Shown one piece after another: positions 1 to 64,000 of a DNA stretch of 64,000 nt. Below the pieces are notes generated by a model. That model was given only the letters and a program-made list of their open reading frames with translations. It made no database searches and was not told the DNA's origin. This DNA is from a virus. How positions within the stretch are numbered: the stretch's first letter is position 1; every line of letters starts with the position of its first letter. The DNA lies in IMG/VR virus record IMGVR_UViG_3300033993_001384, positions 22,334 to 86,333 of that record. One strand, given 5' to 3'. Both the position numbers and the translations under genes were made by a program.

Positions 1-515
1 ATTTATTAAACAAACCTGTAACTATTTGTGAAGTAGGTGCTGGATGGGGTCGAGTAGGTTATTATTTAACACAAATTAATAATAAAATATCTTATAACAT
101 ATTTGATATCCCGCACACTTTATTAATATCGTCTGATTATTTGTATAATAATGTTAAACACATTAAAGTATTTAAGTATTTAGAAACTAAACAAAATAAT
201 TTTACAACCAAAAAATTACTGTTAAAAAATCCGGGTATAAATTTTTATACACCAAATAAGTTAGAAGATTTTGAAGATAAGTGTTTTGATTTATTTATTA
301 ACATAGCGTCATTTCAAGAAATGAATATTGAACAAGTGACAAATTATTATAAAAAAATTAATCAGTTGTCAGATAATTTTTATAATCAACAAAGATATAA
401 AGATTTAGATATGGAATATAATAAATATCCATTGTACGATAACTGGAAAAAGGTGTTTGATAAAGACATAAACTTTCACCCATTATGGTTTGAGCAATAT
501 TTTAAAATAAGTTAA
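1..515 (+). CDS. SAM-dependent methyltransferase, 5' end outside the window
   Basis: The reading frame is open from base 3, so the gene starts to the left of the window; the first in-frame codons already encode motif I of a class I SAM methyltransferase (EVG-A-GWGRVGYYL, near codons 10-22). The rest reads like the C-terminal part of phage and bacterial proteins annotated as putative sugar O-methyltransferases. It sits 4 bases before a glycosyltransferase-like gene, which fits modification of a glycan. The methyltransferase fold is fairly sure; the sugar substrate is inferred from context only. Confidence 0.6.
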   Translation, partial: LLNKPVTICEVGAGWGRVGYYLTQINNKISYNIFDIPHTLLISSDYLYNNVKHIKVFKYLETKQNNFTTKKLLLKNPGINFYTPNKLEDFEDKCFDLFINIASFQEMNIEQVTNYYKKINQLSDNFYNQQRYKDLDMEYNKYPLYDNWKKVFDKDINFHPLWFEQYFKIS

Positions 516-519
516 AAAA

Positions 520-1221
520 ATGTTTGATTACATTGTTTGTTTTTATTTTGGAGAAAGAAGAGTTAGAACAACCAATTCATTATTATTATCTGATAGATAT
601 TTTTTTGTTAAAAAACATTTAGATTTTATAAAAAATAATGAAACAGTTTTAAACGACATTAATAACGTAATTTTAGTTATTAATAATTCAAATGATGACG
701 ATTTAAAATCCGTTACAAATATTAAAAATGAATATCCCTTCTCAGATAAAATTATTATCATAGGAAGGGATAATTCAAATTATTCTTATGGTGGGTGGAA
801 TGAATCATTAATTCATCAAATAAATTTAAATACCCCATCGTTACACGCATTTCTTTGTGAAGATGATTACATACCTTGTAATGATAATTTTCATAAAAAA
901 TTTATAGAATTTTTTAATTCCGATGTTATATATGTTTGTCAATTATTTATGAATAATCATGCGGCAATTTCAAATGGTTTCATAACTTATAACATAATAA
1001 AAGATTATTATAATAATACCAAAGAATTATTTGTGCTCACTAATAGTTATGATTATAGAAGTGCCGAAATTAACCAAGTTAACTTTTTAAATAATTTTAA
1101 AAATTTAAAGTGTGTTGACATCAGTGAAAAATATTGTTCAAAATTTTTAGATTTCAATAATAGTATTGTTGTTTATGGGAATAAAACCGGTGAAGAATTA
1201 ATAAAACCAATTTTAGAATAA
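520..1221 (+). CDS. Glycosyltransferase-like protein (GT-A type)
   Basis: A 233-residue protein with a GT-A-like layout: an N-terminal segment describing a short exchange of beta strands, then a CEDDY acidic motif near residue 110, in the place where family 2 glycosyltransferases have their metal-binding DxD. It follows the partial methyltransferase by 4 bases and its stop codon overlaps the start of the GNAT gene by one base, so the three are probably one operon. The exact sugar and acceptor cannot be read from the sequence. Confidence 0.5.
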   Translation: MFDYIVCFYFGERRVRTTNSLLLSDRYFFVKKHLDFIKNNETVLNDINNVILVINNSNDDDLKSVTNIKNEYPFSDKIIIIGRDNSNYSYGGWNESLIHQINLNTPSLHAFLCEDDYIPCNDNFHKKFIEFFNSDVIYVCQLFMNNHAAISNGFITYNIIKDYYNNTKELFVLTNSYDYRSAEINQVNFLNNFKNLKCVDISEKYCSKFLDFNNSIVVYGNKTGEELIKPILE

Positions 1222-1703
1222 TGATAAAATTTAAAAAATTAGAAGAAGACGACTTACAATTCTTAAACGATGTAAGAAACGAATATTGCGAAGAATTTTT
1301 ACATGATAGTAGACAATTCACATTAGAAGAAACCAAACAATGGTTCCATAAATATAATCCGGACTTTTACATTATTACGTTAGACGATGAAAGAATTGGG
1401 TATTTTAGACTATCCAACTATTCTGATGTGAATAAAAATATTTACATTGGTGCCGACATTTCACCAAAATTTAAAGGTAAAGGTTTGGGTAAATTATCTT
1501 ATGAAAAATTTATACCTTTTTTGTTTGAAACCTATAATTTGAATAAAATAAGTTTAGAAGTATTGTCTAATAACATAATTGCTTTAAATTTATATAATAA
1601 ACTTGGGTTTGTAACCGAAGGTGTTAAACGTCAAGAAGTTTATAAAAATAATCAATGGGTTGATTCCATTATTATGTCAATATTAAAAAATGAATATGAA
1701 TAA
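1221..1703 (+). CDS. GNAT family N-acetyltransferase (RimJ/RimL type)
   Basis: A 160-residue protein with the acetyl-CoA binding loop of GNAT enzymes (KFKGKGLGKLSYEKF, about residues 89-103) and the C-terminal LEVLSNNIIALNLYNKLGF segment that is typical of the RimJ/RimL and amino-sugar acetyltransferase branch. It lies inside a run of glycosyltransferase genes, overlapping both neighbours by a few bases, so acetylation of a nucleotide-activated amino sugar is a more likely role than protein acetylation. That substrate is an inference from neighbours. Confidence 0.75.
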   Translation: MIKFKKLEEDDLQFLNDVRNEYCEEFLHDSRQFTLEETKQWFHKYNPDFYIITLDDERIGYFRLSNYSDVNKNIYIGADISPKFKGKGLGKLSYEKFIPFLFETYNLNKISLEVLSNNIIALNLYNKLGFVTEGVKRQEVYKNNQWVDSIIMSILKNEYE

Positions 1704-2427
1704 TTTAAAATTTGAACTTATTATAGCTTACTATAAAAGACCTAAAATTGTTTTAAATGCTTTAGAATCTATATTAAAATCCACATATGACAATTGGCAT
1801 CTAACATTTGTTGATGATTCCGGTGACGATTCTTTTAAAGAGACCTTTTTAAATTATGGTTTTGATTCTTCTAAAATAACATATTCCCCAATATTAATGT
1901 CTGATGACGAAAAAAATAATATAGGAGGTTCAATATTTGGTAAGTACGTTAACGACGCTATCCAAAATACCGATGCCGATATTATTATATTAATATGTGA
2001 TGATGACGCAATATTTCCTGATTATATGGAAAATCTTAATAAATTTTATACTAAAAATCCTGATAAAATGTGGGGGTATTGTCATGTTGAATTTTATAAC
2101 CCTGAAATTGAACATTATACCCAATCAACCAAAACTAACGGAGACTCATCTTTAGGATTTTCAGATTTAAATGCTTTAACAATCCCAATAATGCCAGTTA
2201 ATAAAATTGATAGTTCTCAAATTTCTTTTAGAAAAACCGCATTTACTGATGGTAATGTTTGGTATCCACATCCGTATACCGTAAGTTTAGATGCCCACGT
2301 TTTTCGTAATATGTTTAAGGTTTGGGGATTATGTGAGTTCACAAATTGTTATGGACAATATAAAGGTTGGTTCGCAAATCAATTAGGGGTTAGAGTTAGA
2401 AAAAAAATAGGTACATTTATAAAATAA
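1696..2427 (+). CDS. Family 2 glycosyltransferase, first of a tandem pair
   Basis: A 243-residue GT-A protein opening with FELIIAYYKRP and a TFVDDSGDDS segment, and carrying CDDDA near residue 92 as the probable metal/nucleotide site. The start at 1696 was preferred over the ATG at 1690 because it matches the start of its neighbour. The next gene is a close paralogue: roughly the first 110 residues are almost identical and similar at DNA level, while the C-terminal acceptor half has diverged. This is a recent tandem duplication. Sugar and acceptor are unknown. Confidence 0.7.
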   Translation: MNNLKFELIIAYYKRPKIVLNALESILKSTYDNWHLTFVDDSGDDSFKETFLNYGFDSSKITYSPILMSDDEKNNIGGSIFGKYVNDAIQNTDADIIILICDDDAIFPDYMENLNKFYTKNPDKMWGYCHVEFYNPEIEHYTQSTKTNGDSSLGFSDLNALTIPIMPVNKIDSSQISFRKTAFTDGNVWYPHPYTVSLDAHVFRNMFKVWGLCEFTNCYGQYKGWFANQLGVRVRKKIGTFIK

Positions 2428-2439
2428 TAAAAAATAAAT

Positions 2440-3171
2440 ATGAATAATTTAAAATTTGAACTAATAATCGCTTATTATAAAAGACCCAAAATTGTCTTAA
2501 ACGCGTTAGAATCTATATTAAAATCTACATATGATAATTGGCATTTAACATTCGTTGATGATTCCGGTGACGATTCTTTTAAAGAAACTTTTATAAACTA
2601 CGGGTTTACACCTTCTAAAATAACATACTCACCAATATTAATGTCAGATGATGAGAAAATTAAAATAGGTGGGTCAATATTTGGAAAGTACGTTAACGAC
2701 GCAATACAAACCACAGATGCTGATATCATTATACTAATATGTGATGACGACGCATTGTTTCCGGATTGTATGGAAAACCTTAATAAATTTTATACCGAAA
2801 ACCCTGATAAAATGTGGGGGTATTCTCATGTTAAATTCTTCAATCCCGAAAAACAACATTATTCAGAATCAACCGATGTACCAAGCGATAGAACATTTAA
2901 CACATCAAATTTAAATGATTACACATCACCAATTCAACCATCGTGTAGAGTTGATAGTTCTCAAGTATCTTTTAGAAAAAACGCTTTTACACAAACAAAT
3001 TTATGGTACCCTTATCCACATACAAAAGATTTAGATAGAAATGTTTTTGAAAAATTATATAAAAAAATAGGACTATGTCATTTTACTAACTGCTACGGAC
3101 AATATAAAGGTTGGTTTGCAAATCAATTAGGTGTTAGAGCACGAACAGGTAAAGGAGATTTTATTAACTAA
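2440..3171 (+). CDS. Family 2 glycosyltransferase, second of a tandem pair
   Basis: A 243-residue paralogue of the preceding gene, 12 bases downstream. The nucleotide-sugar binding half (FELIIAYYKRP, VDDSGDD, CDDDA) is preserved almost exactly, whereas about residues 120-190 differ, including the stretch before the shared CYGQYKGWFANQLGVR segment near the C-terminus. The pattern suggests the same activated sugar but a different acceptor. It may decorate phage structural proteins, DNA or host glycan; the window does not say which. Confidence 0.7.
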   Translation: MNNLKFELIIAYYKRPKIVLNALESILKSTYDNWHLTFVDDSGDDSFKETFINYGFTPSKITYSPILMSDDEKIKIGGSIFGKYVNDAIQTTDADIIILICDDDALFPDCMENLNKFYTENPDKMWGYSHVKFFNPEKQHYSESTDVPSDRTFNTSNLNDYTSPIQPSCRVDSSQVSFRKNAFTQTNLWYPYPHTKDLDRNVFEKLYKKIGLCHFTNCYGQYKGWFANQLGVRARTGKGDFIN

Positions 3172-3189
3172 ACAACTAAAATAATTTAA

Positions 3190-3936
3190 ATGGCTACATA
3201 CAGCAAATCAAAGAACGCTAAACCTACCCCTACTCCGGAAACTACAAGTAAACCGGTTAATAAGAAAGAATTAATTAACCAAATTATTAAAAGAAAAACT
3301 AAAGAAAAGTTTTTAACCAACAATCAAAAAAAATATTATGATACTTTAATTGACAGTGAAATCACTGTTTGTTCCGGACCTGCGGGTGTTGGTAAAAGTT
3401 ATATTACAATGAAAGCCGCGATTGACTTACTCGCTGACCCTGAAACACCATATGAAAAAATTATTATTGTTAGACCCGCTGTTGAAGCTGAAGAAAAATT
3501 AGGTTCACTACCAGGTAATGTTGAAGAAAAATTAGACCCATACATTTTCCCATCATATTATTTATTAAATAAAATTATTGGGAAAGAATCTAGAGAAAAA
3601 TTAAAAGAAATCGATGTTATTGAAGTATTTGCCTTGGCATTTATGAGAGGTATGAACATTGATAATTCTATTTTAATTTTTGAAGAGGGTCAAAATGCCA
3701 CCCCAAGTCAAATGAAATTACTTTTAACTAGAATTGGGTTTAACAGTAAATTCTTTATATCCGGTGATGTAGAACAATCAGACAAATATAAAAATAAAAC
3801 TCATAGTGGTTTATGGGACGCAATTGAAAAATTTAGAGATAGTGAATATATATCAATTTTTGAATTTAAAGATAAAAAAGATATCGTTAGAAATCCGTTG
3901 ATTAGTAGAATATTAGACAAGTACGAAGAAAACTAA
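3190..3936 (+). CDS. phoH: PhoH-like ATPase
   Basis: A 248-residue P-loop ATPase of the PhoH family that is common in T4-like phages. Walker A is GPAGVGKS at residues 63-70, the IIIVRPAVEAEEKLGSLPG segment that marks the family follows at 91-109, and Walker B is ILIFEE at about 161-166. The first 35 residues are a Thr/Pro/Lys-rich tail. PhoH resembles the helicase domain of RecD-type enzymes; its role in phage infection is not settled. A terminator hairpin follows directly. Confidence 0.9.
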   Translation: MATYSKSKNAKPTPTPETTSKPVNKKELINQIIKRKTKEKFLTNNQKKYYDTLIDSEITVCSGPAGVGKSYITMKAAIDLLADPETPYEKIIIVRPAVEAEEKLGSLPGNVEEKLDPYIFPSYYLLNKIIGKESREKLKEIDVIEVFALAFMRGMNIDNSILIFEEGQNATPSQMKLLLTRIGFNSKFFISGDVEQSDKYKNKTHSGLWDAIEKFRDSEYISIFEFKDKKDIVRNPLISRILDKYEEN

Positions 3937-3956
3937 TTTTAATATATTTTATTATA

Positions 3957-3998
3957 AAAGATAGGTAAACACAATTTAGTTTACTTATCTTTTTTTTT
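3957..3998 (+). terminator. Intrinsic terminator after phoH
   Basis: An AAGATA-GTAAAC / GTTTAC-TATCTT hairpin is followed by eight T residues. It ends the glycan/phoH operon. Confidence 0.8.
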
Positions 3999-4015
3999 AT
4001 ATAACTTTTGTTGAT

Positions 4016-4618
4016 ATGAGAATTGGTATAGAAATTAATGGAGTGTTAAGAGATACTTTAGGAAAAATTGAACAAACTTATCAGAAATTTTTAATCGATA
4101 AAACTGATGGTATTGAAGACGACGAGTCATTTGAATATAAAATGACCTACCCGATAAATAGTTTAACATTAAACGACCATTTTTCATTTCCGGATGATGA
4201 TGAATTATATTCATTTTTATATGAAGAATTTGCTATGGAAATTTTTGGTCACGCACAATCCTCAGAATATAATACATTTATTGATTTAAACGAAATTTAT
4301 ATATCTTTAAGAGATAATCACGATTTATTAATTGTTTCGGATGAAATAGGAAAATCAAAACCCGCATCATTATTCTTTTTATCAAAATTTGGATGTCAAT
4401 TAGAAAAAGTAAAATTTTATAGTAATTCAACAATTAATTCAATGTGGGATGAATTAGATATTTTACTTACATCCAATCCAGCCTTATTATTGGATTATCC
4501 GTCAGATAAAATATTAATAAAATATGAAACGGATTATAATGAGAATATTACCACAATCCATTCTATAAAATCTATAAAAGAATTGGATGATAAATTAAAA
4601 CAAATTTTAGAATGTTAA
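4016..4618 (+). CDS. HAD-like protein with an altered catalytic motif
   Basis: A 200-residue protein whose N-terminus, RIGIEINGVLRDT, sits where HAD phosphatases such as the deoxyribonucleotidases have DxDGVLxD. The first Asp is replaced by Glu and the second by Asn, so hydrolase activity is doubtful. The rest contains an LLIVSDE segment, corresponding to HAD motif II, and a weak FYSNST region. It overlaps the next gene by 7 bases. It may be an inactive regulator or a divergent phosphatase. Confidence 0.45.
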   Translation: MRIGIEINGVLRDTLGKIEQTYQKFLIDKTDGIEDDESFEYKMTYPINSLTLNDHFSFPDDDELYSFLYEEFAMEIFGHAQSSEYNTFIDLNEIYISLRDNHDLLIVSDEIGKSKPASLFFLSKFGCQLEKVKFYSNSTINSMWDELDILLTSNPALLLDYPSDKILIKYETDYNENITTIHSIKSIKELDDKLKQILEC

Positions 4619-4890
4619 AAGTATTAGGAGAAAACTATTATGTAGATTTGGATAAAATTGACGATTATGTTCAAATAAAAGCAAAAAAAACCGTCACGTC
4701 AGGTGACACTGAAGGGACTACCATAAGTATAATTAAATACGAAACAATTAAATTAATGTTAGAGATAGTTATGGATGAACCTGAAGAAATTGATGAGCAA
4801 TTAGGGGCTAAAGGTACTAACAACTTATCAATCCCATTTAAACTAGCGTTTAATACTCTATTGTATAAAAAATTAATAAATAAAATATAA
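4612..4890 (+). CDS. Hypothetical protein, 92 residues
   Basis: I do not recognise this small protein. It has charged N-terminal strands (ENYYVDLDKIDDYVQIK) and an acidic middle (DEPEEIDEQLG). It overlaps the end of the HAD-like gene by 7 bases and is followed 5 bases later by a glycosyltransferase, so it is cotranscribed with both and the reading frame is well supported by that packing. Confidence 0.55.
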   Translation: MLKVLGENYYVDLDKIDDYVQIKAKKTVTSGDTEGTTISIIKYETIKLMLEIVMDEPEEIDEQLGAKGTNNLSIPFKLAFNTLLYKKLINKI

Positions 4891-4895
4891 TAAAC

Positions 4896-5957
4896 ATGAC
4901 ACAAGAACAAATTACAAAATTAGAACAGTCGATTCAAAACATGAAAGATAAAAAGTCAAGGATTTATCTTTTAGTTCAAGACACTAAAGGTAATGCAAAA
5001 GCTTCAGTCGCTTACATATACGAGTTAGGTATGGCATTATTAAAAAATGGATACAACCCAATTATCTTACACGAAACACCTGATTATACTGGAGTTGGTG
5101 AATGGTTAGGTGAGGATTATATGACATTACCACATAAAACAATTGAAGGCCAAAATTTAGAAATTGCACCTGAAGATTTAATTGTTATCCCTGAATTATA
5201 CGGGTTTGTGATGAGTCAAATTTCAAAATTACCTTGTGGTAAAATTGTATTGTCTCAAGCCCATGACCATATCTTGGAAACATTACAACCAGGCCAGACA
5301 TGGTCACAATTAGGGTTTTATAAATGTATAACAACTTCTGAAGCTCAAAAAGAATATATCGAGAATATTATGAGAGGTATTTCGATAGATGTTTTAAAAC
5401 CATTTATTTCTGATAAATTTAAACCACATACTTTACCATCAAAACCTATTATTGCAATTCATGCTAGAGAACAAAGAGAAGCCCTTAACATGATTAAAAG
5501 TTTTTACATTAAATTTCCTCAATACAGATGGATAACTTTTAGAGACATGAGAGGACTATCTATTGATGAGTTTGCAAGTGCTATGAAAGATTGTTTCTTA
5601 TCTGTTTGGATTGATGAAACAAGCTCTTATGGTACATTCCCATTGGAATCTATGAAATGTAAAATACCTGTAGTTGGTTTAGTACCAAATTTAGTTCCTG
5701 AATGGATGAATGAAGACAATGGTGTTTGGGTTAACAATAAAATCCAAATGGTTGATTTTGTCGCGGACTTTTTACAAAATTGGTTGGAAGACAGTATTAA
5801 TGAAAATTTAGAAACTGAAATTATTAAAACTGCAGAAAATTTAAGTACTAAAGAAGATTTTGAAAAAATTTCATTAAACTTATTTGAAGGATATCTAACT
5901 AAAAGATTGGAATCATTTGAAGAACAATTAAATAAACTACAAACAATAGAAGAATAA
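4896..5957 (+). CDS. GT-B type glycosyltransferase
   Basis: A 353-residue protein with two Rossmann-like halves. The first (residues 20-150) includes the RIYLLVQDTKGNAKASVAYIYE region and binds the acceptor in this fold. The second contains WIDETSSYGTFPLESMKCKIPVVG near residues 228-250, which matches the E-x7-E donor-site helix of GT4/GT1-type enzymes. It is followed 1 base later by a GT2 gene, so two transferases of different folds may act in sequence. The substrate is unknown. Confidence 0.65.
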   Translation: MTQEQITKLEQSIQNMKDKKSRIYLLVQDTKGNAKASVAYIYELGMALLKNGYNPIILHETPDYTGVGEWLGEDYMTLPHKTIEGQNLEIAPEDLIVIPELYGFVMSQISKLPCGKIVLSQAHDHILETLQPGQTWSQLGFYKCITTSEAQKEYIENIMRGISIDVLKPFISDKFKPHTLPSKPIIAIHAREQREALNMIKSFYIKFPQYRWITFRDMRGLSIDEFASAMKDCFLSVWIDETSSYGTFPLESMKCKIPVVGLVPNLVPEWMNEDNGVWVNNKIQMVDFVADFLQNWLEDSINENLETEIIKTAENLSTKEDFEKISLNLFEGYLTKRLESFEEQLNKLQTIEE

Positions 5958-5958
5958 T

Positions 5959-6765
5959 ATGGAAAATTACTTTGACGTATCAGTTATATTACCGATTAAA
6001 TCGGCAACCGCACCATTTTTTGAAGATTACTTTAAGAAATGTATTGAATCATTAAATAATCAAAAATTAAAAATTAATGAATTAGTTATTGTTCACACAA
6101 ATGAAATACCTTTAGTTGAACTTTTAAAAGATTACGATTTTGGTGACTTAAATGTAGTTAAATTAGAATGGGAAAAAGAACCTAATTACGCGGCACAAGT
6201 TAATCACGGTGTTAGAAATTCAAAATCTGAATGGGTTTCATTATTTGAATTTGATGATGAATATTCTAACATATGGTTTAAGAATGTTGACATCTACTCA
6301 AAAGCATACCCTAATATGGATGCGTTTTTACCAATCGTTGTTGATACAGACCAACAAGGTAAATTTGCCGGGTTTACTAATGAAGCAACTTTCGCGGCAA
6401 ACTTTACTCCGGAAATGGGTGTATTAACTCACGATACTTTATTAGATTATCAAAACTTCCAATCATCAGGAATGGTAATCAAAAAATCAAAATTTGTTGA
6501 TTATGGATTAATCAAACCTTCGTTTAAATTAACGTTTGGGTATGAATTATTTTTACGATTAACACATAATTCAATTAACATTATGTCTATCCCAAGAATT
6601 GGTTATAAACATACTAATTTAAGAGATGGGTCAATCTTTTGGAATTACAAAAATGGTAGAGATGTCTTAACTCCGGAAGAAGTTAAATTTTGGATTGAGT
6701 CCGCAAAAAAAGAATATTTTTTCATTAATGACAGAGCGATAAAATTTGAATCTCAAGAAGTTTAA
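5959..6765 (+). CDS. Family 2 glycosyltransferase
   Basis: A 268-residue GT-A protein: YFDVSVILPIKSAT at the N-terminus, an FEFDDEY acidic site near residue 95, and a C-terminal HTNLRDGSIFWNYKNGRD segment. It is packed between the GT-B gene (1 base) and the sigma-like gene (1-base overlap), so it belongs to the same transcript that leads into the structural genes. Similar enzymes are frequent in large T4-like phages of marine bacteria; the acceptor is not known. Confidence 0.7.
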   Translation: MENYFDVSVILPIKSATAPFFEDYFKKCIESLNNQKLKINELVIVHTNEIPLVELLKDYDFGDLNVVKLEWEKEPNYAAQVNHGVRNSKSEWVSLFEFDDEYSNIWFKNVDIYSKAYPNMDAFLPIVVDTDQQGKFAGFTNEATFAANFTPEMGVLTHDTLLDYQNFQSSGMVIKKSKFVDYGLIKPSFKLTFGYELFLRLTHNSINIMSIPRIGYKHTNLRDGSIFWNYKNGRDVLTPEEVKFWIESAKKEYFFINDRAIKFESQEV

Positions 6766-7514
6766 TGACTGAAAATATTAATTTAACAGGGGATACAAAT
6801 GTTGAGTTAAAAAAGAAAGGTAGAAAACCAACCCAATTAAATTATTTTGATGTCCGAGAAGAAATGGCGGTAATAAGATTTTTAGAGTCCACGTCTTACG
6901 AAGAAAAAAATAAAATATACAATGAGTTTTTAAAAAAACCTTTAGACAAAATGATATCTTCAATCATACGAAGATACAAATTATATAGAAAAGACATGGA
7001 TTTCACTGATATACATGTAGATACTCACTCGTTTTTAATGACAAAGATAGATAAGTTTAAACCTTCTAGAGAAAAGAAGGCTTATTCTTATTTTGGTACA
7101 ATATGTAAAAACTATTTAATGGGTCAAATCATTAAAGACCAAAAAGAAACAAATAGAAAAATATCTTATGAAGATATTTCAACTAATTTGGAAAATAATG
7201 AAAATTTTTCCTATTACATAGAAAATGACGGACTAGATTCTGAAAAAGTAATTAAACACTTTTTAATTGAATTAGACAGATTCATTAAAGAAGAAAATTT
7301 ATCAGAAAATGAAATTAAATTAGGACACGCACTTTACGACATTTTTGAAAATTATGACTCGATATTTATTGGTAACGATAATAACAAGTTTAATAAAAAT
7401 ATTATTTTATTGTCTTTAAGAGAAATGACCAATCTTTCAACTAAAGAAATTAGGGGTTCAATGAGAAAATACAAAAATATGTATTACTCATTGATTCAAC
7501 AGATGGTTAATTAA
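6765..7514 (+). CDS. Late RNA polymerase sigma factor, gp55-like
   Basis: A 249-residue basic/acidic helical protein. Its centre (about residues 85-130, including DTHSFLMTKIDKFKPSREKKAYSY then FGTICKNYLMGQIIKD) has the region-2 pattern of sigma factors: a helix, a (K/P)SR turn, then an aromatic-rich helix for promoter melting. The C-terminal 60 residues could form a region-4-like helix pair. Length and neighbours match T4 gp55-type late sigma factors. It directly precedes the tail genes and would be the obvious reader of the ATATTTAT motif seen upstream of virion genes. Confidence 0.6.
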   Translation: MTENINLTGDTNVELKKKGRKPTQLNYFDVREEMAVIRFLESTSYEEKNKIYNEFLKKPLDKMISSIIRRYKLYRKDMDFTDIHVDTHSFLMTKIDKFKPSREKKAYSYFGTICKNYLMGQIIKDQKETNRKISYEDISTNLENNENFSYYIENDGLDSEKVIKHFLIELDRFIKEENLSENEIKLGHALYDIFENYDSIFIGNDNNKFNKNIILLSLREMTNLSTKEIRGSMRKYKNMYYSLIQQMVN

Positions 7515-7541
7515 AAAATAATAAATTAAATATTTATAATT

Positions 7542-7922
7542 ATGGCAAGACCGACAAAAAAAGAAATTAATTTAAGTAAAGAATCAATGTTATCATTGAT
7601 GCAGGAAATCTACAATGAACTTGTGGAACAAAGAAGTACTGCTATTAGAATTCAAAACAAAATGTTAACAATGATGAAAGGTCCTGAAGATATGACTTTA
7701 ATTGGTCCGGTGATTGAAAAACAACAAAAAATTATTAATGATTGTGTTGAAAAAAAATTAACCCTATCTAAACTACAATCAAGTATGTGGGAAAAAACAA
7801 ACAACAATGATGATGGTGGAGGATTTTCTATTACTGATTTAGGAGTTGACGACGCAATGCTTAAAACTTTAATTGAGAAAGACGCGTCTAAATCAGAGGG
7901 TTCTTATAAAATGAAAAAATAA
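7542..7922 (+). CDS. Hypothetical protein, 126 residues
   Basis: Mostly helical protein with a central coiled-coil-like segment (residues 15-75) and a Gly/Asp-rich linker NNDDGGGF before a short C-terminal helix. I do not recognise the family. It starts 27 bases after the sigma-like gene; an ATATTTATA motif ends 3 bases before its ATG. The position between a late sigma and tail genes would suit a late-transcription coactivator or an assembly factor, but there is no motif to prove either. Confidence 0.55.
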   Translation: MARPTKKEINLSKESMLSLMQEIYNELVEQRSTAIRIQNKMLTMMKGPEDMTLIGPVIEKQQKIINDCVEKKLTLSKLQSSMWEKTNNNDDGGGFSITDLGVDDAMLKTLIEKDASKSEGSYKMKK

Positions 7923-7928
7923 TTTGTT

Positions 7929-9842
7929 ATGGCGTCATTAGATTTAGGTGTTGATTATAAAAAAATACAAGACAAGGTTACTGCTACCAGAAATTATAAT
8001 GAGTTAAAAACTCAATATGATGATACTAGAAAACAAGCCGGTGAAGCTTTTGAACAGAAAAAAGCCGCTGTTACAGGTCAACTTGGTAAAATCAAGGAAC
8101 AAACTAAACGTTATCAAAAAGAAATAAAAAATCAATTTGAACAACTTTTAGATTTAGCAAACACTACCGGAGGAAAAGGGAGCGGTTCTCCAAGTTATAT
8201 TAAAAGATTATTAATCACCGCTCTTAAAAATATTGAACCTAAACTTTCTCAAATAGCTTTAGAAGAATCAATAAACGCGGTTGGTTGTGACCAACAACAA
8301 GAATATAATGGTAGTTCTACATATTATATTAAAGTAAAATCAGTTGATTTATTAAATATTTTAACTTTAGACCCGAAAACTGAAGGTAAACCTTTATATG
8401 AAAAAGACCCAATATTAGTTCAGAATTATCCATTTTCAATGAATAAAGAATTATATCAATTGATTCAAACGGGTCAACCATATTCTGTGGATAATGGTCA
8501 AAATTACATAGGTCAATCAGGTCAAGATTTATTTGATATCCAATACGTTAATTTAAACGCAAACAATGAAACCGGTCCTTGGTTTAAAGTTACATTATCA
8601 GATAGAGTTAATGGTGTTAATAAAGTTGGGACATTTCTAGTTGATTATTATAAAACAATTAAAATTACCGAACCAACCAATATGATAGCGTCAATAATGG
8701 AATCGTTAAGTGGTGCAGTATCAATGAGTGTTGGTGCCGGTGTAGGTCAAGTTGAAGACCAAAGTAAATTTGATATATTAATTCAACGAATTCTTGGATT
8801 ATGTTTTGATAATAGAAGTGAAATTGATGTTAGCGGTATTGCTAAAGTACCTGAACTTGATGGTGTTGACGAAACGTTTTTTGAATTTACTGATATTGAT
8901 TTAAGAAAAATAGACCAAAGAGTAACTAATATTAAAAATAAAGTAATAGAATTAGAAGAGTGTGATAATATATTATTACCTGTTGATTATCCGGCAGTTA
9001 TCGCTCAAATTAATAATTTAAATTTAATTGATAATAATAGTGACTTTATAAACGCTGCGGATAATTTAACTCAAGTATTAGCAGATAACCCTCAATGGGG
9101 TGCGGGTATTCAAACCAATGCTCAAGCGGCCCTAAATTTTAATTTTATTAAATTAATCGCTCAAGGTATTGCGGGAGCATTTTTAACACCTAAAATATTA
9201 CTACCAATATACGTAATGTTAAAAGCTATAGGTCAAGAAACAACCGACGCAATAAAAGGATTTGTTGATTTTGTAAAACAATTTAAAAAATTCGCAATAA
9301 ATTTTATTTCTAAAATAGGTGCATTATTTGTTCAAGAATTATTTGAATTAATTAAAAGAGATATTTTATTATTAATTCAAAGAGTTATAAGTGATATTGT
9401 TAAAGAAAAAATTGATAAAAGAATTTCAATGATTTTAAAACTTATTCAGTTATTGTTAATTGTTGCTTCTTTTATAAGTGATTGGAGGAAGTGTAAAAGT
9501 GTCGTTGATGAATTACTGGCCCTATTAGATTTAATAACAAGTAGTTTAGGTTTTGGTAGTCAAATCCCTTTACCATTATTATTCGCGTCACAACTATTAG
9601 ACGGGTATTCCGAATCAAGAGCTTTTGTTGGGGCTATTGAAGAATTCCAAAAAAGCGGTATCCCAACGGGAGCATTACCTGATGGTAGTCCTAATTTAGA
9701 TATTTTAGGTAAATTTGGACAAATGAAGGCTATGGCAAGAGAAGATTCCGATAATAATAAAGTTCAACTTGCTATCGGCCCATTAACTATAACTCCAGCC
9801 GGTTTAACAGTACCTTCGAGTGCTTTTGGTAAAAAATTATAA
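7929..9842 (+). CDS. Probable virion structural protein (baseplate/tail), 637 residues
   Basis: A long protein with a coiled-coil N-terminus (residues 15-75), a mixed central domain, and a strongly helical, hydrophobic stretch at about residues 410-520 that looks membrane-active or tightly packed. The C-terminus is Gly/Pro-rich. It lies just upstream of the gp5-like baseplate hub gene and is cotranscribed with it, so a hub or tail-lysis role is likely, but no specific T4 homologue can be named from sequence alone. Confidence 0.6.
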   Translation: MASLDLGVDYKKIQDKVTATRNYNELKTQYDDTRKQAGEAFEQKKAAVTGQLGKIKEQTKRYQKEIKNQFEQLLDLANTTGGKGSGSPSYIKRLLITALKNIEPKLSQIALEESINAVGCDQQQEYNGSSTYYIKVKSVDLLNILTLDPKTEGKPLYEKDPILVQNYPFSMNKELYQLIQTGQPYSVDNGQNYIGQSGQDLFDIQYVNLNANNETGPWFKVTLSDRVNGVNKVGTFLVDYYKTIKITEPTNMIASIMESLSGAVSMSVGAGVGQVEDQSKFDILIQRILGLCFDNRSEIDVSGIAKVPELDGVDETFFEFTDIDLRKIDQRVTNIKNKVIELEECDNILLPVDYPAVIAQINNLNLIDNNSDFINAADNLTQVLADNPQWGAGIQTNAQAALNFNFIKLIAQGIAGAFLTPKILLPIYVMLKAIGQETTDAIKGFVDFVKQFKKFAINFISKIGALFVQELFELIKRDILLLIQRVISDIVKEKIDKRISMILKLIQLLLIVASFISDWRKCKSVVDELLALLDLITSSLGFGSQIPLPLLFASQLLDGYSESRAFVGAIEEFQKSGIPTGALPDGSPNLDILGKFGQMKAMAREDSDNNKVQLAIGPLTITPAGLTVPSSAFGKKL

Positions 9843-9844
9843 TT

Positions 9845-10066
9845 ATGAATAATATTGAGAAATCCGAAAAAACAAAAAATATAATTAAAGATTATAAAAA
9901 TTCATCAAACAAAGATTTATCGTTTGCTATGGATTTTATTCAAGAAGATTTTAAGTTAACTAAAGAATCATTAATAAATTTAACACATCATTTAGATAAA
10001 TTAGAATTAACTTATAATACAATATTAAAAGAGTATCAGTCAAGAACAAAGAAAAATGGTCAATAA
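9845..10066 (+). CDS. Hypothetical protein, 73 residues
   Basis: A very charged, all-helical small protein (Lys/Glu/Asn-rich, with a heptad-like [17 protein letters not shown] segment). It follows the large structural protein by 2 bases and overlaps the start of the hub gene by 11 bases, which supports it as a real coding sequence translated together with the baseplate genes. It may be an assembly chaperone; this is only a guess from size and position. Confidence 0.55.
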
Positions 10067-11621
10067 TCAAATAATTTTTCCCGGAATAGTACTTAACAAT
10101 CAAGACCCTATGATGTTAGGGAGACTTCGTGTTATACCTGAAACTAAAAATTATCAAGATATTATTGCGTCAATTCCAGATTGGAATGAAGAAACTGACC
10201 CGTGGACATCAAGAGACCCTTTAATTTGTTTATCATTATTACCTTTTTACGTTAGTCAAGTACCTCTTAAAGATGAATATGTTCATATAATTTATTCTAA
10301 TAAAGATTTCCCATTTACTAATCAATTTTATGTTCAAGGGCCTTTTTCATCTCCAATGATAAGTCCATTTGAGAATTATCAAGGGGCTAAAAAATTCTTA
10401 GCATCAGGTGATAGAATTGCTCAAGGTATCTCAATTAAAAACCAAGTAGGTGCTTATAGAAATCAAGGTAGTGTAGGAGTATTTCCTGAACCAGGTGACA
10501 ATGCGTTGTTAGGTAGAGGAACTGCTGATGTGGTTGTTAAAGAAAATGAAGTATTAATAAGAGCCGGTAAAACTAAACGATTAGTAAAAGACCAACTACC
10601 TTTAGGTAATGTTAATAGAGCGTTTCTTCAATTATCTAATTTTACACAACAAAAAATAACTAAAGACCCTGAAGGTGTAACAAGATTAGTTGAACAGGTA
10701 AAAGTTGTTAAAAAAATGATTATATGGAACATTGATAATTTAGAAAATCTTCAAGGAGCGTTTAATGGTTCTGTTGGTTTATATAATGTGGTTCCAAGTG
10801 TTAGTGTAAATAGTGCAAATTTTAAATCAGATACTATTACACAGTTGTCCGTTGGAACAAATTATGGGTCACCATTAGAGGAAATTAAATTTAATCAAAA
10901 AACATTTGATGAAGCATCTAGTATAATTAATAACTTTGTACAAGGTGTGTTTAGTGGTTTTATAAATATATCAGGTTATACTGTTAATAACCCCCAAAAT
11001 TTTGCGCCAAACGTAACATTCCCATTAGTCGTTACCCCTTCAAAATTAACATATACAACCGGTAATAAATTTTCACCTAACGACCTTGTTAGTGAAGTTG
11101 CGGAATATGTTAATTATGTAAGATTTTCTGATAAAATAACATTAGACCCTGCAAGTAAAAAATACAAAGGATGGTTTTTAGTTTGGGAAAACAAATCAGG
11201 TAAACCAATTCTTGGTCCACAAGCCGATTTAAAAGAAGAAATAGTTATACCAACAGAGTTTATTCCTTCAGATATTACTTATAGTATTATGGGGTCTCAA
11301 CGTATGTATTTCTTATCACAAGATTCCGCAGGGCCTAAAGGAAAAATTAGTTTAAGTCAAACTTTATATGGAATACCTCAAGATAAATTTATTGGAGATG
11401 AAAATAGTATTCTTAATCAAACATACCCTGTTGTTAGAGGAGATGAATTAATGGCGTTACTTAGAAAAATATTTTCATTTGTTACAGGACACGTTCATCC
11501 GGTGGCCACAATGGCACCTGTTCCGGTCGCAGCGGGTAACGGACAAACAACCGCAGAAATCAATGCAATCCTTGCAGATGCAGAAAATACCATCTTAAAT
11601 CAAAATATTAGAATTAATTGA
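10056..11621 (+). CDS. Baseplate hub protein, gp5-like OB-fold
   Basis: A 521-residue protein whose N-terminus ([19 protein letters not shown]) matches the OB-fold start of T4 gp5, the hub protein carrying the tail-puncturing device. There is no visible lysozyme domain; the middle and C-terminal parts are beta-rich, ending in a helix with [19 protein letters not shown], like gp5 homologues of marine T4-like phages in which the enzymatic domain is missing. It acts in the virion at the tip of the tail. Confidence 0.75.
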
Positions 11622-11643
11622 TATTTATATGTAAAACATATTC

Positions 11644-13122
11644 ATGTCAATAATTAATTCATATTTCAGCAAGAACAATACCCTTATATCAAATAGCTTT
11701 ACCAATACAGGTAGAAACCCTGTAATGGAACTATTTTATGGTAATGTTGCCACAACTCAATACCCAAATAACTATAGCCGTTTTATTTTTGATTTAGATT
11801 TAACTTTATTAAAACAACTAATTTTTAACGGAACTATAACTACAGGGTGTACAGATAATATGACGCATACTTTAAGAATGACAAATACGTCTACTTTTGA
11901 TGCCGAACTATTAAACACACTCACGTCTCAAATGAGAATGAGAGCCACTTCATTTGATTTAATCTTATTTAGAATCCCTTATTTAAATAATAATCCGTCA
12001 ACACCTCAACTTTGGGATGAAGGTGTTGGGTATGATTTTGCGGATTTAATTTATCAATATAGTGAATCAGATAAAAACTTTTCAAATAGACCATCAAATT
12101 GGTATCAAACAACAACTATTGGTGTTTGGCAACAACAGGGAATTTATAATAATAAAAATTTAGGTCCTGTTCCTTTTAGTGGAATTACCATTGTGGATAC
12201 ACAACATTTTGAATTTGGTAACGAAAATATTGCTTTCGATATGACGGCAGAAATTAATGGTGTATTAAATGGTTCAATACCAAATGTATCAGGGTGGGGA
12301 ATTGCATATAAACCTCAAGTTGAAAATCTTACAGGTCTTACCGATAACTATGAAGTTCAATTTTTTACTCGTCATACTCAAACATTCTACGAACCATATC
12401 TTGAAACAAGTTACAATGATTTAATTGAAGACGATAGAAATCAATTTACTTTAGGTAAAGTTAACAAATTATATTTATACCTATTTGATAATGGTAACCC
12501 AATAAATTTAGATTACCCCCCAAATGTTGATATATTAGATATGATGGGTGATGTTATTCCGGGATTATCCGGATTAACAACGTGTCAAAGAACTAGAGGT
12601 GTTTATGAGGTTGTTATCCCACCTCTTATGGGATATCAAACTCCTTGTACATTTTCAGATAGATGGTACAACTTAAGTTATAACAACTTTCCACTTCCAC
12701 AGGTATTAAATGATTTTACATTACAACCATTTAAAAATGCAATTCAAATTGGTGTTGTATCCGCAAACCCATTATTATACGGATTTGATTTTTACGGATT
12801 AAAACAAGATGAACAAATTGTAAATACGGATACTCGTAAAGTAGGTGTAATTATTAAACAAGCTTATACAACCCAAAATTTATTATTAAACGTGGATGCG
12901 TCATATAGAATTTATGTTAAAGAGGGGACAACTGAAGTACAAGTTCAAGGGTGGACAAAAATTAATAGAACACCTAACGAATACTATTTTATATTTGATA
13001 GTAGAGACAAAATACCAAATGAATATTTCATTGATATACAAGTAATTAGTAGCGGTGAAATAAACACATATAAACGACAAATTAAATTTCAAGTGGTAAA
13101 TACAAAATATTTACAATTATAA
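11644..13122 (+). CDS. Virion protein with a beta-sandwich (DNRLRE-like) segment
   Basis: A 492-residue beta-rich protein. Residues 190-255 contain AFDMTAEINGVLNGSI, then YEVQFFTRHTQTFYEPYLE, which follows the plan of DNRLRE-type modules (DVT--vngw, then FfSre----PyLe). This suggests a carbohydrate- or surface-binding beta sandwich. An ATATTTAT motif lies about 20 bases upstream. Its place after the hub suggests a tail or fibre component. Confidence 0.5.
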   Translation: MSIINSYFSKNNTLISNSFTNTGRNPVMELFYGNVATTQYPNNYSRFIFDLDLTLLKQLIFNGTITTGCTDNMTHTLRMTNTSTFDAELLNTLTSQMRMRATSFDLILFRIPYLNNNPSTPQLWDEGVGYDFADLIYQYSESDKNFSNRPSNWYQTTTIGVWQQQGIYNNKNLGPVPFSGITIVDTQHFEFGNENIAFDMTAEINGVLNGSIPNVSGWGIAYKPQVENLTGLTDNYEVQFFTRHTQTFYEPYLETSYNDLIEDDRNQFTLGKVNKLYLYLFDNGNPINLDYPPNVDILDMMGDVIPGLSGLTTCQRTRGVYEVVIPPLMGYQTPCTFSDRWYNLSYNNFPLPQVLNDFTLQPFKNAIQIGVVSANPLLYGFDFYGLKQDEQIVNTDTRKVGVIIKQAYTTQNLLLNVDASYRIYVKEGTTEVQVQGWTKINRTPNEYYFIFDSRDKIPNEYFIDIQVISSGEINTYKRQIKFQVVNTKYLQL

Positions 13123-13145
13123 GATATTTATAAATAAAAAAAATT

Positions 13146-13523
13146 ATGGGATATAATGTTAATGTAACCGCAACAACTTGTGAAGGAATATCACAATTAA
13201 TTATTTTACCGGGTGATGTAGAATTTGACGAAAGTAAAATTTATCAATTACCTACCGGACAATGTGTATCGTTAACTTCAGGAGATACTGTTGGATTTTA
13301 CGCAAATTCAATGATAATTGCGGGGCCATTTGACACCTGTGACGAATGTGCTGAACCAACTATAGCTAATGATGGTGGTAATGGTGGATTAGTTTGTCAA
13401 GATAATTGTAGTGGAGGAACATTTACTATTGTCCCACCACACCCTGTTTATACTAATGGACAAAATCAAGCTATCGTACAATTAAACGCAATCACAATTG
13501 GTGGTAATGGATTAAACTCATAA
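13146..13523 (+). CDS. Cys-rich virion-type protein, 125 residues
   Basis: A Gly/Thr/Cys-rich, beta-prone protein with six or more cysteines (TTCEG, TGQCV, DTCDECA, VCQDNC). I do not recognise the family. The preceding intergenic bases hold ATATTTATAAATA, a copy of the candidate late motif, so it is probably made late with the structural proteins. It ends 4 bases before the next gene. Confidence 0.5.
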   Translation: MGYNVNVTATTCEGISQLIILPGDVEFDESKIYQLPTGQCVSLTSGDTVGFYANSMIIAGPFDTCDECAEPTIANDGGNGGLVCQDNCSGGTFTIVPPHPVYTNGQNQAIVQLNAITIGGNGLNS

Positions 13524-13527
13524 TAAT

Positions 13528-14205
13528 ATGAAAAGAGTAGTTAAATTATCAGAATCTAAATTAACTGAATTAGTTAAACGAATTATGTCTGAACAAGATA
13601 GTGAAAGATATATGTTTTTTAGTAATTTAGAACAAATTCATAGACAAACAGGTTTATTATTAGAATTAAATAAAAACACTGTTGAAGGTATTTTAGATGG
13701 TGGACACGATTGGGCTCAAGACCACGTATCAACCGCAAAAGAAAGCCTTGACCAAGTTTTTGATTTTATGATGAATGAAACTAAAAATGAAGACAATATA
13801 ACTGTTTTAGAACAAGATTATTCTTCAGACACTGAAAGACCTACAAGTGACAGAGAACGTCAAGTAAAGTCCTTATTTGGTGATAAATATGGACAGTATA
13901 TTCCTAACGATGTTATTAGATATATAAGAAAGAGTCCTGCTCAATTCATTAAGAAAATCTATCAAATGTACGGAGACAAGGTTTATGATTATCTTGATAA
14001 AGCAAAAAGTCAAAGTAATGATGAGGTAGTTTCTGAAGGTAAAAAGAAACCCGGTACTAAATTATGTGCTCGTGGTAAAGCGGCTGCTAAATCAAAATTT
14101 AAAGTTTATCCTTCAGCTTATTCAAACGGCTTTGCGGTTCAAGTTTGTAAAGGAACTAAAGCAGGGTTAGACGGTCAAAAGAGGTGTTCATCACCATATT
14201 GTTAA
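13528..14205 (+). CDS. Possible internal virion protein with an N-terminal packaging-like signal
   Basis: 225 residues. The N-terminus VKLSESKLTELVKRIMSEQ closely resembles that of the gene at 32291-33355 and the C-terminus of the gene at 14747-15448. It ends in MSE, near the (L/I)xE rule for T4-type prohead protease sites. The C-terminal 55 residues carry KPGTKLCARGKAAAKSKF and PSAYSNGFAVQVCKG, a basic Cys-containing module I have seen described in large T4-like phages without a function. A terminator follows. Packaging inside the head is inference. Confidence 0.5.
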   Translation: MKRVVKLSESKLTELVKRIMSEQDSERYMFFSNLEQIHRQTGLLLELNKNTVEGILDGGHDWAQDHVSTAKESLDQVFDFMMNETKNEDNITVLEQDYSSDTERPTSDRERQVKSLFGDKYGQYIPNDVIRYIRKSPAQFIKKIYQMYGDKVYDYLDKAKSQSNDEVVSEGKKKPGTKLCARGKAAAKSKFKVYPSAYSNGFAVQVCKGTKAGLDGQKRCSSPYC

Positions 14206-14210
14206 AAATA

Positions 14211-14236
14211 AAAAACCCCCATTAATTGGGGGTTTT
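14211..14236 (+). terminator. Intrinsic terminator
   Basis: An ACCCCC / GGGGGT hairpin with an ATTAATT loop, flanked by A and T runs, ends the tail operon that begins near 6.8 kb. Confidence 0.85.
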
Positions 14237-14263
14237 ATTTTATAAATAATATTTCTTATTATT

Positions 14264-14294
14264 TTTGGTTATTTAAAAAATTTGTGTATCTTTG
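14264..14294 (+). promoter_or_regulatory. Bacteroidota-type promoter
   Basis: TTTG at 14264-14267, a 19-base spacer, then TATCTTTG at 14287-14294, exactly the -33/-7 architecture of Bacteroidota housekeeping promoters. It drives the small basic protein starting at 14314. Confidence 0.8.
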
Positions 14295-14313
14295 TCGTGT
14301 TAAAATTATTAAG

Positions 14314-14757
14314 ATGATAAAATACATAAAACGAAAATTAAAACGTAGAGCAGTTAGAAAAAAATTATTGCAGTTCCAAATAATTTATGATGTTGTTGAC
14401 GCGGGTAAGTTAGCAGACATGAACGATTGTATGTTTATTTTTCGTAATACATTAAAACATCCAAGTTCTATCTATGAAATTGCTCCACTATCTTCACATA
14501 GAATTATCGAAAATAAAAAATTGGGAGTGTTTGTAGTATTAGATGATAAAAAAATAACAATCATTAATCACGTTTGTTATTATAGTAATATTTCCATGAC
14601 CGATAGAGATTGGAATAAAATGGTTAGAATGTTCGATAATAGAGTTCAAGAAAATCGTATGAGAAGAATTGAACAAATGAAATCTCAAGTAGAACATTCA
14701 TTATCAAAGTTAAAGAATAAAATCTTACTTAAATCAAAAACCCCTACTATCGAGTAA
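14314..14757 (+). CDS. Hypothetical basic protein, 147 residues
   Basis: The start at 14314 (MIKYIKRKLKRRAVRKK) was chosen because it is the first ATG after the promoter's -7 box at 14287. The N-terminal 20 residues are strongly basic, the middle is beta-rich and the C-terminus helical and basic. I do not recognise the family. The basic head suggests nucleic acid or ribosome binding. It has its own host-type promoter, so it is likely expressed early, unlike its virion-type neighbours. Confidence 0.55.
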   Translation: MIKYIKRKLKRRAVRKKLLQFQIIYDVVDAGKLADMNDCMFIFRNTLKHPSSIYEIAPLSSHRIIENKKLGVFVVLDDKKITIINHVCYYSNISMTDRDWNKMVRMFDNRVQENRMRRIEQMKSQVEHSLSKLKNKILLKSKTPTIE

Positions 14758-14767
14758 GGGGTTTTTT
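14735..14767. terminator. Bidirectional terminator between convergent genes
   Basis: An ACCCCTACT / AGTAAGGGGT hairpin with A and T runs on either side overlaps the last codons of the convergent genes at 14314-14757 (+) and 14747-15448 (-). Confidence 0.8.
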
Positions 14768-15448
14768 AAATTCTTCTTTTAATACCTTTTTAATTATATT
14801 TCTTAATGATTCATTTTTTGAAGGGGTTTTTAGTCCATTTGGGACAACATCTTCTATAAGGGTGTCTTTGGTTATCTCAACCCATTCATTAACCGTATTT
14901 ACATCGTATGTATCAATGTGGTATGTACCATCCACACCTTTTTCCCACATACCAACAACGGTGTCTCTATTACCTTTTAATGTTTTACTTTTACTCTTAT
15001 TATTAAATTCAGATTCAAGGGTATTTACAAATGGGTCTAATTCAGATTTAATCCATTTTCTCAAACCTAATTCAATAGGACCATTGTATTCTCCGGCACT
15101 AACGGTCGTTGTATTTTCATCAATAGGAACAATTTTCTTACCTTTACCAGGAGTTTGATTTAATACCCCACCTTCTTCATCATTCTGCTCCGGATGTTTT
15201 TTTACGTATTTGGCAATTTTTCTTGATTCTTTCTCTATTTTAGATATTTTAGATTTTGGAGTACTCATCTCACCATCATAACTATCAAACGCTAATTCAG
15301 CACTATCATATTTTGATGTAGGTACAGTAAATGGTTGTAGTTGCTCTTTATTGAACAATCTAACTCCCGGGCTCAAAGGAACTCTTACTTGTCCCGAGCC
15401 ACGATGACCGGTTGCCTCTTTAATTTGATTTTTGTTATTTTTATTCAT
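14747..15448 (-). CDS. Hypothetical protein, possibly head-internal
   Basis: About 233 residues from the ATG at 15448 (MNKNNKNQIKEATG), chosen because longer starts would run through an AT-rich intergenic stretch with the TATTTATAA motif. The protein is hydrophilic and Lys/Asp-rich. Its C-terminal NESLRNIIKKVLKEEF is the same kind of amphipathic helix found at the N-termini of the genes at 13528 and 32291. I cannot assign a fold; the shared helix hints at a common docking partner in the prohead. Confidence 0.5.
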   Translation of the reverse strand: MNKNNKNQIKEATGHRGSGQVRVPLSPGVRLFNKEQLQPFTVPTSKYDSAELAFDSYDGEMSTPKSKISKIEKESRKIAKYVKKHPEQNDEEGGVLNQTPGKGKKIVPIDENTTTVSAGEYNGPIELGLRKWIKSELDPFVNTLESEFNNKSKSKTLKGNRDTVVGMWEKGVDGTYHIDTYDVNTVNEWVEITKDTLIEDVVPNGLKTPSKNESLRNIIKKVLKEEFKKPLTR

Positions 15449-15476
15449 ATACTTATAAATATACAAAATTTTAATT

Positions 15477-15707
15477 ATGGAACAACAACAAGAACTATTC
15501 GGAAAATTATTTAATACAATCCCATTGTACAACGAAGACCATTTAGATGTCCTACTATCAACAATGGATAAAGAACAATCAATCTATATCCTAACACAAG
15601 CAGTTAGTTTTGCATTTCATTCAGGGATATTTTCATTGGGGGAATCTGAAATCATCTCAAAATCAATTAGAACTTTAAATAAAGTTGAAAAAAATGTTGT
15701 AGAGTAA
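15477..15707 (+). CDS. Hypothetical protein, 76 residues
   Basis: An acidic helical protein (QQQELFGKLFNTIPLYNEDH at the start). I do not recognise it. It is divergent from the gene ending upstream at 15448; the 28-base gap between the two starts contains a palindromic TATTTATAAGTATA-type sequence that could serve as a promoter in both directions. The short gap and clean start support it as a real gene. Confidence 0.5.
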   Translation: MEQQQELFGKLFNTIPLYNEDHLDVLLSTMDKEQSIYILTQAVSFAFHSGIFSLGESEIISKSIRTLNKVEKNVVE

Positions 15708-15743
15708 AAAATAATAATTACATTTGTAAAAAATATTTATATT

Positions 15744-15998
15744 ATGAAAAAATTATTAATTATCTTGTTATTATTAGTTAGTGGTTTGTCGTTTTCTCAA
15801 GAAAAGAAAAAAGTTTCAACCAAAAAAATAGACCAAACCGTTACTCAAAAAATGGACTCCTTATCTAAAGTTTATAAAGTAAAAGTTATTGGCTCATATA
15901 AAATAACCCATAACGATGTTTATGTTGAAGGAATTGTTTATGAAGACAAATCAGGAAATGTCCACGATAAAGAAACTAAAAGAATTAAAATTAATTAA
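15744..15998 (+). CDS. Small exported protein
   Basis: 84 residues with a clear signal peptide: MKK, a run of Leu/Ile, then GLSFSQ-E, a typical Bacteroidota signal peptidase I site near residue 19. The mature part is basic and beta-prone. The phage therefore exports it to the host periplasm. An ATATTTATA motif ends only 2 bases before the ATG. Possible roles are envelope modification or superinfection exclusion; nothing in the sequence decides. Confidence 0.6.
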   Translation: MKKLLIILLLLVSGLSFSQEKKKVSTKKIDQTVTQKMDSLSKVYKVKVIGSYKITHNDVYVEGIVYEDKSGNVHDKETKRIKIN

Positions 15999-16008
15999 AA
16001 AAGGGTGA

Positions 16009-17139
16009 TTAAATACAACCTCCCTCTATTTTAAATCCTGTTGACCCCATTCCAGGACCCCCAATAGGTGCATAAACAAAAAATAAATTATTACCTTTAC
16101 TAGTATCATATACTAATTCATATGGTGTAGTTCTTTTTTCATAAAGTACGAACTCTCTAACACCATTATTATATTGCTCTAATAAATTAACGAATCCTAA
16201 AGAAACTTCACCAGTACCTGTATTAGCTTGTAATATTGACTTTAATTTTTTCAAATCATTTTTGTTAATTAAATCTAATGAAATATTTTTTAATTTTTCG
16301 TTTTTAAAAATCAATGAAACTAATTCATCTATTGATGAAACATTTTTAGTAATTATTTTACTACCACTAACTGCAGGGGATTTTTGGTTATATATTTTAG
16401 TTAAACTATCAACCCACGCAGGTATATAATTTATTATATCATCCAAATATAATTCTGTAGATACATATCCGGTGTCTAATGTTATTTGTTTTTGAGTATC
16501 AGTAACAATTAATCTATCAGGCATTGTTCCCGTATCAAAACTCAATTTACCTTTATCATTTAAGTCATTTTGATATTTTGAAGGTAAAATTGCAATATAA
16601 TTATTCGATTTAGAACCTTGAACTCCTTCATAGTCAATGTTAAAGTTACACTTCTCAGTAGATTTTTCTGCGGATAAATTTAAAGTTACATATTGATATT
16701 TTGTATAGTCAGGGTGTTTAGAACCTTTGGTTTCATCCCACTCAGGACCTTGAGCTCCTAAATTATTAATTTTAATAGATATTTTATCACCTAATTTTGA
16801 TTTTATATATTTTTCAACTTCCGAAGCTCTTAATTTGGATAAATCTCCTGAGTTTAACCCTACACCTTCATTTGGAACTTTCGATTCTGATGAATTAATC
16901 ACGATAGTGTTAAATGAACCTTTACCGGATTTTAAATAATCATTAATTTGTTTTATTGCATTATCAATTTCAGTAGTATTATTTAACTCATATTCACCAC
17001 TAGGAAACGAATTTGAAATATTAAATTTTATAGGTTCTGTAATATCTTCTTTAATTAAATAAAGTTTTTTAGTAGCACTTTCATGAAGTCCTAAAATTCT
17101 ATTTTTTTCTTCACTTGAAATTTCAAATAAATTTTTCAT
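16009..17139 (-). CDS. OmpA-like-domain protein with an internal-protein type N-terminus
   Basis: 376 residues from the ATG at 17139, which gives MKNLFEISSEEKNRILGLHES. A near-identical N-terminus opens the gene at 36897-37319. LHE and LIKE (residues 18-33) fit the (L/I)xE rule of T4-type prohead proteases. Residues 45-160 contain SGEYELNN, LSKLRASEVEKYIKSKLGDKI and ISIKINNLG, the plan of an OmpA-like peptidoglycan-binding domain. It is followed by a beta-rich half without known motifs. Packaging in the capsid and cell-wall binding after ejection are inference. Confidence 0.5.
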   Translation of the reverse strand: MKNLFEISSEEKNRILGLHESATKKLYLIKEDITEPIKFNISNSFPSGEYELNNTTEIDNAIKQINDYLKSGKGSFNTIVINSSESKVPNEGVGLNSGDLSKLRASEVEKYIKSKLGDKISIKINNLGAQGPEWDETKGSKHPDYTKYQYVTLNLSAEKSTEKCNFNIDYEGVQGSKSNNYIAILPSKYQNDLNDKGKLSFDTGTMPDRLIVTDTQKQITLDTGYVSTELYLDDIINYIPAWVDSLTKIYNQKSPAVSGSKIITKNVSSIDELVSLIFKNEKLKNISLDLINKNDLKKLKSILQANTGTGEVSLGFVNLLEQYNNGVREFVLYEKRTTPYELVYDTSKGNNLFFVYAPIGGPGMGSTGFKIEGGCI

Positions 17140-17170
17140 AATTTTTCTTTTAATATAAATATAAGATAAA

Positions 17171-17201
17171 AAAAAAGAGGACAAATATTTGTCCTCTTTT
17201 T
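17171..17201 (-). terminator. Terminator after the major capsid gene
   Basis: A perfect AGAGGACAAAT / ATTTGTCCTCT hairpin with A/T runs on both sides, 20 bases after the capsid stop codon. Confidence 0.85.
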
Positions 17202-17221
17202 GGTATATCATAAGATATTGA

Positions 17222-19138
17222 TTATCTCAATTCTCTTAAGTCAAATGTTCTAACACCATCAACGGTAATTCTTCCGTAAAAACGGTTATTTACCATCTTT
17301 TTCGCGTAACGAGTCATTATACCTTTAATCGGTGTAAAGTTGAATGGGTTGTACATTGTAGGTGTTAATTGTAATGGTACATACGGAGCGTAAATGTATC
17401 CTGTGTCTAACAATGATGTTCCTTTGTGTCCAATTAACACTTGGTTAGCTGGGAAGTAAGGGTCACGGTAAACTTGGTAACGACCTGCTAATGTACCTAC
17501 TCTTTCAATACCCATGTTGTATTGGTCTTGCTCAGGAGACGCATTAGATACGTGGAAGTACTCTAAATCATCAAAGATAGCTGAAACTTCAGAAGAAACA
17601 ACAATCCAGTTTGCTCCACCTCTTAATGTAGATTTGTGGATTTGTGCAGACAATTGGTTGATTGCTGTAATTAATGTTTGGTTCCAATCTTTTTGAGTAT
17701 AAGAAGTTGTTTGAGAAATTCTTCTCCAACCATTGTAATCCCAACGTAAGTTCCATGCTGCACCTTTACGTAAATCTCTTAAGATTTCACGGTCGATTTC
17801 AGCCGCAACTTGTTCAGATAATAAAGCTGTTAATTCAGCTTCAGCATCGATGTTGTGGAAAGCCGCAACGTCTTGAGCTAACTCAGGAGACCATTGTGCT
17901 CTTAATTTTCTTTCTGTAACAGATACAGTAACTGAATCTAAATCGAAAGAAACCTCACCGATTTTATCTTCAAATTCTAACTCTTCGTAACGTCTGAAAG
18001 CCGCTGCGAATGAAGTTCCTGATACCGCAGTTTCGATAGTAGTACCTGTGTAACCATCTAAAGATGTAGAATCACAATCAGCACATACCGGACAAGATAA
18101 ATCAACTTCTAACCAAATACATCCATCAGCGTCACAAACATTTTTGAATGAACCACCGTTACCTGTATTAGATGCTGTACCCGCTGGGTTACCTGAAGGG
18201 AAGTAAGTTTGAGTAGTATTACCATATTTCACAATACCTCTACCATAGATTTGAGTCACAACTCTAAATAATAAAGAACCTGTACTAACTGTACATGGTG
18301 AAGTTGAAGAAACAGTTAAACCATTTCCTGTGTAAACGATTAAGTCAGATAAGAATGATTCAGTATCCATTTCGTTACCATCAGGTCCGATTAATTTTCC
18401 TGCACCTGTATCAGCAAAACCACACATTTTAATGATAACTTTTCTTGTGTTACCTGAAGCAATAACTGCTGCTCCATCAGTTGTTCCTGAAATGTTAGCA
18501 TCAACTAAAACTCCACCTGTCCATTTTTGGATAGTTGTAGTAGCAGTGATTGCTGACCAACGACCTTTAGAATAATCAAATAATCCTGGAGGGTCTAATT
18601 GAGCCTCATTTCCTTCATAGAATAAATCATAAAGATTTTTTTCGTATACAGGGTTATAAGTTCCTGAACCTGTAGTGTAACCTGCATTTGGATTACCACC
18701 TGTACCGTTAGGTGAAGGTAATGTACCATCATTGTAGTTACCCGGAGCTCCAACAGGTGCATAGTGCTCACCTGAATATTGTCCTGCAATACCATCTTTA
18801 TATCCTTGGATTTTTGGTACAAAGTAGAATAATTTACCGATTGGTAAGTTCATAGCTTGTACAGAAACGATGTCATTCGCTAATAATTTAGAGAATACTC
18901 TTCTTACGATAGGAAATACAACAGTTTCGAATGAACCTGAAGACCCGTCAGAAGTTGCTTCGTTTATTAAGAAAGACGCTTGGTTCTCATATAACTGAGC
19001 TACGTTTTCTCTTAAGTGACCTTTAAGACCTTCTAGAAATCCTAATTTGTCCCATTTATTAATTGTGTCCTCTTTAATAACTTTAAGGTGTTTTAACCCG
19101 ATGTTACCAACTAGACCTGATTCTAATAATGCTCCCAT
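17222..19138 (-). CDS. Major capsid protein, gp23-like
   Basis: 638 residues. The order of landmarks follows T4 gp23: a propeptide ending in ASFLINE-A (predicted cut after Glu60, like T4's SFLTE-A), then VVFPIVRRVFSKLLANDIVSVQ, SFDLDSVTVSV, RKLRAQWSPELAQDVAAFHNIDAEAEL, and near the C-terminus YIYAPYVPL, FNFTPIKGIMTRYAKK and YGRITVDG. It is longer than T4 gp23 because of an extra Gly/Thr/Cys-rich insertion at about residues 120-390. It forms the capsid shell after cleavage by the protease at 21092. Confidence 0.92.
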   Translation of the reverse strand: MGALLESGLVGNIGLKHLKVIKEDTINKWDKLGFLEGLKGHLRENVAQLYENQASFLINEATSDGSSGSFETVVFPIVRRVFSKLLANDIVSVQAMNLPIGKLFYFVPKIQGYKDGIAGQYSGEHYAPVGAPGNYNDGTLPSPNGTGGNPNAGYTTGSGTYNPVYEKNLYDLFYEGNEAQLDPPGLFDYSKGRWSAITATTTIQKWTGGVLVDANISGTTDGAAVIASGNTRKVIIKMCGFADTGAGKLIGPDGNEMDTESFLSDLIVYTGNGLTVSSTSPCTVSTGSLLFRVVTQIYGRGIVKYGNTTQTYFPSGNPAGTASNTGNGGSFKNVCDADGCIWLEVDLSCPVCADCDSTSLDGYTGTTIETAVSGTSFAAAFRRYEELEFEDKIGEVSFDLDSVTVSVTERKLRAQWSPELAQDVAAFHNIDAEAELTALLSEQVAAEIDREILRDLRKGAAWNLRWDYNGWRRISQTTSYTQKDWNQTLITAINQLSAQIHKSTLRGGANWIVVSSEVSAIFDDLEYFHVSNASPEQDQYNMGIERVGTLAGRYQVYRDPYFPANQVLIGHKGTSLLDTGYIYAPYVPLQLTPTMYNPFNFTPIKGIMTRYAKKMVNNRFYGRITVDGVRTFDLRELR

Positions 19139-19171
19139 TTTTTTGGTTTTTATTAATTTTTTAGTTTATTT

Positions 19172-20698
19172 TTATTTTAATTTTGACATTAAATCTTTCA
19201 TTCTCAAGAACTGTGGATTCTCATATGTTTTAGATTCAATTAAGTTAACTGCCGACCCTGTTGAAGGTGCTTTAGCAATTGTTCTTTCTAATGATTCATT
19301 CATAGGTTGAGATGCAGTCCCTGTAAGTTCATCTTTAATGACTTTGTATAAGTTTTTAGATTCTTTAATGTTTTCAACACCGTCAAATCTTCTTAAGATA
19401 TTTATTTTTTCTTGTTTTGATGTTGAATGTTCTGTGAACAAACGAGTAGCGTAAGCTAAGTTTGAATTAAACACTGCAACCTCATTCAATTTATTTCTAA
19501 ATACGTTAAGAGCTTTTCTGTATTCTTCATTCTTTTCTCTTAAAACTTTTAATTCACTTGTGTTTTGGTTCTCTTTAATTGCGGTATTAAAAGATGAGTG
19601 AGCTCTTGGTTTTGGTAACCCACCTCTTCTGAAATTACTTCCATTACCTAATGTACGAGAAGCCTCTTTAGGTTCAACTTTTTTAGTTGTATTAGCAATT
19701 TTAGTTGTTTGCTCTTTTGTTTCTGTTTTTTTAACAGATTTCATTTTTCCTTCAAGATTTTCACCTTCTTTATATTCAAATTTAGCTTTACCTGTTCCCA
19801 TTGTTGGATTAACTGATTTTTTCACAGTTTTAAATCCACCATTTTGGTTTGGTTTTGCATCATATTTAAATTTACTAGGATTACCCATTCCGGTTCCTTT
19901 TGGTTTTACAGACATTTTAGATTCCATCATTGTGTCATCATCCATATCCATATCGTCTTGTTCTTCTATTTCCATGTCCATGTCGTCTTGCTCTTCTAAC
20001 TCTGAATCATCTTCGTCATCAAAAGAAATTTCATAAACGATTTCTTCATCGTCCATATCTTCTTCTTCGTCAAACATCATTTCATCACTTTCTCCAAATT
20101 CAGAATCTTCGTCGTCATTATCAAATACTCTAGAGATAATATCTTCGATACCTTCAGAATCCATGTCCTCTTCTTCGTCATCGAAGTCCATATCTTCTTC
20201 TTCGTCGTCAAATTCTTCGAACATTTCTAATTCATCTTCACCTTCACCAACAATCATATATTCTTTGTTGTTCTCTTCGTCTTTTAAACTGATGTTACCA
20301 GAATCATCTTTAGTAACAACAATATTATCTTCAGGTCCCATCAATTGGAATACACGTAAGATTTCTTCATCATCTTCTACGTCAGTAAGGTCTATGGTGT
20401 CTTCATCATCCATATCCATATCCATATTATCGGTATCCATGTCATCTTCCATATCCATATCAACATCTACGTCGTCCATTTCTGTATCGTCCATATCTGT
20501 ATCCATATCCATGTCATCCATGTCAACCTCAGTGTCAATCTCCTCATCATCTTGTTCTGTAAGAGATTCTTTTACTAGTTCTTTGATTTCTTGCGACATT
20601 GTCGAAGCAAGTATTCCTTTTGCATTTTCCGCTACCGCCTCTTCCAAATTTTTCATTTGGATGATAGCTTCTTCAACTAAAGATTTTTCTTTTGCCAT
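19172..20698 (-). CDS. Prohead scaffold protein, gp22-like
   Basis: 508 residues, extremely acidic; residues 50-230 consist largely of Asp/Met/Glu repeats (DMDMD-type). The C-terminal third is basic and helical (KVLREKNEEYRKALNVFRNKL, a coiled coil). Position between protease and capsid genes, acidic core and helical end match T4 gp22, the internal scaffold digested by the prohead protease. The start at 20698 is preceded by a GATATTTATATAT motif and a long inverted repeat. Confidence 0.75.
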   Translation of the reverse strand: MAKEKSLVEEAIIQMKNLEEAVAENAKGILASTMSQEIKELVKESLTEQDDEEIDTEVDMDDMDMDTDMDDTEMDDVDVDMDMEDDMDTDNMDMDMDDEDTIDLTDVEDDEEILRVFQLMGPEDNIVVTKDDSGNISLKDEENNKEYMIVGEGEDELEMFEEFDDEEEDMDFDDEEEDMDSEGIEDIISRVFDNDDEDSEFGESDEMMFDEEEDMDDEEIVYEISFDDEDDSELEEQDDMDMEIEEQDDMDMDDDTMMESKMSVKPKGTGMGNPSKFKYDAKPNQNGGFKTVKKSVNPTMGTGKAKFEYKEGENLEGKMKSVKKTETKEQTTKIANTTKKVEPKEASRTLGNGSNFRRGGLPKPRAHSSFNTAIKENQNTSELKVLREKNEEYRKALNVFRNKLNEVAVFNSNLAYATRLFTEHSTSKQEKINILRRFDGVENIKESKNLYKVIKDELTGTASQPMNESLERTIAKAPSTGSAVNLIESKTYENPQFLRMKDLMSKLK

Positions 20699-20735
20699 TT
20701 GTGTTTAAGTTATTTTAATATATAAATATCTCCCA

Positions 20736-20776
20736 TTATCAAAAAAGCATTATTTTTGCTAATTTGATAATGAGTT
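20736..20776. repeat. Inverted repeat upstream of the scaffold gene
   Basis: CATTATCAAA and TTTGATAATG pair perfectly over 10 bp and enclose a second AGCA/TGCT stem. It lies about 40 bases upstream of the scaffold start on the coding strand. It could be a terminator without a T run, an RNA stabiliser or a binding site. Confidence 0.6.
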
Positions 20777-20813
20777 TTTTATATTAATAAATATTACCAA
20801 AAAAATAAAAGCA

Positions 20814-20845
20814 TAAAAAAAGGAGACATTTCTGTCTCCTTAATT
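20814..20845 (-). terminator. Intrinsic terminator
   Basis: A GGAGAC / GTCTCC hairpin followed on the minus strand by a run of T, just after the stop of the 69-residue gene at 20865. Confidence 0.75.
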
Positions 20846-20864
20846 AATTATTGAATATAAATTC

Positions 20865-21074
20865 TTATTCTATCACTTCATCAATTTTACTTTCAACAAT
20901 TGCTGTGATTCTCCATTCCATTGTATAATGCTCAAATACTTTTGTTACTTTAGCCTCTACGTCAGTTGGGTTGTAACCACTCACTAATTTTTCTTCTCTT
21001 AATTTTTTAATCTTACCTGATGCCTCATCAACTGAGTCCAATGTAATTTTTGCAATGAAATACTTTTCGTCCAT
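20865..21074 (-). CDS. DUF4494-like small protein, 69 residues
   Basis: A small alpha/beta protein (YFIAKITLDSVDE, then a Lys-rich helix, then TDVEAKVTKVFEH and EWRITAIVESKIDEV). The layout resembles the DUF4494 family, which I know from Bacteroidota genomes and their phages; its function is not known. It lies between the protease and scaffold genes, 17 bases from the protease stop, and is followed by its own terminator. Confidence 0.5.
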   Translation of the reverse strand: MDEKYFIAKITLDSVDEASGKIKKLREEKLVSGYNPTDVEAKVTKVFEHYTMEWRITAIVESKIDEVIE

Positions 21075-21091
21075 AATTTTTTCTATTTAGT

Positions 21092-21817
21092 TTAATATCC
21101 TAAATAATCGTTTAATTTTTTCATTAAGTCAAGTGATTTATTTCCTGAATCACCAACATGTCTTTCAATACTCATTTTTTTCTCTTCTTCTAAGTTCTCG
21201 TCATACAGATGTTTGTCATCTTTATTTAAGAATAGATACGCTCCCGGAGTTGAAGGTGAGGACACCAAGTCAAAACAAATTAATTCAAAATCGTCTTGTA
21301 CTTCATTTTGTTCACCAATCTTTTTAAGAGAACCTACACCTCTTGACGATATACCTAAAGTAACACCTTGTCTTAAGTAATTTGCTGCCAAATCTCCTTT
21401 GGTTGAACAAATACCTCTTTCGTGGTATCCCGGTGATGTCAATAATTTAATCTTTCCCATTAGGACATTACCTTCCCACCATACTTCGGTGATTGCGTGA
21501 GAAACTCTATCTAAATCAATTAAAGATGATTCCGGGTGATTTAACTCTGAAAGAGCTGTACCCTTTTTAATCATTTTTTTATAATTATCAGCTTCTCTTT
21601 TTAATATACGTTCAGGGTATAATCGACCATTTCTATTTGGTGTATCATATTTTTGTAATACAGCATAAAATTCAAATGGTTTTGAGTGGTCTAACATTTC
21701 ATTAGATTCTCTTATTAATGTTTCGTTACGATTATCCTTTGGATTAATATATCCGGCATCGTATTCAACTAATATACCTTTTCCTGATTCGTTCGGTTGT
21801 AATATTCTTAAACTCAT
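21092..21817 (-). CDS. Prohead core protease, gp21-like (U9/S77)
   Basis: 241 residues. Landmarks of the T4-type prohead protease are visible: FEFYAVLQKYDTPNRNGRLYP near residues 48-68, the probable catalytic His94 in ELNHPESSLIDLDRVSHAI, and the probable catalytic Ser157 or Ser158 in GVTLGISSRGVGS, followed by FELICFDLVSSPSTPGAY. It should cleave capsid, scaffold and packaged internal proteins after (L/I)xE. It lies between portal-proximal core genes and the scaffold, the same order as in T4. An AATATTTATTATT motif lies upstream. Confidence 0.9.
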   Translation of the reverse strand: MSLRILQPNESGKGILVEYDAGYINPKDNRNETLIRESNEMLDHSKPFEFYAVLQKYDTPNRNGRLYPERILKREADNYKKMIKKGTALSELNHPESSLIDLDRVSHAITEVWWEGNVLMGKIKLLTSPGYHERGICSTKGDLAANYLRQGVTLGISSRGVGSLKKIGEQNEVQDDFELICFDLVSSPSTPGAYLFLNKDDKHLYDENLEEEKKMSIERHVGDSGNKSLDLMKKLNDYLGY

Positions 21818-21840
21818 TTTAAATGTTTTAATAATAAATA

Positions 21841-22311
21841 TTAAACATTTTCGGTTTGTAACGTATCTTTAACGGATTTGATTTTTTTAGTTAGATAAAA
21901 CTTAAAATAATTGTTGTCATAAAAGTTATCGTTGTAGATTTTATTTGTAATTTTTAATAATGTATCTTTAATTTGTTTTGATTTAAAATCGAGGTTTTCT
22001 TCTATAACATAGAAATTAACTTCTAAATTCATAAATGATTTTTTACCCAAATTTAATCCACTTGACCTTAAATCTAAATCTACAATAAATTTTGTATCAA
22101 AAATTTTATTATTTAACGACTCGTAAACCGAGTGTTTAATACCCCTACTTAAATTTAAAACTGTTCTCGACCAATTATCGGATTCATAGATTGGTTCAAC
22201 CCATGTTTGTACGTTTAAGTAAAGTGATTTCAAGTTTACAGAATCAACTGTCCCATAAACAACTTTCGCGGTTTTGAAACCTGTTAGTTGAGAGGTTTTC
22301 CCCTTTTTCAT
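21841..22311 (-). CDS. Hypothetical core-region protein, 156 residues
   Basis: A mixed alpha/beta protein starting with a basic segment (KKGKTSQLTGFKTAKVVYG) followed by beta strands and a Lys/Asn-rich C-terminus. No family recognised. In T4 the genes between portal and protease (67 and 68) make small prohead-core proteins, and this gene has the same place, but there is no sequence proof of homology. Confidence 0.5.
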   Translation of the reverse strand: MKKGKTSQLTGFKTAKVVYGTVDSVNLKSLYLNVQTWVEPIYESDNWSRTVLNLSRGIKHSVYESLNNKIFDTKFIVDLDLRSSGLNLGKKSFMNLEVNFYVIEENLDFKSKQIKDTLLKITNKIYNDNFYDNNYFKFYLTKKIKSVKDTLQTENV

Positions 22312-22403
22312 TAATTTTCATATTTTTCCTTTTATTTTTAAAAAAGATAGGTAAAATAAGGGGTCAGGTCAAATTTTTTGTTATTTTGATATATATGTTA
22401 TAT

Positions 22404-22598
22404 ATGTTAATAGTTAAATTAGATAAAAATACACCAATAGAGAAAGCACTGAAACTCTATAAAAGTAAAGTTATCAAGACACGTCAAAGTTCTGAACTTA
22501 ATAAGCGAAAAGAATTTATCAAACCTTCCGTAAAAAAAAGAAACGTGTTAGCTAAGGCTAAACACGTTCAATTAAAATATTATTCGGATAACGATTAA
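22404..22598 (+). CDS. rpsU: Ribosomal protein bS21 homologue
   Basis: 64 residues from the ATG at 22404 (MLIVKLDKNTPIEKAL), chosen because the three upstream codons and earlier ATGs are not part of the family. The pattern IVK-DNTPIEKALKLYKSKV-(K/R)-(S/E)EL-KR-EFIKPS-KK follows bS21 closely, with a short basic tail. bS21 binds near the 16S anti-Shine-Dalgarno region, and in Bacteroidota it takes part in hiding that sequence. The gene is on the plus strand, convergent with and overlapping by 4 bases the minus-strand gene at 22595, and stands alone inside the head block. No Shine-Dalgarno is visible near its start. Confidence 0.85.
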   Translation: MLIVKLDKNTPIEKALKLYKSKVIKTRQSSELNKRKEFIKPSVKKRNVLAKAKHVQLKYYSDND

Positions 22599-23314
22599 AG
22601 ATTCTCGTTTAAACTTTTAAGTTTAAAATACGTTAATTTGTCGTACTTCTCTGATAACACTTTTGTAAGTGTTTCATCAATTCTAGTTTTCACTGAATTA
22701 TCTTCGGACGAATTCTTCATTGCTTTTAATTTATCAACTACATTTTCTTTAAGGGTGTTATATTTCACGGATAATTCACCATCATCTTCAGATAACAATT
22801 TAACTATTTCAGCTTTGTCAGATTCACTTAAAGTATCAATATAATTCTTAATAGTTTTATTTGCAACACTAACCATAGTTGATAATGGAAGTTCAATACC
22901 TTTGGATTCTGTAATTGGAAGTTTTTTCAAATTCTCAATAATTAAATTTTTACTTTTAATTCTTGATTCAATGGTTAAAACATCTGTTGAAAATAAGTTA
23001 TCGATATTTTCGTATGAGTTATTAGATTTAGTATTTCTAACCCACATATTTAATTTTTTCAAATCTGCCGGTAAAATTTTATTCACAGCATTTTCATATA
23101 GAGTAATACATTCGTGGATGTATTCTCTTGAATATGATTCACTCAAACCTTTTTTAGAGTTTAACTCATCATACATATAGAAAATCTTACTAACATTTTT
23201 ATTCTCTAATACAAGTTTTTTAAATGTTTTTAATTCGTCTTTAAATGTGTCGTTTTTATACGACTCAAGTAATACGTTTTCTATCTTCGATTTTAATATA
23301 CCAAACTTTGTCAT
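22595..23314 (-). CDS. Hypothetical prohead-core region protein, 239 residues
   Basis: An all-helical, Lys/Glu/Ser-rich protein with long amphipathic segments throughout. No family recognised. It begins 21 bases after the portal stop, with a GATATTTATAATTA motif upstream of its own start, and holds the place of T4 genes 67/68. A core or scaffold-accessory role is plausible from composition and location. Its last bases overlap the bS21 gene on the other strand. Confidence 0.55.
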   Translation of the reverse strand: MTKFGILKSKIENVLLESYKNDTFKDELKTFKKLVLENKNVSKIFYMYDELNSKKGLSESYSREYIHECITLYENAVNKILPADLKKLNMWVRNTKSNNSYENIDNLFSTDVLTIESRIKSKNLIIENLKKLPITESKGIELPLSTMVSVANKTIKNYIDTLSESDKAEIVKLLSEDDGELSVKYNTLKENVVDKLKAMKNSSEDNSVKTRIDETLTKVLSEKYDKLTYFKLKSLNENL

Positions 23315-23335
23315 TTTCTTTTTTAATTATAAATA

Positions 23336-25204
23336 TCAATCATTTAAGATTTTATCCAATTCTTTTTCCATATCACCTAAAGAATTTCTTGCTCGAGATA
23401 AATCAATGTAAGAATCGTCTTCAGTTAGATTACCACTTTCCAATAAGATATTCAAATTATCTCGTTTGACTGATTCAGGAGTTATTTCAGCTTCACCACC
23501 CGGTGCCGGTGCTCCACCCGGTTCAGGTGCTCCACCCGGTTCAGGTTCTCCACCTAAGTCAAGTCCTCCACCTAAGTCAGATTCAAGACCTCCTCCACCT
23601 CCTCCACCAGGTGGTGGGGCAGGAGCAGCCGCTCCAACGGCCGTAGTTCCGGATTTACTCGCGTATAATTTATCTATAGTATCAAATACACCCGTATGAG
23701 TAATTATGGTTGCGGTATTAGTTAATTCCGCACCAACCGCTTTTTCAATACGTTGTTGTTGTAAATCTAATTTAATTTCTTCATCAGAGAATCCTAATAC
23801 GTGTTTCTTAGCCCATGTAACAGATACCGGAGCGATACCTTCGATAGCCGCAACAGCATCTTTATACAATAAAATTTTCTCTTTCCAAATATCAATTTTT
23901 AATAAATCTGCTTGAGATGATGGGTTTGTAAGAGCCAATGTAAAGTTTGACAATTCATCCTCAAATCCTAATAAGAATAAATGAATAATTGCAACTTTAT
24001 TTAATTCGGCAATCATAGATTTTTGAATTCTATTAATTGTTCTTGCGAAACGAATATCCATTAAAGATAAATTTTTACCATCACCCGTTACTTCCTCAAA
24101 ACCTAAAAACGCTTTAGGAACACGAAGTGCTGTTAATAATTTCTTTTGGATATATTCAATATCGGCAATCTCCGCCAAATTTTGTGCTCCCGGTAAGGTA
24201 TCAATTGGACTTGGTGCCGCAGGGTCACGAACAGGAATAAAGTAATCTTGGTCAACAGCCATTTGATTAAATCTCATATCTACATTCCCTGTTTGAGAAT
24301 CAACCACTTGACTTCTTTTAAATTTGTTAGCCACACGTTGTACATATGGTTCAACATCTTTATCGTCCATATTACCAACATAAACTTTAAATACACGTCT
24401 TTCAGGAGCTCTTGAAGTTCTATAAATCAACATCGCATCTTCTGAAAGTAATAATTGTTTCCAAATACGTCTCGCTTTCTCCAACATAGAAGTACCATAA
24501 GGAAGTTTTCTATCATCACCTAATAATCTAAAATGGGCAATCTCCCATGAATTGAATTCCATGTCTTTAATTTTCCATTTGAAACGTAATCCTTTACTAT
24601 CCGCAGGTTCTTCAACATTTGCTGATTTCGCAGCCATACCTCTCTCCAAACGTTCTATTTCAATGTTTGGTAATTGCATACACCCAACAATGCCTTTTTC
24701 CGCATCCAATTTTAGATACACGAAGTTATCTCCATATTTACAAGTATTTCTTGTCCACATAGGTAAATTAGTATTTAAATCTAATACGTTGTTAAATAAG
24801 TCAGTTAAGATTCCTTTAATTCTTTTTGATTCAGAATAAATCTGTAACATATATCCATTTTGGTCAACAGTTGTTGATTCTTCACCATAGATATCCAAAG
24901 CGGCAGAAATTTCAGGAGTATACTCCATCGATTCATAATCATAAAATGAAGCTAAACGAGTTGGTTCATAATATACCGCTTGAGTATATAAATTACTTTC
25001 AATTTTAGTCCATTGATTGGCTAGATAATAAGTTTGTTGTGCCTGTAATTTTTCTCTCTCGTATTCGGCTTTAGACGTGGTTTTTAATAATTCCTTCTTA
25101 TCTAACTGATATACGGGATAATCTTGATTCAATAACGAATTTGGTCCAAATGCTTTGGATAACCTTTGCCAAACTGTTAAATCATTATTTTGATTGTTTT
25201 CCAT
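23336..25204 (-). CDS. Portal protein, gp20-like
   Basis: 622 residues. The core matches T4 gp20-type portals: YTPEISAALDIYGEESTT near residue 80, SWEIAHFRLLGDDRKLPYGTS at about 220, then AMLIYRTSRAPERRVFKVYVGN, the most diagnostic segment, and IPVRDPAAPSPIDTLPGAQNL near 320. The C-terminal 100 residues are a Gly/Pro-rich low-complexity tail (GGGGGG and repeated PEPGGAP) not present in T4. The portal sits at one capsid vertex and docks the terminase. Confidence 0.9.
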   Translation of the reverse strand: MENNQNNDLTVWQRLSKAFGPNSLLNQDYPVYQLDKKELLKTTSKAEYEREKLQAQQTYYLANQWTKIESNLYTQAVYYEPTRLASFYDYESMEYTPEISAALDIYGEESTTVDQNGYMLQIYSESKRIKGILTDLFNNVLDLNTNLPMWTRNTCKYGDNFVYLKLDAEKGIVGCMQLPNIEIERLERGMAAKSANVEEPADSKGLRFKWKIKDMEFNSWEIAHFRLLGDDRKLPYGTSMLEKARRIWKQLLLSEDAMLIYRTSRAPERRVFKVYVGNMDDKDVEPYVQRVANKFKRSQVVDSQTGNVDMRFNQMAVDQDYFIPVRDPAAPSPIDTLPGAQNLAEIADIEYIQKKLLTALRVPKAFLGFEEVTGDGKNLSLMDIRFARTINRIQKSMIAELNKVAIIHLFLLGFEDELSNFTLALTNPSSQADLLKIDIWKEKILLYKDAVAAIEGIAPVSVTWAKKHVLGFSDEEIKLDLQQQRIEKAVGAELTNTATIITHTGVFDTIDKLYASKSGTTAVGAAAPAPPPGGGGGGGLESDLGGGLDLGGEPEPGGAPEPGGAPAPGGEAEITPESVKRDNLNILLESGNLTEDDSYIDLSRARNSLGDMEKELDKILND

Positions 25205-25261
25205 ATGAAAAATTTAAATATTTTTTTATTTTAATAAATAGTTTAGATTAACCAAATATCA

Positions 25262-25765
25262 TCATGGGATTGTTGGTGTGGGGGTTGGCGTTGGATAATT
25301 AACCGGTGGTACAGGTATTGGGAACGGGTCACAATCAACAATTAAGTTATCACCATTTTCTGCTATAATACGGATAAAGTCCTCAGTCGCTAAGTAACAA
25401 ATCTCAACAATTGGTGAAGGTGTCATTGTAGGTGTTGGCGTAGGTGTTGGCGTACCCGTTGGTGGTGGTGTAGGTGTTGGAGTAGGTGTTGGTTCTGCCG
25501 TTGGTGTTGGTGGAAGAGCTCCACTAAATGTGTCAATAGTTCTAGGTCTATTAAAATCAGGTTCAAATACTTTAACACTTAAAATATCTTGACCAGGAAC
25601 AACCATTCTAGACCCTGCGAAAATTTTACCTGATTTTTTTCGATTTACAAAACCACCTGATTTACCGACACCCAAATTAAGAGTTGCATTAGCATACAAA
25701 TCTGCATTTGCATCAAATGTTATACTATTATTTAAAGTAGAAGTTTTTCTATCGGTAATACCCAT
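25262..25765 (-). CDS. Thr/Pro-repeat protein, 167 residues
   Basis: An N-terminal beta-rich part (TSTLNNSITFDANADLY) is followed by a long Thr-Pro repeat (PTPTPTP) from about residue 85 and again at the C-terminus, with a short ordered segment between. Such rigid Pro-rich stalks occur in virion decoration or spike proteins. It lies between terminase and portal where T4 has sheath and tube genes, which are absent here. AATATTTATC lies upstream. Confidence 0.5.
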   Translation of the reverse strand: MGITDRKTSTLNNSITFDANADLYANATLNLGVGKSGGFVNRKKSGKIFAGSRMVVPGQDILSVKVFEPDFNRPRTIDTFSGALPPTPTAEPTPTPTPTPPPTGTPTPTPTPTMTPSPIVEICYLATEDFIRIIAENGDNLIVDCDPFPIPVPPVNYPTPTPTPTIP

Positions 25766-25785
25766 TTATGTTTATTTGATAAATA

Positions 25786-27555
25786 TTATCTTGTACCAAA
25801 TAACCAGCCATATTTCATATAATCGTCTCGACTTATATTTCCATTACTAAATTGACCAATTCTTTCTCGAGTATTTGGTATTACGGGGTTAAACGCTAAT
25901 GATTCACTTACATTGTCATTATTAGTGACCGCCCAAGAATCAATCATCGCTTTAGTATGTTCAGTAACTTTAGTTAATTTACTAAACGATGATTCAGCAA
26001 CGTAGGTTGCCATCGCAATAGACATGATTAAATCGTCGTGATGACCTTTTTGGTGGTCAGGTCTACCATTCATATAAATAAATGTATTCATTTCATTATA
26101 CAAACGAGAACTATAAATTCTAAATCCATGTCTCATTACTTCTTCAAACGAAGCAATAATTTGAACTCTTTTATTATTAAAGTTTATTCCCGGAATTTTC
26201 TCCGCAGCTTTTGGGTCGTATTTCCATTTGTTTGCCGTGTCAACACCATCAACATATAAATCTTTATAATTCATTTCTTGAAGTTTTCTTGATGTTGAAA
26301 CACCCATACCTCCAGTGATATCTATTACCACAAAACAAGAATAGTTTGTCGCCCATTTGTGACAAATTTCCGCCATAGTGTCCGGAGGTAATTTACCCAC
26401 ATACTCAGCGACTTGTTCTTGAGTATCAAAATCGACAATTTGGAATGAACTAAAATCTTCAGAATCCCCACGAGAAACGTCGACACCCATAATGTATTTA
26501 TGTCCAATCACAGGTTCTTTCCAAATCCAAAGAGCATTCCCCATTAACTTTGATATAGGTTCAAGAATCATATTTTCACGAATCTTTTGCATCATAAGAG
26601 AATCAAATACGTTATCCCCCGAACCTAAGAAGTTACATTCTAACTCTTGGGATACTTTACGTTTATCGTATTTTAATTTCTTAACCATCGCCTCAAACCA
26701 AGATGAACAAGGTTTATACCCGGCATCCATAATAATTCTTAACTCTTTATAATTTCTATTTTCATAAGGTATTTTAGACCAATCAAGAAATTCATCTGGT
26801 TTATAATCTTCTTTATTCAATAGGAAATGAATTATATCATCAGTTTTTACCAAGAATAAATCTTTAGTATAACGTGGGTCACGATACCAAAACATCTCGG
26901 TAATTTTGAAGTCATTCATATTACGTAATGCTTGGTCATATATTTCGTAGTAAATTGGGTCGTATCCGTTTGGAGTTGAAACAACAATTACTTTACCCCC
27001 CGTAGATAGGGACGCCATACAAGCAGCCCAAAAGTCACTGTCAGCTTCGATAAACGCCGCCTCGTCAAATACAAGTATTGTTGGTGTAAACCCACGCAAG
27101 GCATCTTTCGATGTCGCAACGGCTTTAACCTCACAACCATTTGTTAATTTATAATGTTTTTGGGAATTTTTTGCTTTATCAAAATCTACACCTGTCCAAG
27201 ACGGCCATTGAGCAACGAACGCTTTTATTTTATTAGCCATCTCCAGTGAAGTATCCAACTTATTGGCGATAATCAATATTTTTTCGGGGGTTTCTTTTCT
27301 TGCGAATACTAACTTTCGTGACATCCAAGCCGCGGTAACTGTTGATACCCCGGCCTGTCTGTACTTTAATGCAATGTTTTCATTGTATTCTTCGTAATCT
27401 TCTAATAAAGATAATTGGTCAGGAAAAAGTTCTAATGGAACATATTTTTTAACCGTATTATCATATGTTTCTAAATACGTTCTAAGTGCGTATTCAACAT
27501 CTCGATTACATTTTACGTATTCAATTAATACTTGTTCTTTTGTTAAATTTGACAT
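25786..27555 (-). CDS. Terminase large subunit, gp17-like
   Basis: 589 residues. The ATPase half has YRQAGVST near residue 62 in the Walker A position, TILVFDEAAFIE near 160 as Walker B with catalytic Glu, and KVIVVSTPNGYD (motif III). The nuclease half has MGVDVSRGDSEDFSSF near 355 with the first catalytic Asp, VVIDITGGMG, and HHDDLIMSIAMA near 510. The Walker A lacks the usual Lys before Ser/Thr. It packages DNA through the portal. Confidence 0.92.
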   Translation of the reverse strand: MSNLTKEQVLIEYVKCNRDVEYALRTYLETYDNTVKKYVPLELFPDQLSLLEDYEEYNENIALKYRQAGVSTVTAAWMSRKLVFARKETPEKILIIANKLDTSLEMANKIKAFVAQWPSWTGVDFDKAKNSQKHYKLTNGCEVKAVATSKDALRGFTPTILVFDEAAFIEADSDFWAACMASLSTGGKVIVVSTPNGYDPIYYEIYDQALRNMNDFKITEMFWYRDPRYTKDLFLVKTDDIIHFLLNKEDYKPDEFLDWSKIPYENRNYKELRIIMDAGYKPCSSWFEAMVKKLKYDKRKVSQELECNFLGSGDNVFDSLMMQKIRENMILEPISKLMGNALWIWKEPVIGHKYIMGVDVSRGDSEDFSSFQIVDFDTQEQVAEYVGKLPPDTMAEICHKWATNYSCFVVIDITGGMGVSTSRKLQEMNYKDLYVDGVDTANKWKYDPKAAEKIPGINFNNKRVQIIASFEEVMRHGFRIYSSRLYNEMNTFIYMNGRPDHQKGHHDDLIMSIAMATYVAESSFSKLTKVTEHTKAMIDSWAVTNNDNVSESLAFNPVIPNTRERIGQFSNGNISRDDYMKYGWLFGTR

Positions 27556-27570
27556 AAGTCGGTTTGGTTT

Positions 27571-28929
27571 TTAGAACCCAAGTGCCGACAAATCAAAATC
27601 ATCCAAGTCGTCGTCACCGTAGTCGTCATCATCATTATCGTCACCCATTTTTTCATCATACTCATCTTTTTTCAAATCATTAACGATTTCGTCAACCATT
27701 CTTTGAATAAATTGAGCACCTTGTGGGTTTCCTTCTAATATTAGTTTAGCTACTCTTAAAAACTCTTGTGCTGATAGTTTCGAGAATCTCACAAATAAAT
27801 AATGTTGGATGTGTTTCATATCATCATCAAACAATTTATCAGGATACGCCTCTAAAAATTTTTCCCAAAATATTGGACCTAATCTAGAATCCCATATTTC
27901 GGCAGGTAATGTATCTTCCGCCCCTAAAACCATTTCGGCTTGTTTTGGGTCATCAGGTAAACCATGTGTTCCAAATACTTCATAAACACCTTTCACTAAT
28001 TCGTGAACTAATAATGGAAACGTCATAGCTCTTGCCTTAACTGTTGGTGGGTCTGTTTCATCATCCACTTCACTTTGACCCATTTGTCCACCACCTGAAC
28101 CTGCCATACCTTCCATATCCGGGTATAACCAATATAAGTGTTCCATAAGGGCTTGTGTAACACCATAATGATTAAGTAAGTTAGGGTCTAATCTACTTAA
28201 TTCATCACTAACTAACACATACATATGACCACCTTTAAAAGCCGCTCCTTGTATTAACGAGTTAATTAATCTTCTTTTTGATTTTTCTAAATTAAATTTT
28301 TCAAATTCATCAGCAAAATCCTCTAATTCTTCAGAATGGTCTTCCGCCTTTTTAAATGCGTCTTTAACTTCTTCATCACTAGGTTGTTGAGGTTCTGTCT
28401 GCATTCCTTGAGCCGCAGCCATAGGTCCGTGAACTAATTGAGCATCGAATTGTAATGACCCTTCAGGAATACCAAGTTCTTTAACAACTAAATTAACTGC
28501 TAATCTTTCAAGATATTCTTTATTTTGAGATTCAACCTGTACAATTCTTTGCAAACCATTCATTACTGTCGACATTAGACCCATCATTGGATTGTTTCCT
28601 TGAATTGCGGTAGTATCCCCCAAATATCTTCTTACTTTGTCTACAGAATCCTTAAAACGTTTAGAGGAGATTACTTCAATATAATCTTTATCACCATCTT
28701 TTGGTAAAGCTGGATTTTGATTAAATGGAGTTTGTTTTGAAGTAATTTTTCTTTCGATACCCGGTTCCATTCTTTCAGGACCTTCATAATCAATTGGTGC
28801 TTCAACTAAACTACTTTTAATTTCTTTAAGTAATGAACGTTCATTTTTAGTAATTGTACCTTCAGATAATTTTCTTTCTAATTTTGTTTTAGCTTTTAAA
28901 ATCTCTTCTATTTTTATATTTAAACTCAT
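27571..28929 (-). CDS. Hypothetical acidic protein, 452 residues
   Basis: A largely helical protein with a disordered N-terminus (SEGTITKNERSLLKEIK), a central ordered region (about 100-420) and a C-terminal Asp tail (DDNDDDDYGDDDLDD). It contains GAAFKGGHMYVLVSDEL and LYWLYPDMEG segments. No family recognised. It lies 15 bases upstream of the terminase gene in the same operon, so a head or DNA-packaging accessory role is likely. Confidence 0.55.
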   Translation of the reverse strand: MSLNIKIEEILKAKTKLERKLSEGTITKNERSLLKEIKSSLVEAPIDYEGPERMEPGIERKITSKQTPFNQNPALPKDGDKDYIEVISSKRFKDSVDKVRRYLGDTTAIQGNNPMMGLMSTVMNGLQRIVQVESQNKEYLERLAVNLVVKELGIPEGSLQFDAQLVHGPMAAAQGMQTEPQQPSDEEVKDAFKKAEDHSEELEDFADEFEKFNLEKSKRRLINSLIQGAAFKGGHMYVLVSDELSRLDPNLLNHYGVTQALMEHLYWLYPDMEGMAGSGGGQMGQSEVDDETDPPTVKARAMTFPLLVHELVKGVYEVFGTHGLPDDPKQAEMVLGAEDTLPAEIWDSRLGPIFWEKFLEAYPDKLFDDDMKHIQHYLFVRFSKLSAQEFLRVAKLILEGNPQGAQFIQRMVDEIVNDLKKDEYDEKMGDDNDDDDYGDDDLDDFDLSALGF

Positions 28930-28931
28930 GA

Positions 28932-29945
28932 TTAATCAATTTTAAGACCTATACTATCAAACGATAACCAAGTAGGTAATTCTTTTTTAATAGCTTTAGG
29001 TGCCGGTTTAGCACCCGGTTTAGGTTTGTAAGGAGAATCTGTTCCCGGTCTTGTACCTGGTTTAACTTTTGGTTTTACAGGCGCCGTTTTAGTATCTTCG
29101 TCAATTTCTTTTTTAGCTTTAGGAGCTGGTTTAACACCCGGTTTAGGTTTGTATGGTGAATCTGTTCCCGGTTTTGTCCCCGGTTTAACTTTTGGTTTTG
29201 CCGGAGCAGTTTTTGTGTCCTCACCAATTAAACTTAAAAAATCTTTTTTAGACATTTTAGGTGTTATATGTTTTTCAACTAATCTCATAATTTGTTTTTC
29301 TATTTCGTTTTCACCAATATTAACACTTGGAGATATTTTAGTCAAATTATTTTTCATTCCACCTGCCAATGCCGCACCTACTTTTTTAGTATAATCGTCA
29401 AAACTAAAATTTTCTTTTGGTTCTTTTTTCTTTTCAGGTAATTTATTAAATTTGGTATCTTTAGCAAACTCATCAGCCATTCTACACCACTTATCTCTAA
29501 TTTTTTTAGATTGTGTTTTATCATTACATCTTGCAAAGAAATATTTTTGTTGACTTTTAGATTCAAATTTTTCTTGAAGTTGGTTATCCGAATCATCATC
29601 CATTCCATCAGGTCCTTGTACTTGTACAGGGTCTTGACTTACTTCACCTTTATCTTCGTCATCTTTATCTACTTCAGTATCTTCACCTAAATCTTTTTGT
29701 TCATTAGGTATCGCAGTTATACTACCATCAGTATTTTTATTAATATTATAACCTTTAGGCGCCGCAGGTAAGTTACCACCTTTTTCACCAATTTTATACC
29801 CTTTTTTGGCAGGTTCTGTTACAGCACTAACTTGTTCTTGTAATCTATTGAATAATGCGTTAATTTGTTTATCCGACAAATATTGTAATGTTGAAGCTTT
29901 AAATCCTTCTTTAATAAGTTTCAATTTTTTTTGATTAGTGTTCAT
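28932..29945 (-). CDS. Repeat-containing virion-type protein
   Basis: About 337 residues from the ATG at 29945, which overlaps the stop of the preceding gene (ATGAACACTAA). A Cys-containing basic region near residues 135-175 (KYFFARCN, KIRDKWCRMADEFAKD) is followed by two tandem copies of a module of about 40 residues containing TKTAP-KPKVKPGT-PGTDSPYKPKPG, then a short C-terminal hydrophobic end. Lys/Pro-rich repeats of this sort fit DNA-contacting or packaged proteins. Function is unknown. Confidence 0.5.
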   Translation of the reverse strand: MNTNQKKLKLIKEGFKASTLQYLSDKQINALFNRLQEQVSAVTEPAKKGYKIGEKGGNLPAAPKGYNINKNTDGSITAIPNEQKDLGEDTEVDKDDEDKGEVSQDPVQVQGPDGMDDDSDNQLQEKFESKSQQKYFFARCNDKTQSKKIRDKWCRMADEFAKDTKFNKLPEKKKEPKENFSFDDYTKKVGAALAGGMKNNLTKISPSVNIGENEIEKQIMRLVEKHITPKMSKKDFLSLIGEDTKTAPAKPKVKPGTKPGTDSPYKPKPGVKPAPKAKKEIDEDTKTAPVKPKVKPGTRPGTDSPYKPKPGAKPAPKAIKKELPTWLSFDSIGLKID

Positions 29946-30345
29946 ATACAACTTTTTTTTCAAATTCTAAAACGATGTCTCGTTCATATAATTTATTTTT
30001 TACTGATTCTTCTGTTTCACCAAACGAAAATACTAATCTAGTTTGTCTATCAAAATCAACGTCATCACTTTCATTTTCATACCCCAAAGCAATTATCCCA
30101 TCCATAGAATCAATCATCGAAAAATAATCAGAGTTTTGAATTACTGACATGGTTATCATATCATTCTTCAAAACTCCTACTTTTTTTATGTGTTCTAAAT
30201 CAGGTGGGAGTGGGTATCTGTTGGATGGTTTAGCATCCCAGTTTTCACCCCAAATGTTTTCCAAACTATCCGAGAAAATAAATTCATATATGTTATCCCC
30301 TTTATAATTTGGTCCTAATTCGTTAACATATATTAAATAACTCAT
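29935..30345 (-). CDS. Hypothetical protein, 136 residues
   Basis: A compact acidic alpha/beta protein (SYLIYVNELGPNYKGDNIYEF, later VFSFGETEESVKNKLYERDI). No family recognised. It overlaps the gene upstream by 4 bases and the gene downstream by 11 bases, strong support for a real coding sequence in this operon. Similar small ordered proteins appear near terminase genes of large T4-like phages, where their function is also unknown. Confidence 0.55.
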   Translation of the reverse strand: MSYLIYVNELGPNYKGDNIYEFIFSDSLENIWGENWDAKPSNRYPLPPDLEHIKKVGVLKNDMITMSVIQNSDYFSMIDSMDGIIALGYENESDDVDFDRQTRLVFSFGETEESVKNKLYERDIVLEFEKKVVYEH

Positions 30346-31691
30346 AGTATCTCACCTTTAGTGTTTACTCTAAGTTGTTTATTATTCATTTCAAATACCA
30401 AGTTATGTTTGTTAGTTTTACCAACTAATTTCGCTCCCGGATATTTTGTTATTAATTTTGTAGAAGCAACTTCTTGAGAAATACTTTCAGAAATTTGTTT
30501 GATTTTAGAAATCTTATTTTTTCTATCTTCTTTAATTAAATTAACTTTTTGTTTTTTATTTTCAATTAATTGTTTTTCTTTTTGGTCTATTTTAAAATAA
30601 CCTCTTAATACTTCATCAACTTTTGATTCTGTGAACATACCTTCAAACATACCTTCTAAACGGTCAGCGTGGCTGTCTTTCATTGAATGAGGTCTTAATC
30701 TTCTATGTCTTGGGTGAGAAGGTAATTCGTCTTCTACTTCAAAATCAAATTCAAAATCATCAGGATTATCTTCGTCAACGTCATCATACATAAATCCTTC
30801 GGCCATTTCAGGTTCTACATCCATATCAGCTTGGATATCTTCAACTTCACTATCATCAGTTAAATCTTCACCATCCATATCGTCACCACCTAAATAATCG
30901 TCAGCTTCAATATCTTCAAATTTATTCATTATTTCTTCTTTATCTTCCTCATCTAAAGATGCTAAATCTAAAGCTGATAAGATTGAGTTAATAACATACT
31001 TAATGTCTTTAGAAGTCATTGGTTCGTCTTCTTGAGCATCTTCAAACGCTCTTAATTTTTGAGCCAATTTACCGGTTAACTTTTGAATAACTTTTAACGT
31101 AACAATTTCGTCATCTTCAGTATCCATTTCGTCATCACCTAAATCAAGTTCTTCTGTATCATCAATATCAAATTCGTCTTCAGGTGCCGGAGCAGGTGCC
31201 GGAGCGGGAGCCGGAGCGGGAGCCGGAGCGGGAGCCGGAGCAGGTGCCGGAGCGGGAGCTGGAGCCGGTGCCGGTGCTTGTTCTTCTGTTTCTCCACCTT
31301 TCATTTTTAAAATATACTTGGTAGCATCATTTTCATAAAATAAATTAACGTTAGCCTCTTGACCTTCATTAACATTTACTTCTTTTGCAATTAAGTTAAG
31401 CCTTTTGAACGCTTGAGAATAAGATGAATAATACTTTCTATTTTTCATTGGCTCTAAATAATCCACTTCATCAGTAGATTCAGTCAAACTTCTTTTAATG
31501 ATATAACCATTTTTTTCTTTAATAATTTGATAATTTCTACCGTCGGCTAATGTTCTATTATAGTCAACTGATGTGTTCTCATTTATCGGTGTAGGTATGT
31601 TTTCATTGTATTTTGCGATTTCCATGATACGTTGAATTTTCTCCATACCTTGTAATTTTTCGCTACCAATCGGTTTTAAATTATTTCCCAT
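30342..31691 (-). CDS. Acidic Ala-Pro-repeat protein, scaffold-like
   Basis: 449 residues: an ordered N-terminal part (1-130), a perfect Ala-Pro repeat of about 17 units near residues 140-175, a very acidic middle (DDTEELDLGDDEMD and similar), a HPRHRRLRPHS basic patch near 325, and a basic helical C-terminus. The acidic composition with a helical basic end repeats the layout of the scaffold at 19172. It heads the late head operon, with an ATATATTTATATAT sequence upstream. Confidence 0.5.
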   Translation of the reverse strand: MGNNLKPIGSEKLQGMEKIQRIMEIAKYNENIPTPINENTSVDYNRTLADGRNYQIIKEKNGYIIKRSLTESTDEVDYLEPMKNRKYYSSYSQAFKRLNLIAKEVNVNEGQEANVNLFYENDATKYILKMKGGETEEQAPAPAPAPAPAPAPAPAPAPAPAPAPAPAPAPEDEFDIDDTEELDLGDDEMDTEDDEIVTLKVIQKLTGKLAQKLRAFEDAQEDEPMTSKDIKYVINSILSALDLASLDEEDKEEIMNKFEDIEADDYLGGDDMDGEDLTDDSEVEDIQADMDVEPEMAEGFMYDDVDEDNPDDFEFDFEVEDELPSHPRHRRLRPHSMKDSHADRLEGMFEGMFTESKVDEVLRGYFKIDQKEKQLIENKKQKVNLIKEDRKNKISKIKQISESISQEVASTKLITKYPGAKLVGKTNKHNLVFEMNNKQLRVNTKGEIL

Positions 31692-31829
31692 TTGTTAATT
31701 TTTTATAAAATTATTTTATATATAAATATATTCGGAATCAAAAATGTTGTAATCCCGACAGGTTTATTATTGATAATACCTATTTTTTATTTAAAAAAGA
31801 TTTATATCAACGAATTTTATTTATAAATA

Positions 31830-31860
31830 GTTGTGAATTAAAAAAAAAATATTATCTTTG
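31830..31860 (+). promoter_or_regulatory. Bacteroidota-type promoter
   Basis: GTTG, a 19-base spacer and TATCTTTG at 31853-31860, about 25 bases before the exported-protein gene at 31886. Confidence 0.7.
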
Positions 31861-31885
31861 TATAAATATTAAAACATCAACAGAT

Positions 31886-32275
31886 ATGAAAAAATTAATC
31901 ACCATTATTCTTTTTATTTTTATTTCAAGTTTATCTTTTGGTCAACATGCAATAAAAGCCGGTAAATATTATGAATTAGATAAAGTGTTTACACGAGATT
32001 CCATATCAGTTAAATTATTAATGGATACCTACAAATTAGATATCACTAAATTATCCGCTGTTAAATTTTTTGGGGAATTTGAGTTATCTGACAATTTACA
32101 TCATAATTACTCTCATTCAGAATACACATATATTTTAGAGAAAAAAACTGGAGTAGTTACATTAAAATCACTTAATTATAATGAAAATCTATTAAAACTT
32201 AATAAATACGTTATGGTTTTTTGTTTTGACGATAATACTACAGAGAAAAAAACTATCACCATTAAAATATTTTAA
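31886..32275 (+). CDS. Exported protein, 129 residues
   Basis: Signal peptide MKKLITIILFIFISSLSFGQ followed by a beta-rich mature part (KYYELDKVFTRDSISVKLL, later a TYILEKKTGVVTL hairpin). The LSFGQ cleavage region is typical of Bacteroidota. It has its own host-type promoter and terminator and stands alone between two minus-strand genes, like a moron: an independently expressed accessory gene. A role at the host envelope is likely; the specific activity is not visible. Confidence 0.65.
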   Translation: MKKLITIILFIFISSLSFGQHAIKAGKYYELDKVFTRDSISVKLLMDTYKLDITKLSAVKFFGEFELSDNLHHNYSHSEYTYILEKKTGVVTLKSLNYNENLLKLNKYVMVFCFDDNTTEKKTITIKIF

Positions 32276-32276
32276 T

Positions 32277-32306
32277 AAAAAAAAGGGTCTTTAAGACCCT
32301 TTTTTA
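32277..32306. terminator. Bidirectional terminator
   Basis: An AAGGGTC / GACCCTT hairpin with A and T runs lies between convergent genes. Confidence 0.8.
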
Positions 32307-33355
32307 GTTATTTGTGGAAGTTTAATAATTAATCTTCTATTAGGTGCCGTTTGATTTTCATCTGTTACGTCAGGCCATTTTTTACCCTTAGCAAATTGGT
32401 CAGTTTCTCCAATACCTTTAGGTATAAAATTTAATTTAATTCCCGGTAAACTATTTTTAAGAAGTGAAGCAATTGTTTCTGCTCTTTTTTTAGATAAATC
32501 CATATTATAATCTTTTCTTTTTTGACCTGTTTTAAGTTTACCTTCAGGGTCTTCATCGATAGATGCTGATGATATTACTTCTACATCTCCTGTAGCATCA
32601 GAATAATTAGTTTTAATTGATTTGATAAAATCTTTAAATTCTTGTTTAGCCTCATCTGTTAAATTAGTCTCATTAAATCTAAATGGACTTTCAATATTTA
32701 ATTCAAATGGTGTATCTTCTGGTGTGTCTTCAGGTGTTTCAGGTGTAGGTTTATTTGAAAAATATTTAGCACTAGCACCAGGAAACAATTGTATTAAAAT
32801 TCCATATCCTCCTTTTTTAACATACATTACCGGAGATATTGTATCATCTTTAGATTCTTCATATCTACCCTTTAATAAACTTAAGTCTTGTTTTATTATC
32901 TTTGCAGTGTAAAGTGTTGGTGAACCAACCTTTGATTTGTCGGTTGGAGATGGGAGTCTTCGGTCATTTGGTGCCATTGCAACAAATTTATAATCCATAT
33001 TAGCATTTTGTAATGGTACTAAAGGCTCACCACCTACCGAAGATGAATAAAGGTCAGGCCAATATTTGTCAGTAAGTTCAAAATTTAAACCCCAACCATA
33101 ATCTGAAACTAATTCTTTTGTTTTATAATTAACTTTAAAATTATATAAATCACCATTTACATATTTCCACTGTTGTCCATCAGCAACATCAACAATTGAA
33201 TATAAGTAATTTTGATTAATTTTAAAATAAAATTCACTTCCTAATTTATAAAAAGATTCATCAATTTCTTCTTCTTTTTCTTCTTGTTCTTGAAGAACTT
33301 TTTTAACTAAATTGTATAATTCTGATTCTGTTAGTTTTATAATTTTTTTTCCCAT
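32291..33355 (-). CDS. OmpA-like-domain protein with a packaging-like N-terminus
   Basis: 354 residues. The N-terminus IIKLTESELYNLVKKVLQEQ is the same amphipathic helix as in the 13528 gene, and LQE-Q fits a prohead protease site. Residues 215-350 match an OmpA-like domain: FRFNETNLTDEAKQEFKDFI, then MDLSKKRAETIASLLK, GIGETD and ENQTAPNRRLIIKLP, including the conserved NRR. A PETPEDTPEDTP linker precedes it. OmpA-like domains bind peptidoglycan; a virion-carried wall-binding role is inferred. Confidence 0.6.
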   Translation of the reverse strand: MGKKIIKLTESELYNLVKKVLQEQEEKEEEIDESFYKLGSEFYFKINQNYLYSIVDVADGQQWKYVNGDLYNFKVNYKTKELVSDYGWGLNFELTDKYWPDLYSSSVGGEPLVPLQNANMDYKFVAMAPNDRRLPSPTDKSKVGSPTLYTAKIIKQDLSLLKGRYEESKDDTISPVMYVKKGGYGILIQLFPGASAKYFSNKPTPETPEDTPEDTPFELNIESPFRFNETNLTDEAKQEFKDFIKSIKTNYSDATGDVEVISSASIDEDPEGKLKTGQKRKDYNMDLSKKRAETIASLLKNSLPGIKLNFIPKGIGETDQFAKGKKWPDVTDENQTAPNRRLIIKLPQITKKGS

Positions 33356-33367
33356 AATTTTTATTTA

Positions 33368-34147
33368 TTAATATATATACCTTTCTTTCAAAGAAAGATT
33401 TTTATCTGAGTGTTTTGTTTGAAAATCAAATAGTTTTTGAATATAACCATTTCGTCTTAAAACTTTAAAAACCAAGTTTTCATTTGAGAATTCCCCCCCA
33501 TCTTCTAAACCTCGTGTTCTGTATTTTTTAAGTTTATCTTTAAATTTATTTATAATTTCTTTAGAAGTTTCTAACGAATCCTCATCTTCAGCATCATTGA
33601 TTACATCATCAATCATTTTCATCCATTCTTCAGATTTAGTTTTAATTAACGTTGTGTCAATCTCAACATCTTCTTTTTTTGGTTTAGTTATCCACTCATC
33701 CATCAATACAGAATACTCTCCACTACTAGTGTGAGGTTCACTTGTATCCTGAACATACAATTCAACATCATAACCAAAAATGGTAATATTATGTTTATCG
33801 TTATATAATGTTTTCTTTAATCGGAATAGTTCTTCGTATAAAGGTAATTCTTTTTCCGAGAATTGTTTGAAGTCAACAAGAATGTGTAGGTCAATATCAG
33901 AATATTTTGACCAATTGTAGTTTGCTAATGAACCGGTCATAACAACATCGTCCACAACCATATCCACACCAATAAAGTCAATAAATTCGTAAGCAATTTG
34001 AAGTAGACGTTCTCTAACCTTTGGCACCATGATTTCATCCTGACCTTTTGGGTCGGACATATACCTTTCATTAGGTAGTTCCCAAATTTTAGGATTTAAC
34101 TCATCTTGTAGATGAAAGCTAGATAATATACTTTTTAAATTACTCAT
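33368..34147 (-). CDS. Nucleotidyltransferase-fold protein
   Basis: 259 residues from the ATG at 34147. The segment MTGSLANYNWSKYSDIDLHILV (about residues 70-91) is the GS-x-DxD core of the polymerase-beta nucleotidyltransferase superfamily, and FGYDVELYVQD near 125 supplies the third carboxylate. The C-terminal half is helical and highly charged. Enzymes of this fold range from tRNA nucleotidyltransferases to antibiotic adenylyltransferases; the substrate here is not clear. It has a phage-typical ATTTATTG upstream. Confidence 0.65.
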   Translation of the reverse strand: MSNLKSILSSFHLQDELNPKIWELPNERYMSDPKGQDEIMVPKVRERLLQIAYEFIDFIGVDMVVDDVVMTGSLANYNWSKYSDIDLHILVDFKQFSEKELPLYEELFRLKKTLYNDKHNITIFGYDVELYVQDTSEPHTSSGEYSVLMDEWITKPKKEDVEIDTTLIKTKSEEWMKMIDDVINDAEDEDSLETSKEIINKFKDKLKKYRTRGLEDGGEFSNENLVFKVLRRNGYIQKLFDFQTKHSDKNLSLKERYIY

Positions 34148-34177
34148 TAACAATAAATACTTAAATAAGTATAATTG

Positions 34178-34420
34178 TTATACTTTTTTGTATTTGAATT
34201 TTTTAGATATATCTGTGGTGAAGTATTTTCCTTGAGATTCCGCCAATCTAAATTTGGTATAAACATTATGAGGTACATCTTCATATTCATATTTAGCCCC
34301 ATTTTTAAATTCAGCAATCATTTTTTTTGTAGTAGTATCGTATTCAGTTCTTACGATGTTTGTTGACTCAATCTCATTGATGATTTTAGTCCCGTCTATT
34401 ATTTCTTTTTTTATCGCCAT
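34178..34420 (-). CDS. KTSC-domain protein, 80 residues
   Basis: The pattern S-TNIVRTEYD---KKMIAEFKNGAKYEYEDVPHNVYTKFRLAESQGKYF follows the KTSC domain, a small beta/alpha module common in phages and prophages, often fused to or placed beside lysyl-tRNA synthetase-like or helicase genes. Its biochemical role is not established. It overlaps the gene upstream by 35 bases in another frame, so the two are translationally packed. Confidence 0.75.
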   Translation of the reverse strand: MAIKKEIIDGTKIINEIESTNIVRTEYDTTTKKMIAEFKNGAKYEYEDVPHNVYTKFRLAESQGKYFTTDISKKFKYKKV

Positions 34421-34718
34421 TATCTAAAGGTGTTTTTAAGTCGATTATTTTTAGTTTATCCATAAGATAATCACTAAACTCATTATGGTCAACATCACCG
34501 AAAAAACTTTTTATTTCAAAAAACACTTCATTTCTTAAATCTGAAAATTTTTGAAAATTTCTCATTATATCAGTCGGATAATATGGGGGACTTTTCAAAT
34601 CTTCTTCGGTCCACCCCTCACGTTTAAACGCCTTACGTAAATTGTAATAAGTTTGAGACAACTCATTATCAACACCTAACGTGTCAATATATTTCATCCA
34701 ATGTTTTTTATGTTCCAT
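34386..34718 (-). CDS. Hypothetical protein, 110 residues
   Basis: A helical, charged protein (KKHWMKYIDTLGVDNELSQ, later REGWTEEDLKSPPYYPTDI). No family recognised. It overlaps the KTSC gene by 35 bases; both frames have protein-like composition, which suggests that both are used. The C-terminal end (NGDKKRNNRRD) within the overlap is low-complexity and may be an extension rather than a functional part. Confidence 0.45.
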   Translation of the reverse strand: MEHKKHWMKYIDTLGVDNELSQTYYNLRKAFKREGWTEEDLKSPPYYPTDIMRNFQKFSDLRNEVFFEIKSFFGDVDHNEFSDYLMDKLKIIDLKTPLDNGDKKRNNRRD

Positions 34719-34743
34719 TTCAATAAATATAATTTAAATTTGT

Positions 34744-34774
34744 TTTGTCCATTCAAATATTTGCATTACTTTTG
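34744..34774 (+). promoter_or_regulatory. Bacteroidota-type promoter of the Clp gene
   Basis: TTTG at 34744-34747, exactly 19 bases, then TACTTTTG at 34767-34774. It lies 57 bases upstream of the Clp ATPase start. Confidence 0.8.
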
Positions 34775-34830
34775 TTCCAATCATTTGAAAAAGTGAAAAT
34801 AACCCTTATACTTAAATAAAACAATTAATT

Positions 34831-36876
34831 ATGACAGAATCTATGGATGGTGGAAGTAACGGTGGAAATAAAGCAGTTAAAACTGATTCATCAACTCCCG
34901 TATTAGACAATTTTAGTAGAGATTTAATAAAACTTGCCGAAGAGGGTAAACTTGACCCGGTGGTTGGTAGAGAAAGAGAAATCACTCGAATTGCACAAAT
35001 CCTTTCACGTAGAAAGAAAAATAACCCAATTATTATTGGTGAACCTGGTTGTGGTAAAACCGCAATTGTTGAAGGTCTTGCCATTATGATTTATAATGGG
35101 GATTGTCCAAGAAACTTAATGGACAAAAGAATTGTGTCATTAGATATGACATCAATTGTTGCGGGAACAAAATATCGTGGACAATTTGAAGAAAGAATGA
35201 AAGTCATTATCGAAGAACTTCAAAACGAACCAAACATCATTGTATTCATTGACGAAATCCACACAATCGTTGGAGCAGGTAATTCATCAGGTTCAATGGA
35301 CGCGTCGAATATCTTCAAACCAGCACTTGCTCGTGGAGAGATTCAATGTGTTGGGGCAACCACTTTGGATGAATACAGAAAAAACTTTGAGAAAGACGGA
35401 GCGTTAGAAAGACGTTTCCAAAAAGTTGTTGTGGATGCTGCAACCAAAGAAGAGACATTAATCATCCTTAAAAATGTAAAAGACAAATACGAGAACTACC
35501 ACAAGGTAACTTATACTGATGAAGTATTGTCTGTATGTGTTGATTTAGCAGACCGTTATATCACAGATAGAGAATTCCCGGACAAAGGATTCGACATTAT
35601 TGATGAGGTTGGAGCGAGAAGTCAGGTAGATGTGAAAATGCCAGATTCAATTGAAAAATTGAAACTTCAAGCGTCAAACATTAAACAAGAAAAAATTGAT
35701 GTAGTAAAACAACAACGATACGAGGAGGCGGCAAACCTACGTGATAAAGAAAAACGTATCTTAACCAAACTTGAAGCTGAAAAGAAAAAGTTTGAAGAAG
35801 AACTTCTTACACACAAAAAAGAAATCACTTTGGATTTAGTTTATGAAGTGGTTTCCAATATGACAAAAATTCCAGTTACCAAATTAAATGCTGATGAAAC
35901 CAAACTATTGTCAGAGATGGAAACAAATCTATCTGATAAAGTTATTGGACAATCTGAAGCAGTTTCAAAGATTGCAAAATCAATCCGTAGAAACAGAATT
36001 GGTATTAAAGACCCGAACAAACCAATCGGTTCATTCATCTTTTTAGGTTCAACAGGTGTTGGTAAAACATACTTGGCAAAACAACTAGCGAAACAAATGT
36101 TCGGTAGCGAAGATAATATGATTCGTGTGGATATGTCCGAGTACCAAGAAAAACACACCATTTCAAGATTAATTGGAGCACCTCCGGGATACGTTGGATA
36201 CGATGAAGGTGGACAATTAACCGAACAAGTGAAAAACAAACCTTATTCTGTAATTCTATTTGATGAAATTGAGAAAGCAAACAAAGATATCTTTTCAACA
36301 CTTCTTCAAGTATTAGACGATGGTCACCTTACCGATGGTATGGGGAGAAAGATTAACTTCAAAAATTGTGTCATCATTATGACATCAAATGTTGGAGCTA
36401 AAAAATTACAAGATTTTGGTTCAGGGGTTGGTTTTAAAACAGGAGCTAGTTCTTATGTAGAAGAAGAATACAAACGTGAGACACTTAAAAAAGAACTTAA
36501 GAAATTCTTTACTCCGGAATTCTTAAACAGAATTGATGAGGTTGTTATCTTTAACTCTTTGGTTAAAGAAGACGTTAAGAAAATCGTTAAATTGGAATTG
36601 GACAAACTATCTAAAAGATTGGTTGGATTGAAATATAACATAACATTTGATGAAAGTATTTTAGAACTAATCTCTGAAGTTGGATTTGATGAAACCTACG
36701 GGGCAAGACCAATCAAAAGAGCTATCCAAGATAAGATTGAGGATTTTGTATCTGAAGAGATTATCAAAGGAAATATGGTGGAGGGTGTTCCATACACCCT
36801 TGTATCCGTAGAGAAAGAAGTGGTGGTCAAAACAGAACCTACCAAAAAGACAAGAAAGAAAAAAGAGGACAATTAG
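34831..36876 (+). CDS. ClpC-like AAA+ unfoldase without N-domain
   Basis: 681 residues with two AAA+ modules: Walker A GEPGCGKT at 70-77 and GSTGVGKT at about 405-412, with Walker B segments [10 protein letters not shown] and [10 protein letters not shown]. Between them is a UVR-like helix pair ([18 protein letters not shown], about 290-310), a mark of ClpC. The N-terminal substrate domain is missing; only a disordered leader remains. GVGFKTG near 531-537 stands in the place of the ClpP-binding loop (VGF in ClpC), so it could feed host ClpP. It is transcribed from its own host-type promoter, opposite to its neighbours. Confidence 0.85.
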
Positions 36877-36889
36877 TCCTCTTTTTTTA
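36861..36889 (+). terminator. Terminator after the Clp gene
   Basis: An AGAGGAC / GTCCTCT hairpin followed by T7, overlapping the stop codon. Confidence 0.85.
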
Positions 36890-36896
36890 TATTAAA

Positions 36897-37319
36897 TTAT
36901 TTTTCAAAACTCATAAGAAACCTTTCAAATTCTTGTAAAATATTAGGTTTTGACAATAAAGGAAACTTTTTAGGTTCAATTGCTAATCCCATTCCGTGAA
37001 TTTTATCTTTAGTTCCTACCTGACTAGGTTCTTTAACTTTTTTGGTTTTAACAATAGCATAATCAGGATTAAAAGTAACAAATAACGTTAATTTTTTTTC
37101 AGGTATATTTTTCATAAATTTTAATTCAGAACCCCCTGTTTCTATCGAATAATTAAGTTTTCTCAAAACTGAGTCTAACATTTGAGGTGTTACCTTTTTT
37201 TCTTTTTTAGGAGTAGGAGTTGGTACTCCCTGTTCAGAAATTACATTTTTTTTACCTGAGTGCATCTCAAGGATTCTATTTTTCTCATCTTGAGAAATGT
37301 CATTAAATAAATTTTTCAT
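36897..37319 (-). CDS. Small protein with internal-protein type N-terminus
   Basis: 140 residues starting MKNLFNDISQDEKNRILEMHS, nearly the same as the N-terminus of the OmpA-like protein at 16009-17139; VISE-Q at residues 28-32 fits a prohead protease site. The remainder is basic with KNIPEKKLTLFVTFNPDYAIV and has no known fold. The shared leader followed by an unrelated body is the design of T4 internal proteins with a capsid-targeting sequence. An ATATATTTATAATAAAA motif precedes the gene. Confidence 0.5.
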   Translation of the reverse strand: MKNLFNDISQDEKNRILEMHSGKKNVISEQGVPTPTPKKEKKVTPQMLDSVLRKLNYSIETGGSELKFMKNIPEKKLTLFVTFNPDYAIVKTKKVKEPSQVGTKDKIHGMGLAIEPKKFPLLSKPNILQEFERFLMSFEK

Positions 37320-37350
37320 ATCGTTATCTTTTTATTATAAATATATCGAA

Positions 37351-37381
37351 AAAAAAAGAGAACATTAAGTCCTCTTTTTTT
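37351..37381 (-). terminator. Terminator after the peptidase gene
   Basis: An imperfect AGAGGACTT / AATGTTCTCT hairpin (minus strand) followed by a T run directly after the peptidase stop. Confidence 0.6.
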
Positions 37382-37382
37382 A

Positions 37383-38204
37383 TTAAAACAATTTAAAATA
37401 TTTACTATCAACTTTAAACGGATACTTCTTATATCCTAACCCCTCAATCATCTTTTTACCGGTCTCTATTCCACTATAAACATCTTCGACAACAACATAC
37501 TCATTTGGGGTGTGATAGTTGTAATAACCTATCGCAAAATTGATACAGGAGAAATCAAAGATATTCTTTAATGCGTAAACATCTGTATATGGGTGAGATT
37601 GATAGTCATGTCTACCGTTAAACCCTTCGTTTAATGCTACATCACAAATTTTAAAAAATTCACTATCTCTTTCAAACAATTGTGTTCCCATACAATATTC
37701 ACTAACCATAACATTTCCCGGAGCATCAAACTGAATACCATAACCAACATTTAAAAAGAAATTTGGGTCGGCCTTTTTAGAACCATGACATCCGGTTTCT
37801 TCTGATACAAAGAATGCCGCTTTTAAATTTGGTAATTCTTTTAATAATTCCAAACAAGCAAAAACCCCACATTTATCGTCACCACCAATACCTGTTGGGT
37901 GTCCAAAATGATTATACGCTTTTAGGGATGGTTTTAAAACTTTTTGTTCGTTAGGTAATGTTTCCTCACGAATAATAATGTTATCCAAAGAGTGGACCGT
38001 GTCGGTATGAGCAATCACACAAGGGAAATATTCAATAAATTCATCGGTTTGTTTAACCGCATAAATATTATTATGCTCATCCATATTAAATGGAATCCCA
38101 TTGTCTTCTAACCATTTGATTAGAAACTCAACCATAAGGTCTTCTTGATATGTTTTTGTCGGAACTGACAAAACTTCTTTTAATAATTCATAATCTCTAT
38201 CCAT
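37383..38204 (-). CDS. M20/M28-type zinc peptidase
   Basis: 273 residues with a full set of metal-site motifs: CVIAHTDTVH (residues 62-71), GIGGDDKCGVFACL near 106, VSEETGCHGSKKA near 132 with the catalytic Glu pair, QFDAPG near 153, and YHTPNEYV near 229. The pattern is that of M20 tripeptidase-like enzymes, shorter than usual because the lid domain is small. A TATCTTTG box ends 4 bases before the ATG, so its mRNA is probably leaderless. Possible roles are recycling host peptides or trimming tmRNA-related products; the second is speculation. Confidence 0.8.
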   Translation of the reverse strand: MDRDYELLKEVLSVPTKTYQEDLMVEFLIKWLEDNGIPFNMDEHNNIYAVKQTDEFIEYFPCVIAHTDTVHSLDNIIIREETLPNEQKVLKPSLKAYNHFGHPTGIGGDDKCGVFACLELLKELPNLKAAFFVSEETGCHGSKKADPNFFLNVGYGIQFDAPGNVMVSEYCMGTQLFERDSEFFKICDVALNEGFNGRHDYQSHPYTDVYALKNIFDFSCINFAIGYYNYHTPNEYVVVEDVYSGIETGKKMIEGLGYKKYPFKVDSKYFKLF

Positions 38205-38246
38205 TCAACAAAGATAATATAAAATATGACAATATTAAAGATTTTA

Positions 38247-39614
38247 TTAGTTTATTCTAATAAACCCTTCAAATAACTCGGGAGAAACTAAAAAGTTATT
38301 AAATTCTTCTTCGGTGTAACTTCTATCTTCCAATCCACCACCATCTTTTTTAAACACTTGAACAACAATTTTATTTGTTGCCGGGTCGATTTTTCTAATA
38401 AAAAACTCTCTACCTGATTTAGTTTCATATCTGTTGTTAAGATGATAATTTTTAGTAATTCTATTGAATATATTAGAGTATTCATAAACATCAATAAATT
38501 CATCAGAATCTTCTATTTTTTCAAAGATTTTATCAAGTTGTCTTTCCACAGATTCATTGAATGATTTTTCATCAAAGCTGACACTATCAATTTCCCACCT
38601 ATTCTCATCCCATCCGCCAATATTACTATCTCTATGACCAATATTTTTTAACACTTCTCGTAAAGATAATGTTTTATCTCCAACGTTGTTATATAAAGAT
38701 AATAATATACTCACAGTGGTGTAATACTGTCTAAAACAATCTTGTCTAATTAAACCATAATTAGAAAAATAATCACACACGTCACCCTCAATCCATTCTT
38801 TGGCACCATTATTTCTACTAGCATTTTCTTCGTCAGTCCAATCAGTAATAATGTAATCAACCTCATTTGGAAACATTTTCTCTAATAATTTACTAGATTG
38901 TTCTTTGTCTTCATCAGTATCTAATTTAGCGGTAGATGGACTAATAAGTCGAAGTATTTGTTTTAATTTAGTTAAATTGTCATCTGAAAATTGATATAAA
39001 AGATATCCTTCATTCCATTCATTATATCCGTGGTCATAATCAATAAAATTGGCTCCATCATAATAAGAATAAACCGATTCCGCAAAAGGAATATCGTATT
39101 CGTCAATATCAAATAATTTTAAATAATCCTCCATATCATCAAACTGAAGTTTAACCATACTTTTAGTTGGATTTTTCTCATTATATATGAACTTCCAAAC
39201 AAGGTCGTCAGCTCTTTGCATTTGATTAGACGTTACTTTTTCTCCGTTTTTAACATCCAATAGTAATTTGTAAACATCTGATTGACCCACAATATTATCA
39301 ACAACGGATTTAACCTCATCCGGTAAATCGGATTCAAATTCACTTCTATTTAATTCTCTGTGTCTGGTTGCTTCACCACCATAATATTCTATTTTATTAT
39401 CTTGTGTTTTATGAATAACTGATGTTTGAATTGGTTCCTTATTTTTATCTATAATAAAATAAGTGTCCCCCTCTTTAAATTGATTCCATCTGTCTTTATA
39501 GTTTTCCGGTGCGTAATAAACAAAGGAATCGTAGTCCAATGGGTCTACAACCATCCAATCTTCATTATCTAATAATATATTTTTCATCCCGTGAAAATCC
39601 TTTGTGTCAGGCAT
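38247..39614 (-). CDS. Hypothetical protein, 455 residues
   Basis: A long, acidic, Tyr/Asp-rich protein (NEDWMVVDPLDYDSFVYYAP near the start, FLVSPELFEGFIRIN at the end). No recognised motif. TATATTTATTATT lies upstream, as for virion genes. The N-terminal segment could be a small beta domain that recognises a peptide or nucleic acid, but I see nothing specific. It lies between the peptidase and the tmRNA promoter region. Confidence 0.5.
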   Translation of the reverse strand: MPDTKDFHGMKNILLDNEDWMVVDPLDYDSFVYYAPENYKDRWNQFKEGDTYFIIDKNKEPIQTSVIHKTQDNKIEYYGGEATRHRELNRSEFESDLPDEVKSVVDNIVGQSDVYKLLLDVKNGEKVTSNQMQRADDLVWKFIYNEKNPTKSMVKLQFDDMEDYLKLFDIDEYDIPFAESVYSYYDGANFIDYDHGYNEWNEGYLLYQFSDDNLTKLKQILRLISPSTAKLDTDEDKEQSSKLLEKMFPNEVDYIITDWTDEENASRNNGAKEWIEGDVCDYFSNYGLIRQDCFRQYYTTVSILLSLYNNVGDKTLSLREVLKNIGHRDSNIGGWDENRWEIDSVSFDEKSFNESVERQLDKIFEKIEDSDEFIDVYEYSNIFNRITKNYHLNNRYETKSGREFFIRKIDPATNKIVVQVFKKDGGGLEDRSYTEEEFNNFLVSPELFEGFIRIN

Positions 39615-39646
39615 TGATATTTATTTTAATAATAAATATAATTTTA

Positions 39647-39677
39647 TTTGGATTTATCCAAAAATGTATTATCTTTG
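39647..39677 (+). promoter_or_regulatory. tmRNA promoter (Bacteroidota type)
   Basis: TTTG at 39647-39650, exactly 19 bases, then TATCTTTG at 39670-39677, 14 bases before the mature 5' end of tmRNA. Confidence 0.85.
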
Positions 39678-39691
39678 TGGTATCAAAATAT

Positions 39692-40087
39692 GGGGGTAAA
39701 ATGGTATTGACTGGCATATCTACTTATTTGGGGCACGTAGTGAGAAGTTTCCTATCACTTAAATCTATGGATGACAAAATTATAAATGGCAACATTTTAA
39801 ACAAAATGGCTCTAGTAGGTCTTGTACGTCAAGACGAGCTTGTGAACGTAGCGTAAGCAAACACACATTCGGGCCGGTGAGCATTACGCCTAGGAACAGA
39901 AGCTTTTACAAAGGTGTGGTACCTATCCGAAAAGGTACAAGTGGAGGATTAGTTCTCAATAAACCGAACCACTCAAAAATAAGGGAATTGTGAAATTTCG
40001 GATTGTTAGCTTAAACAATGTCCTAAACGTGTAGTCCTGAACACTTAGGGTGAGCAACACGAGGCTTCGAAGCCTCTACCTCCACCA
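39692..40087 (+). ncRNA. ssrA: Transfer-messenger RNA (tmRNA)
   Basis: The 5' end GGGGGTA pairs with TACCTCC just before an encoded CCA (one G-U), the 3' side has a T arm GAGGC-TTCGAAG-GCCTC, and the 5' side has ATTGACTGGC like the tmRNA D region. A pseudoknot-like GTAGTGA / TCACT pair precedes the reading frame. The tag frame ends with GAACGTAGCGTAA (stop at 39854-39856), so the peptide ends in Leu-Val-Asn-Val-Ala. GCGTAA/TTACGC starts the next stem. If the frame resumes near 39770 the tag is about 25-29 residues, longer than the usual 8-12. With SmpB it rescues stalled ribosomes. Confidence 0.85.
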
Positions 40088-40093
40088 AAAGAA

Positions 40094-40120
40094 AAACCCA
40101 TCATTACGATGGGTTTTTTT
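40094..40120 (+). terminator. tmRNA terminator
   Basis: An ACCCATC / GATGGGT hairpin with ATTAC loop and seven T, 8 bases after the CCA end. Confidence 0.9.
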
Positions 40121-40143
40121 ATTATCAGTTCAATGTTTATTTT

Positions 40144-40476
40144 TTAATCTTGTAATAAATCCTTTTTACTCGGATTCAATTTATTCGTTAATTTATCTAA
40201 TCTTGAATCAACAAATCTATATATTTCGTCAATATGAGTCGTAATATGTCTATTCGTTGTTTCATTTAATTTATTTGTTCTATCAATCTCACCATCAATA
40301 CGACGGTTAATCATTTGGTCTACCTCATCTATTCTTAAATAAATATTATTTATTATTTCTTGTTGAGTTCTAACCAATCCTTTTAATTTTTTGATGTTTG
40401 AATACATCCTAACCACAACTATAACCCCCAGTATCCCGAGAACCATAACCATACCTAAAAACATTCCTATAATCAT
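40144..40476 (-). CDS. Membrane-anchored coiled-coil protein
   Basis: 110 residues: an N-terminal transmembrane helix (residues 2-22, IIGMFLGMVMVLGILGVIVVV) followed by an extended coiled coil rich in Arg, Asp and Ile. One helix facing in, long coil outside, is also the design of inner-membrane spanins, but the gene is not beside an obvious lysis cassette, so spanin function is only a possibility. Confidence 0.55.
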   Translation of the reverse strand: MIIGMFLGMVMVLGILGVIVVVRMYSNIKKLKGLVRTQQEIINNIYLRIDEVDQMINRRIDGEIDRTNKLNETTNRHITTHIDEIYRFVDSRLDKLTNKLNPSKKDLLQD

Positions 40477-40521
40477 AATTTCTGTGTTTTATTTATTTGT
40501 TTATTTGAACTGATAATTTTA

Positions 40522-40914
40522 TTACATTTTAACTTCTTGGTGACCCCCACCCCATAAATAACCATCACCATAATTTGTACAAATTTCTTCACCGGGTTGG
40601 ATTGTTTGTAAAGCATAAAATTGGAATGCTCTTTTTGTTGGATGATTTCTCCACATAGCATTATTTGTATCTGAATGATTATATATACACCCATAACCTA
40701 ATGGAATCACATATTCTTCCCAATTTGGTCCTTGAGGATAACAAAATCTATAATCATCAAGTAGTTTTGATTTTTCCCATTTTTTTGTGGGTAATTTTAC
40801 TAAATGACATTCTTCAATTACCTCATCTTTTTGAATAACGTCAATAGCAAAGACCCCCATTCCTTTTCCTGGTGAGGGTTTAATTTCTATTTTAGTAGGT
40901 ATTAATAAATTCAT
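40522..40914 (-). CDS. SET-domain protein (lysine methyltransferase-like)
   Basis: 130 residues with SET landmarks in order: GKGMGVFAIDVIQKDEVIEE (residues 17-36), YNHSDTNNAMW near 77 (the NHS motif that binds SAM), and FYALQTIQPGEEICTNYGDGYLW near 99-121 with the catalytic Tyr. The small size is like bacterial and viral stand-alone SET proteins, some of which methylate histone-like or ribosomal proteins. It is placed just downstream of SmpB on the same strand; a translation-machinery target would fit the context but is speculation. Confidence 0.8.
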   Translation of the reverse strand: MNLLIPTKIEIKPSPGKGMGVFAIDVIQKDEVIEECHLVKLPTKKWEKSKLLDDYRFCYPQGPNWEEYVIPLGYGCIYNHSDTNNAMWRNHPTKRAFQFYALQTIQPGEEICTNYGDGYLWGGGHQEVKM

Positions 40915-40928
40915 AATTTAATTATAAT

Positions 40929-40958
40929 AAAAAAAGGAACTATTTCAAGTCCCTTTTC
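40929..40958 (-). terminator. Terminator overlapping the smpB stop
   Basis: Minus-strand AAGGGACT / AGTTCCTT hairpin followed by T7; the stem includes the last smpB codons. Confidence 0.75.
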
Positions 40959-41377
40959 ATATCTCTTTCAATATCCCGAGATTTAATACTATCTCGTTTA
41001 TCGTGGAGTTTTTTTCCTTTGGCGAGAGCAATCTCCATCTTAACCAATCCGGTGTCATTTATGAAGACACGATAAGGAATGATGGTTGTCCCGTTTATTA
41101 ACTCACGTTCCAACTTATTTAGTTCTTTTTTCTTGGCCAATAGTTTTCTATCTTTAACTGTTTCATGGAATGACCCATAACCATAATCGGAGATGTTCAT
41201 TCCCTTTATAAACAATTCCCCATCATTAAAATAACAATACCCTTCAGATATGGAGACCTTTCCTTGACGGATGGACTTCACCTCTGAACCAACTAATTTG
41301 ATTCCCACAATTAGGGTTTCTAAGAATGAATACTCAAACTTGGCTTTCTTATTGACTATGTTAATTGATTTTTTCAT
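40940..41377 (-). CDS. smpB: SmpB, tmRNA-binding protein
   Basis: 145 residues from the ATG at 41377. Conserved blocks: NKKAKFEYSFLETLIVGIKLVGSEVKSIRQGK (OB-fold start), ELFIKGMNISDYGYGS, DRKLLAKKKELNKLERELI, then KGKKLHDKRDSIKSRD at the C-terminus, the tail that enters the ribosomal mRNA channel. The gene lies 0.9 kb from tmRNA on the other strand. Its -7 box TATCTTTG ends 4 bases before the ATG, with TTTG exactly 19 bases upstream, so the transcript should be leaderless. This start was chosen on that basis. Confidence 0.93.
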   Translation of the reverse strand: MKKSINIVNKKAKFEYSFLETLIVGIKLVGSEVKSIRQGKVSISEGYCYFNDGELFIKGMNISDYGYGSFHETVKDRKLLAKKKELNKLERELINGTTIIPYRVFINDTGLVKMEIALAKGKKLHDKRDSIKSRDIERDMKRDLK

Positions 41378-41381
41378 AGGA

Positions 41382-41412
41382 CAAAGATAATATAAAAATT
41401 GGTATAAACAAA
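41382..41412 (-). promoter_or_regulatory. smpB promoter, giving a leaderless mRNA
   Basis: Minus strand: TTTG (41409-41412, inside the T run of the preceding terminator), 19 bases, TATCTTTG (41382-41389), TCCT, then ATG. Confidence 0.8.
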
Positions 41413-41443
41413 AAAAGGTGTCACATTTCTGTAACACCTTTTT
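41411..41443 (-). terminator. Terminator of the large ncRNA
   Basis: Minus-strand AAGGTGTTACA / TGTGACACCTT hairpin followed by T7; it closes the transcript that starts near 42330. Confidence 0.85.
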
Positions 41444-42330
41444 GGCTAATACGATGAGAATACTCGTGTTATTAAGAATCTTCGGAAGGATTATTGTTTC
41501 CCTTCTTTTCCACCATCTTTTGAATGGTAATCCTCAGTGACAATTGGTTAGACCAATTACTCCTTGAGATATCATCTACTCTCTTATTATTCAACTCTCT
41601 TCAACCTTGCGGGCTGACTCCGGATTCGACTCCGTAGAGGTTTTTCGTAAGAATACATTCTGACTTGCGGTCATCCTGTGCAACGAACGGCTCGTTACTA
41701 TGTAGTCACCTTGTCGATGATACCTGACAGACACTTTTGCTTATGTATCTTTTTAGTTTTACTTAAAATGTCCTATAAGTTAATTGTGTTGTGGATGTGT
41801 CCAAGTAGAGGTCTGTCGTAAGCTTCGTTATCTTTTGAACAACAAAATACTAATCTACTCGGTAGAGTGTCCCCACTCTCATATTTTAAGATTACTTCAA
41901 ACTGACATCTTGGTAGATGTTTCGTAAGGTTAGTAGCGACACCACTCGTTCTCTAACTTACCTTTCGGTTTTAAGTCCCCTTTGATATTGGAATCCGTAA
42001 TTATAAGGTTGGATGACCCTATTTCTCACATAATCCCTATCGGTTATTCTTGTTGGTGTTCCCACCTCAACCTGACGACCCACATCGCCCGGTCACCCAA
42101 CCACTTTCTCTAAAGCGTTGCCCTCAATACTGAAGGTCAGGTGATATCCGACTTGTATACTCGAGCTCCCTTTCAGAAGCCGCAGAACCAATAACACTAA
42201 TGATTCCACTTTATCCCGGTTTCCCGGTTTATTTAAGGATGATATACCACCCATTATCGTTTCTTACATCACCGAAGTGTGTAATGGATAATCTAAAATT
42301 TCTAAGAACGTTTAAGGTTTCCCTCAATTG
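41411..42330 (-). ncRNA. Large structured non-coding RNA (about 920 nt), GOLLD/ROOL-type candidate
   Basis: No usable reading frame, but a perfect host-type promoter upstream and a strong terminator downstream define one transcript. The minus strand contains many stems: TTACA-AC-TTCG-GT-TGTAA inside ATTATC/GATAAT, CCGG-GAAA-CCGG, ACC-GAAA-GGT inside ACTTA/AAGT, AATTGG-TCTA-CCAATT, and a CGGA-GTCGAA-TCCG hairpin with a T-loop-like loop. A GGTG-TATATC / GATATCACC pair joins distant parts. GOLLD and ROOL are very large phage RNAs often beside tRNA genes; size and place fit, but I could not match their consensus by eye. RNase P RNA was considered and not supported. Confidence 0.7.
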
Positions 42331-42335
42331 TTTTA

Positions 42336-42366
42336 CAAAGATAAGTGATTTTTTTCATTTGTCAAG
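42336..42366 (-). promoter_or_regulatory. Promoter of the large ncRNA
   Basis: Minus strand CTTG, 19 bases, TATCTTTG (42336-42343). Transcription should begin near 42330. Confidence 0.8.
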
Positions 42367-42403
42367 CACTTTATAAAACTTTTTTTTAATTTTTTTTTAT
42401 TTG

Positions 42404-42494
42404 TGGTATCGGCGGGGTTCGAACCTGCGGCACAGAGTCTTTCGTTACTCTTGCTCTACCAAGGAAGATAAATCTTCCACTGAGCTACAATACC
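42404..42494 (-). tRNA. tRNA-like element with D-loop hairpin and GNRA-like anticodon arm
   Basis: Acceptor GGTATTG/CGATACC, D stem GCTC/GAGC, T arm GCAGG-TTCGAAC-CCCGC and an A discriminator are all present. The D loop, however, holds an inserted GGAAGA-TTTA-TCTTCC hairpin, and the anticodon arm is AGAGTAACGAAAGACTCT: an 8-base loop without U33 that includes CGAAAG, a GNRA tetraloop. No anticodon can be assigned, so it may not decode. Confidence 0.6.
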
Positions 42495-42506
42495 ATGTAA
42501 AAAAAA

Positions 42507-42579
42507 TGTGGGTGTATGCTCTACCATCTGAGCTACGGATAAATCCGGAGGGATTTGAAACCTCGACACGACACCCACA
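42507..42579 (-). tRNA. Circularly permuted tRNA-like element
   Basis: Reading the minus strand 5' to 3': TGTGGGTGT, then a T-arm-like GAGGTTTCAAATCCCTC, then CGGA-TTTA-TCCG, then a canonical D arm GCTCAGATGGTAGAGC, then ACACCCACA, which pairs with the first block over 9 bp. T arm before D arm with an acceptor-like hairpin between is the order of a circularly permuted tRNA opened at the anticodon. The acceptor part is only 4-5 bp with no CCA, so function is uncertain. Confidence 0.55.
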
Positions 42580-42617
42580 CTAATCTTTCAATATTTTTAT
42601 GAACTTTATTTCTTGTA

Positions 42618-42649
42618 CAAAGATAAGACATTTATTTTTATCTGTCAAA
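42618..42649 (-). promoter_or_regulatory. Promoter of the two tRNA-like elements
   Basis: Minus strand TTTG, 20 bases, TATCTTTG (42618-42625), preceded by A/T tracts. It would drive both 42507-42579 and 42404-42494. Confidence 0.75.
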
Positions 42650-42670
42650 CTTTTTTTTAATTTTTTTTTG

Positions 42671-42772
42671 TAGTCAGGACAGGATTCGAACCTGTTCCGT
42701 CTTTACCATAAAGAGTCGGCCTTACCGTTACTCAACCTTGGGGAGGTGATACCAACCAATGGTCTCCTGACT
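42671..42772 (-). tRNA. tRNA-like element with inserted 5' hairpins
   Basis: 102 nt. Acceptor AGTCAGG/CCTGACT and T arm ACAGG-TTCGAAT-CCTGT are perfect, and its 3' end is nearly identical to the tRNA-like gene at 51426-51505. Between them are GAGTAA-CGG-TAAGG-CCG-ACTC and CTTTA-TGG-TAAAG hairpins instead of a normal D/anticodon pair; about 24 extra bases follow the acceptor. The GAGTAACG / ACTCT arm resembles that of the element at 42404. No anticodon assigned. Confidence 0.5.
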
Positions 42773-42784
42773 ATGTTTCGTTAA

Positions 42785-42933
42785 TGTTAAAAACTGATTC
42801 AATCCTCCTAAAAAACACTAACTTCCTACTTACTCTATTATAGGCTCGGCCGTCCTCTTTTAAATATAGTTTTACCTGAAACTTCTTTGGGTTGTTGATT
42901 GACCACTCCCACTTACTCAAGTAGTTTTTAACA
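42785..42933 (-). ncRNA. Structured module closed by an 11-bp helix
   Basis: TGTTAAAAACT and AGTTTTTAACA at the two ends pair perfectly. Inside are CCTA/TAGG and GGTC-type stems. One arm overlaps the stop codon of the 84-residue gene, so the module could act as its 3' end or be processed from the same transcript. Confidence 0.5.
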
Positions 42934-43182
42934 ACTCATCATCCAACCCATTCGGTTTTGTGCTTGATACTGAGAATAAGTACATTTTCTCATGGACTTG
43001 TAATCAGGTCTCAACTTAACGTGAGTAGGATATTTCTTCTCGTGTTCCTTTTGTTCTCTCATTACACGAGCATACGCCTCTCTTTTACTTGGAGCCCACA
43101 CATCATTAAAACCACCACCAATCCAATTAAACAAATATAGGTATTCACCATTAACACTTCTATACAATTTCTCTTTAGTCAT
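42928..43182 (-). CDS. Hypothetical basic protein, 84 residues
   Basis: A basic, aromatic-rich protein (KEKLYRSVNGEYLYLFNWIGG, then a Lys/Arg helix and CTYSQYQAQNRMGWMMSC). No family recognised. A promoter with TTTG-19-TATCTTTG (43204-43234, minus) lies 22 bases upstream, which supports a real gene. Downstream on the same transcript come the structured module and tRNA-like element. Confidence 0.55.
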   Translation of the reverse strand: MTKEKLYRSVNGEYLYLFNWIGGGFNDVWAPSKREAYARVMREQKEHEKKYPTHVKLRPDYKSMRKCTYSQYQAQNRMGWMMSC

Positions 43183-43203
43183 ATCTTATCCGTTTTGTGA
43201 GTA

Positions 43204-43234
43204 CAAAGATAATACTTTTTTTCTTTCCACCAAA
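43204..43234 (-). promoter_or_regulatory. Bacteroidota-type promoter
   Basis: Minus strand TTTG at 43231-43234, 19 bases, TATCTTTG at 43204-43211, upstream of the 84-residue gene. Confidence 0.8.
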
Positions 43235-43367
43235 CATTATCTAAAAATATTTTTAAAAATTTTTTACTATAACGATTAAGTGAATTTTTTTAATATAATG
43301 TTTGACTTCGTGGTTTTAATAACCTATTTATTTAACGAACTTAAAATTTAATTAAAACAAAAGTATT

Positions 43368-43541
43368 ATGAAAAAAGTATTATTAGCTCTTACAGTTATC
43401 GCAACGTTATCATTAACATCTTGCAAACAAGTAAACACAGAAGAATCAACAACATCTGTTGATACAACAGCGGTTGATTCAGTATCAGTAGATACAACAG
43501 CCGTAGACACTACACAAGTAGATACTACTCAAGTGAAGTAA
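43368..43541 (+). CDS. Small lipoprotein with Val-Asp-Thr-Thr repeats
   Basis: 57 residues. A lipoprotein signal MKKVLLALTVIATLSLTSC ends in an LTSC lipobox with Cys19; the mature part is almost entirely a (S/A)VDTT-type repeat without Lys or aromatic residues until the end. It should be a lipid-anchored, extended Thr/Asp stalk on the host envelope. It is a single-gene unit between two terminator-bounded regions, typical of a phage accessory gene such as a superinfection-exclusion factor, though that role is a guess. Confidence 0.75.
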   Translation: MKKVLLALTVIATLSLTSCKQVNTEESTTSVDTTAVDSVSVDTTAVDTTQVDTTQVK

Positions 43542-43549
43542 TCTAAAAC

Positions 43550-43577
43550 AAAAAACCCCTCTTAACGGAGGGGTTTT
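43550..43577. terminator. Bidirectional terminator
   Basis: An ACCCCTC / GAGGGGT-type hairpin with A and T runs between the lipoprotein (+) and the M15-like gene (-). Confidence 0.85.
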
Positions 43578-43578
43578 T

Positions 43579-44187
43579 TTATTTTAATAAGTTTCTAATT
43601 TTATCTATTTCCTTATTTACTCGTTGTTCTTTTAATCCTAAAGCTTTACCAAACGTATCCCCAATAAAACTATTTAAAATATTTGTACTTATAGATTCAG
43701 GACTATCTCCTGTTGCTGTAGCCCCACTAGTCGATGTTGTACCACTAGATGATGTTGTTGAAGTTTGTTCAGTATTTGAGACATGAACATGATTATCATG
43801 ACCCGGAAAACCAAACGTTAAAACTGATTTAGGATTTCCTGATTCTGAATTTTTAGTATATCCTAATATTTCTAATTGATTAACAAAATTATCAACATTA
43901 CCTCTATTTGATGGAGTTTTAACCGGAGTTTCATTAACTAAACTAATATCGACAGCATTACCTGATGGATGTCTACTTGCGTTTCCTGATGCCGTTTCCG
44001 CACTATGACCTGAAATTGCTGTAGTTATAGTAACCCTAACATTAGCATTTTTAGCCGCTTTACAAATATCCTTCAATAAATTTTCATTAACTTTATCACT
44101 TGAACTATCATTATCTACTTTAACGTTTCCACAACTCAAAGATGATATCTGAATATTCGCTTCTAATAATTGTATTAATTTTTTCAT
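43579..44187 (-). CDS. M15-like peptidase (D-Ala-D-Ala type)
   Basis: 202 residues. SRHPSGNAVDISL near 72-84 fits the SxHxxGxAxD zinc motif of M15 peptidases and GHDNHVHVS near 128-136 supplies the second HxH motif. A Ser/Thr-rich linker and a short C-terminal helix follow. The N-terminus MKKLIQLLEAN has an LLE-A site like internal head proteins. No signal peptide. It may be an endolysin-type enzyme or a virion-packaged wall hydrolase. Confidence 0.7.
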   Translation of the reverse strand: MKKLIQLLEANIQISSLSCGNVKVDNDSSSDKVNENLLKDICKAAKNANVRVTITTAISGHSAETASGNASRHPSGNAVDISLVNETPVKTPSNRGNVDNFVNQLEILGYTKNSESGNPKSVLTFGFPGHDNHVHVSNTEQTSTTSSSGTTSTSGATATGDSPESISTNILNSFIGDTFGKALGLKEQRVNKEIDKIRNLLK

Positions 44188-44188
44188 A

Positions 44189-44794
44189 TTATTGTTGTAA
44201 GTGGTTCATTAACACACCACCAATTGATGTTGACTGAACCAATAATTGAGTTACAGTTTCTTCGTTTAATTTTGTTTTTTTCTTGGTATAATCAATTCCT
44301 AACATTCCAATAAATCTACCTTCAATACATTTTATCGCAAAAAGATATCCTGATTTACATCCGGTATCTTCTGCAATATATTTTAAACCAAAAGTCGCTA
44401 CTGTATCATCTTTAAAATCAGGAATTTCAATTGTATCATGTTCTAATAATTGATTAATTGAACGGCTAAATAAATTAACAGGTATATTGTGAAAATTTCC
44501 TTGTATTGATGATACTGACGGAGCAACAGATTCATATATAATACTGAACTTTGCCATTGATTTTCCGGTTGGATAGAAATTACCTCCATTGTGGAATTGT
44601 GCAACCCATACTCTATCTCCTTTATATTCTTCCTTTATATGGTCTAATTTGGTCATTACAAGCTCACTGACTTTTAACGTTTCCAATACCATATCCGGTT
44701 TTTCTGCTTTTTTTTCTAATTTATTCTTAATGAATAATAATAGAATAGGACCTAAAACCCCCGTGATAAACGCTACTATTATAGATACACTCAT
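44189..44794 (-). CDS. Membrane-anchored GAF-like protein
   Basis: 201 residues: an N-terminal transmembrane helix (SVSIIVAFITGVLGPILLLFI), a linker helix, then a compact alpha/beta domain with VWVAQFHNGGNFYPTGKSM, EDTGCKSGYLFAIKCI and FIGMLGIDY, the rhythm of a GAF sensor domain. It ends 1 base before the M15-like gene starts. ACTATTTATAAG lies upstream. Ligand and partner are unknown. Confidence 0.5.
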   Translation of the reverse strand: MSVSIIVAFITGVLGPILLLFIKNKLEKKAEKPDMVLETLKVSELVMTKLDHIKEEYKGDRVWVAQFHNGGNFYPTGKSMAKFSIIYESVAPSVSSIQGNFHNIPVNLFSRSINQLLEHDTIEIPDFKDDTVATFGLKYIAEDTGCKSGYLFAIKCIEGRFIGMLGIDYTKKKTKLNEETVTQLLVQSTSIGGVLMNHLQQ

Positions 44795-44840
44795 AATTTT
44801 AACTTAATGTTTTATATAACTTATAAATAGTAATTAAATA

Positions 44841-44870
44841 AAAAAAGTGGAACTAATGTCCCACTTTTTT
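44841..44870 (-). terminator. Terminator after the RNA ligase gene
   Basis: Minus-strand AGTGGGAC / GTTCCACT hairpin with flanking A/T runs at the ligase stop codon. Confidence 0.7.
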
Positions 44871-45894
44871 ACAATTTTTTAAATTCAGGTCTGATTAGGT
44901 TCCATATGATTTCAGAGTAATCTTTTTTATCTAACATTCTAAATAGAATTCCTGACAAATGTTTTGGTTGGGTTGATACCCACTCAGCAAACTCTTTTCT
45001 ATCTGTGATAGGTTCTTTGTCGTTATATTTCCCATACATCATATAATCAAACTTTTTACCTGCATCTTCAGATATTTGGAAGTAAGAATATCTCAAATCT
45101 TTAACATAGTTTTGAATTTTTTTGTAAAATTCATCCGGAACATCTTTTAATAGTTCCATGACATCCTCACCATTTTTAAGATATTCCCAAATACCGGTTG
45201 TGGTAACATTAGTCATAATTTTGTGAAGACGTAGATATTCAACCCCTTTAACTTTGATTCTATCTCCATTAGAGAACTTTACCACAAATCCTTCTTGGTC
45301 ATCTTTAATCATGGATTTAAGTTGATTAAAATCCTTAATACCATCATATTTTTTAACCACATCAAACCCCCATTGTGACCAAATCTCAGAATCGGTTTCT
45401 TTCCCGTTCTTATCAAATGTCCCCAATAGAATTAGTTTCTCATCATCACCATAATCCAAAACAATTCTGTTCTCCGGATAGATAATTTCAAAACAAAAAG
45501 TCAAATGTCTAAACATAATATCTTTGTTATATTTTTTAAGGATTTCTGTCGCCTTGATTGCTTGGTCAGAAGTGAATGAACCACGAGTGGCTACCACCCA
45601 TTGACCTTGATACCAAAACACAATCCCTAATGAACCATCCATTTTTTCAAATACTTCAAAGTTTTCAGTTGGGGTAAATTTACCTTCTTCTATATTAAAG
45701 AATTTTTGGAATGGTATTGCAACCATATTCCCTTCGTTATCGGTAACTAAACCTCTACACATCAGGGTCACCTCATCCCATAGGTTCTCGAACTGAACTT
45801 TTTCAGTGTAGTTCCATATGGTTAATGGAAGTGTTGGATGTACTTGTTTGTAAAGTAATCCGTCTTCGTAATATTTGTTTAGTTTTTCTAACAT
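44869..45894 (-). CDS. T4 Rnl1-type RNA ligase
   Basis: 341 residues. The nucleotidyltransferase motif I is KMDGSLG with Lys84 as the AMP acceptor; MCRGLV near 45 and FQKFFNIEE near 62 are the upstream Rnl1 signatures; motif IIIa/IV is CFEIIYPENRIV and EGFVVKF near 207; motif V is RIKVKG near 218. A helical C-terminal domain follows, as in T4 RNA ligase 1, where it contacts tRNA. The expected role is sealing tRNAs cut by host anticodon nucleases. It follows the kinase gene by 11 bases. Confidence 0.88.
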   Translation of the reverse strand: MLEKLNKYYEDGLLYKQVHPTLPLTIWNYTEKVQFENLWDEVTLMCRGLVTDNEGNMVAIPFQKFFNIEEGKFTPTENFEVFEKMDGSLGIVFWYQGQWVVATRGSFTSDQAIKATEILKKYNKDIMFRHLTFCFEIIYPENRIVLDYGDDEKLILLGTFDKNGKETDSEIWSQWGFDVVKKYDGIKDFNQLKSMIKDDQEGFVVKFSNGDRIKVKGVEYLRLHKIMTNVTTTGIWEYLKNGEDVMELLKDVPDEFYKKIQNYVKDLRYSYFQISEDAGKKFDYMMYGKYNDKEPITDRKEFAEWVSTQPKHLSGILFRMLDKKDYSEIIWNLIRPEFKKL

Positions 45895-45905
45895 AATTTT
45901 TTCAA

Positions 45906-46304
45906 TTAAAGTTTCACCTCGAAACGTTTTTTCATTAACCCCAATTTATCTTCCGGAACCCCGTGTTCATTAACACCTCCGTGTCTGTTTTCTACGATAA
46001 GTGAATGAACTCTGTATCCATATTTTTCCGCTAATTCAAAATAAGGTGTCATTTCCCACTCTTGTGTGAATGTGTTTGAAACTACAATTCGTTCATTAAT
46101 ATTTGCCGAGTAATTTAAAAGCATTGCATTACTAACTTGTGTCTGACACCAACTATGAGCATCTCTTAATCCTGTAATGTCAAATTGATACTCACCATCT
46201 TTCATAAAATACATATCGGCTTCGTAATGAACACCACCGATTGATTTTGCCAATGTTGATTTACCACTTCCCGGTAATCCTCTTAATAAAAATAATTCTT
46301 TCAT
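45906..46304 (-). CDS. P-loop kinase, polynucleotide-kinase-like
   Basis: 132 residues. Walker A RGLPGSGKSTLAK (residues 8-20), then EADMYF, LRDAHSWCQTQV and VVSNTFTQEWEM, which is the layout of the small AAA_33/N4BP2-type kinases. It has the kinase half of T4 polynucleotide kinase but no HAD phosphatase domain; a separate phosphatase would have to remove 2',3' ends. It lies directly before the RNA ligase gene, which supports a 5'-end RNA repair role. Confidence 0.75.
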   Translation of the reverse strand: MKELFLLRGLPGSGKSTLAKSIGGVHYEADMYFMKDGEYQFDITGLRDAHSWCQTQVSNAMLLNYSANINERIVVSNTFTQEWEMTPYFELAEKYGYRVHSLIVENRHGGVNEHGVPEDKLGLMKKRFEVKL

Positions 46305-46510
46305 AATTTTATGTATTGTCGTTTATATTTTGTTTGTTGTTCATTTAACACAAGGATATATCTTTTACCTGATTTGGTTTTGTAAACCTGAAATCTCATC
46401 GTGTCAATATAATACCATTCATCAGTATATGAATGTTCATAAATTCTTTTTTCAGCTTCACAAGACACCAAAGTGAAAAATAAAAATAATATTATTAAAT
46501 TTTTTATCAT
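46301..46510 (-). CDS. Small lipoprotein, 69 residues
   Basis: MIKNLIILFLFFTLVSC is a lipoprotein signal with lipobox LVSC and Cys17; the mature 52 residues are basic and Tyr-rich (DEWYYIDTMRFQVYKTKSGKR). It overlaps the kinase gene and the gene upstream by 4 bases each, so it is cotranscribed with RNA-repair genes. Its role at the envelope is unknown. Confidence 0.65.
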   Translation of the reverse strand: MIKNLIILFLFFTLVSCEAEKRIYEHSYTDEWYYIDTMRFQVYKTKSGKRYILVLNEQQTKYKRQYIKL

Positions 46511-46797
46511 ACCTCACATTCTTTTAAATGTTTAATAATTTTTTCAAGACCTTTAACATCCTCCGATTTAATTATGAATTCATCAAAGGCACCATATCTA
46601 CATTGTCTCCCAAAAATATATCTTAATCCATAACCAACTCTTTGCCAAAATGGTCTTTTATTAAGATGTGTGTGAATATAAACCATAGGATATGTCATAC
46701 CATCAATTTCGTCTTCAGAATATAATACAACCATTTGATGTTCTGTACTATGACAGGAACATATGAATAAATCTGTTTTTGTTTCTTTAACTCTCAT
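46507..46797 (-). CDS. Hypothetical protein, 96 residues
   Basis: The start at 46797 was preferred because it falls one base after the upstream stop; an ATG at 46818 would overlap. The protein is alpha/beta with ICSCHSTEHQM and MVYIHTHLNKRPFWQRVGYGLRYIFGRQCRYG. Two Cys and two His in the first part could bind metal. No family recognised. It overlaps the lipoprotein start by 4 bases. Confidence 0.5.
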   Translation of the reverse strand: MRVKETKTDLFICSCHSTEHQMVVLYSEDEIDGMTYPMVYIHTHLNKRPFWQRVGYGLRYIFGRQCRYGAFDEFIIKSEDVKGLEKIIKHLKECEV

Positions 46798-46798
46798 A

Positions 46799-47461
46799 TC
46801 ACTTTCTTTTTTTACCATCTTCAGTTATTACCTCATCTGTGTGGTGGTCACCATCCATATTTGAACGAATCTCTCTTTCCTTAACAATCTTAATTACGTT
46901 ACTTAAATCGTATGGTGAAAAGAACAAACTACCATCCATTCCTACATCCATTCTACGGCCTTTACCAAAAATTTTTGTTTGAGGTAAGTGACAGTGTCCG
47001 TGTAAGTGGATGTGTCCTTTGTTTAACCCATCCCAAGAATCAATTGGATAGTGCATTAAAACCAATGTCTCAAACTTATACATTAATTTTGTGTAGTGAT
47101 TAACACTTGCAAACATTTCCTGACAATCCTCTCGGTTGTTTTCAATGTGATGGTCGTGATTACCTAATATAAGGTGAATCTCTTTACACACAATTCTATC
47201 TCTAAAATTTTTGATATTTTCAAATCCCCCAAAACTCCAATCTCCCAAGTGAATCAAAACATCATCTTGACCAACAACACTATTAATGTTGTTTACAATC
47301 ATATCATTCATCTCACTAATTGAATCAAAATCTCTAGTTTGAGCAATTGGAATACCCCCATCAGGTAATCTCCACGCAGTCACACCACGACATATATTTT
47401 TATGTCCAAAGTGTGTGTCGGAAGTTATCCATACCTTTCTATCTTTATCTATCTTAATCAT
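46799..47461 (-). CDS. Calcineurin-like metallophosphatase
   Basis: 220 residues from the ATG at 47461. All five metal motifs are visible: ITSDTHFGHKNI, HLGDWSFGG, LILGNHDHH, LMHYPID and HIHLHGHCH. The family includes 2',3'-cyclic phosphodiesterases and DNA/RNA phosphatases. TATATTTG ends 4 bases before the ATG inside the end of the upstream gene, so an internal promoter giving a leaderless mRNA is likely. In this context an RNA 3'-end phosphatase would complement the kinase and ligase; that is inference. Confidence 0.82.
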   Translation of the reverse strand: MIKIDKDRKVWITSDTHFGHKNICRGVTAWRLPDGGIPIAQTRDFDSISEMNDMIVNNINSVVGQDDVLIHLGDWSFGGFENIKNFRDRIVCKEIHLILGNHDHHIENNREDCQEMFASVNHYTKLMYKFETLVLMHYPIDSWDGLNKGHIHLHGHCHLPQTKIFGKGRRMDVGMDGSLFFSPYDLSNVIKIVKEREIRSNMDGDHHTDEVITEDGKKRK

Positions 47462-48146
47462 ACTGCAAATATACAAAATTTAATAACTTATTTAAATCCA
47501 TTGTAACATTTTTTGGTGTTTTTTCAGGTGACAATATTTTCTCAACCTTTTTTGTTTGTGATGCTAACTCATATATAGTTTTTTTATCTGTACCAATATT
47601 AAAAACCCCTTCAACATTTTTGTTTATTAATTTAACTAATAAATCAACAATTTTAGGGGTATAGTCGGCATTTGTGATAACATCGGTCCAAGCTCTATCA
47701 TATTGAAAAGGGAAAGGTTTATGAGATAAACGACAAATTAAAAATTTATCACATTCTAATTCGACATGTGCGTCACCAATTAATTTACTATACCCATACC
47801 AACTTGAATGGTGTACGGGAACGTCACTTTCTTTTCGTTCATTGTCAGAATTCGCATAAATATAGTCAGTAGATATGTGAACTAACTTTTTACCCATCTG
47901 ATTACAATAGTTAACTAAATGTTTTACAAAATGATAATTTATCTTTATATGTAATTCTTTATCATCCGAATATGTGTTAGTATTTGCAATACAATTAACT
48001 ATAACATCATATTTGTCTAACTTAAACATCCATTTGTCAAAATCATCAAGGTTTATGTTATCTTTCTTACGTGAAATATAATCCCACCCAGTTTGTTTTA
48101 TAATTTCACCACCTAATATACCATCTCCTAAAACTATAATCTTCAT
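47454..48146 (-). CDS. NAD-dependent sugar reductase, RmlD-like
   Basis: 230 residues of extended SDR type: IIVLGDGILGGEII Rossmann start, VIVNCIANTNT near 50, the catalytic VHISTDYIYA and YGYSK (Tyr near 117), then a divergent substrate domain. It is shorter than dTDP-4-dehydrorhamnose reductase and may act on a different nucleotide sugar. It overlaps both neighbours by a few bases. Link to the glycosyltransferase blocks at both ends of the window is plausible. Confidence 0.7.
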   Translation of the reverse strand: MKIIVLGDGILGGEIIKQTGWDYISRKKDNINLDDFDKWMFKLDKYDVIVNCIANTNTYSDDKELHIKINYHFVKHLVNYCNQMGKKLVHISTDYIYANSDNERKESDVPVHHSSWYGYSKLIGDAHVELECDKFLICRLSHKPFPFQYDRAWTDVITNADYTPKIVDLLVKLINKNVEGVFNIGTDKKTIYELASQTKKVEKILSPEKTPKNVTMDLNKLLNFVYLQYD

Positions 48147-48631
48147 ACTAACTCTTTTTCATAATTAAACCATTTAGGTTTTTCTCTGTTTTTCCAAGAC
48201 GCCAAACTAATTTTAGCACCCATGTAATAATTTCTATAAGATTCCACAACAGAATCTACCTTAAACTCATCCGGCATCGCCATCGCCGGAGTAGTGAAAC
48301 CAATGTCCGGGATGTTTGGTTTATTAATAATACACCAATTAATCACATCTATTGATTTGTGTCTTTTACCATACCTGTGGGTATATTCTTTTCCCAACTC
48401 CAATCCCAATTCACACAAGTACAAATAATTTGATAAACTCTGACGAGCCCATACCGCACAAGGGTGATTCTTATGTGACAACTTGTACGGTACTTGGTCG
48501 GTATCTTGGTCGGTTACGTGATGAACCGAACATAATAACTGAGCAGTTTCCAATATCATTTTCACTACGTGTTTATCTACGTGGTATTGTGCCGACAATA
48601 TAGGATTCTCATCTAAGAAAAATATATTCAT
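48143..48631 (-). CDS. Conserved phage protein, DKHVVKM family, 162 residues
   Basis: Contains NIFFLDENPILSAQYHVDKHVVKMILETAQLL at the N-terminus and HPCAVWARQSLSNYLYL in the middle, a set I know from uncharacterised proteins of many large phages; they are sometimes annotated as nucleases or glycosylases without proof. Several conserved His and Asp could form an active site. It overlaps the SDR gene by 4 bases and abuts the receiver-domain gene. Confidence 0.55.
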   Translation of the reverse strand: MNIFFLDENPILSAQYHVDKHVVKMILETAQLLCSVHHVTDQDTDQVPYKLSHKNHPCAVWARQSLSNYLYLCELGLELGKEYTHRYGKRHKSIDVINWCIINKPNIPDIGFTTPAMAMPDEFKVDSVVESYRNYYMGAKISLASWKNREKPKWFNYEKELV

Positions 48632-49101
48632 TATACGTGTGGTATTCTGACTCTAACACAAGTTTGTGCTTGACCCTCGTTCATATAAAAATTGTTCAAA
48701 TATCCCATAATGTTCGCACTCCCAATAGGGTTTGCAGAATGAACATATACAATTGGAAATACAAATTTATTCGCCTTTCTATCACTTCTACTCATATTAA
48801 AACGAGCTTCATTAGTATTGTGAAATAATGCAACCAAGAATTTAGCAGCGTCATATCCTGTTTTTTCTTCAATATTGTTATAATCCAAAGTATAGTTTGG
48901 AGAAACATTATCAAAATACTCTTTCATTGCAGTATCACCCAAATCGTGGTCCAAAGATATTATATCAATATTTTCTAACCCAACTTTATTTACTTCACTA
49001 ACAAATTCATCGTAATTTCTTACAACAATCCAATTATCTCCCGTTGGAGTTCTTACGTCATCTAAATAGATACGGTAAGGTGGTTTTACATTATTTTCCA
49101 T
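48631..49101 (-). CDS. Cyclic-phosphate processing receiver domain (cREC) protein
   Basis: 156 residues: RIYLDDVRTPTGDNWIVVRNYDEF, then IISLDHDLGD and TGYDAAKFLVALF, then IVYVHSANPIGSANI. These blocks fit the cREC family, receiver-like domains predicted to process cyclic phosphates on RNA ends and often found next to RNA ligases. The gene belongs to the same run as the ligase, kinase and metallophosphatase, which strengthens the assignment. Catalysis is predicted, not shown. Confidence 0.65.
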   Translation of the reverse strand: MENNVKPPYRIYLDDVRTPTGDNWIVVRNYDEFVSEVNKVGLENIDIISLDHDLGDTAMKEYFDNVSPNYTLDYNNIEEKTGYDAAKFLVALFHNTNEARFNMSRSDRKANKFVFPIVYVHSANPIGSANIMGYLNNFYMNEGQAQTCVRVRIPHV

Positions 49102-49102
49102 T

Positions 49103-49576
49103 TTATAATAATTTTTTTAATACACTATCCCAATCAGGATATTCATTCCAAACTTTTTTCTCATAATTCCAACCGAAATGAATTAATTCACCGGTAAACT
49201 CTCCGGCACCATTTGCCGTTCTGTCATCAATTAAATAATCACCAAGTAATAAATCTTTTCGGTGAGTTATTACCATTTTCTTATGAAACAACCTACCAAA
49301 ATATTTTTCAATCCAATACCTCTTATCTGTTGAGGCATATGGGTTACCCCAAGGTGATGCAGTAGCAATTAATAATTCATACTTACCACTCTCAACCAAC
49401 TTATTGATTGCTTCAATAGCACCATCATATGGTTTAGGGTCTCTAAAAATACCCGGAATATGGTCTGGACTATGTTTATACTTGTGAACTAAATTTGGAT
49501 GTTCATCGAACCATTTATCGAATTCCGCACCTAAATCGACCAACACACCATCCATATCAATAAAAATCCTTTTCAT
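49103..49576 (-). CDS. 5'(3')-deoxyribonucleotidase, HAD family
   Basis: 157 residues. IDMDGVLVDLGAEF is a full HAD motif I with both Asp; LLIATASPW is motif II; HRKDLLLGDYLIDDRTANG is motif III/IV. Length and layout match NT5C-type nucleotidases, which release phosphate from nucleotides. It may balance pools for DNA synthesis. A -7-like TATCTTTG lies about 19 bases upstream of the start, but no -33 box was found. Confidence 0.82.
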   Translation of the reverse strand: MKRIFIDMDGVLVDLGAEFDKWFDEHPNLVHKYKHSPDHIPGIFRDPKPYDGAIEAINKLVESGKYELLIATASPWGNPYASTDKRYWIEKYFGRLFHKKMVITHRKDLLLGDYLIDDRTANGAGEFTGELIHFGWNYEKKVWNEYPDWDSVLKKLL

Positions 49577-49618
49577 ACTTTATATATTTTTTTACAAAGA
49601 TAGTCAAATTTTTAATAT

Positions 49619-49650
49619 AAAAAAATCCATCACGAAAAAATGATGGATTT
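49619..49650 (-). terminator. Intrinsic terminator
   Basis: Minus-strand ATCCATCA / TGATGGAT hairpin followed by T7 after the 290-residue gene. Confidence 0.8.
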
Positions 49651-49679
49651 AATTTGAAACCTTGTTATTTGTTTATTTT

Positions 49680-50552
49680 TTAGAATTTGTTCCCACAAGA
49701 AGAACAAAATTTATCGGAATCCTTTTTTCTTTTTTTTCCACAGTTAGTACAATACACTTTTAAGTCTTGTTTTTCATATACCTTTTGTGACATAGGTAGA
49801 ATCTTCCATACAGAACTTGCACAAGTGTGATGATTAAAAGTTTTATTCACTGTTTGAAATGATTGGTCAGATGAACCCCCCTTTTCAACTCTACCGGTTT
49901 CAATAGAGTCCATAGATAACATATCCATAGTAACCTCACTACGAGAATTAGGTTTAGATTTTTTTAATCTTGAAGTCGCACTTCTTAAGTTTGGTCCTGC
50001 AAAGGTATTACTTATTGAAGTAGTATTAAAATTAACTCCCGCAGTATTACTTGATGATGTAAATGATACATTACCATTTGTGGTTGTTGTAATACCATTT
50101 ACATAATTTGTGTTAGTAGTAAATGACGGATTCCCTGAAACATAATTTGGGCCCCCAAATGAACCACCATAATACGTTATTGGGTTATTCCACACCGGTT
50201 GTTTATATTCATCAAAGAAGTCAATAACAACATCCCCATTTCCGGCGATGGCGTCCAATACCTCGTTTGATGTTCCGTCAACCTCATAAGTTTCAAACTT
50301 AAACTTACGAGCTTCATTAAGATATCTCTCAAGATATACACGTTGTCCTGGTTTAAGTACAATTCCTCCTCCGGCAATATAATTTCCGTCAAGTTTTATT
50401 TTTGCTAATATTGTGTTTGATGTTGGGTTAAATAATTCTAGTTCGAATTCATCCCCATTTTTAAGATAGACAGTTTGTCCAAATTGTTTAAGACGTTTTT
50501 TGTCTTTTGTGATGTACGCACAAGGCATACCTGTTTTTGTTTGGTAATACAT
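49680..50552 (-). CDS. Phage protein with C-terminal zinc ribbon, 290 residues
   Basis: The N-terminal 125 residues are a beta-rich domain (KNGDEFELELFNPTSNTILAKI, GGIVLKPGQRVYLERYL), followed by a Ser/Thr/Asn-rich low-complexity region and a C-terminal zinc ribbon YCTNCGKKRKKDSDKFCSSCG. The ordered head is reminiscent of capsid decoration or jelly-roll proteins of large viruses; the zinc ribbon suggests contact with nucleic acid or protein. TATATTTATT lies about 100 bases upstream. Confidence 0.55.
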   Translation of the reverse strand: MYYQTKTGMPCAYITKDKKRLKQFGQTVYLKNGDEFELELFNPTSNTILAKIKLDGNYIAGGGIVLKPGQRVYLERYLNEARKFKFETYEVDGTSNEVLDAIAGNGDVVIDFFDEYKQPVWNNPITYYGGSFGGPNYVSGNPSFTTNTNYVNGITTTTNGNVSFTSSSNTAGVNFNTTSISNTFAGPNLRSATSRLKKSKPNSRSEVTMDMLSMDSIETGRVEKGGSSDQSFQTVNKTFNHHTCASSVWKILPMSQKVYEKQDLKVYCTNCGKKRKKDSDKFCSSCGNKF

Positions 50553-50691
50553 AATTTCCTTATTTTATTTTTTATGTTTATTGAACTTCTCTTCGTTGGT
50601 ATCAATTCCAACTCAAATGCCTCTGTGGACACGAGAACCTCAGCAACAAGGTTTCATTAATAAATATAAGGATGATTTGTTTTGTTGTAAA

Positions 50692-50722
50692 TAAAAAACC
50701 CCCAAGTTTCCTTGAAGGTTGT
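50692..50722 (-). terminator. Intrinsic terminator of the tRNA array
   Basis: Minus-strand AACC-TTCAAG / CTTG-GGGTT hairpin followed by T6, 2 bases past the 3' end of the last tRNA. Confidence 0.65.
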
Positions 50723-50724
50723 TG

Positions 50725-50799
50725 TGGCCCCTACAGGATTTGAACCTGTGACCTTCTCGTTATGAGCGAGCTACTCTTACCGGACTGAGTTAAGAGGCC
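50725..50799 (-). tRNA. tRNA-Met(CAT)
   Basis: Acceptor GGCCTCT/AGGGGCC, anticodon loop CTCATAA, T arm ACAGG-TTCAAAT-CCTGT, discriminator A. The paired 1-72 position suggests elongator Met (or lysidine-modified Ile). Confidence 0.88.
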
Positions 50800-50838
50800 A
50801 ATTATGGGTTTTTAGTGTACCCATAAACACTTGAATAA

Positions 50839-51069
50839 CTATTGGTGGTGTTTCACATACCTACCAAATTTATCAACCCTCACAGAGAGTTTCTCCAATC
50901 TAAAGTTCCATTGTTTGAACTTTCCTAAGCCCGATTTCATTCGTGCTTGTTTAATTGCAGATTCCTCTGCCTTCTCACGTCCCTCTTCCGTAGTTTCTAC
51001 GAAAAAAGTGGGAGCCTGAACACCGTTATAAACGGGAACTACTCTCCAAATTCTCAATTTCTGAGTCAT
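50839..51069 (-). CDS. Hypothetical basic protein, 76 residues
   Basis: A Lys/Arg-rich alpha/beta protein: KLRIWRVVPVYNGVQAPTFFVE, then a Glu/Lys helix and FKQWNFRLEKLSVRVDKFGRYV. No family recognised, but the pattern of charged strands around a helix resembles small nucleic-acid binding proteins. It is placed between two tRNA genes on the same strand, so it is likely released from the tRNA transcript by processing. Confidence 0.5.
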   Translation of the reverse strand: MTQKLRIWRVVPVYNGVQAPTFFVETTEEGREKAEESAIKQARMKSGLGKFKQWNFRLEKLSVRVDKFGRYVKHHQ

Positions 51070-51135
51070 AATCTTAGCTAACTGCTAAAACTATGTGGAG
51101 TTTGGTTGTTGGTTTTTCATATTAGTAAATATTAG

Positions 51136-51208
51136 TATCCCCGACAGGAGTCGAACCTGCAGCTTACAAGGCTTAAACTTGTTGTGTTTACCGTTTCACC
51201 ACGAGGAT
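51136..51208 (-). tRNA. tRNA-Leu(TAA) with short variable loop
   Basis: Acceptor ATCCTCG/CGGGGAT, Leu-type D arm (TGGTGAAACGGTAAACAC), anticodon loop TTTAAGC in an ACAAG/CTTGT stem, T arm GCAGG-TTCGACT-CCTGT. The variable region is only 5 bases, where bacterial Leu tRNAs have a long arm; G37 is also unusual. Confidence 0.75.
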
Positions 51209-51425
51209 GTGTTTCCACCAATGAGATTATTTTGGTGTAGATGTCCACAGTTTTCCTATTCAAAACCCATCGCGTCTTACCGCTTAAAAGTCAACAACTA
51301 CTCGGAGGGAATGTTGTCAGTTCCCTTTATTCCGACAGACCCCCTCTGTAAAACCGTTTGAGGCGTCAGCTACATCATTGTTTAAGAAACGATGCCAAAT
51401 CTATTGAGTATCTCTCACTCAATTG
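51209..51425 (-). other. Hairpin-rich inter-tRNA module
   Basis: No gene. The minus strand has TTGAGT/ACTCAA, CATC-GTTT/AAAC-GATG, ACAGA/TCTGT, GGGAA/TTCCC and CACCAA/TTGGTG stems in succession over 215 bases, far more than a plain spacer would need. Confidence 0.5.
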
Positions 51426-51505
51426 TAGTCAGGACAGGACTCGAACCTGTAATTCCGGTTAAACCCCTCGACGGGGCCGCGTCTATCCAATTCCGCCACC
51501 CGACT
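51426..51505 (-). tRNA. Class II, Leu-like tRNA with unreadable anticodon loop
   Basis: Acceptor AGTCGGG/CCTGACT, Leu-type D arm (TGGCGGAATTGG), T arm ACAGG-TTCGAGT-CCTGT. The anticodon region is CCCC-GTCGA-GGGG, a 5-base loop, followed by GGT-TTA-ACC as a small variable arm. No 7-base loop with U33 can be drawn, so the isotype is open. Confidence 0.6.
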
Positions 51506-51730
51506 ATATAGGACACGGGTTCGGTTTCCCCATATGTGTCCATACTTTTAGTAGTTGTGTTATTTTAAGAGAAATAACCCGGTGCCCACCGAAGAACCCG
51601 TATTTTTTGTCCGCACAAAAATTTGTAAAAAGGCCGTATTATCGTTTGGTCTATTTCAACCGTCCGAGTTCTACATTTTACATCCAAGAACCCATACCCT
51701 CATACGGAGAGAACGAAAGTGGATGACCTG
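51506..51730 (-). other. Hairpin-rich inter-tRNA module
   Basis: No gene. Stems include GGACAC/GTGTCC and a longer-range ACGGGTTC/GAACCCGT helix. Confidence 0.45.
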
Positions 51731-51813
51731 AGCTGGTGATTGGATTCGAACCAACGTGACCTTTCGGTTCCTGATTACAAATCAGGTGCAATCAACCTCT
51801 ATGCGACACCAGC
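51731..51813 (-). tRNA. tRNA-Thr(TGT) with a hairpin in the variable loop
   Basis: Acceptor GCTGGTG/CACCAGC, anticodon arm CCTGA-TTTGTAA-TCAGG as in Thr(TGT), T arm GTTGG-TTCGAAT-CCAAT. The variable region is 14 bases and contains ACC-GAAA-GGT, an inserted GNRA hairpin; Thr tRNAs normally have 5 bases here. Confidence 0.8.
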
Positions 51814-51865
51814 CTGTCGCAGAGTATTTTTTTTAAGTAGAAGTCAACTCTGTCTCTTAAACTAC

Positions 51866-52019
51866 TGATAACCAACAGGACTCGAACCTGTAAGGATATA
51901 ACACTTCTTGCTGTGTTTTCTCCGGCAGTTTCCGTCCGTGAGCAAGAGATTGAGAAGTTCACTCTCAACCAATCATATTGGACTAGACCCCCGTGTATAC
52001 CAATTCCACCACAGTTATC
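51866..52019 (-). tRNA. Leu-like tRNA gene with an insertion of about 65 bases
   Basis: 154 nt. Acceptor (GATAAC/GTTATC), a Leu D arm (TGGTGGAATTGGTATACAC) and T arm ACAGG-TTCGAGT-CCTGT are in place. Between D and T arms lie CCAAT-ATG-ATTGG, TTGAGAGTGAACTTCTCAA (6-bp stem, 7-base loop), a TCTTGCT/AGCAAGA helix and CGG/CCG hairpins. Too small for a group I intron. Mature anticodon not identified. Confidence 0.5.
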
Positions 52020-52123
52020 ATTTTTTAACATCATCACTTCGGCCACATTGGGAGAACCGCAGTTCCCACGTTGTTTAAGGAGGTAGTTGGCGGTGTATCA
52101 CACCGAGTTATGATAATGTATTG
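52020..52123 (-). other. Hairpin-rich inter-tRNA module
   Basis: No gene. CGGTGT/ACACCG and TGGGA/TCCCA hairpins and near-complementary ACATCAT / ATGATAATGT ends. Confidence 0.4.
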
Positions 52124-52196
52124 TACTCAAGGAGGGATTCGAACCCTCAAAACCTTGTTCCTAAGACAAGTGTGTATACCGTTCCACCACTAGAGC
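52124..52196 (-). tRNA. tRNA-Leu(TAG) with short variable loop
   Basis: Leu-type D arm (TGGTGGAACGGTATACAC), anticodon arm CTTGT-CTTAGGA-ACAAG, T arm GAGGG-TTCGAAT-CCCTC, discriminator A. Variable region of 5 bases only, and one mismatch in the acceptor (position 5-68). Confidence 0.78.
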
Positions 52197-52204
52197 AATT
52201 GTTG

Positions 52205-52276
52205 TACCCTCAATAGGACTCGAACCTATATCAAAACATTAGAAGTGTCTTATTCTATCCCTTGAACTATGAAGGC
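52205..52276 (-). tRNA. tRNA-Arg(TCT)
   Basis: Acceptor GCCTTCA/TGAGGGT, D arm GTTC/GAAT, anticodon loop CTTCTAA, T arm ATAGG-TTCGAGT-CCTAT. Confidence 0.88.
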
Positions 52277-52283
52277 AATTTTG

Positions 52284-52355
52284 AGCGAATAGAGAGAATC
52301 GAACTCTCGTCTCCAACTTGGAAGGATGGAGTAATAACCACTATACGATATTCGC
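52284..52355 (-). tRNA. tRNA-Gly(TCC)
   Basis: Acceptor GCGAATA/TATTCGC, anticodon loop CTTCCAA, T arm GAGAG-TTCGATT-CTCTC, discriminator T. One T-T mismatch in the anticodon stem. Confidence 0.87.
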
Positions 52356-52437
52356 AGATTTGGGTAGAATCAGACGCGTTCTGTCTACCGGGACCTCGTC
52401 GTTAACTTTCGTCAGAGCGTACCGAGACACTTTTTCA
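52356..52437 (-). other. Leader/trailer with GGTAGA hairpin
   Basis: A GGTAGA-AT-CAGA / TCTG-TCTACC hairpin lies between the small gene at 52438 and the Gly tRNA; it could separate the mRNA from the tRNAs. Confidence 0.4.
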
Positions 52438-52608
52438 TTATCTAGATTGGAGAATCCCCATCTCTTTTTCGATTCTTTTCTTGTCAGAATCTGTTAATGG
52501 AACTTTTACGTCCCTTGTACCCTTTTGTGTTTTCACACCACTTTTCAATTGGTTCTGTAACATATCAAGTGCTCTTGATTGTCTTGACCTTTTTGCTGCT
52601 GTAGCCAT
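52438..52608 (-). CDS. Small basic protein inside the tRNA array, 56 residues
   Basis: MATAAKRSRQSRALDMLQNQ at the start, KVPLTDSDKKRIEKEMGILQSR at the end. Composition (Lys/Arg/Ser, amphipathic helices) is protein-like and there is no alternative RNA gene in this stretch. It resembles small basic nucleic-acid binding peptides, but no family is recognised. It would be translated from a processed segment of the tRNA transcript. Confidence 0.5.
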   Translation of the reverse strand: MATAAKRSRQSRALDMLQNQLKSGVKTQKGTRDVKVPLTDSDKKRIEKEMGILQSR

Positions 52609-52631
52609 ACGGATTTAGTTATTAAATTAGT

Positions 52632-52702
52632 AGCGTAGGGCAGGTAACGCTCCTGCTTTGATTGGCTTATGAGACCAATGAGATACTATACCTCCCCCTC
52701 GC
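52632..52702 (-). tRNA. tRNA(CAT) with non-canonical T loop
   Basis: Anticodon arm TTGGT-CTCATAA-GCCAA and acceptor GCGAGGG/CCTACGC (one mismatch). The T arm is GCAGG-AGCGTTA-CCTGC: the stem is good but the loop lacks TTCGA. Met or Ile identity is open; it may be a decaying copy. Confidence 0.55.
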
Positions 52703-52709
52703 GATGTTG

Positions 52710-52821
52710 CTGATTAATAAGGACTCGAACCTTAATCCTGAGTCCCCTTTCAGAACCGACGAAAGCCCAATGCTTTTCGTATTCCTACTCCGTTCCTCTG
52801 TGCACCATTACACCATAATCA
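52710..52821 (-). tRNA. tRNA-like gene with about 37 extra bases, possibly Pro(TGG)
   Basis: 112 nt. Acceptor TGATTA/TAATCA, D arm GTG/CAC and T arm TAAGG-TTCGAGT-CCTTA are present. The middle has CGAAA-GC-ATTGG-GC-TTTCG with ATTGGG, which could hold a TGG anticodon, and GAAC/GTTC and GAGT/ACTC pairs that interlock like a pseudoknot. Confidence 0.45.
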
Positions 52822-52871
52822 ATCGTCAGTTTCGAACCTGACAGTCATAGGGTAATTAATCCTATGGTTTG
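52822..52871 (-). other. Lone T-arm-like hairpin
   Basis: Minus strand CATAGG/CCTATG followed by GTCAG-GTTCGAA-ACTGAC, a T arm with no other tRNA parts, directly before the tRNA-like gene at 52710. Probably a tRNA remnant. Confidence 0.45.
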
Positions 52872-52943
52872 CGGTCTATGAGAGAATCGAACTCTCATCT
52901 CTACCGTGACAGGGTAGCATCCTAGCCGTTGAACGAATAGACC
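52872..52943 (-). tRNA. tRNA-Asp(GTC)
   Basis: Acceptor GGTCTAT/ATAGACC, anticodon arm CTACC-CTGTCAC-GGTAG, T arm GAGAG-TTCGATT-CTCTC, discriminator G as expected for Asp. Confidence 0.92.
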
Positions 52944-52947
52944 TTTG

Positions 52948-53019
52948 TGGAGATATAGGGAATCGAACCCTAATTTACGATTTGCAAAACCATTGTAATA
53001 GCCGTTATACTATATCCCC
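52948..53019 (-). tRNA. tRNA-Ala(TGC)
   Basis: Acceptor GGGGATA/TATCTCC carries the G3-U70 wobble that defines alanine identity; anticodon arm ATGGT-TTTGCAA-ATCGT; T arm TAGGG-TTCGATT-CCCTA; discriminator A. Confidence 0.9.
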
Positions 53020-53024
53020 AATTG

Positions 53025-53096
53025 TAGCCCCACCGGGAGTCGAACCCGACTTTTTTGGATGAAAACCAAATGTCCTAACCGATAGACGATAGGGCC
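53025..53096 (-). tRNA. tRNA-Glu(TTC)
   Basis: Anticodon arm TTTGG-TTTTCAT-CCAAA, T arm CGGG-TTCGACT-CCCG, acceptor GGCCCTA/TGGGGCT. First tRNA after the promoter at 53144. Confidence 0.9.
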
Positions 53097-53143
53097 GTTT
53101 TATATTACCAATATTTCAATTAACTTGTTTCTTTTTGATGGTA

Positions 53144-53174
53144 CAAAGATAATACTTTATTTCATTATACCAAA
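53144..53174 (-). promoter_or_regulatory. Promoter of the Glu-to-Met tRNA operon
   Basis: Minus strand TTTG (53171-53174), exactly 19 bases, TATCTTTG (53144-53151), about 48 bases upstream of tRNA-Glu. Confidence 0.82.
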
Positions 53175-53182
53175 CTTTTTTA

Positions 53183-53213
53183 TAAAAAAAAATCCATCTC
53201 TTTTGGAGATGGA
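53183..53213 (-). terminator. Intrinsic terminator
   Basis: Minus-strand TCCATCTCC-AAAA-GAGATGGA hairpin followed by T8, just upstream of the tRNA promoter. Confidence 0.82.
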
Positions 53214-53380
53214 CTTAATCTATTATTATTATGTTACTTAACAATACATCATACCATCTCCGACCGAGTTGTATCTCTACCCTCCGCGCCTATTGTAAGT
53301 AATAATGTATTTAAAGTTTGCATTTTCTGTGTTATTGTAATTTCTAATAAATATAGTCCTTTTTTAAAAAGTGTCAAGTA

Positions 53381-53698
53381 TTAATTATTTTTTTTTATAA
53401 TTTCTCCCATAACCGCTGGAATATATTGTTTGTATAACTTAATTTGTTTTAATTTAAGTTCAATCATTTCCTTAATATTGTCTGATAATTTTTTAATTTT
53501 ATCATACTCATCCGGAGTTAATAAAAACACTTCTTTTGGTTTTGTATTATATGTCTTCCCTTTAATTGGTCCTGTTAATTCAACAATATCAGTATTTTCA
53601 TCATAATAATATGGTGTTAATCCCTGAGATTTAATTTTTGATAAAGTTATTGGTGTGATATCCACATCCAACATTCTTCTATCTATTGTATTTTTCAT
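53381..53698 (-). CDS. Hypothetical protein, 105 residues
   Basis: An alpha/beta protein: KNTIDRRMLDVDITPITLSKIK, then TPYYYDENTDIVELTGPIKG, then EVFLLTPDEYDKIKKLSDN and a basic helical end. No family recognised. It lies between structured module 53721-53918 and the terminator at 53183 and uses the same strand as the tRNAs. Confidence 0.55.
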   Translation of the reverse strand: MKNTIDRRMLDVDITPITLSKIKSQGLTPYYYDENTDIVELTGPIKGKTYNTKPKEVFLLTPDEYDKIKKLSDNIKEMIELKLKQIKLYKQYIPAVMGEIIKKNN

Positions 53699-53720
53699 AT
53701 TGGTAAGATTTATTATTAAA

Positions 53721-53918
53721 AAAAGTTTAACAACCCCGCCCTCGGGTCGTAGCGGGCTACAATGGGAATTCCGGAATTGGTCGTGTTCCTCACCGGCGTA
53801 CCAGTCCTTATCTATCCTTTACCGTATTACTACGGTGCTACTGTTGGGAGGTCACCCCTATCAACACGACTAGTCCATTAGTTTTTTAGAGTATGGACAC
53901 CCCGGTTGTTAAACTTTT
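53721..53918 (-). ncRNA. Structured RNA module closed by a 15-bp helix
   Basis: The ends AAAAGTTTAACAACC and GGTTGTTAAACTTTT are perfect complements. Inside are GTCCAT/ATGGAC, an 8-bp GTCGTGTT/AACACGAC helix that encloses CCGTA-GTAA-TACGG, and GTAG-CCCG-CTAC. T7 follows. The whole 198-nt unit folds into a closed multibranch structure and matches no RNA family I know. Confidence 0.65.
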
Positions 53919-53988
53919 CAATTCTTCAGGAGAGACCCTCGAGGGATAACCATAACGGAATTACCCTTGACTCACTCTCCGTCTTCTG

Positions 53989-54059
53989 CGCAGACCGTAG
54001 GAATCGAACCTACCCGTAACAGTTTTGGAGACTGTACCGACACCTTGTCTGTGACCTGC
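53989..54059 (-). tRNA. tRNA-Trp(CCA)
   Basis: Anticodon arm ACAGT-CTCCAAA-ACTGT, T arm GTAGG-TTCGATT-CCTAC, acceptor GCAGGTC/GGTCTGC, discriminator G. The D arm is short (GAC-AAGGT-GTC). Confidence 0.88.
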
Positions 54060-54069
54060 ATTTTCAATA

Positions 54070-54131
54070 AACACCCGACCTGACCTGCCAGATAGTACGT
54101 GTCGTAGCGCTTTCGTTACGTAGCGGGTGTT
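54070..54131 (-). other. Hairpin module closed by an 8-bp helix
   Basis: AACACCCG/CGGGTGTT encloses a GTA-CG-AAAG-CG-TAC hairpin. It fills the space between a small gene's stop codon and tRNA-Trp. Confidence 0.5.
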
Positions 54132-54275
54132 TTATTTATTATATTCAACCATCAGTTCGTTAATATAACCAATCGACTTTGTTTCAAGATTTAAACACAT
54201 CCCATCACCAATTAGTTTCCAATTGTTAGCGTATAACCAATTTGTAAATCCCAAAATTTCTTTTTCTAATGACAT
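54132..54275 (-). CDS. Small protein, 47 residues
   Basis: MSLEKEILGFTNWLYANNWK at the start, NELMVEYNK at the end. It has a complete host-type promoter (TTTG, 19 bases, TATCTTTG) about 22 bases upstream and an AGAAACT before the ATG. Composition (Trp, Asn, Leu) looks like a folded miniprotein. No family recognised. Confidence 0.6.
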   Translation of the reverse strand: MSLEKEILGFTNWLYANNWKLIGDGMCLNLETKSIGYINELMVEYNK

Positions 54276-54297
54276 AGTTTCTCCGTTTTTATTTCAA

Positions 54298-54328
54298 CAA
54301 AGATACAACTATTTTTTATTCTGCCAAA
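54298..54328 (-). promoter_or_regulatory. Bacteroidota-type promoter
   Basis: Minus strand TTTG (54325-54328), exactly 19 bases, TATCTTTG (54298-54305); drives the 47-residue gene and tRNA-Trp. Confidence 0.82.
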
Positions 54329-54332
54329 ATTT

Positions 54333-54839
54333 TTAGAAAAATAAATAATCATTCCATTCTTCAGGAATATAATGAACTTGTTTTATCATCATCAAATAAT
54401 GTGGTCGTCTTGGTTGAGGTATTTCTTTACCATATTCTTCCAATGTCAAGTTTGATTTCTCACTATTACATCTTTTACAAGCAGTTACCAAGTTGTCCCA
54501 CGCATCTTTACCTCCCTTAGATTGGGGTATTACGTGGTCTAATGTTAAAGTTTTACGATTGTCACATCCACAATATACACAGGCATAACCATCTCTTCTA
54601 TAAACATTCTCCCTACTTAAAGGAACTTTATGAATCGGTTGATTCACATATTTGTAAACCCTAATAATTGAGGGTTTTTTGATATCCAATTCAGGATTAA
54701 TCAAACTGAATGATTCCGGATGTTCGGCAATAACACTTGCATTACCCTTATAAGTTATGACAAAAGCCCTTTCAGTGTTTATGATAGACCTTGGCATATA
54801 ACTTGAATCCAAAACCAATGTTTTTCCGTACTTACTCAT
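54333..54839 (-). CDS. HNH endonuclease
   Basis: 168 residues. The C-terminal half has the zinc-type HNH core: ACVYCGCDNRKTLTLDHVIPQSKGG, then WDNLVTACKRCNSEKSNLTLEE, with two CxxC pairs and the catalytic His of DHV. The N-terminal 70 residues are a beta-rich accessory domain (YGKTLVLDSSYMPRSI) seen in stand-alone HNH proteins of bacteria and phages. It sits in the tRNA array and may be a mobile (homing-type) element or a DNA-processing enzyme. Confidence 0.85.
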   Translation of the reverse strand: MSKYGKTLVLDSSYMPRSIINTERAFVITYKGNASVIAEHPESFSLINPELDIKKPSIIRVYKYVNQPIHKVPLSRENVYRRDGYACVYCGCDNRKTLTLDHVIPQSKGGKDAWDNLVTACKRCNSEKSNLTLEEYGKEIPQPRRPHYLMMIKQVHYIPEEWNDYLFF

Positions 54840-55071
54840 TATTTCTATATGTTTCTATTGGTTCTTTTAGTGGAAATTCCGGATTATCTATTAACCCTAA
54901 AAATTCACACTTTCTTCTTTTTCCTTCAACATCACTAAATCTCCAATCTGTTGTCATATCTACGTTGGATAAATCTCCCATATAAAGAAAAGTTTGTTTT
55001 CTCCACATTGATTCTTTTTTTACTTCACTAAAATATTCAGCACTAAATACTGACCAAGTAACACTACTCAC
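54832..55071 (-). CDS. Hypothetical protein, 79 residues
   Basis: A Trp/Phe-rich beta protein (VTWSVFSAEYFSEVKKESMWRK, then TTDWRFSDVEGKRRKCEFLG). No family recognised. Its stop codon overlaps the HNH start by 8 bases, so the two are translated together. Confidence 0.5.
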   Translation of the reverse strand: MSSVTWSVFSAEYFSEVKKESMWRKQTFLYMGDLSNVDMTTDWRFSDVEGKRRKCEFLGLIDNPEFPLKEPIETYRNNE

Positions 55072-55104
55072 AACTTTTGATTTATTAGTTAAACATTCTT
55101 TTTG

Positions 55105-55176
55105 TTCCCCCGTCAGGAGTTGAACCTGACCCCACTGGTTAAAAGCCAGTTGCCTACACCGGTTTGCTACGGGGGA
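55105..55176 (-). tRNA. tRNA-Lys(TTT)
   Basis: Acceptor TCCCCCG/CGGGGGA, anticodon arm ACTGG-CTTTTAA-CCAGT, T arm TCAGG-TTCAACT-CCTGA, discriminator A. Confidence 0.92.
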
Positions 55177-55259
55177 TTATTGAGCTCATTTTACTTTAAC
55201 ATTGGGCTCAAATTATACATAATTTGAACTTAATAATCAAAGTTTGTGAGCCACATTTG

Positions 55260-55333
55260 TCGGTACTATAGGAATCGAACCTATAACCTCTCACGTATCA
55301 GGCGAGTGCTCTAACCAATTGAGCTAAGTACCG
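55260..55333 (-). tRNA. tRNA-Ile(GAT)
   Basis: Acceptor CGGTACT/AGTACCG, D arm GCTC/GAGC, anticodon arm CTCGC-CTGATAC-GTGAG, T arm ATAGG-TTCGATT-CCTAT. Confidence 0.93.
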
Positions 55334-55338
55334 GGTCG

Positions 55339-55413
55339 TCTAGATGGCAAGATTTGAACTTGCGGTCTCCGTCTTCCAAGGACGGCGAGGACTCCGGGCT
55401 CCTCTACATCTAG
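55339..55413 (-). tRNA. tRNA-Pro(TGG)
   Basis: Acceptor CTAGATG/CATCTAG, D stem GAGG/CCTC, anticodon arm CCGTC-CTTGGAA-GACGG, T arm GCAAG-TTCAAAT-CTTGC. Confidence 0.88.
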
Positions 55414-55591
55414 TGTTATTATTTTTCTGCGGAGAGCAGAATACTCGAAATCCATCCCTTTTACAGAACCACTCTCTTAGCAGGAGGTGACAATACCCTG
55501 ATTGTTTTACTCTCCATTTTGTAGGATATCGCTTAACCTACGATGTTGATATCATTACACACCTTCGATATTACTATCAGCGATTTTTTTG
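55414..55591 (-). other. Hairpin-containing spacer
   Basis: No gene recognised. A TTCTGC / GCAGAA hairpin near 55430 followed by A/T could terminate or process the transcript. Confidence 0.35.
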
Positions 55592-55663
55592 TGTCTCCAG
55601 CAGGATTCGAGCCCACATCTTCAAGTCCGTAGCCTGACGTTCTATCCGTTGAACTATGGAGAC
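55592..55663 (-). tRNA. tRNA-Arg(ACG)
   Basis: Acceptor GTCTCCA/TGGAGAC, D arm GTTC/GAAC, anticodon arm TCAGG-CTACGGA-CTTGA. T loop CTCGAAT has C instead of T54. Confidence 0.87.
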
Positions 55664-55670
55664 ATTTTTG

Positions 55671-55743
55671 GGTGACTAAGGAGAATCGAACTCCCATTTA
55701 CAGAACCACAATCTATCGTGTTAACCGTTACACTATAGCCACC
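55671..55743 (-). tRNA. tRNA-His(GTG)
   Basis: Acceptor GTGGCTA/TAGTCAC with the extra G-1 paired to C73, the histidine identity element; anticodon loop TTGTGGT; T arm GGGAG-TTCGATT-CTCCT. Confidence 0.92.
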
Positions 55744-55750
55744 ATATATT

Positions 55751-56290
55751 TTATAAGTTAATAAGTCCGTCGTGTATTTCACAATGACAATTAGAACAAA
55801 CTAACATACACTTATCAACCTCATCTTTTAATTTATCAAACGATAAACTTTTACCACTAATACTAAAATCTTTCTCTTCAGGGTTAATATGATGAAATTC
55901 AAGTGCCCGTTCACATTTATAATATCCACATAATTCACAAGAACCCCCTTTATATTGAATTAACTTTTGTTTAGTTCTTTTTCTCCAATTTATAACTGAT
56001 TCAGATGATGTTATTTTTTTTGTAGGTTTTTTAGTTACAACATATTTTAATATTGTTTCAACCGACCTACCTGTCATTTTTCTAACTTTTTTAACTGAAC
56101 CTAATTCATCATATAGTTCTTGTAATTTTTTCTTATCATCATCCGATAATCTATCTGAAAAACCACCAACTTTATTTTTAGTACAATGATATGAGATAGT
56201 TGATAAAGCACAACCTAAAATTTTTTTAATTTCTTTATACGATTTACCTTCATTTCTTAAAGAAATTATTTGTTCCGAATACCTTTCCAT
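55751..56290 (-). CDS. HTH-HNH endonuclease, homing type
   Basis: 179 residues. The first 45 residues form a helix-turn-helix (LRNEGKSYKEIKKILGCALSTISYHC), a second HTH-like segment follows near 65-90 (KVRKMTGRSVETILKYV), and the C-terminus is an HNH nuclease: CELCGYYKCERALEFHHINPEEKDF, later KCMLVCSNCHCEIHDG. This order is typical of free-standing phage homing endonucleases. It is inserted between tRNA-His and tRNA-Asn. Confidence 0.85.
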   Translation of the reverse strand: MERYSEQIISLRNEGKSYKEIKKILGCALSTISYHCTKNKVGGFSDRLSDDDKKKLQELYDELGSVKKVRKMTGRSVETILKYVVTKKPTKKITSSESVINWRKRTKQKLIQYKGGSCELCGYYKCERALEFHHINPEEKDFSISGKSLSFDKLKDEVDKCMLVCSNCHCEIHDGLINL

Positions 56291-56341
56291 AAATTAACTT
56301 TTTTTGTTAATAATAAATATGTTAATTTTCGAAAAAATTCG

Positions 56342-56427
56342 CTGACGGGGTGGGATTCGAACCCACGATGGAATATTTTCACCGGATTAACAGTCCGGAC
56401 CGTTCGACCAACTACGGCAACCCGTCA
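56342..56427 (-). tRNA. tRNA-Asn(GTT) with an insertion in the variable loop
   Basis: Acceptor TGACGGG/CCCGTCA with U1-A72 and G73 as in Asn; anticodon arm CCGGA-CTGTTAA-TCCGG; T arm GTGGG-TTCGAAT-CCCAC. The variable region has 15 bases with a GAA-AATA-TTC hairpin, against 5 normally. Confidence 0.82.
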
Positions 56428-56434
56428 ATATTTA

Positions 56435-56480
56435 CCCCACTTCACCGGGTTAATGGACCGGCTGCCATATGGGAGTGGGG
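56435..56480 (-). other. Hairpin module closed by a 7-bp helix
   Basis: CCCCACT/AGTGGGG encloses a CCGG/CCGG hairpin with CCATTAA in the loop; it looks like an acceptor plus anticodon arm without D or T arms, possibly a tRNA remnant. A TCCTG/CAGGA hairpin follows. Confidence 0.45.
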
Positions 56481-56504
56481 GTTTCCTGTTATTTCAGGAC
56501 TCCG

Positions 56505-56577
56505 TGGTTCCCCAGAGAATCGAACTCTATCCTCAAGATTTTCAGTCTTGCGTGCAGACCACTTACACAAGAGAACC
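56505..56577 (-). tRNA. tRNA-Phe(GAA)
   Basis: Acceptor GGTTCTC/GGGAACC, anticodon arm CAAGA-CTGAAAA-TCTTG, T arm AGAG-TTCGATT-CTCT, discriminator A. Confidence 0.9.
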
Positions 56578-56581
56578 AAGT

Positions 56582-56722
56582 AATGATAATGTTGGAGTAC
56601 CCATCTCGCTCCAATCTTAACTGCTTATTCGTAGTTTTACGGTGCACCGGCAGGGGGTGTGTGAATTCTTTGACCTATCTTGGATTGTCGACATCCGAGA
56701 GATAGAGAAGACCATTATCATT
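56582..56722 (-). ncRNA. Structured RNA module closed by a 10-bp helix
   Basis: AATGATAATG/CATTATCATT closes a 141-nt unit. Inside: CTATCT/AGATAG containing GGAT/ATCC, a CGGTGCACCG palindrome and TTGGAG/CTCCAA. It starts 1 base from tRNA-Tyr and ends 4 bases from tRNA-Phe, so nothing else fits in the space. Confidence 0.6.
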
Positions 56723-56723
56723 G

Positions 56724-56804
56724 TGGGCAGTAGTGGACTCGAACCACTCCCAAAAGGACCAGATTTACAGTCTGGCTGCCGTATCCGAACGACTTTTACT
56801 ACCC
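56724..56804 (-). tRNA. tRNA-Tyr(GTA)
   Basis: Acceptor GGGTAGT/ACTGCCC, anticodon arm CCAGA-CTGTAAA-TCTGG, normal class II variable arm (TCC-TTTT-GGGA), T arm GTGG-TTCGAGT-CCAC. Confidence 0.92.
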
Positions 56805-56860
56805 AATTTTTTGTATTGCTCAAATTTAAGACATTTTACTGCTCAAATTTTAGATTTTTG

Positions 56861-56931
56861 TACCTCGAGAGGGAATTGAACCCCCACCATTTGTATGTAA
56901 GACAAATACGCTCCCATTACGCCATCGAGGC
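56861..56931 (-). tRNA. tRNA-Val(TAC)
   Basis: Acceptor GCCTCGA/TCGAGGT, anticodon arm TTTGT-CTTACAT-ACAAA, T loop TTCAATT, discriminator A. Confidence 0.9.
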
Positions 56932-57108
56932 AAATATATGTTTAGATTCCTCCCACCCTCAAACATATAAACTGAGTGCTGTTCGTACCGAGAAATGGTA
57001 TCGAGCCATTCTAGAAATAGATATGAGCCATCTCCGGTCACCTGACCCCTCGGCATTTTGGTGGACATAGATTCATCATCTATTTTTGGGTTTCCACCGA
57101 ACCCGTTG
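56932..57108 (-). other. Hairpin-rich inter-tRNA module
   Basis: No gene. TATATGTTT/AAACATATA, GGTGGA/TCCACC enclosing ATAGAT/ATCTAT, and GGTCA/TGACC stems. Confidence 0.45.
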
Positions 57109-57180
57109 AGGTGATAGTAGGAATCGAACCCACCTAACTGAGTTTGCAATCCAGTGCCTAAACCAATCGACCATATCACC
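57109..57180 (-). tRNA. tRNA-Cys(GCA)
   Basis: Acceptor GGTGATA/TATCACC, anticodon loop TTGCAAA, T arm GTGGG-TTCGATT-CCTAC, discriminator T as in Cys. The last anticodon-stem pair next to the loop is mismatched. Confidence 0.87.
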
Positions 57181-57188
57181 ATTTTTGT

Positions 57189-57258
57189 TACCCCTGAGAG
57201 AATCGAACTCCCCCCGCATGGACCAAAACCATGTGTACTAACCGATATACGAAGGGGC
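57189..57258 (-). tRNA. tRNA-Gln(TTG)
   Basis: Anticodon arm CATGG-TTTTGGT-CCATG, T arm GGGAG-TTCGATT-CTCTC, acceptor GCCCCT/AGGGGT, discriminator A. Confidence 0.88.
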
Positions 57259-57268
57259 AAAATATTTT

Positions 57269-57356
57269 TTAGTTAAAGAACGATTACCACAATTACGTTC
57301 GCCCCGGACTCTCTCCGGACATTCTTTTTTGGGTGTGGATTAAACTATTTAACTAA
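57269..57356 (-). ncRNA. Structured RNA module closed by a 9-bp helix
   Basis: TTAGTTAAA/TTTAACTAA closes an 88-nt unit that contains CCGG-AGAGAGT-CCGG and GAACG/CGTTC hairpins. It lies between tRNA-Ser and tRNA-Gln, with 4 and 10 bases to spare. Confidence 0.6.
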
Positions 57357-57360
57357 CCCG

Positions 57361-57442
57361 CGGAAGAGACAGGATTCGAACCTGCAACCCATTACGAGCG
57401 ACGGTTTTCAAGACCGCTCGACAACCAACTGTCCACTCTTCC
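57361..57442 (-). tRNA. tRNA-Ser(TGA)
   Basis: Acceptor GGAAGAG/CTCTTCC, anticodon arm GCGGT-CTTGAAA-ACCGT, normal long variable arm, T arm GCAGG-TTCGAAT-CCTGT, discriminator G. First tRNA of the array in transcription order. Confidence 0.92.
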
Positions 57443-57489
57443 ATTTTCTTACCAATATTTCAAATAACTTATCCTTTATTTTGACGGGA

Positions 57490-57519
57490 CAAAGGTAATC
57501 CTTTTTTTTTAACTTCCAA
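57490..57519 (-). promoter_or_regulatory. Promoter of the tRNA array
   Basis: Minus strand TTG (57517-57519), 19 bases, TACCTTTG (57490-57497), upstream of tRNA-Ser. Confidence 0.7.
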
Positions 57520-57529
57520 TTTTTTGACA

Positions 57530-57565
57530 AAAAAAAATCCTGAACTTTTTGAGTTCAGGATTTTA
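57530..57565 (-). terminator. Intrinsic terminator
   Basis: Minus-strand AAAATCCTGAACT / AGTTCAGGATTTT hairpin followed by T residues; separates upstream mRNAs from the tRNA array. Confidence 0.85.
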
Positions 57566-57587
57566 TCTTATATTATTGGTTTAATCT

Positions 57588-57710
57588 TTAGTATAAAATT
57601 AAATCACTTAATAAATCAGCTGAACTTGTATGCGAGATACGCGGATACGAACAATTACTAAATTGTTGGTTCCAAATCGAGACATTCATATGTTTATTAG
57701 TGTTTTTCAT
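57588..57710 (-). CDS. Possible small peptide, 40 residues
   Basis: An open frame MKNTNKHMNVSIWNQQFSNC continuing to ISHTSSADLLSDLILY, followed by the terminator above. An AAAGAAAA precedes the ATG. It could be real because it sits between a gene and a terminator, but there is no family match, and the length is within chance. Confidence 0.3.
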   Translation of the reverse strand: MKNTNKHMNVSIWNQQFSNCSYPRISHTSSADLLSDLILY

Positions 57711-57803
57711 TTTTCTTTTTTTTGTGGTATTTCTACCTTGTTCTTAATAACTATTACAAACTTACAAAAAGTTTATCAAAAGTCAAATATTTTTTTATTT
57801 TTT

Positions 57804-58061
57804 TTATATTAATCTTTTTGCAATCTCAATTATTGTATTTTCATCCTCGCTAGATAAGAGTAATCGGGACTTCATTATCTTACTAATAATATTTGCCCAC
57901 TCCTCGTCTAATAGATTGTGGTGATTAGGGGATGTAACTGGCTCACCATCTAAATACCCTTCATCAACAAGGATATTAATTAATTCTGTAATTTCTCTAG
58001 GTGAACAATTATCAACGTATTCACTCGGGTCAATGTCAACATAGGTGCTAAAATCTGGCAT
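57804..58061 (-). CDS. Hypothetical acidic protein, 85 residues
   Basis: An acidic helical protein (YVDIDPSEYVDNCSPREITELI, then LLDEEWANIISKIMKSRLLLS). No family recognised. It begins 3 bases after the upstream gene ends, so both are in the operon that begins near 58340. Confidence 0.5.
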   Translation of the reverse strand: MPDFSTYVDIDPSEYVDNCSPREITELINILVDEGYLDGEPVTSPNHHNLLDEEWANIISKIMKSRLLLSSEDENTIIEIAKRLI

Positions 58062-58064
58062 AAT

Positions 58065-58328
58065 TTATAAATTTTCTAATCTGTTAATAATTTTTGTTAC
58101 GGAAACTTTTGAGTTCCAACCTGAAACATCTTCACCATCTTCAAATGGTACAAATTTACCAAGAGTTTTGTAGAATGCTGCGACTTCAAATGAAGTTTTT
58201 CCATTTCCATATAACCCCGGACCTCCAACCACGGAAACTTCAATATCGTTTCCTAAATCTAATCTGGCCATAACACAACCTCTACCTAATGGGTGCGGTT
58301 TAAATACTAAATCATCAAATGTTTTCAT
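58065..58328 (-). CDS. Hypothetical protein, 87 residues
   Basis: The start at 58328 (MKTFDDLVFKPHPLG) is supported by a TACTTTTG box ending 4 bases before the ATG, as in three other genes here; the mRNA is therefore probably leaderless. The protein has beta hairpins (GCVMARLDLGNDIEVSVVGGPG) and ends in a short helix. It resembles small phage proteins of unknown function. Confidence 0.55.
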   Translation of the reverse strand: MKTFDDLVFKPHPLGRGCVMARLDLGNDIEVSVVGGPGLYGNGKTSFEVAAFYKTLGKFVPFEDGEDVSGWNSKVSVTKIINRLENL

Positions 58329-58358
58329 TGGACAAAAGTAATACAAATTATTTAATTA

Positions 58359-59504
58359 TCAAAAATATAATCCACCTTTTTTTCTTTTTTTCATATAAAC
58401 TTCGTCAAATTGTTTTCTTTGATTAGTCATAGAATCTTTTTTAAGTTCGGTTAACTGATTACGATAGTTTGGAACAAGTTCTTTAAGGGGTTTACTATCT
58501 TTTTTAGGTGGTATATAAATGGATTTATTTTGTATTATTTTATTAATAACACTATAATCAACATTATCAGTTGGTTCTTTTTTATTCAATAAAGAATTAA
58601 TTAAATTTATACTCTTTGTTTTGTCAACAACAACCGGTTTTTCAACAATGGTAGGTTGAACAACCACAGGTTTTTTAGATAATCTTGGTTTTGGAGCGGT
58701 TAATCGAGATATTAATTCAACACTTTCTTTTGGTTTACCATAATTAGGTGTGTATGTTACACCATCTTCATTAACTATTATTACTTTTTCATATTTTGGT
58801 AATTTATAAACATATCCCGCAACTTTACTTTGCAAAGTTTTATCACCAAATGAATTTGTACTTGAATATGATTGGTTATCATGCCATGTGTAGATATAAG
58901 TAACTTGGTCCAAATAATAAAAATGTTCATTTCCGGCCATTTCTAACATAGGGATTCCGGCACCAATATCACATCCGGCTTTAAAATATTCACCTTCAAA
59001 CATTAAATGTTCTTCTTTTATCATTCTAAATAAAAATGCTCGATAGGTTCTCATGTGTGAGAAATTCCATGATTTAATTCTTGCTTTATCAGCATTAAAT
59101 TTACCATAATTCCCTACAACACCATTTTTATCCATCCATTTTGAACCACAAATCCATATGTTTTCATTTGTATAAATTTTATTAATTAAACCTAAAACAA
59201 AGTTATCACTTAGTTGGTCATCACCATCAATTTCAATAATAACATCATCCCAATCAATATCCGGATTATTATTGATGACATCAATAAAATTTTTTGTTTT
59301 ATATTTTTTTTCGGTGTTTTTAATTAATATAAATCTTTCATCACCATCAATCGCCTCAAGGGCAACTTCATAAGAATTGTCGGTCGAAACATCATCAACT
59401 ATATAAGCAACAAACTCACTATAATATTGATTTTTTATTGACTTAATACAGTCTGCTACATATTTTTCAGAATTCCAAAAGGTGGATACAATAATTAATT
59501 TCAT
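58359..59504 (-). CDS. Family 2 glycosyltransferase with C-terminal extension
   Basis: 381 residues. The first 240 form a GT-A domain: VSTFWNSEKYVADCIKSIKNQ, YIVDDVSTDNSYEV and VIIEIDGDDQLS (DxD near 92), then GCDIGAGIPMLEMAG and a His-rich acceptor region. The last 120 residues are Lys/Pro/Val-rich and probably disordered. Divergent from the + strand glycosyltransferases, sharing a TATTTATAAATA palindrome in the gap between them. Confidence 0.75.
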   Translation of the reverse strand: MKLIIVSTFWNSEKYVADCIKSIKNQYYSEFVAYIVDDVSTDNSYEVALEAIDGDERFILIKNTEKKYKTKNFIDVINNNPDIDWDDVIIEIDGDDQLSDNFVLGLINKIYTNENIWICGSKWMDKNGVVGNYGKFNADKARIKSWNFSHMRTYRAFLFRMIKEEHLMFEGEYFKAGCDIGAGIPMLEMAGNEHFYYLDQVTYIYTWHDNQSYSSTNSFGDKTLQSKVAGYVYKLPKYEKVIIVNEDGVTYTPNYGKPKESVELISRLTAPKPRLSKKPVVVQPTIVEKPVVVDKTKSINLINSLLNKKEPTDNVDYSVINKIIQNKSIYIPPKKDSKPLKELVPNYRNQLTELKKDSMTNQRKQFDEVYMKKRKKGGLYF

Positions 59505-59570
59505 AAAAAGAAAGGTTCAATATTTATAAATACATCAAATACACTATTTTAATACTATATACTAAATAAT

Positions 59571-60140
59571 ATGTCTGAAATTACATTTATTAAACCTAAA
59601 GGAAGAGTTTTTCATATGATTCCTTGGAATTCTGATAAAAATATTGGTAAATCATATAATGAATTAATGTCAATGGTTAAAACTAATGATTGGATTTGTT
59701 TCTTAGACGGAGATGCGGTTCATACATCTCATTTTTTTGGTAAACGAATCGAAGAGGTTATTGATTCTAACCCTGAATATTCTTTATTTACCTGTGTAAC
59801 CAATAGAGTTAATTGCCAATACCAAATTGCACCTAATGTTGACGTTAAAACAAACGACCAAGAATATCATAGAAATTTTGGTGACCGTATTTGGGAATTA
59901 TATGGAAATCAAGTTATGGATGTAACAAAAAATATGGAATTAAGTGGCGTTTTTATTGCAATCAAAAAATCTGTATGGGAAAAAGTTGGTGGTTTTAAAG
60001 AAGATAAAATGTTAACTATTGATAACGATATTCACAGAAAAATTAGATTAATTAATGAGAAAGTTGGATTAATGAAAGGAATATATGTTCAACATTGGTA
60101 TCGTGGAGGAATAAAAGAAAATAAACAACACTTACTATAA
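59571..60140 (+). CDS. GT-A glycosyltransferase, short
   Basis: 189 residues beginning partway through the usual fold (FIKPKGRVFHMIPWNSDKNIG); FLDGDAVHTSHFF near residue 45 is the DxD metal site and GGFKEDKMLTIDNDIHRKI near 145 the acceptor/catalytic loop. The N-terminal nucleotide strand of GT2 is missing, so this is a trimmed GalNAc-transferase-like core. It begins a run of five glycan genes with overlapping ends. Confidence 0.65.
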   Translation: MSEITFIKPKGRVFHMIPWNSDKNIGKSYNELMSMVKTNDWICFLDGDAVHTSHFFGKRIEEVIDSNPEYSLFTCVTNRVNCQYQIAPNVDVKTNDQEYHRNFGDRIWELYGNQVMDVTKNMELSGVFIAIKKSVWEKVGGFKEDKMLTIDNDIHRKIRLINEKVGLMKGIYVQHWYRGGIKENKQHLL

Positions 60141-60880
60141 TGTATTTAATTCATAAACAAGGAGGTTACTTTAATTCAATCTCAAAAATGGTTGAGGAGG
60201 TTTTAGGTGAACCTTGTAAACACACATCAAACCCAAACGAAACGGGTACTTGGGTTTTATTCTTTACATCATTCTTATCAGGATTTTACAAAGCAATTAA
60301 AGGTGATTATATTGTAGTTCAAACAGAACCCCTTGAAAGAACCTTTAATCGATATCCGGAATACAAAATAATGTGTGAAAACGCAACAAAAGTTTTAGAT
60401 TATTCTAAAAATTTTGAAATTCGTTATTCAAATAACTATAGAGTTGAATATGAAGAATCTAAAGAAATTGATGTACTTTTTTACGGAGTATTAAGTCCTA
60501 GACGAAAAGAAATATTAGATAAAATATCAGTACCAAATAAAGTTATTCTTCATACATCACCTCCTGTTGTTGGTGCTGATTTGTGGAAATTAATTAATAA
60601 TAGTAAAATAGTTTTATTGGTTAATACTCACGATAGTTCTCAAGAATTTGATTGGATAAGATTAACTCCATTATTATCAAATAAAGTTTTTGTTATAATG
60701 GAAAAAAATGCCGATGAAAAATATGATTATTTAACTAAACATATCGCAATGGGGCATTATGATTATATCCCAACATTAATCAAACATTTTTTAAAAAATC
60801 CGTTAGGTAGAGCACAATGGTCGGATAAAGGGTTTGATTATATAAGACAACATAAAACAAAAATTATTGAAAATGATTAA
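60140..60880 (+). CDS. Putative GT-B type glycosyltransferase
   Basis: 246 residues with alternating strands and helices (TGTWVLFFTSFLSGFYKAI, DVLFYGVLSPRRKEILDK, KIVLLVNTHDSSQEFDWIRLTPLLSNKVFVIME), the last of which is in the place of the donor-site E-x7-E helix. It overlaps neighbours by 1 and 8 bases. Substrate unknown. Confidence 0.5.
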   Translation: MYLIHKQGGYFNSISKMVEEVLGEPCKHTSNPNETGTWVLFFTSFLSGFYKAIKGDYIVVQTEPLERTFNRYPEYKIMCENATKVLDYSKNFEIRYSNNYRVEYEESKEIDVLFYGVLSPRRKEILDKISVPNKVILHTSPPVVGADLWKLINNSKIVLLVNTHDSSQEFDWIRLTPLLSNKVFVIMEKNADEKYDYLTKHIAMGHYDYIPTLIKHFLKNPLGRAQWSDKGFDYIRQHKTKIIEND

Positions 60881-61646
60881 AACTAATTTTTTTACCGCCT
60901 GTAATGGGATATATAAAGAATTTATACCTCTTTTCATATTATCACATTTATACTACAATGAAGATTGTTTCGTTGAAATAGGTGTTGATACAATGTTAAA
61001 ACCCGAAATTTTAAAAAGTTTACAAGTGTTAAATAAATTCTATCCTGATAAATTTAGTATTCACGTAATTGATTTTGGACCAATTAAAGTTAATAACCAA
61101 AAATACAGTTCAATACCTAATACCATTAGATTTTTTACGCCGCCTAAAAACAAAAGTAAATACGTTTACATATCAGATATTGACATTATTTGTCTTCAGA
61201 AAGAATTAACTGACATTCACATAAATGATATGGAAAAATTAAATTTACCATACTCAAATATTGTTAGACCAGTTAAAGACCAATCCCACCCTCATCGTAG
61301 ATTAAGTGGGCTACATTTCACAACTTATGATAGTTACTATCCAATACCAAATTACGATGATTTATGCCAAAGAGGGTTGTTACAACATGATGAAGTATTT
61401 TTATATGAATTAGTTAAAAAACGTTATCCTAATTTTAATATGGAAAATACATATAGACCTGTTCACGGTATTCACGTATCTCCAAATAGAAATCCTACAG
61501 GTACTATGAATTGGGGTATGCCAAATTGGAAAAACCAATGGTTTGAATTTAGAAACTCTAATGAGTTTAAGGAACTTGAACCAACTTTAAGTAAAATGAT
61601 TAAAGAAAAAATACAAATAATCGAAGATTTTTATAATAATGGATAA
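60873..61646 (+). CDS. GT-A glycosyltransferase-like protein
   Basis: 257 residues from the ATG at 60873, whose ATGATTAA overlaps the previous stop. YVYISDIDIICLQ near residue 98 is a DxD motif; FTACNGIYKEFIPLFILSHLYYN opens the fold as in family 8-like transferases, and HDEVFLYELVKK sits in the acceptor domain. Cotranscribed with the other glycan genes. Confidence 0.6.
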   Translation: MIKTNFFTACNGIYKEFIPLFILSHLYYNEDCFVEIGVDTMLKPEILKSLQVLNKFYPDKFSIHVIDFGPIKVNNQKYSSIPNTIRFFTPPKNKSKYVYISDIDIICLQKELTDIHINDMEKLNLPYSNIVRPVKDQSHPHRRLSGLHFTTYDSYYPIPNYDDLCQRGLLQHDEVFLYELVKKRYPNFNMENTYRPVHGIHVSPNRNPTGTMNWGMPNWKNQWFEFRNSNEFKELEPTLSKMIKEKIQIIEDFYNNG

Positions 61647-62343
61647 TTTAGAGTATAAGAAACCTAAAATAATTGTTTATAGTGTTAACACCGGAGGATA
61701 TGATGAATTAAGGTCTCCTGATGTGTATGACCCAAACATTAGATATATTTTATTTACGGATAATAAGTATTTCAAATCCGATGTTTGGGAAATTAACCAC
61801 ATCGACTTTGTTGATAGTAAGTTAGACAATAGAAGAAAGGCCAGATATATTAAAATAAACCCACATTTAGTTTTACCTAATCACGATATTAGTATATGGG
61901 TGGACCATTGTTATAAACCTAAATTTAATAACGCCGAAGAATTTTTAAAAGAAATTGGTTTTTTCAACAATAACATTATGTCATATAAACACGATGTTAG
62001 ACAATGTATATATTCAGAATCCGAAGAAGTTAAACAACAAAGATTAGATTATGATAATATTGTTAATTCTCAAATGTCTAGATATAGAATTGAGGGATTT
62101 CCTCGTAATTATGGTTTATTTGATAGTGGATTCACTATTAGAAAATATAATAAAGTAGTTAACGAATTTAATGATATTTGGTGGAGTGAAGTAAAAAACT
62201 TTAGTGCTAGAGACCAATTATCTCAAGTTTACTCATCTTGGAAATCAGGTATAGATATAAAACCAATACCGGTTGGTTCATCAATTTATTCAAATAAATA
62301 TTTAAATCCAAAAATTAAACATCCAAGAAAATGGTTGATATAA
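61639..62343 (+). CDS. TOD1/MUCI70-type glycosyltransferase (DUF616)
   Basis: 234 residues. Signature blocks in order: IVYSVNTGGYDELRSP, RYILFTDN, RRKARYIKINPHLVLPNHDISIWVDHC, KHDVRQCIYSESEEV, RYRIEGFPRNYGLFDSGFTIRK and WWSEVKNFSARDQLSQVY. These match the family known from plants and bacterial glycan clusters. The VDH near 92 replaces the usual DG. Overlaps both neighbours. Confidence 0.8.
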   Translation: MDNLEYKKPKIIVYSVNTGGYDELRSPDVYDPNIRYILFTDNKYFKSDVWEINHIDFVDSKLDNRRKARYIKINPHLVLPNHDISIWVDHCYKPKFNNAEEFLKEIGFFNNNIMSYKHDVRQCIYSESEEVKQQRLDYDNIVNSQMSRYRIEGFPRNYGLFDSGFTIRKYNKVVNEFNDIWWSEVKNFSARDQLSQVYSSWKSGIDIKPIPVGSSIYSNKYLNPKIKHPRKWLI

Positions 62344-62915
62344 TCGCGGTAACATACGGTCAAAATGAAATATTAAAATGTTTCATAAATTCAATTAGAG
62401 CACAAACGAGTAATAATTGGAGATTAGTTATTATTCATGATGGCCCAAATCCAATATTACGTAAAGACCTTAGAGATAATGGTTATTTAAGTTCAAATAG
62501 AATTAGTTTTATTGAACATCCGGTAAGAACCGAAAATTATGGTCATTTATTACGTAAATGGTCATTAGAAAATGTAATTAAAAATGAATATGTATTATTA
62601 ACTAATGGTGATAATTACTATACACCAAATATGATTGAAGAAGTAAGTAAAAGAACTGAAGATTTAATATATTTTGATTTAATTCATTCTCATAAAACAC
62701 CATTTAATAGTAATGGTTCTACTTACGGATTAATGAATAGTCAATTAGTTAGTTCTAAAGTTGATATGGGTAATGTTGTTATTAAAAGTGAATTGGCTAA
62801 AAAAGTAGGTTTTAATTCCGTGGCATTTAATGCTGACTGGATTTACTTTACTGAAGTTTTAAAATTATCCCCAAGTATTTTTAAAATAGACAAAGTATTA
62901 TTCGTACATAACTAA
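62331..62915 (+). CDS. Family 2 glycosyltransferase, short
   Basis: 194 residues: DIIAVTYGQNEILKCFINSIRAQ, RLVIIHDGPNP and LLTNGDNYYTPNMIEE (GD-type metal site). The end lacks the longer acceptor domain of other GT2 proteins in the window. It closes the glycan operon and is followed by a terminator. Confidence 0.7.
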   Translation: MVDIIAVTYGQNEILKCFINSIRAQTSNNWRLVIIHDGPNPILRKDLRDNGYLSSNRISFIEHPVRTENYGHLLRKWSLENVIKNEYVLLTNGDNYYTPNMIEEVSKRTEDLIYFDLIHSHKTPFNSNGSTYGLMNSQLVSSKVDMGNVVIKSELAKKVGFNSVAFNADWIYFTEVLKLSPSIFKIDKVLFVHN

Positions 62916-62920
62916 AAAAC

Positions 62921-62946
62921 AAAAAGATGTCTCACGACATCTTTTT
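62921..62946 (+). terminator. Intrinsic terminator
   Basis: AAAAAGATGTC / GACATCTTTTT hairpin with a TCAC loop ends the glycan operon. Confidence 0.88.
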
Positions 62947-63014
62947 GCTAGATTTGGAATTTTCCCCTTTCTTTTAGTTGGTTAATCCCATTCGGATTCT
63001 ACTCCGAAGGTGCT

Positions 63015-64000
63015 TTAATTAGACATAGCTTTTTCACGAATCTCATCGTGAGCATTTTCTAATTTTTCAGTTATGCCATTTAACAATGGACATAATATTT
63101 TTGTGATATCACTTTCAAGTTTGTTTAAAAAGTCATTTCCATTAACATAATCAAATAGATTGTTTCTTACCATATCATATAATCCACCATCTAAATCATT
63201 GTCTTTTTCTAATTTTCCAACACTTCCATCAATGATTGATTTTGAAATAGATTTTGTTAAATAACTACAATCTAATAATTTCTCAATATCATTTATTTTA
63301 ATATCGTCAATTGAACTTATGATAGATTTACTCATCCATCCATCAGGATGTAATGGGGTTAATTTAGATACTAACCATTCACCCATATATTCTTTGAACG
63401 TGTCGAATATAGAATCGTGGTCTTCTTTATCAAAGAACCCTTTTAACGTATCAAAAAATTGTTCTTGGATAATGTGTTTACTAAACCCTTGAGAATTTAA
63501 ATAAATTGATTCTGTCAAGATATCATTAAATAATCTTTTTTGCTGTGGTTTTGTGTTTATAATAGGTGATTCAACTATGATTGACGCTCTATTTTTAATG
63601 ATTTTTGATTCCGCCGAATATGTTCTTAATTTTTCATTTTTAACTTTATTTAAATTTTCTTTAATAACATTTTTAATAGTTAAATCAGTTGATTCATTAA
63701 GACCTATAATATATGGACTAGGCGCTTTAAGATATTTAGTTTTACCCGCTAAAATTCTAAACACTTGTCTTTTATTAATTTTCTTATTTAAAAATCCGTA
63801 AGGTGACAATTTACTTTTTACTGATGCCGTTTCTCCTTCTGTAAAACCTTGGAAACTATCAAATTGACCTGAACCATCACATTTAACTAATTGTTGTCTA
63901 AACTCTCTTAATTGTGGAATTGGTGTTGTTTCAACTTGAGCGTTATATTGTAACGCCGCTCCAAGATATTGACCTAAAATTGTTCTACAACCTTCAGCAT
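63015..64000 (-). CDS. Hypothetical protein, N-terminus beyond the window
   Basis: The frame is open from the right edge through 63015, at least 328 residues, so an apparent start near 63809 is internal. The visible part begins AEGCRTILGQYLGAALQYN and contains IPQLREFRQQLVKCDGSGQF, KINKRQVFRILAGKTKYLKA and a long helical C-terminus. Sites such as ITES and ILTES may allow prohead protease cutting. No family recognised; a head-internal or core protein is a guess from its similarity in style to other virion genes here. Confidence 0.5.
   Translation of the reverse strand, partial: AEGCRTILGQYLGAALQYNAQVETTPIPQLREFRQQLVKCDGSGQFDSFQGFTEGETASVKSKLSPYGFLNKKINKRQVFRILAGKTKYLKAPSPYIIGLNESTDLTIKNVIKENLNKVKNEKLRTYSAESKIIKNRASIIVESPIINTKPQQKRLFNDILTESIYLNSQGFSKHIIQEQFFDTLKGFFDKEDHDSIFDTFKEYMGEWLVSKLTPLHPDGWMSKSIISSIDDIKINDIEKLLDCSYLTKSISKSIIDGSVGKLEKDNDLDGGLYDMVRNNLFDYVNGNDFLNKLESDITKILCPLLNGITEKLENAHDEIREKAMSN

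Follow-up and report, generated by a model that had tools for sequence, protein, structure and literature searches.

The stretch of DNA analysed here (the window) comprises 64,000 nucleotides and corresponds to positions 22334-86333 of an IMG/VR virus record (IMGVR_UViG_3300033993_001384) with a length of 86,333 bases. An element at positions 42579-42507 on the minus strand was classified as a likely YrlA-type permuted tRNA mimic according to its sequence, its fold, the Rfam family RF02553 and seven covarying relatives. Its parts follow in the order of T arm, closed hairpin at the acceptor position and D arm, and all of them are placed on a 9-bp stem. The minus strand reads 5′ to 3′ as TGTGGGTGT CGTGTC GAGG(TTTCAAATC)CCTC CGGA(TTTA)TCCG TA GCTC(AGATGGTA)GAGC AT ACACCCACA TTTTTTTT. 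The closing stem is formed by TGTGGGTGT (42579-42571) and ACACCCACA (42515-42507), and it is followed inwards by the T arm GAGG-TTTCAAATC-CCTC (42564-42548), in which T54, T55, C56, R57 and A58 are invariant across relatives; the closed acceptor-like hairpin CGGA-TTTA-TCCG (42547-42536), whose CGG/CCG pairs are invariant and whose loop is variable in relatives; U8-A9 (42535-42534); and the D arm GCTC-AGATGGTA-GAGC (42533-42518), with A14, G15, G18, G19 and A21 at positions invariant in relatives. The T arm contains a mismatch, U.C here and A.C in some relatives, at the position of G53-C61 in tRNA. Exactly three hairpins on the closing stem were predicted using RNAfold (-28.4 kcal/mol, z -3.46), and ARAGORN called no tRNA at the element site. 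The initial annotation had described a T arm ahead of a D arm, CGGA-TTTA-TCCG between them and ends paired over 9 bp; all of these were recovered on the minus strand at the coordinates above, and the circularly permuted order and the tRNA resemblance were upheld by sequence and fold.

The element lies in a tRNA/GOLLD island. A candidate promoter, TTGACA-17-TATCTTTG (TAnnTTTG), is located immediately upstream of the element at 42618-42648 on the minus strand, with 10 of 12 matches, and sites of this kind were no more frequent than in shuffled sequences; in 12 of the 13 distinct relatives listed, the core is preceded by TA[TC]CTTTG at a distance of 50-58 bases. TAnnTTTG is the promoter form of Bacteroidota, and the host was therefore inferred to be a member of this phylum. 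Downstream of the element, a tRNA-like gene with the hairpin GGAAGA-TTTA-TCTTCC in its D loop (42403-42494, minus strand; Rfam tRNA, 37.5 bits), a second promoter detected by promoter scan (TTGACA-16-TATCTT; 42338-42365, minus strand) and then the GOLLD RNA (41412-42325, minus strand; Rfam RF02032, 306.5 bits) were found. The 5′ end of the GOLLD RNA was inferred from its promoter; its conserved 3′ domain spans 41862-41451, and a terminator hairpin was placed at 41443-41412 by terminator scan, both on the minus strand. GOLLD RNA assembles into nanocages, it is frequently encoded near tRNA islands, and the cages have been suggested as tRNA holders (PMC12286853). The locus resembles the GOLLD loci near tRNA islands of phages and prophages, with GOLLD (306 bits) and tRNA-like genes directly downstream. 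No description of a YrlA-like element or permuted tRNA mimic in GOLLD islands was found in the openly licensed literature.

Several neighbouring genes were also characterised. The tRNA-like gene at 42403-42494 has an irregular anticodon arm (loop AACGAAAG) and is kept beside the element in most relatives; the 'Pro(tgg)' anticodon assigned by ARAGORN falls within the insert region, and the gene is probably not a normal decoding tRNA. Another tRNA-like gene occupies 42668-42771 on the minus strand and carries an additional hairpin that separates the acceptor from the D arm; it was not called by ARAGORN and matched the Rfam tRNA model weakly (17.4 bits), and its acceptor and T stems fold. Insert-bearing odd tRNAs of this kind flank GOLLD in the huge phages LR756502 and LR745206 (L002, L003). 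Beside GOLLD, an SmpB gene (40940-41383, minus strand; PF01668, E 2.6e-47) and a tmRNA match (39692-40087, plus strand; 50 bits) apparently represent a phage-encoded trans-translation pair; tmRNA was also present in four relatives, and SmpB matches occurred in 66 phage records, including Lak megaphages. The tRNA-like domain of tmRNA is, like the element, a tRNA mimic carried by phages, here in the same window together with SmpB, whereas the acceptor of tmRNA bears CCA and a canonical D stem is absent. This phage also encodes a SET-domain protein (40522-40914, minus strand; PF00856, E 6.8e-14). An Rnl1-type RNA ligase (PF09511; 44869-45894) and a PNK-like AAA_33 protein (45906-46304), both on the minus strand, are likely a tRNA repair pair.

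The occurrence of such an arrangement by chance was evaluated by simulation and by conservation. A relaxed detector, with T arm, closed acceptor and D arm as criteria, gave one match in the window and one match in 300 first-order Markov windows, and none of the 300 simulated windows contained acceptor and D stems that were both of 4 bp. A degenerate pattern of the permuted order was run over 2.9 million viral contigs and returned 64 stretches, which were sorted by inspection into chance matches, ordinary tandem tRNAs and two real groups. Group 1, the window's own family, comprised 26 IMG/VR contigs, including three records of 309-322 kb, with 16 distinct contexts and seven distinct elements after flank trimming. 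Pairing was kept in 98.6% of cells across the seven elements (slid partners, 30-64%). Double changes were observed at three outer-stem pairs (U-A to G-U, G-C to A-U and U-A to C-G), which possibly represent few events because they co-occur in one lineage, and at one acceptor pair; the covariation score of the group was reached by none of 500 shuffles. The tertiary positions of the elbow, namely, U8, A14, G15, G18, G19, A21, C48 and T54-A58, were invariant. A chance origin is ruled out by the simulation and the conservation, and the element in the window is a real, conserved and ordered RNA. The initial annotation had named decay of the element in relatives without compensatory changes as evidence against its reading; the relatives carry compensatory changes. 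These data also bear on the idea that the element is a functionless relic left by recombination of two tandem tRNA genes. An order of 3′ half before 5′ half is a natural outcome of tandem tRNAs, and odd tRNAs are abundant in the region, but the pairing level and the double changes are kept in seven distinct sequences and the elbow nucleotides do not vary; the relic is largely ruled out by covariation, and we regard it as having almost no probability.

The closed acceptor argues against the interpretation as a permuted tRNA gene. The initial annotation had favoured such a gene, of the type known from algae and archaea; under this reading, the transcript would be circularised at the ends of the anticodon stem, perhaps by the phage Rnl1-type ligase, before opening at the acceptor releases a decoding tRNA. 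The order of parts agrees with that of permuted tRNA genes in Cyanidioschyzon and archaea, in which the 3′ half precedes the 5′ half, and the ligase and the PNK-like ATPase are encoded approximately 2.4 kb away, with the ligase present in 11 of 14 group 1 records. However, known permuted tRNA genes are characterised by a full 7-bp acceptor and a spacer that can be excised, and the element has neither a full acceptor nor CCA nor an anticodon. The acceptor consists of 4 bp and a 4-base loop here, is too short in all relatives and is closed in each of them (CGG...CCG, loops of 4-8), and the ends of the element form a 9-bp stem that leads into the flanks with no 7-base anticodon loop. The proposal, which had itself carried the caution that the acceptor segment is too short and without CCA, was not sustained: a functional permuted tRNA is ruled out by acceptor, CCA and anticodon, and we consider this origin highly improbable.

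The position of the element in the island is also consistent with a role in cis, as a stable hairpin for spacing, processing or attenuation within one polycistronic transcript of the tRNA and GOLLD; its tRNA shape would then guide RNase P or RNase Z or block decay. The element lies between a promoter and the tRNA-like gene in most relatives, and in the window phage a run of eight T (42506-42499, minus strand), possibly a terminator in this phage, follows 3′ of the stem; it was not called by the terminator scan with a loop limit of 8. The T run is not conserved in relatives, which rules out a reading as terminator only, the conservation of the elbow exceeds the needs of a terminator, and GOLLD in the window has its own promoter and terminator. 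A role in cis is accordingly unlikely, though it deserves some weight.

Comparison with Rfam linked the element to the bacterial Y RNAs. Its top match was YrlA (RF02553; 42591-42494, 40.0 bits, E 1.6e-7 in a search of 421 bases), which does not reach the gathering score of 69. Whole records scored 31-41.5 bits in group 1 and mostly 33-48.6 bits in group 2, all below 69. The score alone is not decisive for the weaker relatives in group 1 (31-34 bits) because ordinary tandem tRNAs reach up to 28.5 bits; the closed acceptor decides. The weak YrlA match in the huge phage LR745206 (28.5 bits) was attributed to ordinary tandem tRNAs. The tRNA-like domain of YrlA was found in the element in its permuted order, with T arm, capped acceptor, U8-A9 and D arm. 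Homology to YrlA, as opposed to convergence, is likely but not proven on scores below the cut-off.

The closed permuted elements of group 2 have a well-paired acceptor, frequently with a GNRA or UUCG loop as its cap, and an anticodon-like arm is present in many of them. A TROVE (Ro60) gene was present in 8 of 11 group 2 phage contigs, with the RNA approximately 0.2-1 kb away where measured. The same pattern applied to bacterial genomes detected 33 closed elements in 32 genomes, 24 of which contained TROVE. These closed permuted elements of bacteria and of group 2 phages are bacterial Y RNAs of the YrlA type. The initial annotation had known of no phage example; several phage contigs with closed permuted elements and a TROVE gene now supply them, and Y RNAs have been published for mycobacteriophages and possibly for a Listeria phage that encodes an Rsr-like protein (PMC12282133). 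TROVE proteins are also present in some jumbo phages (PMC7824862). Tandem pairs of closed permuted tRNA-like modules, each with a capped acceptor, were observed in two viral contigs (L203, L208) and in Chitinophaga pinensis (L185).

The element could be a complete Y RNA that binds Ro60 of the host, or of the phage but unseen, in a RYPER-like complex with PNPase. The YrlA-type domain is present, and YrlA together with TROVE occurs in Bacteroidota (Hymenobacter, Chitinophagaceae, Saprospiraceae, Pontibacter and others), which makes a host Ro60 plausible; the huge phage LR745206, which has a related GOLLD locus, carries a TROVE gene, next to which no permuted element was detected. The flanks argue against a complete Y RNA. 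The basal stem of YrlA binds Ro60 (Rsr), whereas PNPase reportedly binds the tRNA-like domain, which is a substrate of DusA and TruB (PMC8394870). Beyond the 9 bp, no conserved stem or motif was detected in group 1, and the flanks do not form the conserved Ro-binding stem. The ACUAC/ACUUC and UUGUcGC-type flank motifs (defined by eye) accompanied 28 of the 33 bacterial elements, singly or together, and none of the 16 distinct group 1 contexts. None of 23 group 1 records, the three of 309-322 kb included, yielded a TROVE gene; the completeness of the records is not given and Ro60 could be missed, so its absence from group 1 is likely rather than certain. The element is located in a tRNA/GOLLD island and not beside rsr or rtcBA. 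It shares with YrlA the permuted order on a stem and a 40-bit match within the score range of TROVE-linked phage elements, and it differs in having no Ro60-binding flanks, no TROVE gene in the records and a score below the gathering score. By the features tested in these sequences, the element is not a full YrlA, and a complete Y RNA appears improbable. A closed permuted element with the stem GGAATTTA/TAAATTCC was also observed in an unrelated large phage (L243, a 371-kb viral contig, G016), where no TROVE gene was found; it is possibly another Ro60-free tRNA mimic.

The association with GOLLD extended throughout the family, and GOLLD lay downstream of the element in all 23 group 1 loci with at least 500 bases of downstream sequence. 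Other RNAs were observed in these islands. In five relatives (L022, L038, L049, L050 and L066), the stretch from the tRNA to GOLLD contains a second tRNA-like element in permuted order; its acceptor loop is long (TGTGTCGTGTAGAGTCGTTGGTTCGATTCCAACAACC...GGTTTAGCTGCAGTGGTAGAGC), and its YrlA score was 24.6 bits in one record. In two relatives (L053, L245), an RNA candidate of approximately 130 nt with a 13-bp stem (TCTGTGATAAGA/TCTTATCACAGA, z -2.82) occupies the same slot of the operon, 3′ of the tRNA-like gene; in L053, it matched no Rfam family at the gathering score. Of the three additional RNA candidates in relatives, two that are further conserved non-coding blocks of the GOLLD operon, AACCATAATTTGGNGGAGGATGG... 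and ATTCTAATTA... (L010, L017, L023 and L044; L009, L018, L029 and L065), folded no better than shuffles.

We conclude, with a probability of about 0.68, that the element, carried by jumbo phages that probably infect Bacteroidota, is a Ro60-free YrlA-type mimic of the tRNA elbow within their tRNA/GOLLD island. The structural part of this conclusion, namely, a tRNA mimic of the YrlA type, is likely and held with high confidence. In the proposed mechanism, the RNA would be transcribed from its own promoter and remain linear; the T arm, the tetraloop-capped acceptor hairpin, U8-A9 and the D arm would fold so that the D and T loops dock as in tRNA, with the 9-bp stem in place of the anticodon arm. 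Similar to YrlA, it may be modified by TruB and Dus of the host, and it would act as a free effector domain that does not require Ro60. From its shape and its invariant elbow, the RNA would be expected to bind an elbow-reading protein, for which the analogy with YrlA suggests TruB, Dus enzymes and PNPase. A host elbow-binding protein such as PNPase is the most likely candidate by this analogy, and the choice of a specific partner is tentative. A search of 14 group 1 records for RtcB and for RNase PH/PNPase domains was negative, so any PNPase acting as partner would be that of the host. Binding of the partner might allow the element to shield or hand over the structured RNAs of the island (tRNAs and GOLLD). 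YrlA has also been proposed as a competitive inhibitor of anticodon nuclease (PMC7790460), and such inhibition would fit a phage with tRNA repair, given the nearby Rnl1-type ligase and PNK-like ATPase.

The order of parts is known from YrlA; group 1 is distinguished by its likely lack of Ro60 and its link to GOLLD. Permuted tRNA mimics can escape tRNA searches, as illustrated by the silence of ARAGORN at the element. A more speculative suggestion is that jumbo phages have detached the tRNA-mimic module of a Y RNA from Ro60 and that the module, rewired into an RNA island, now works with GOLLD, for example as cage cargo or as an adaptor that recruits a tRNA-binding host protein to the RNA nanocage; if so, the tRNAs with a D-loop hairpin would belong to this machine as well, together with the second permuted element of some relatives. 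The finding touches two open questions, namely, the functions of bacterial Y RNAs and of GOLLD cages. A conserved mimic that lacks Ro60 and always stands beside GOLLD would, if confirmed, indicate that the role of the mimic is separable from that of Ro60, and GOLLD would gain a concrete and testable candidate partner.
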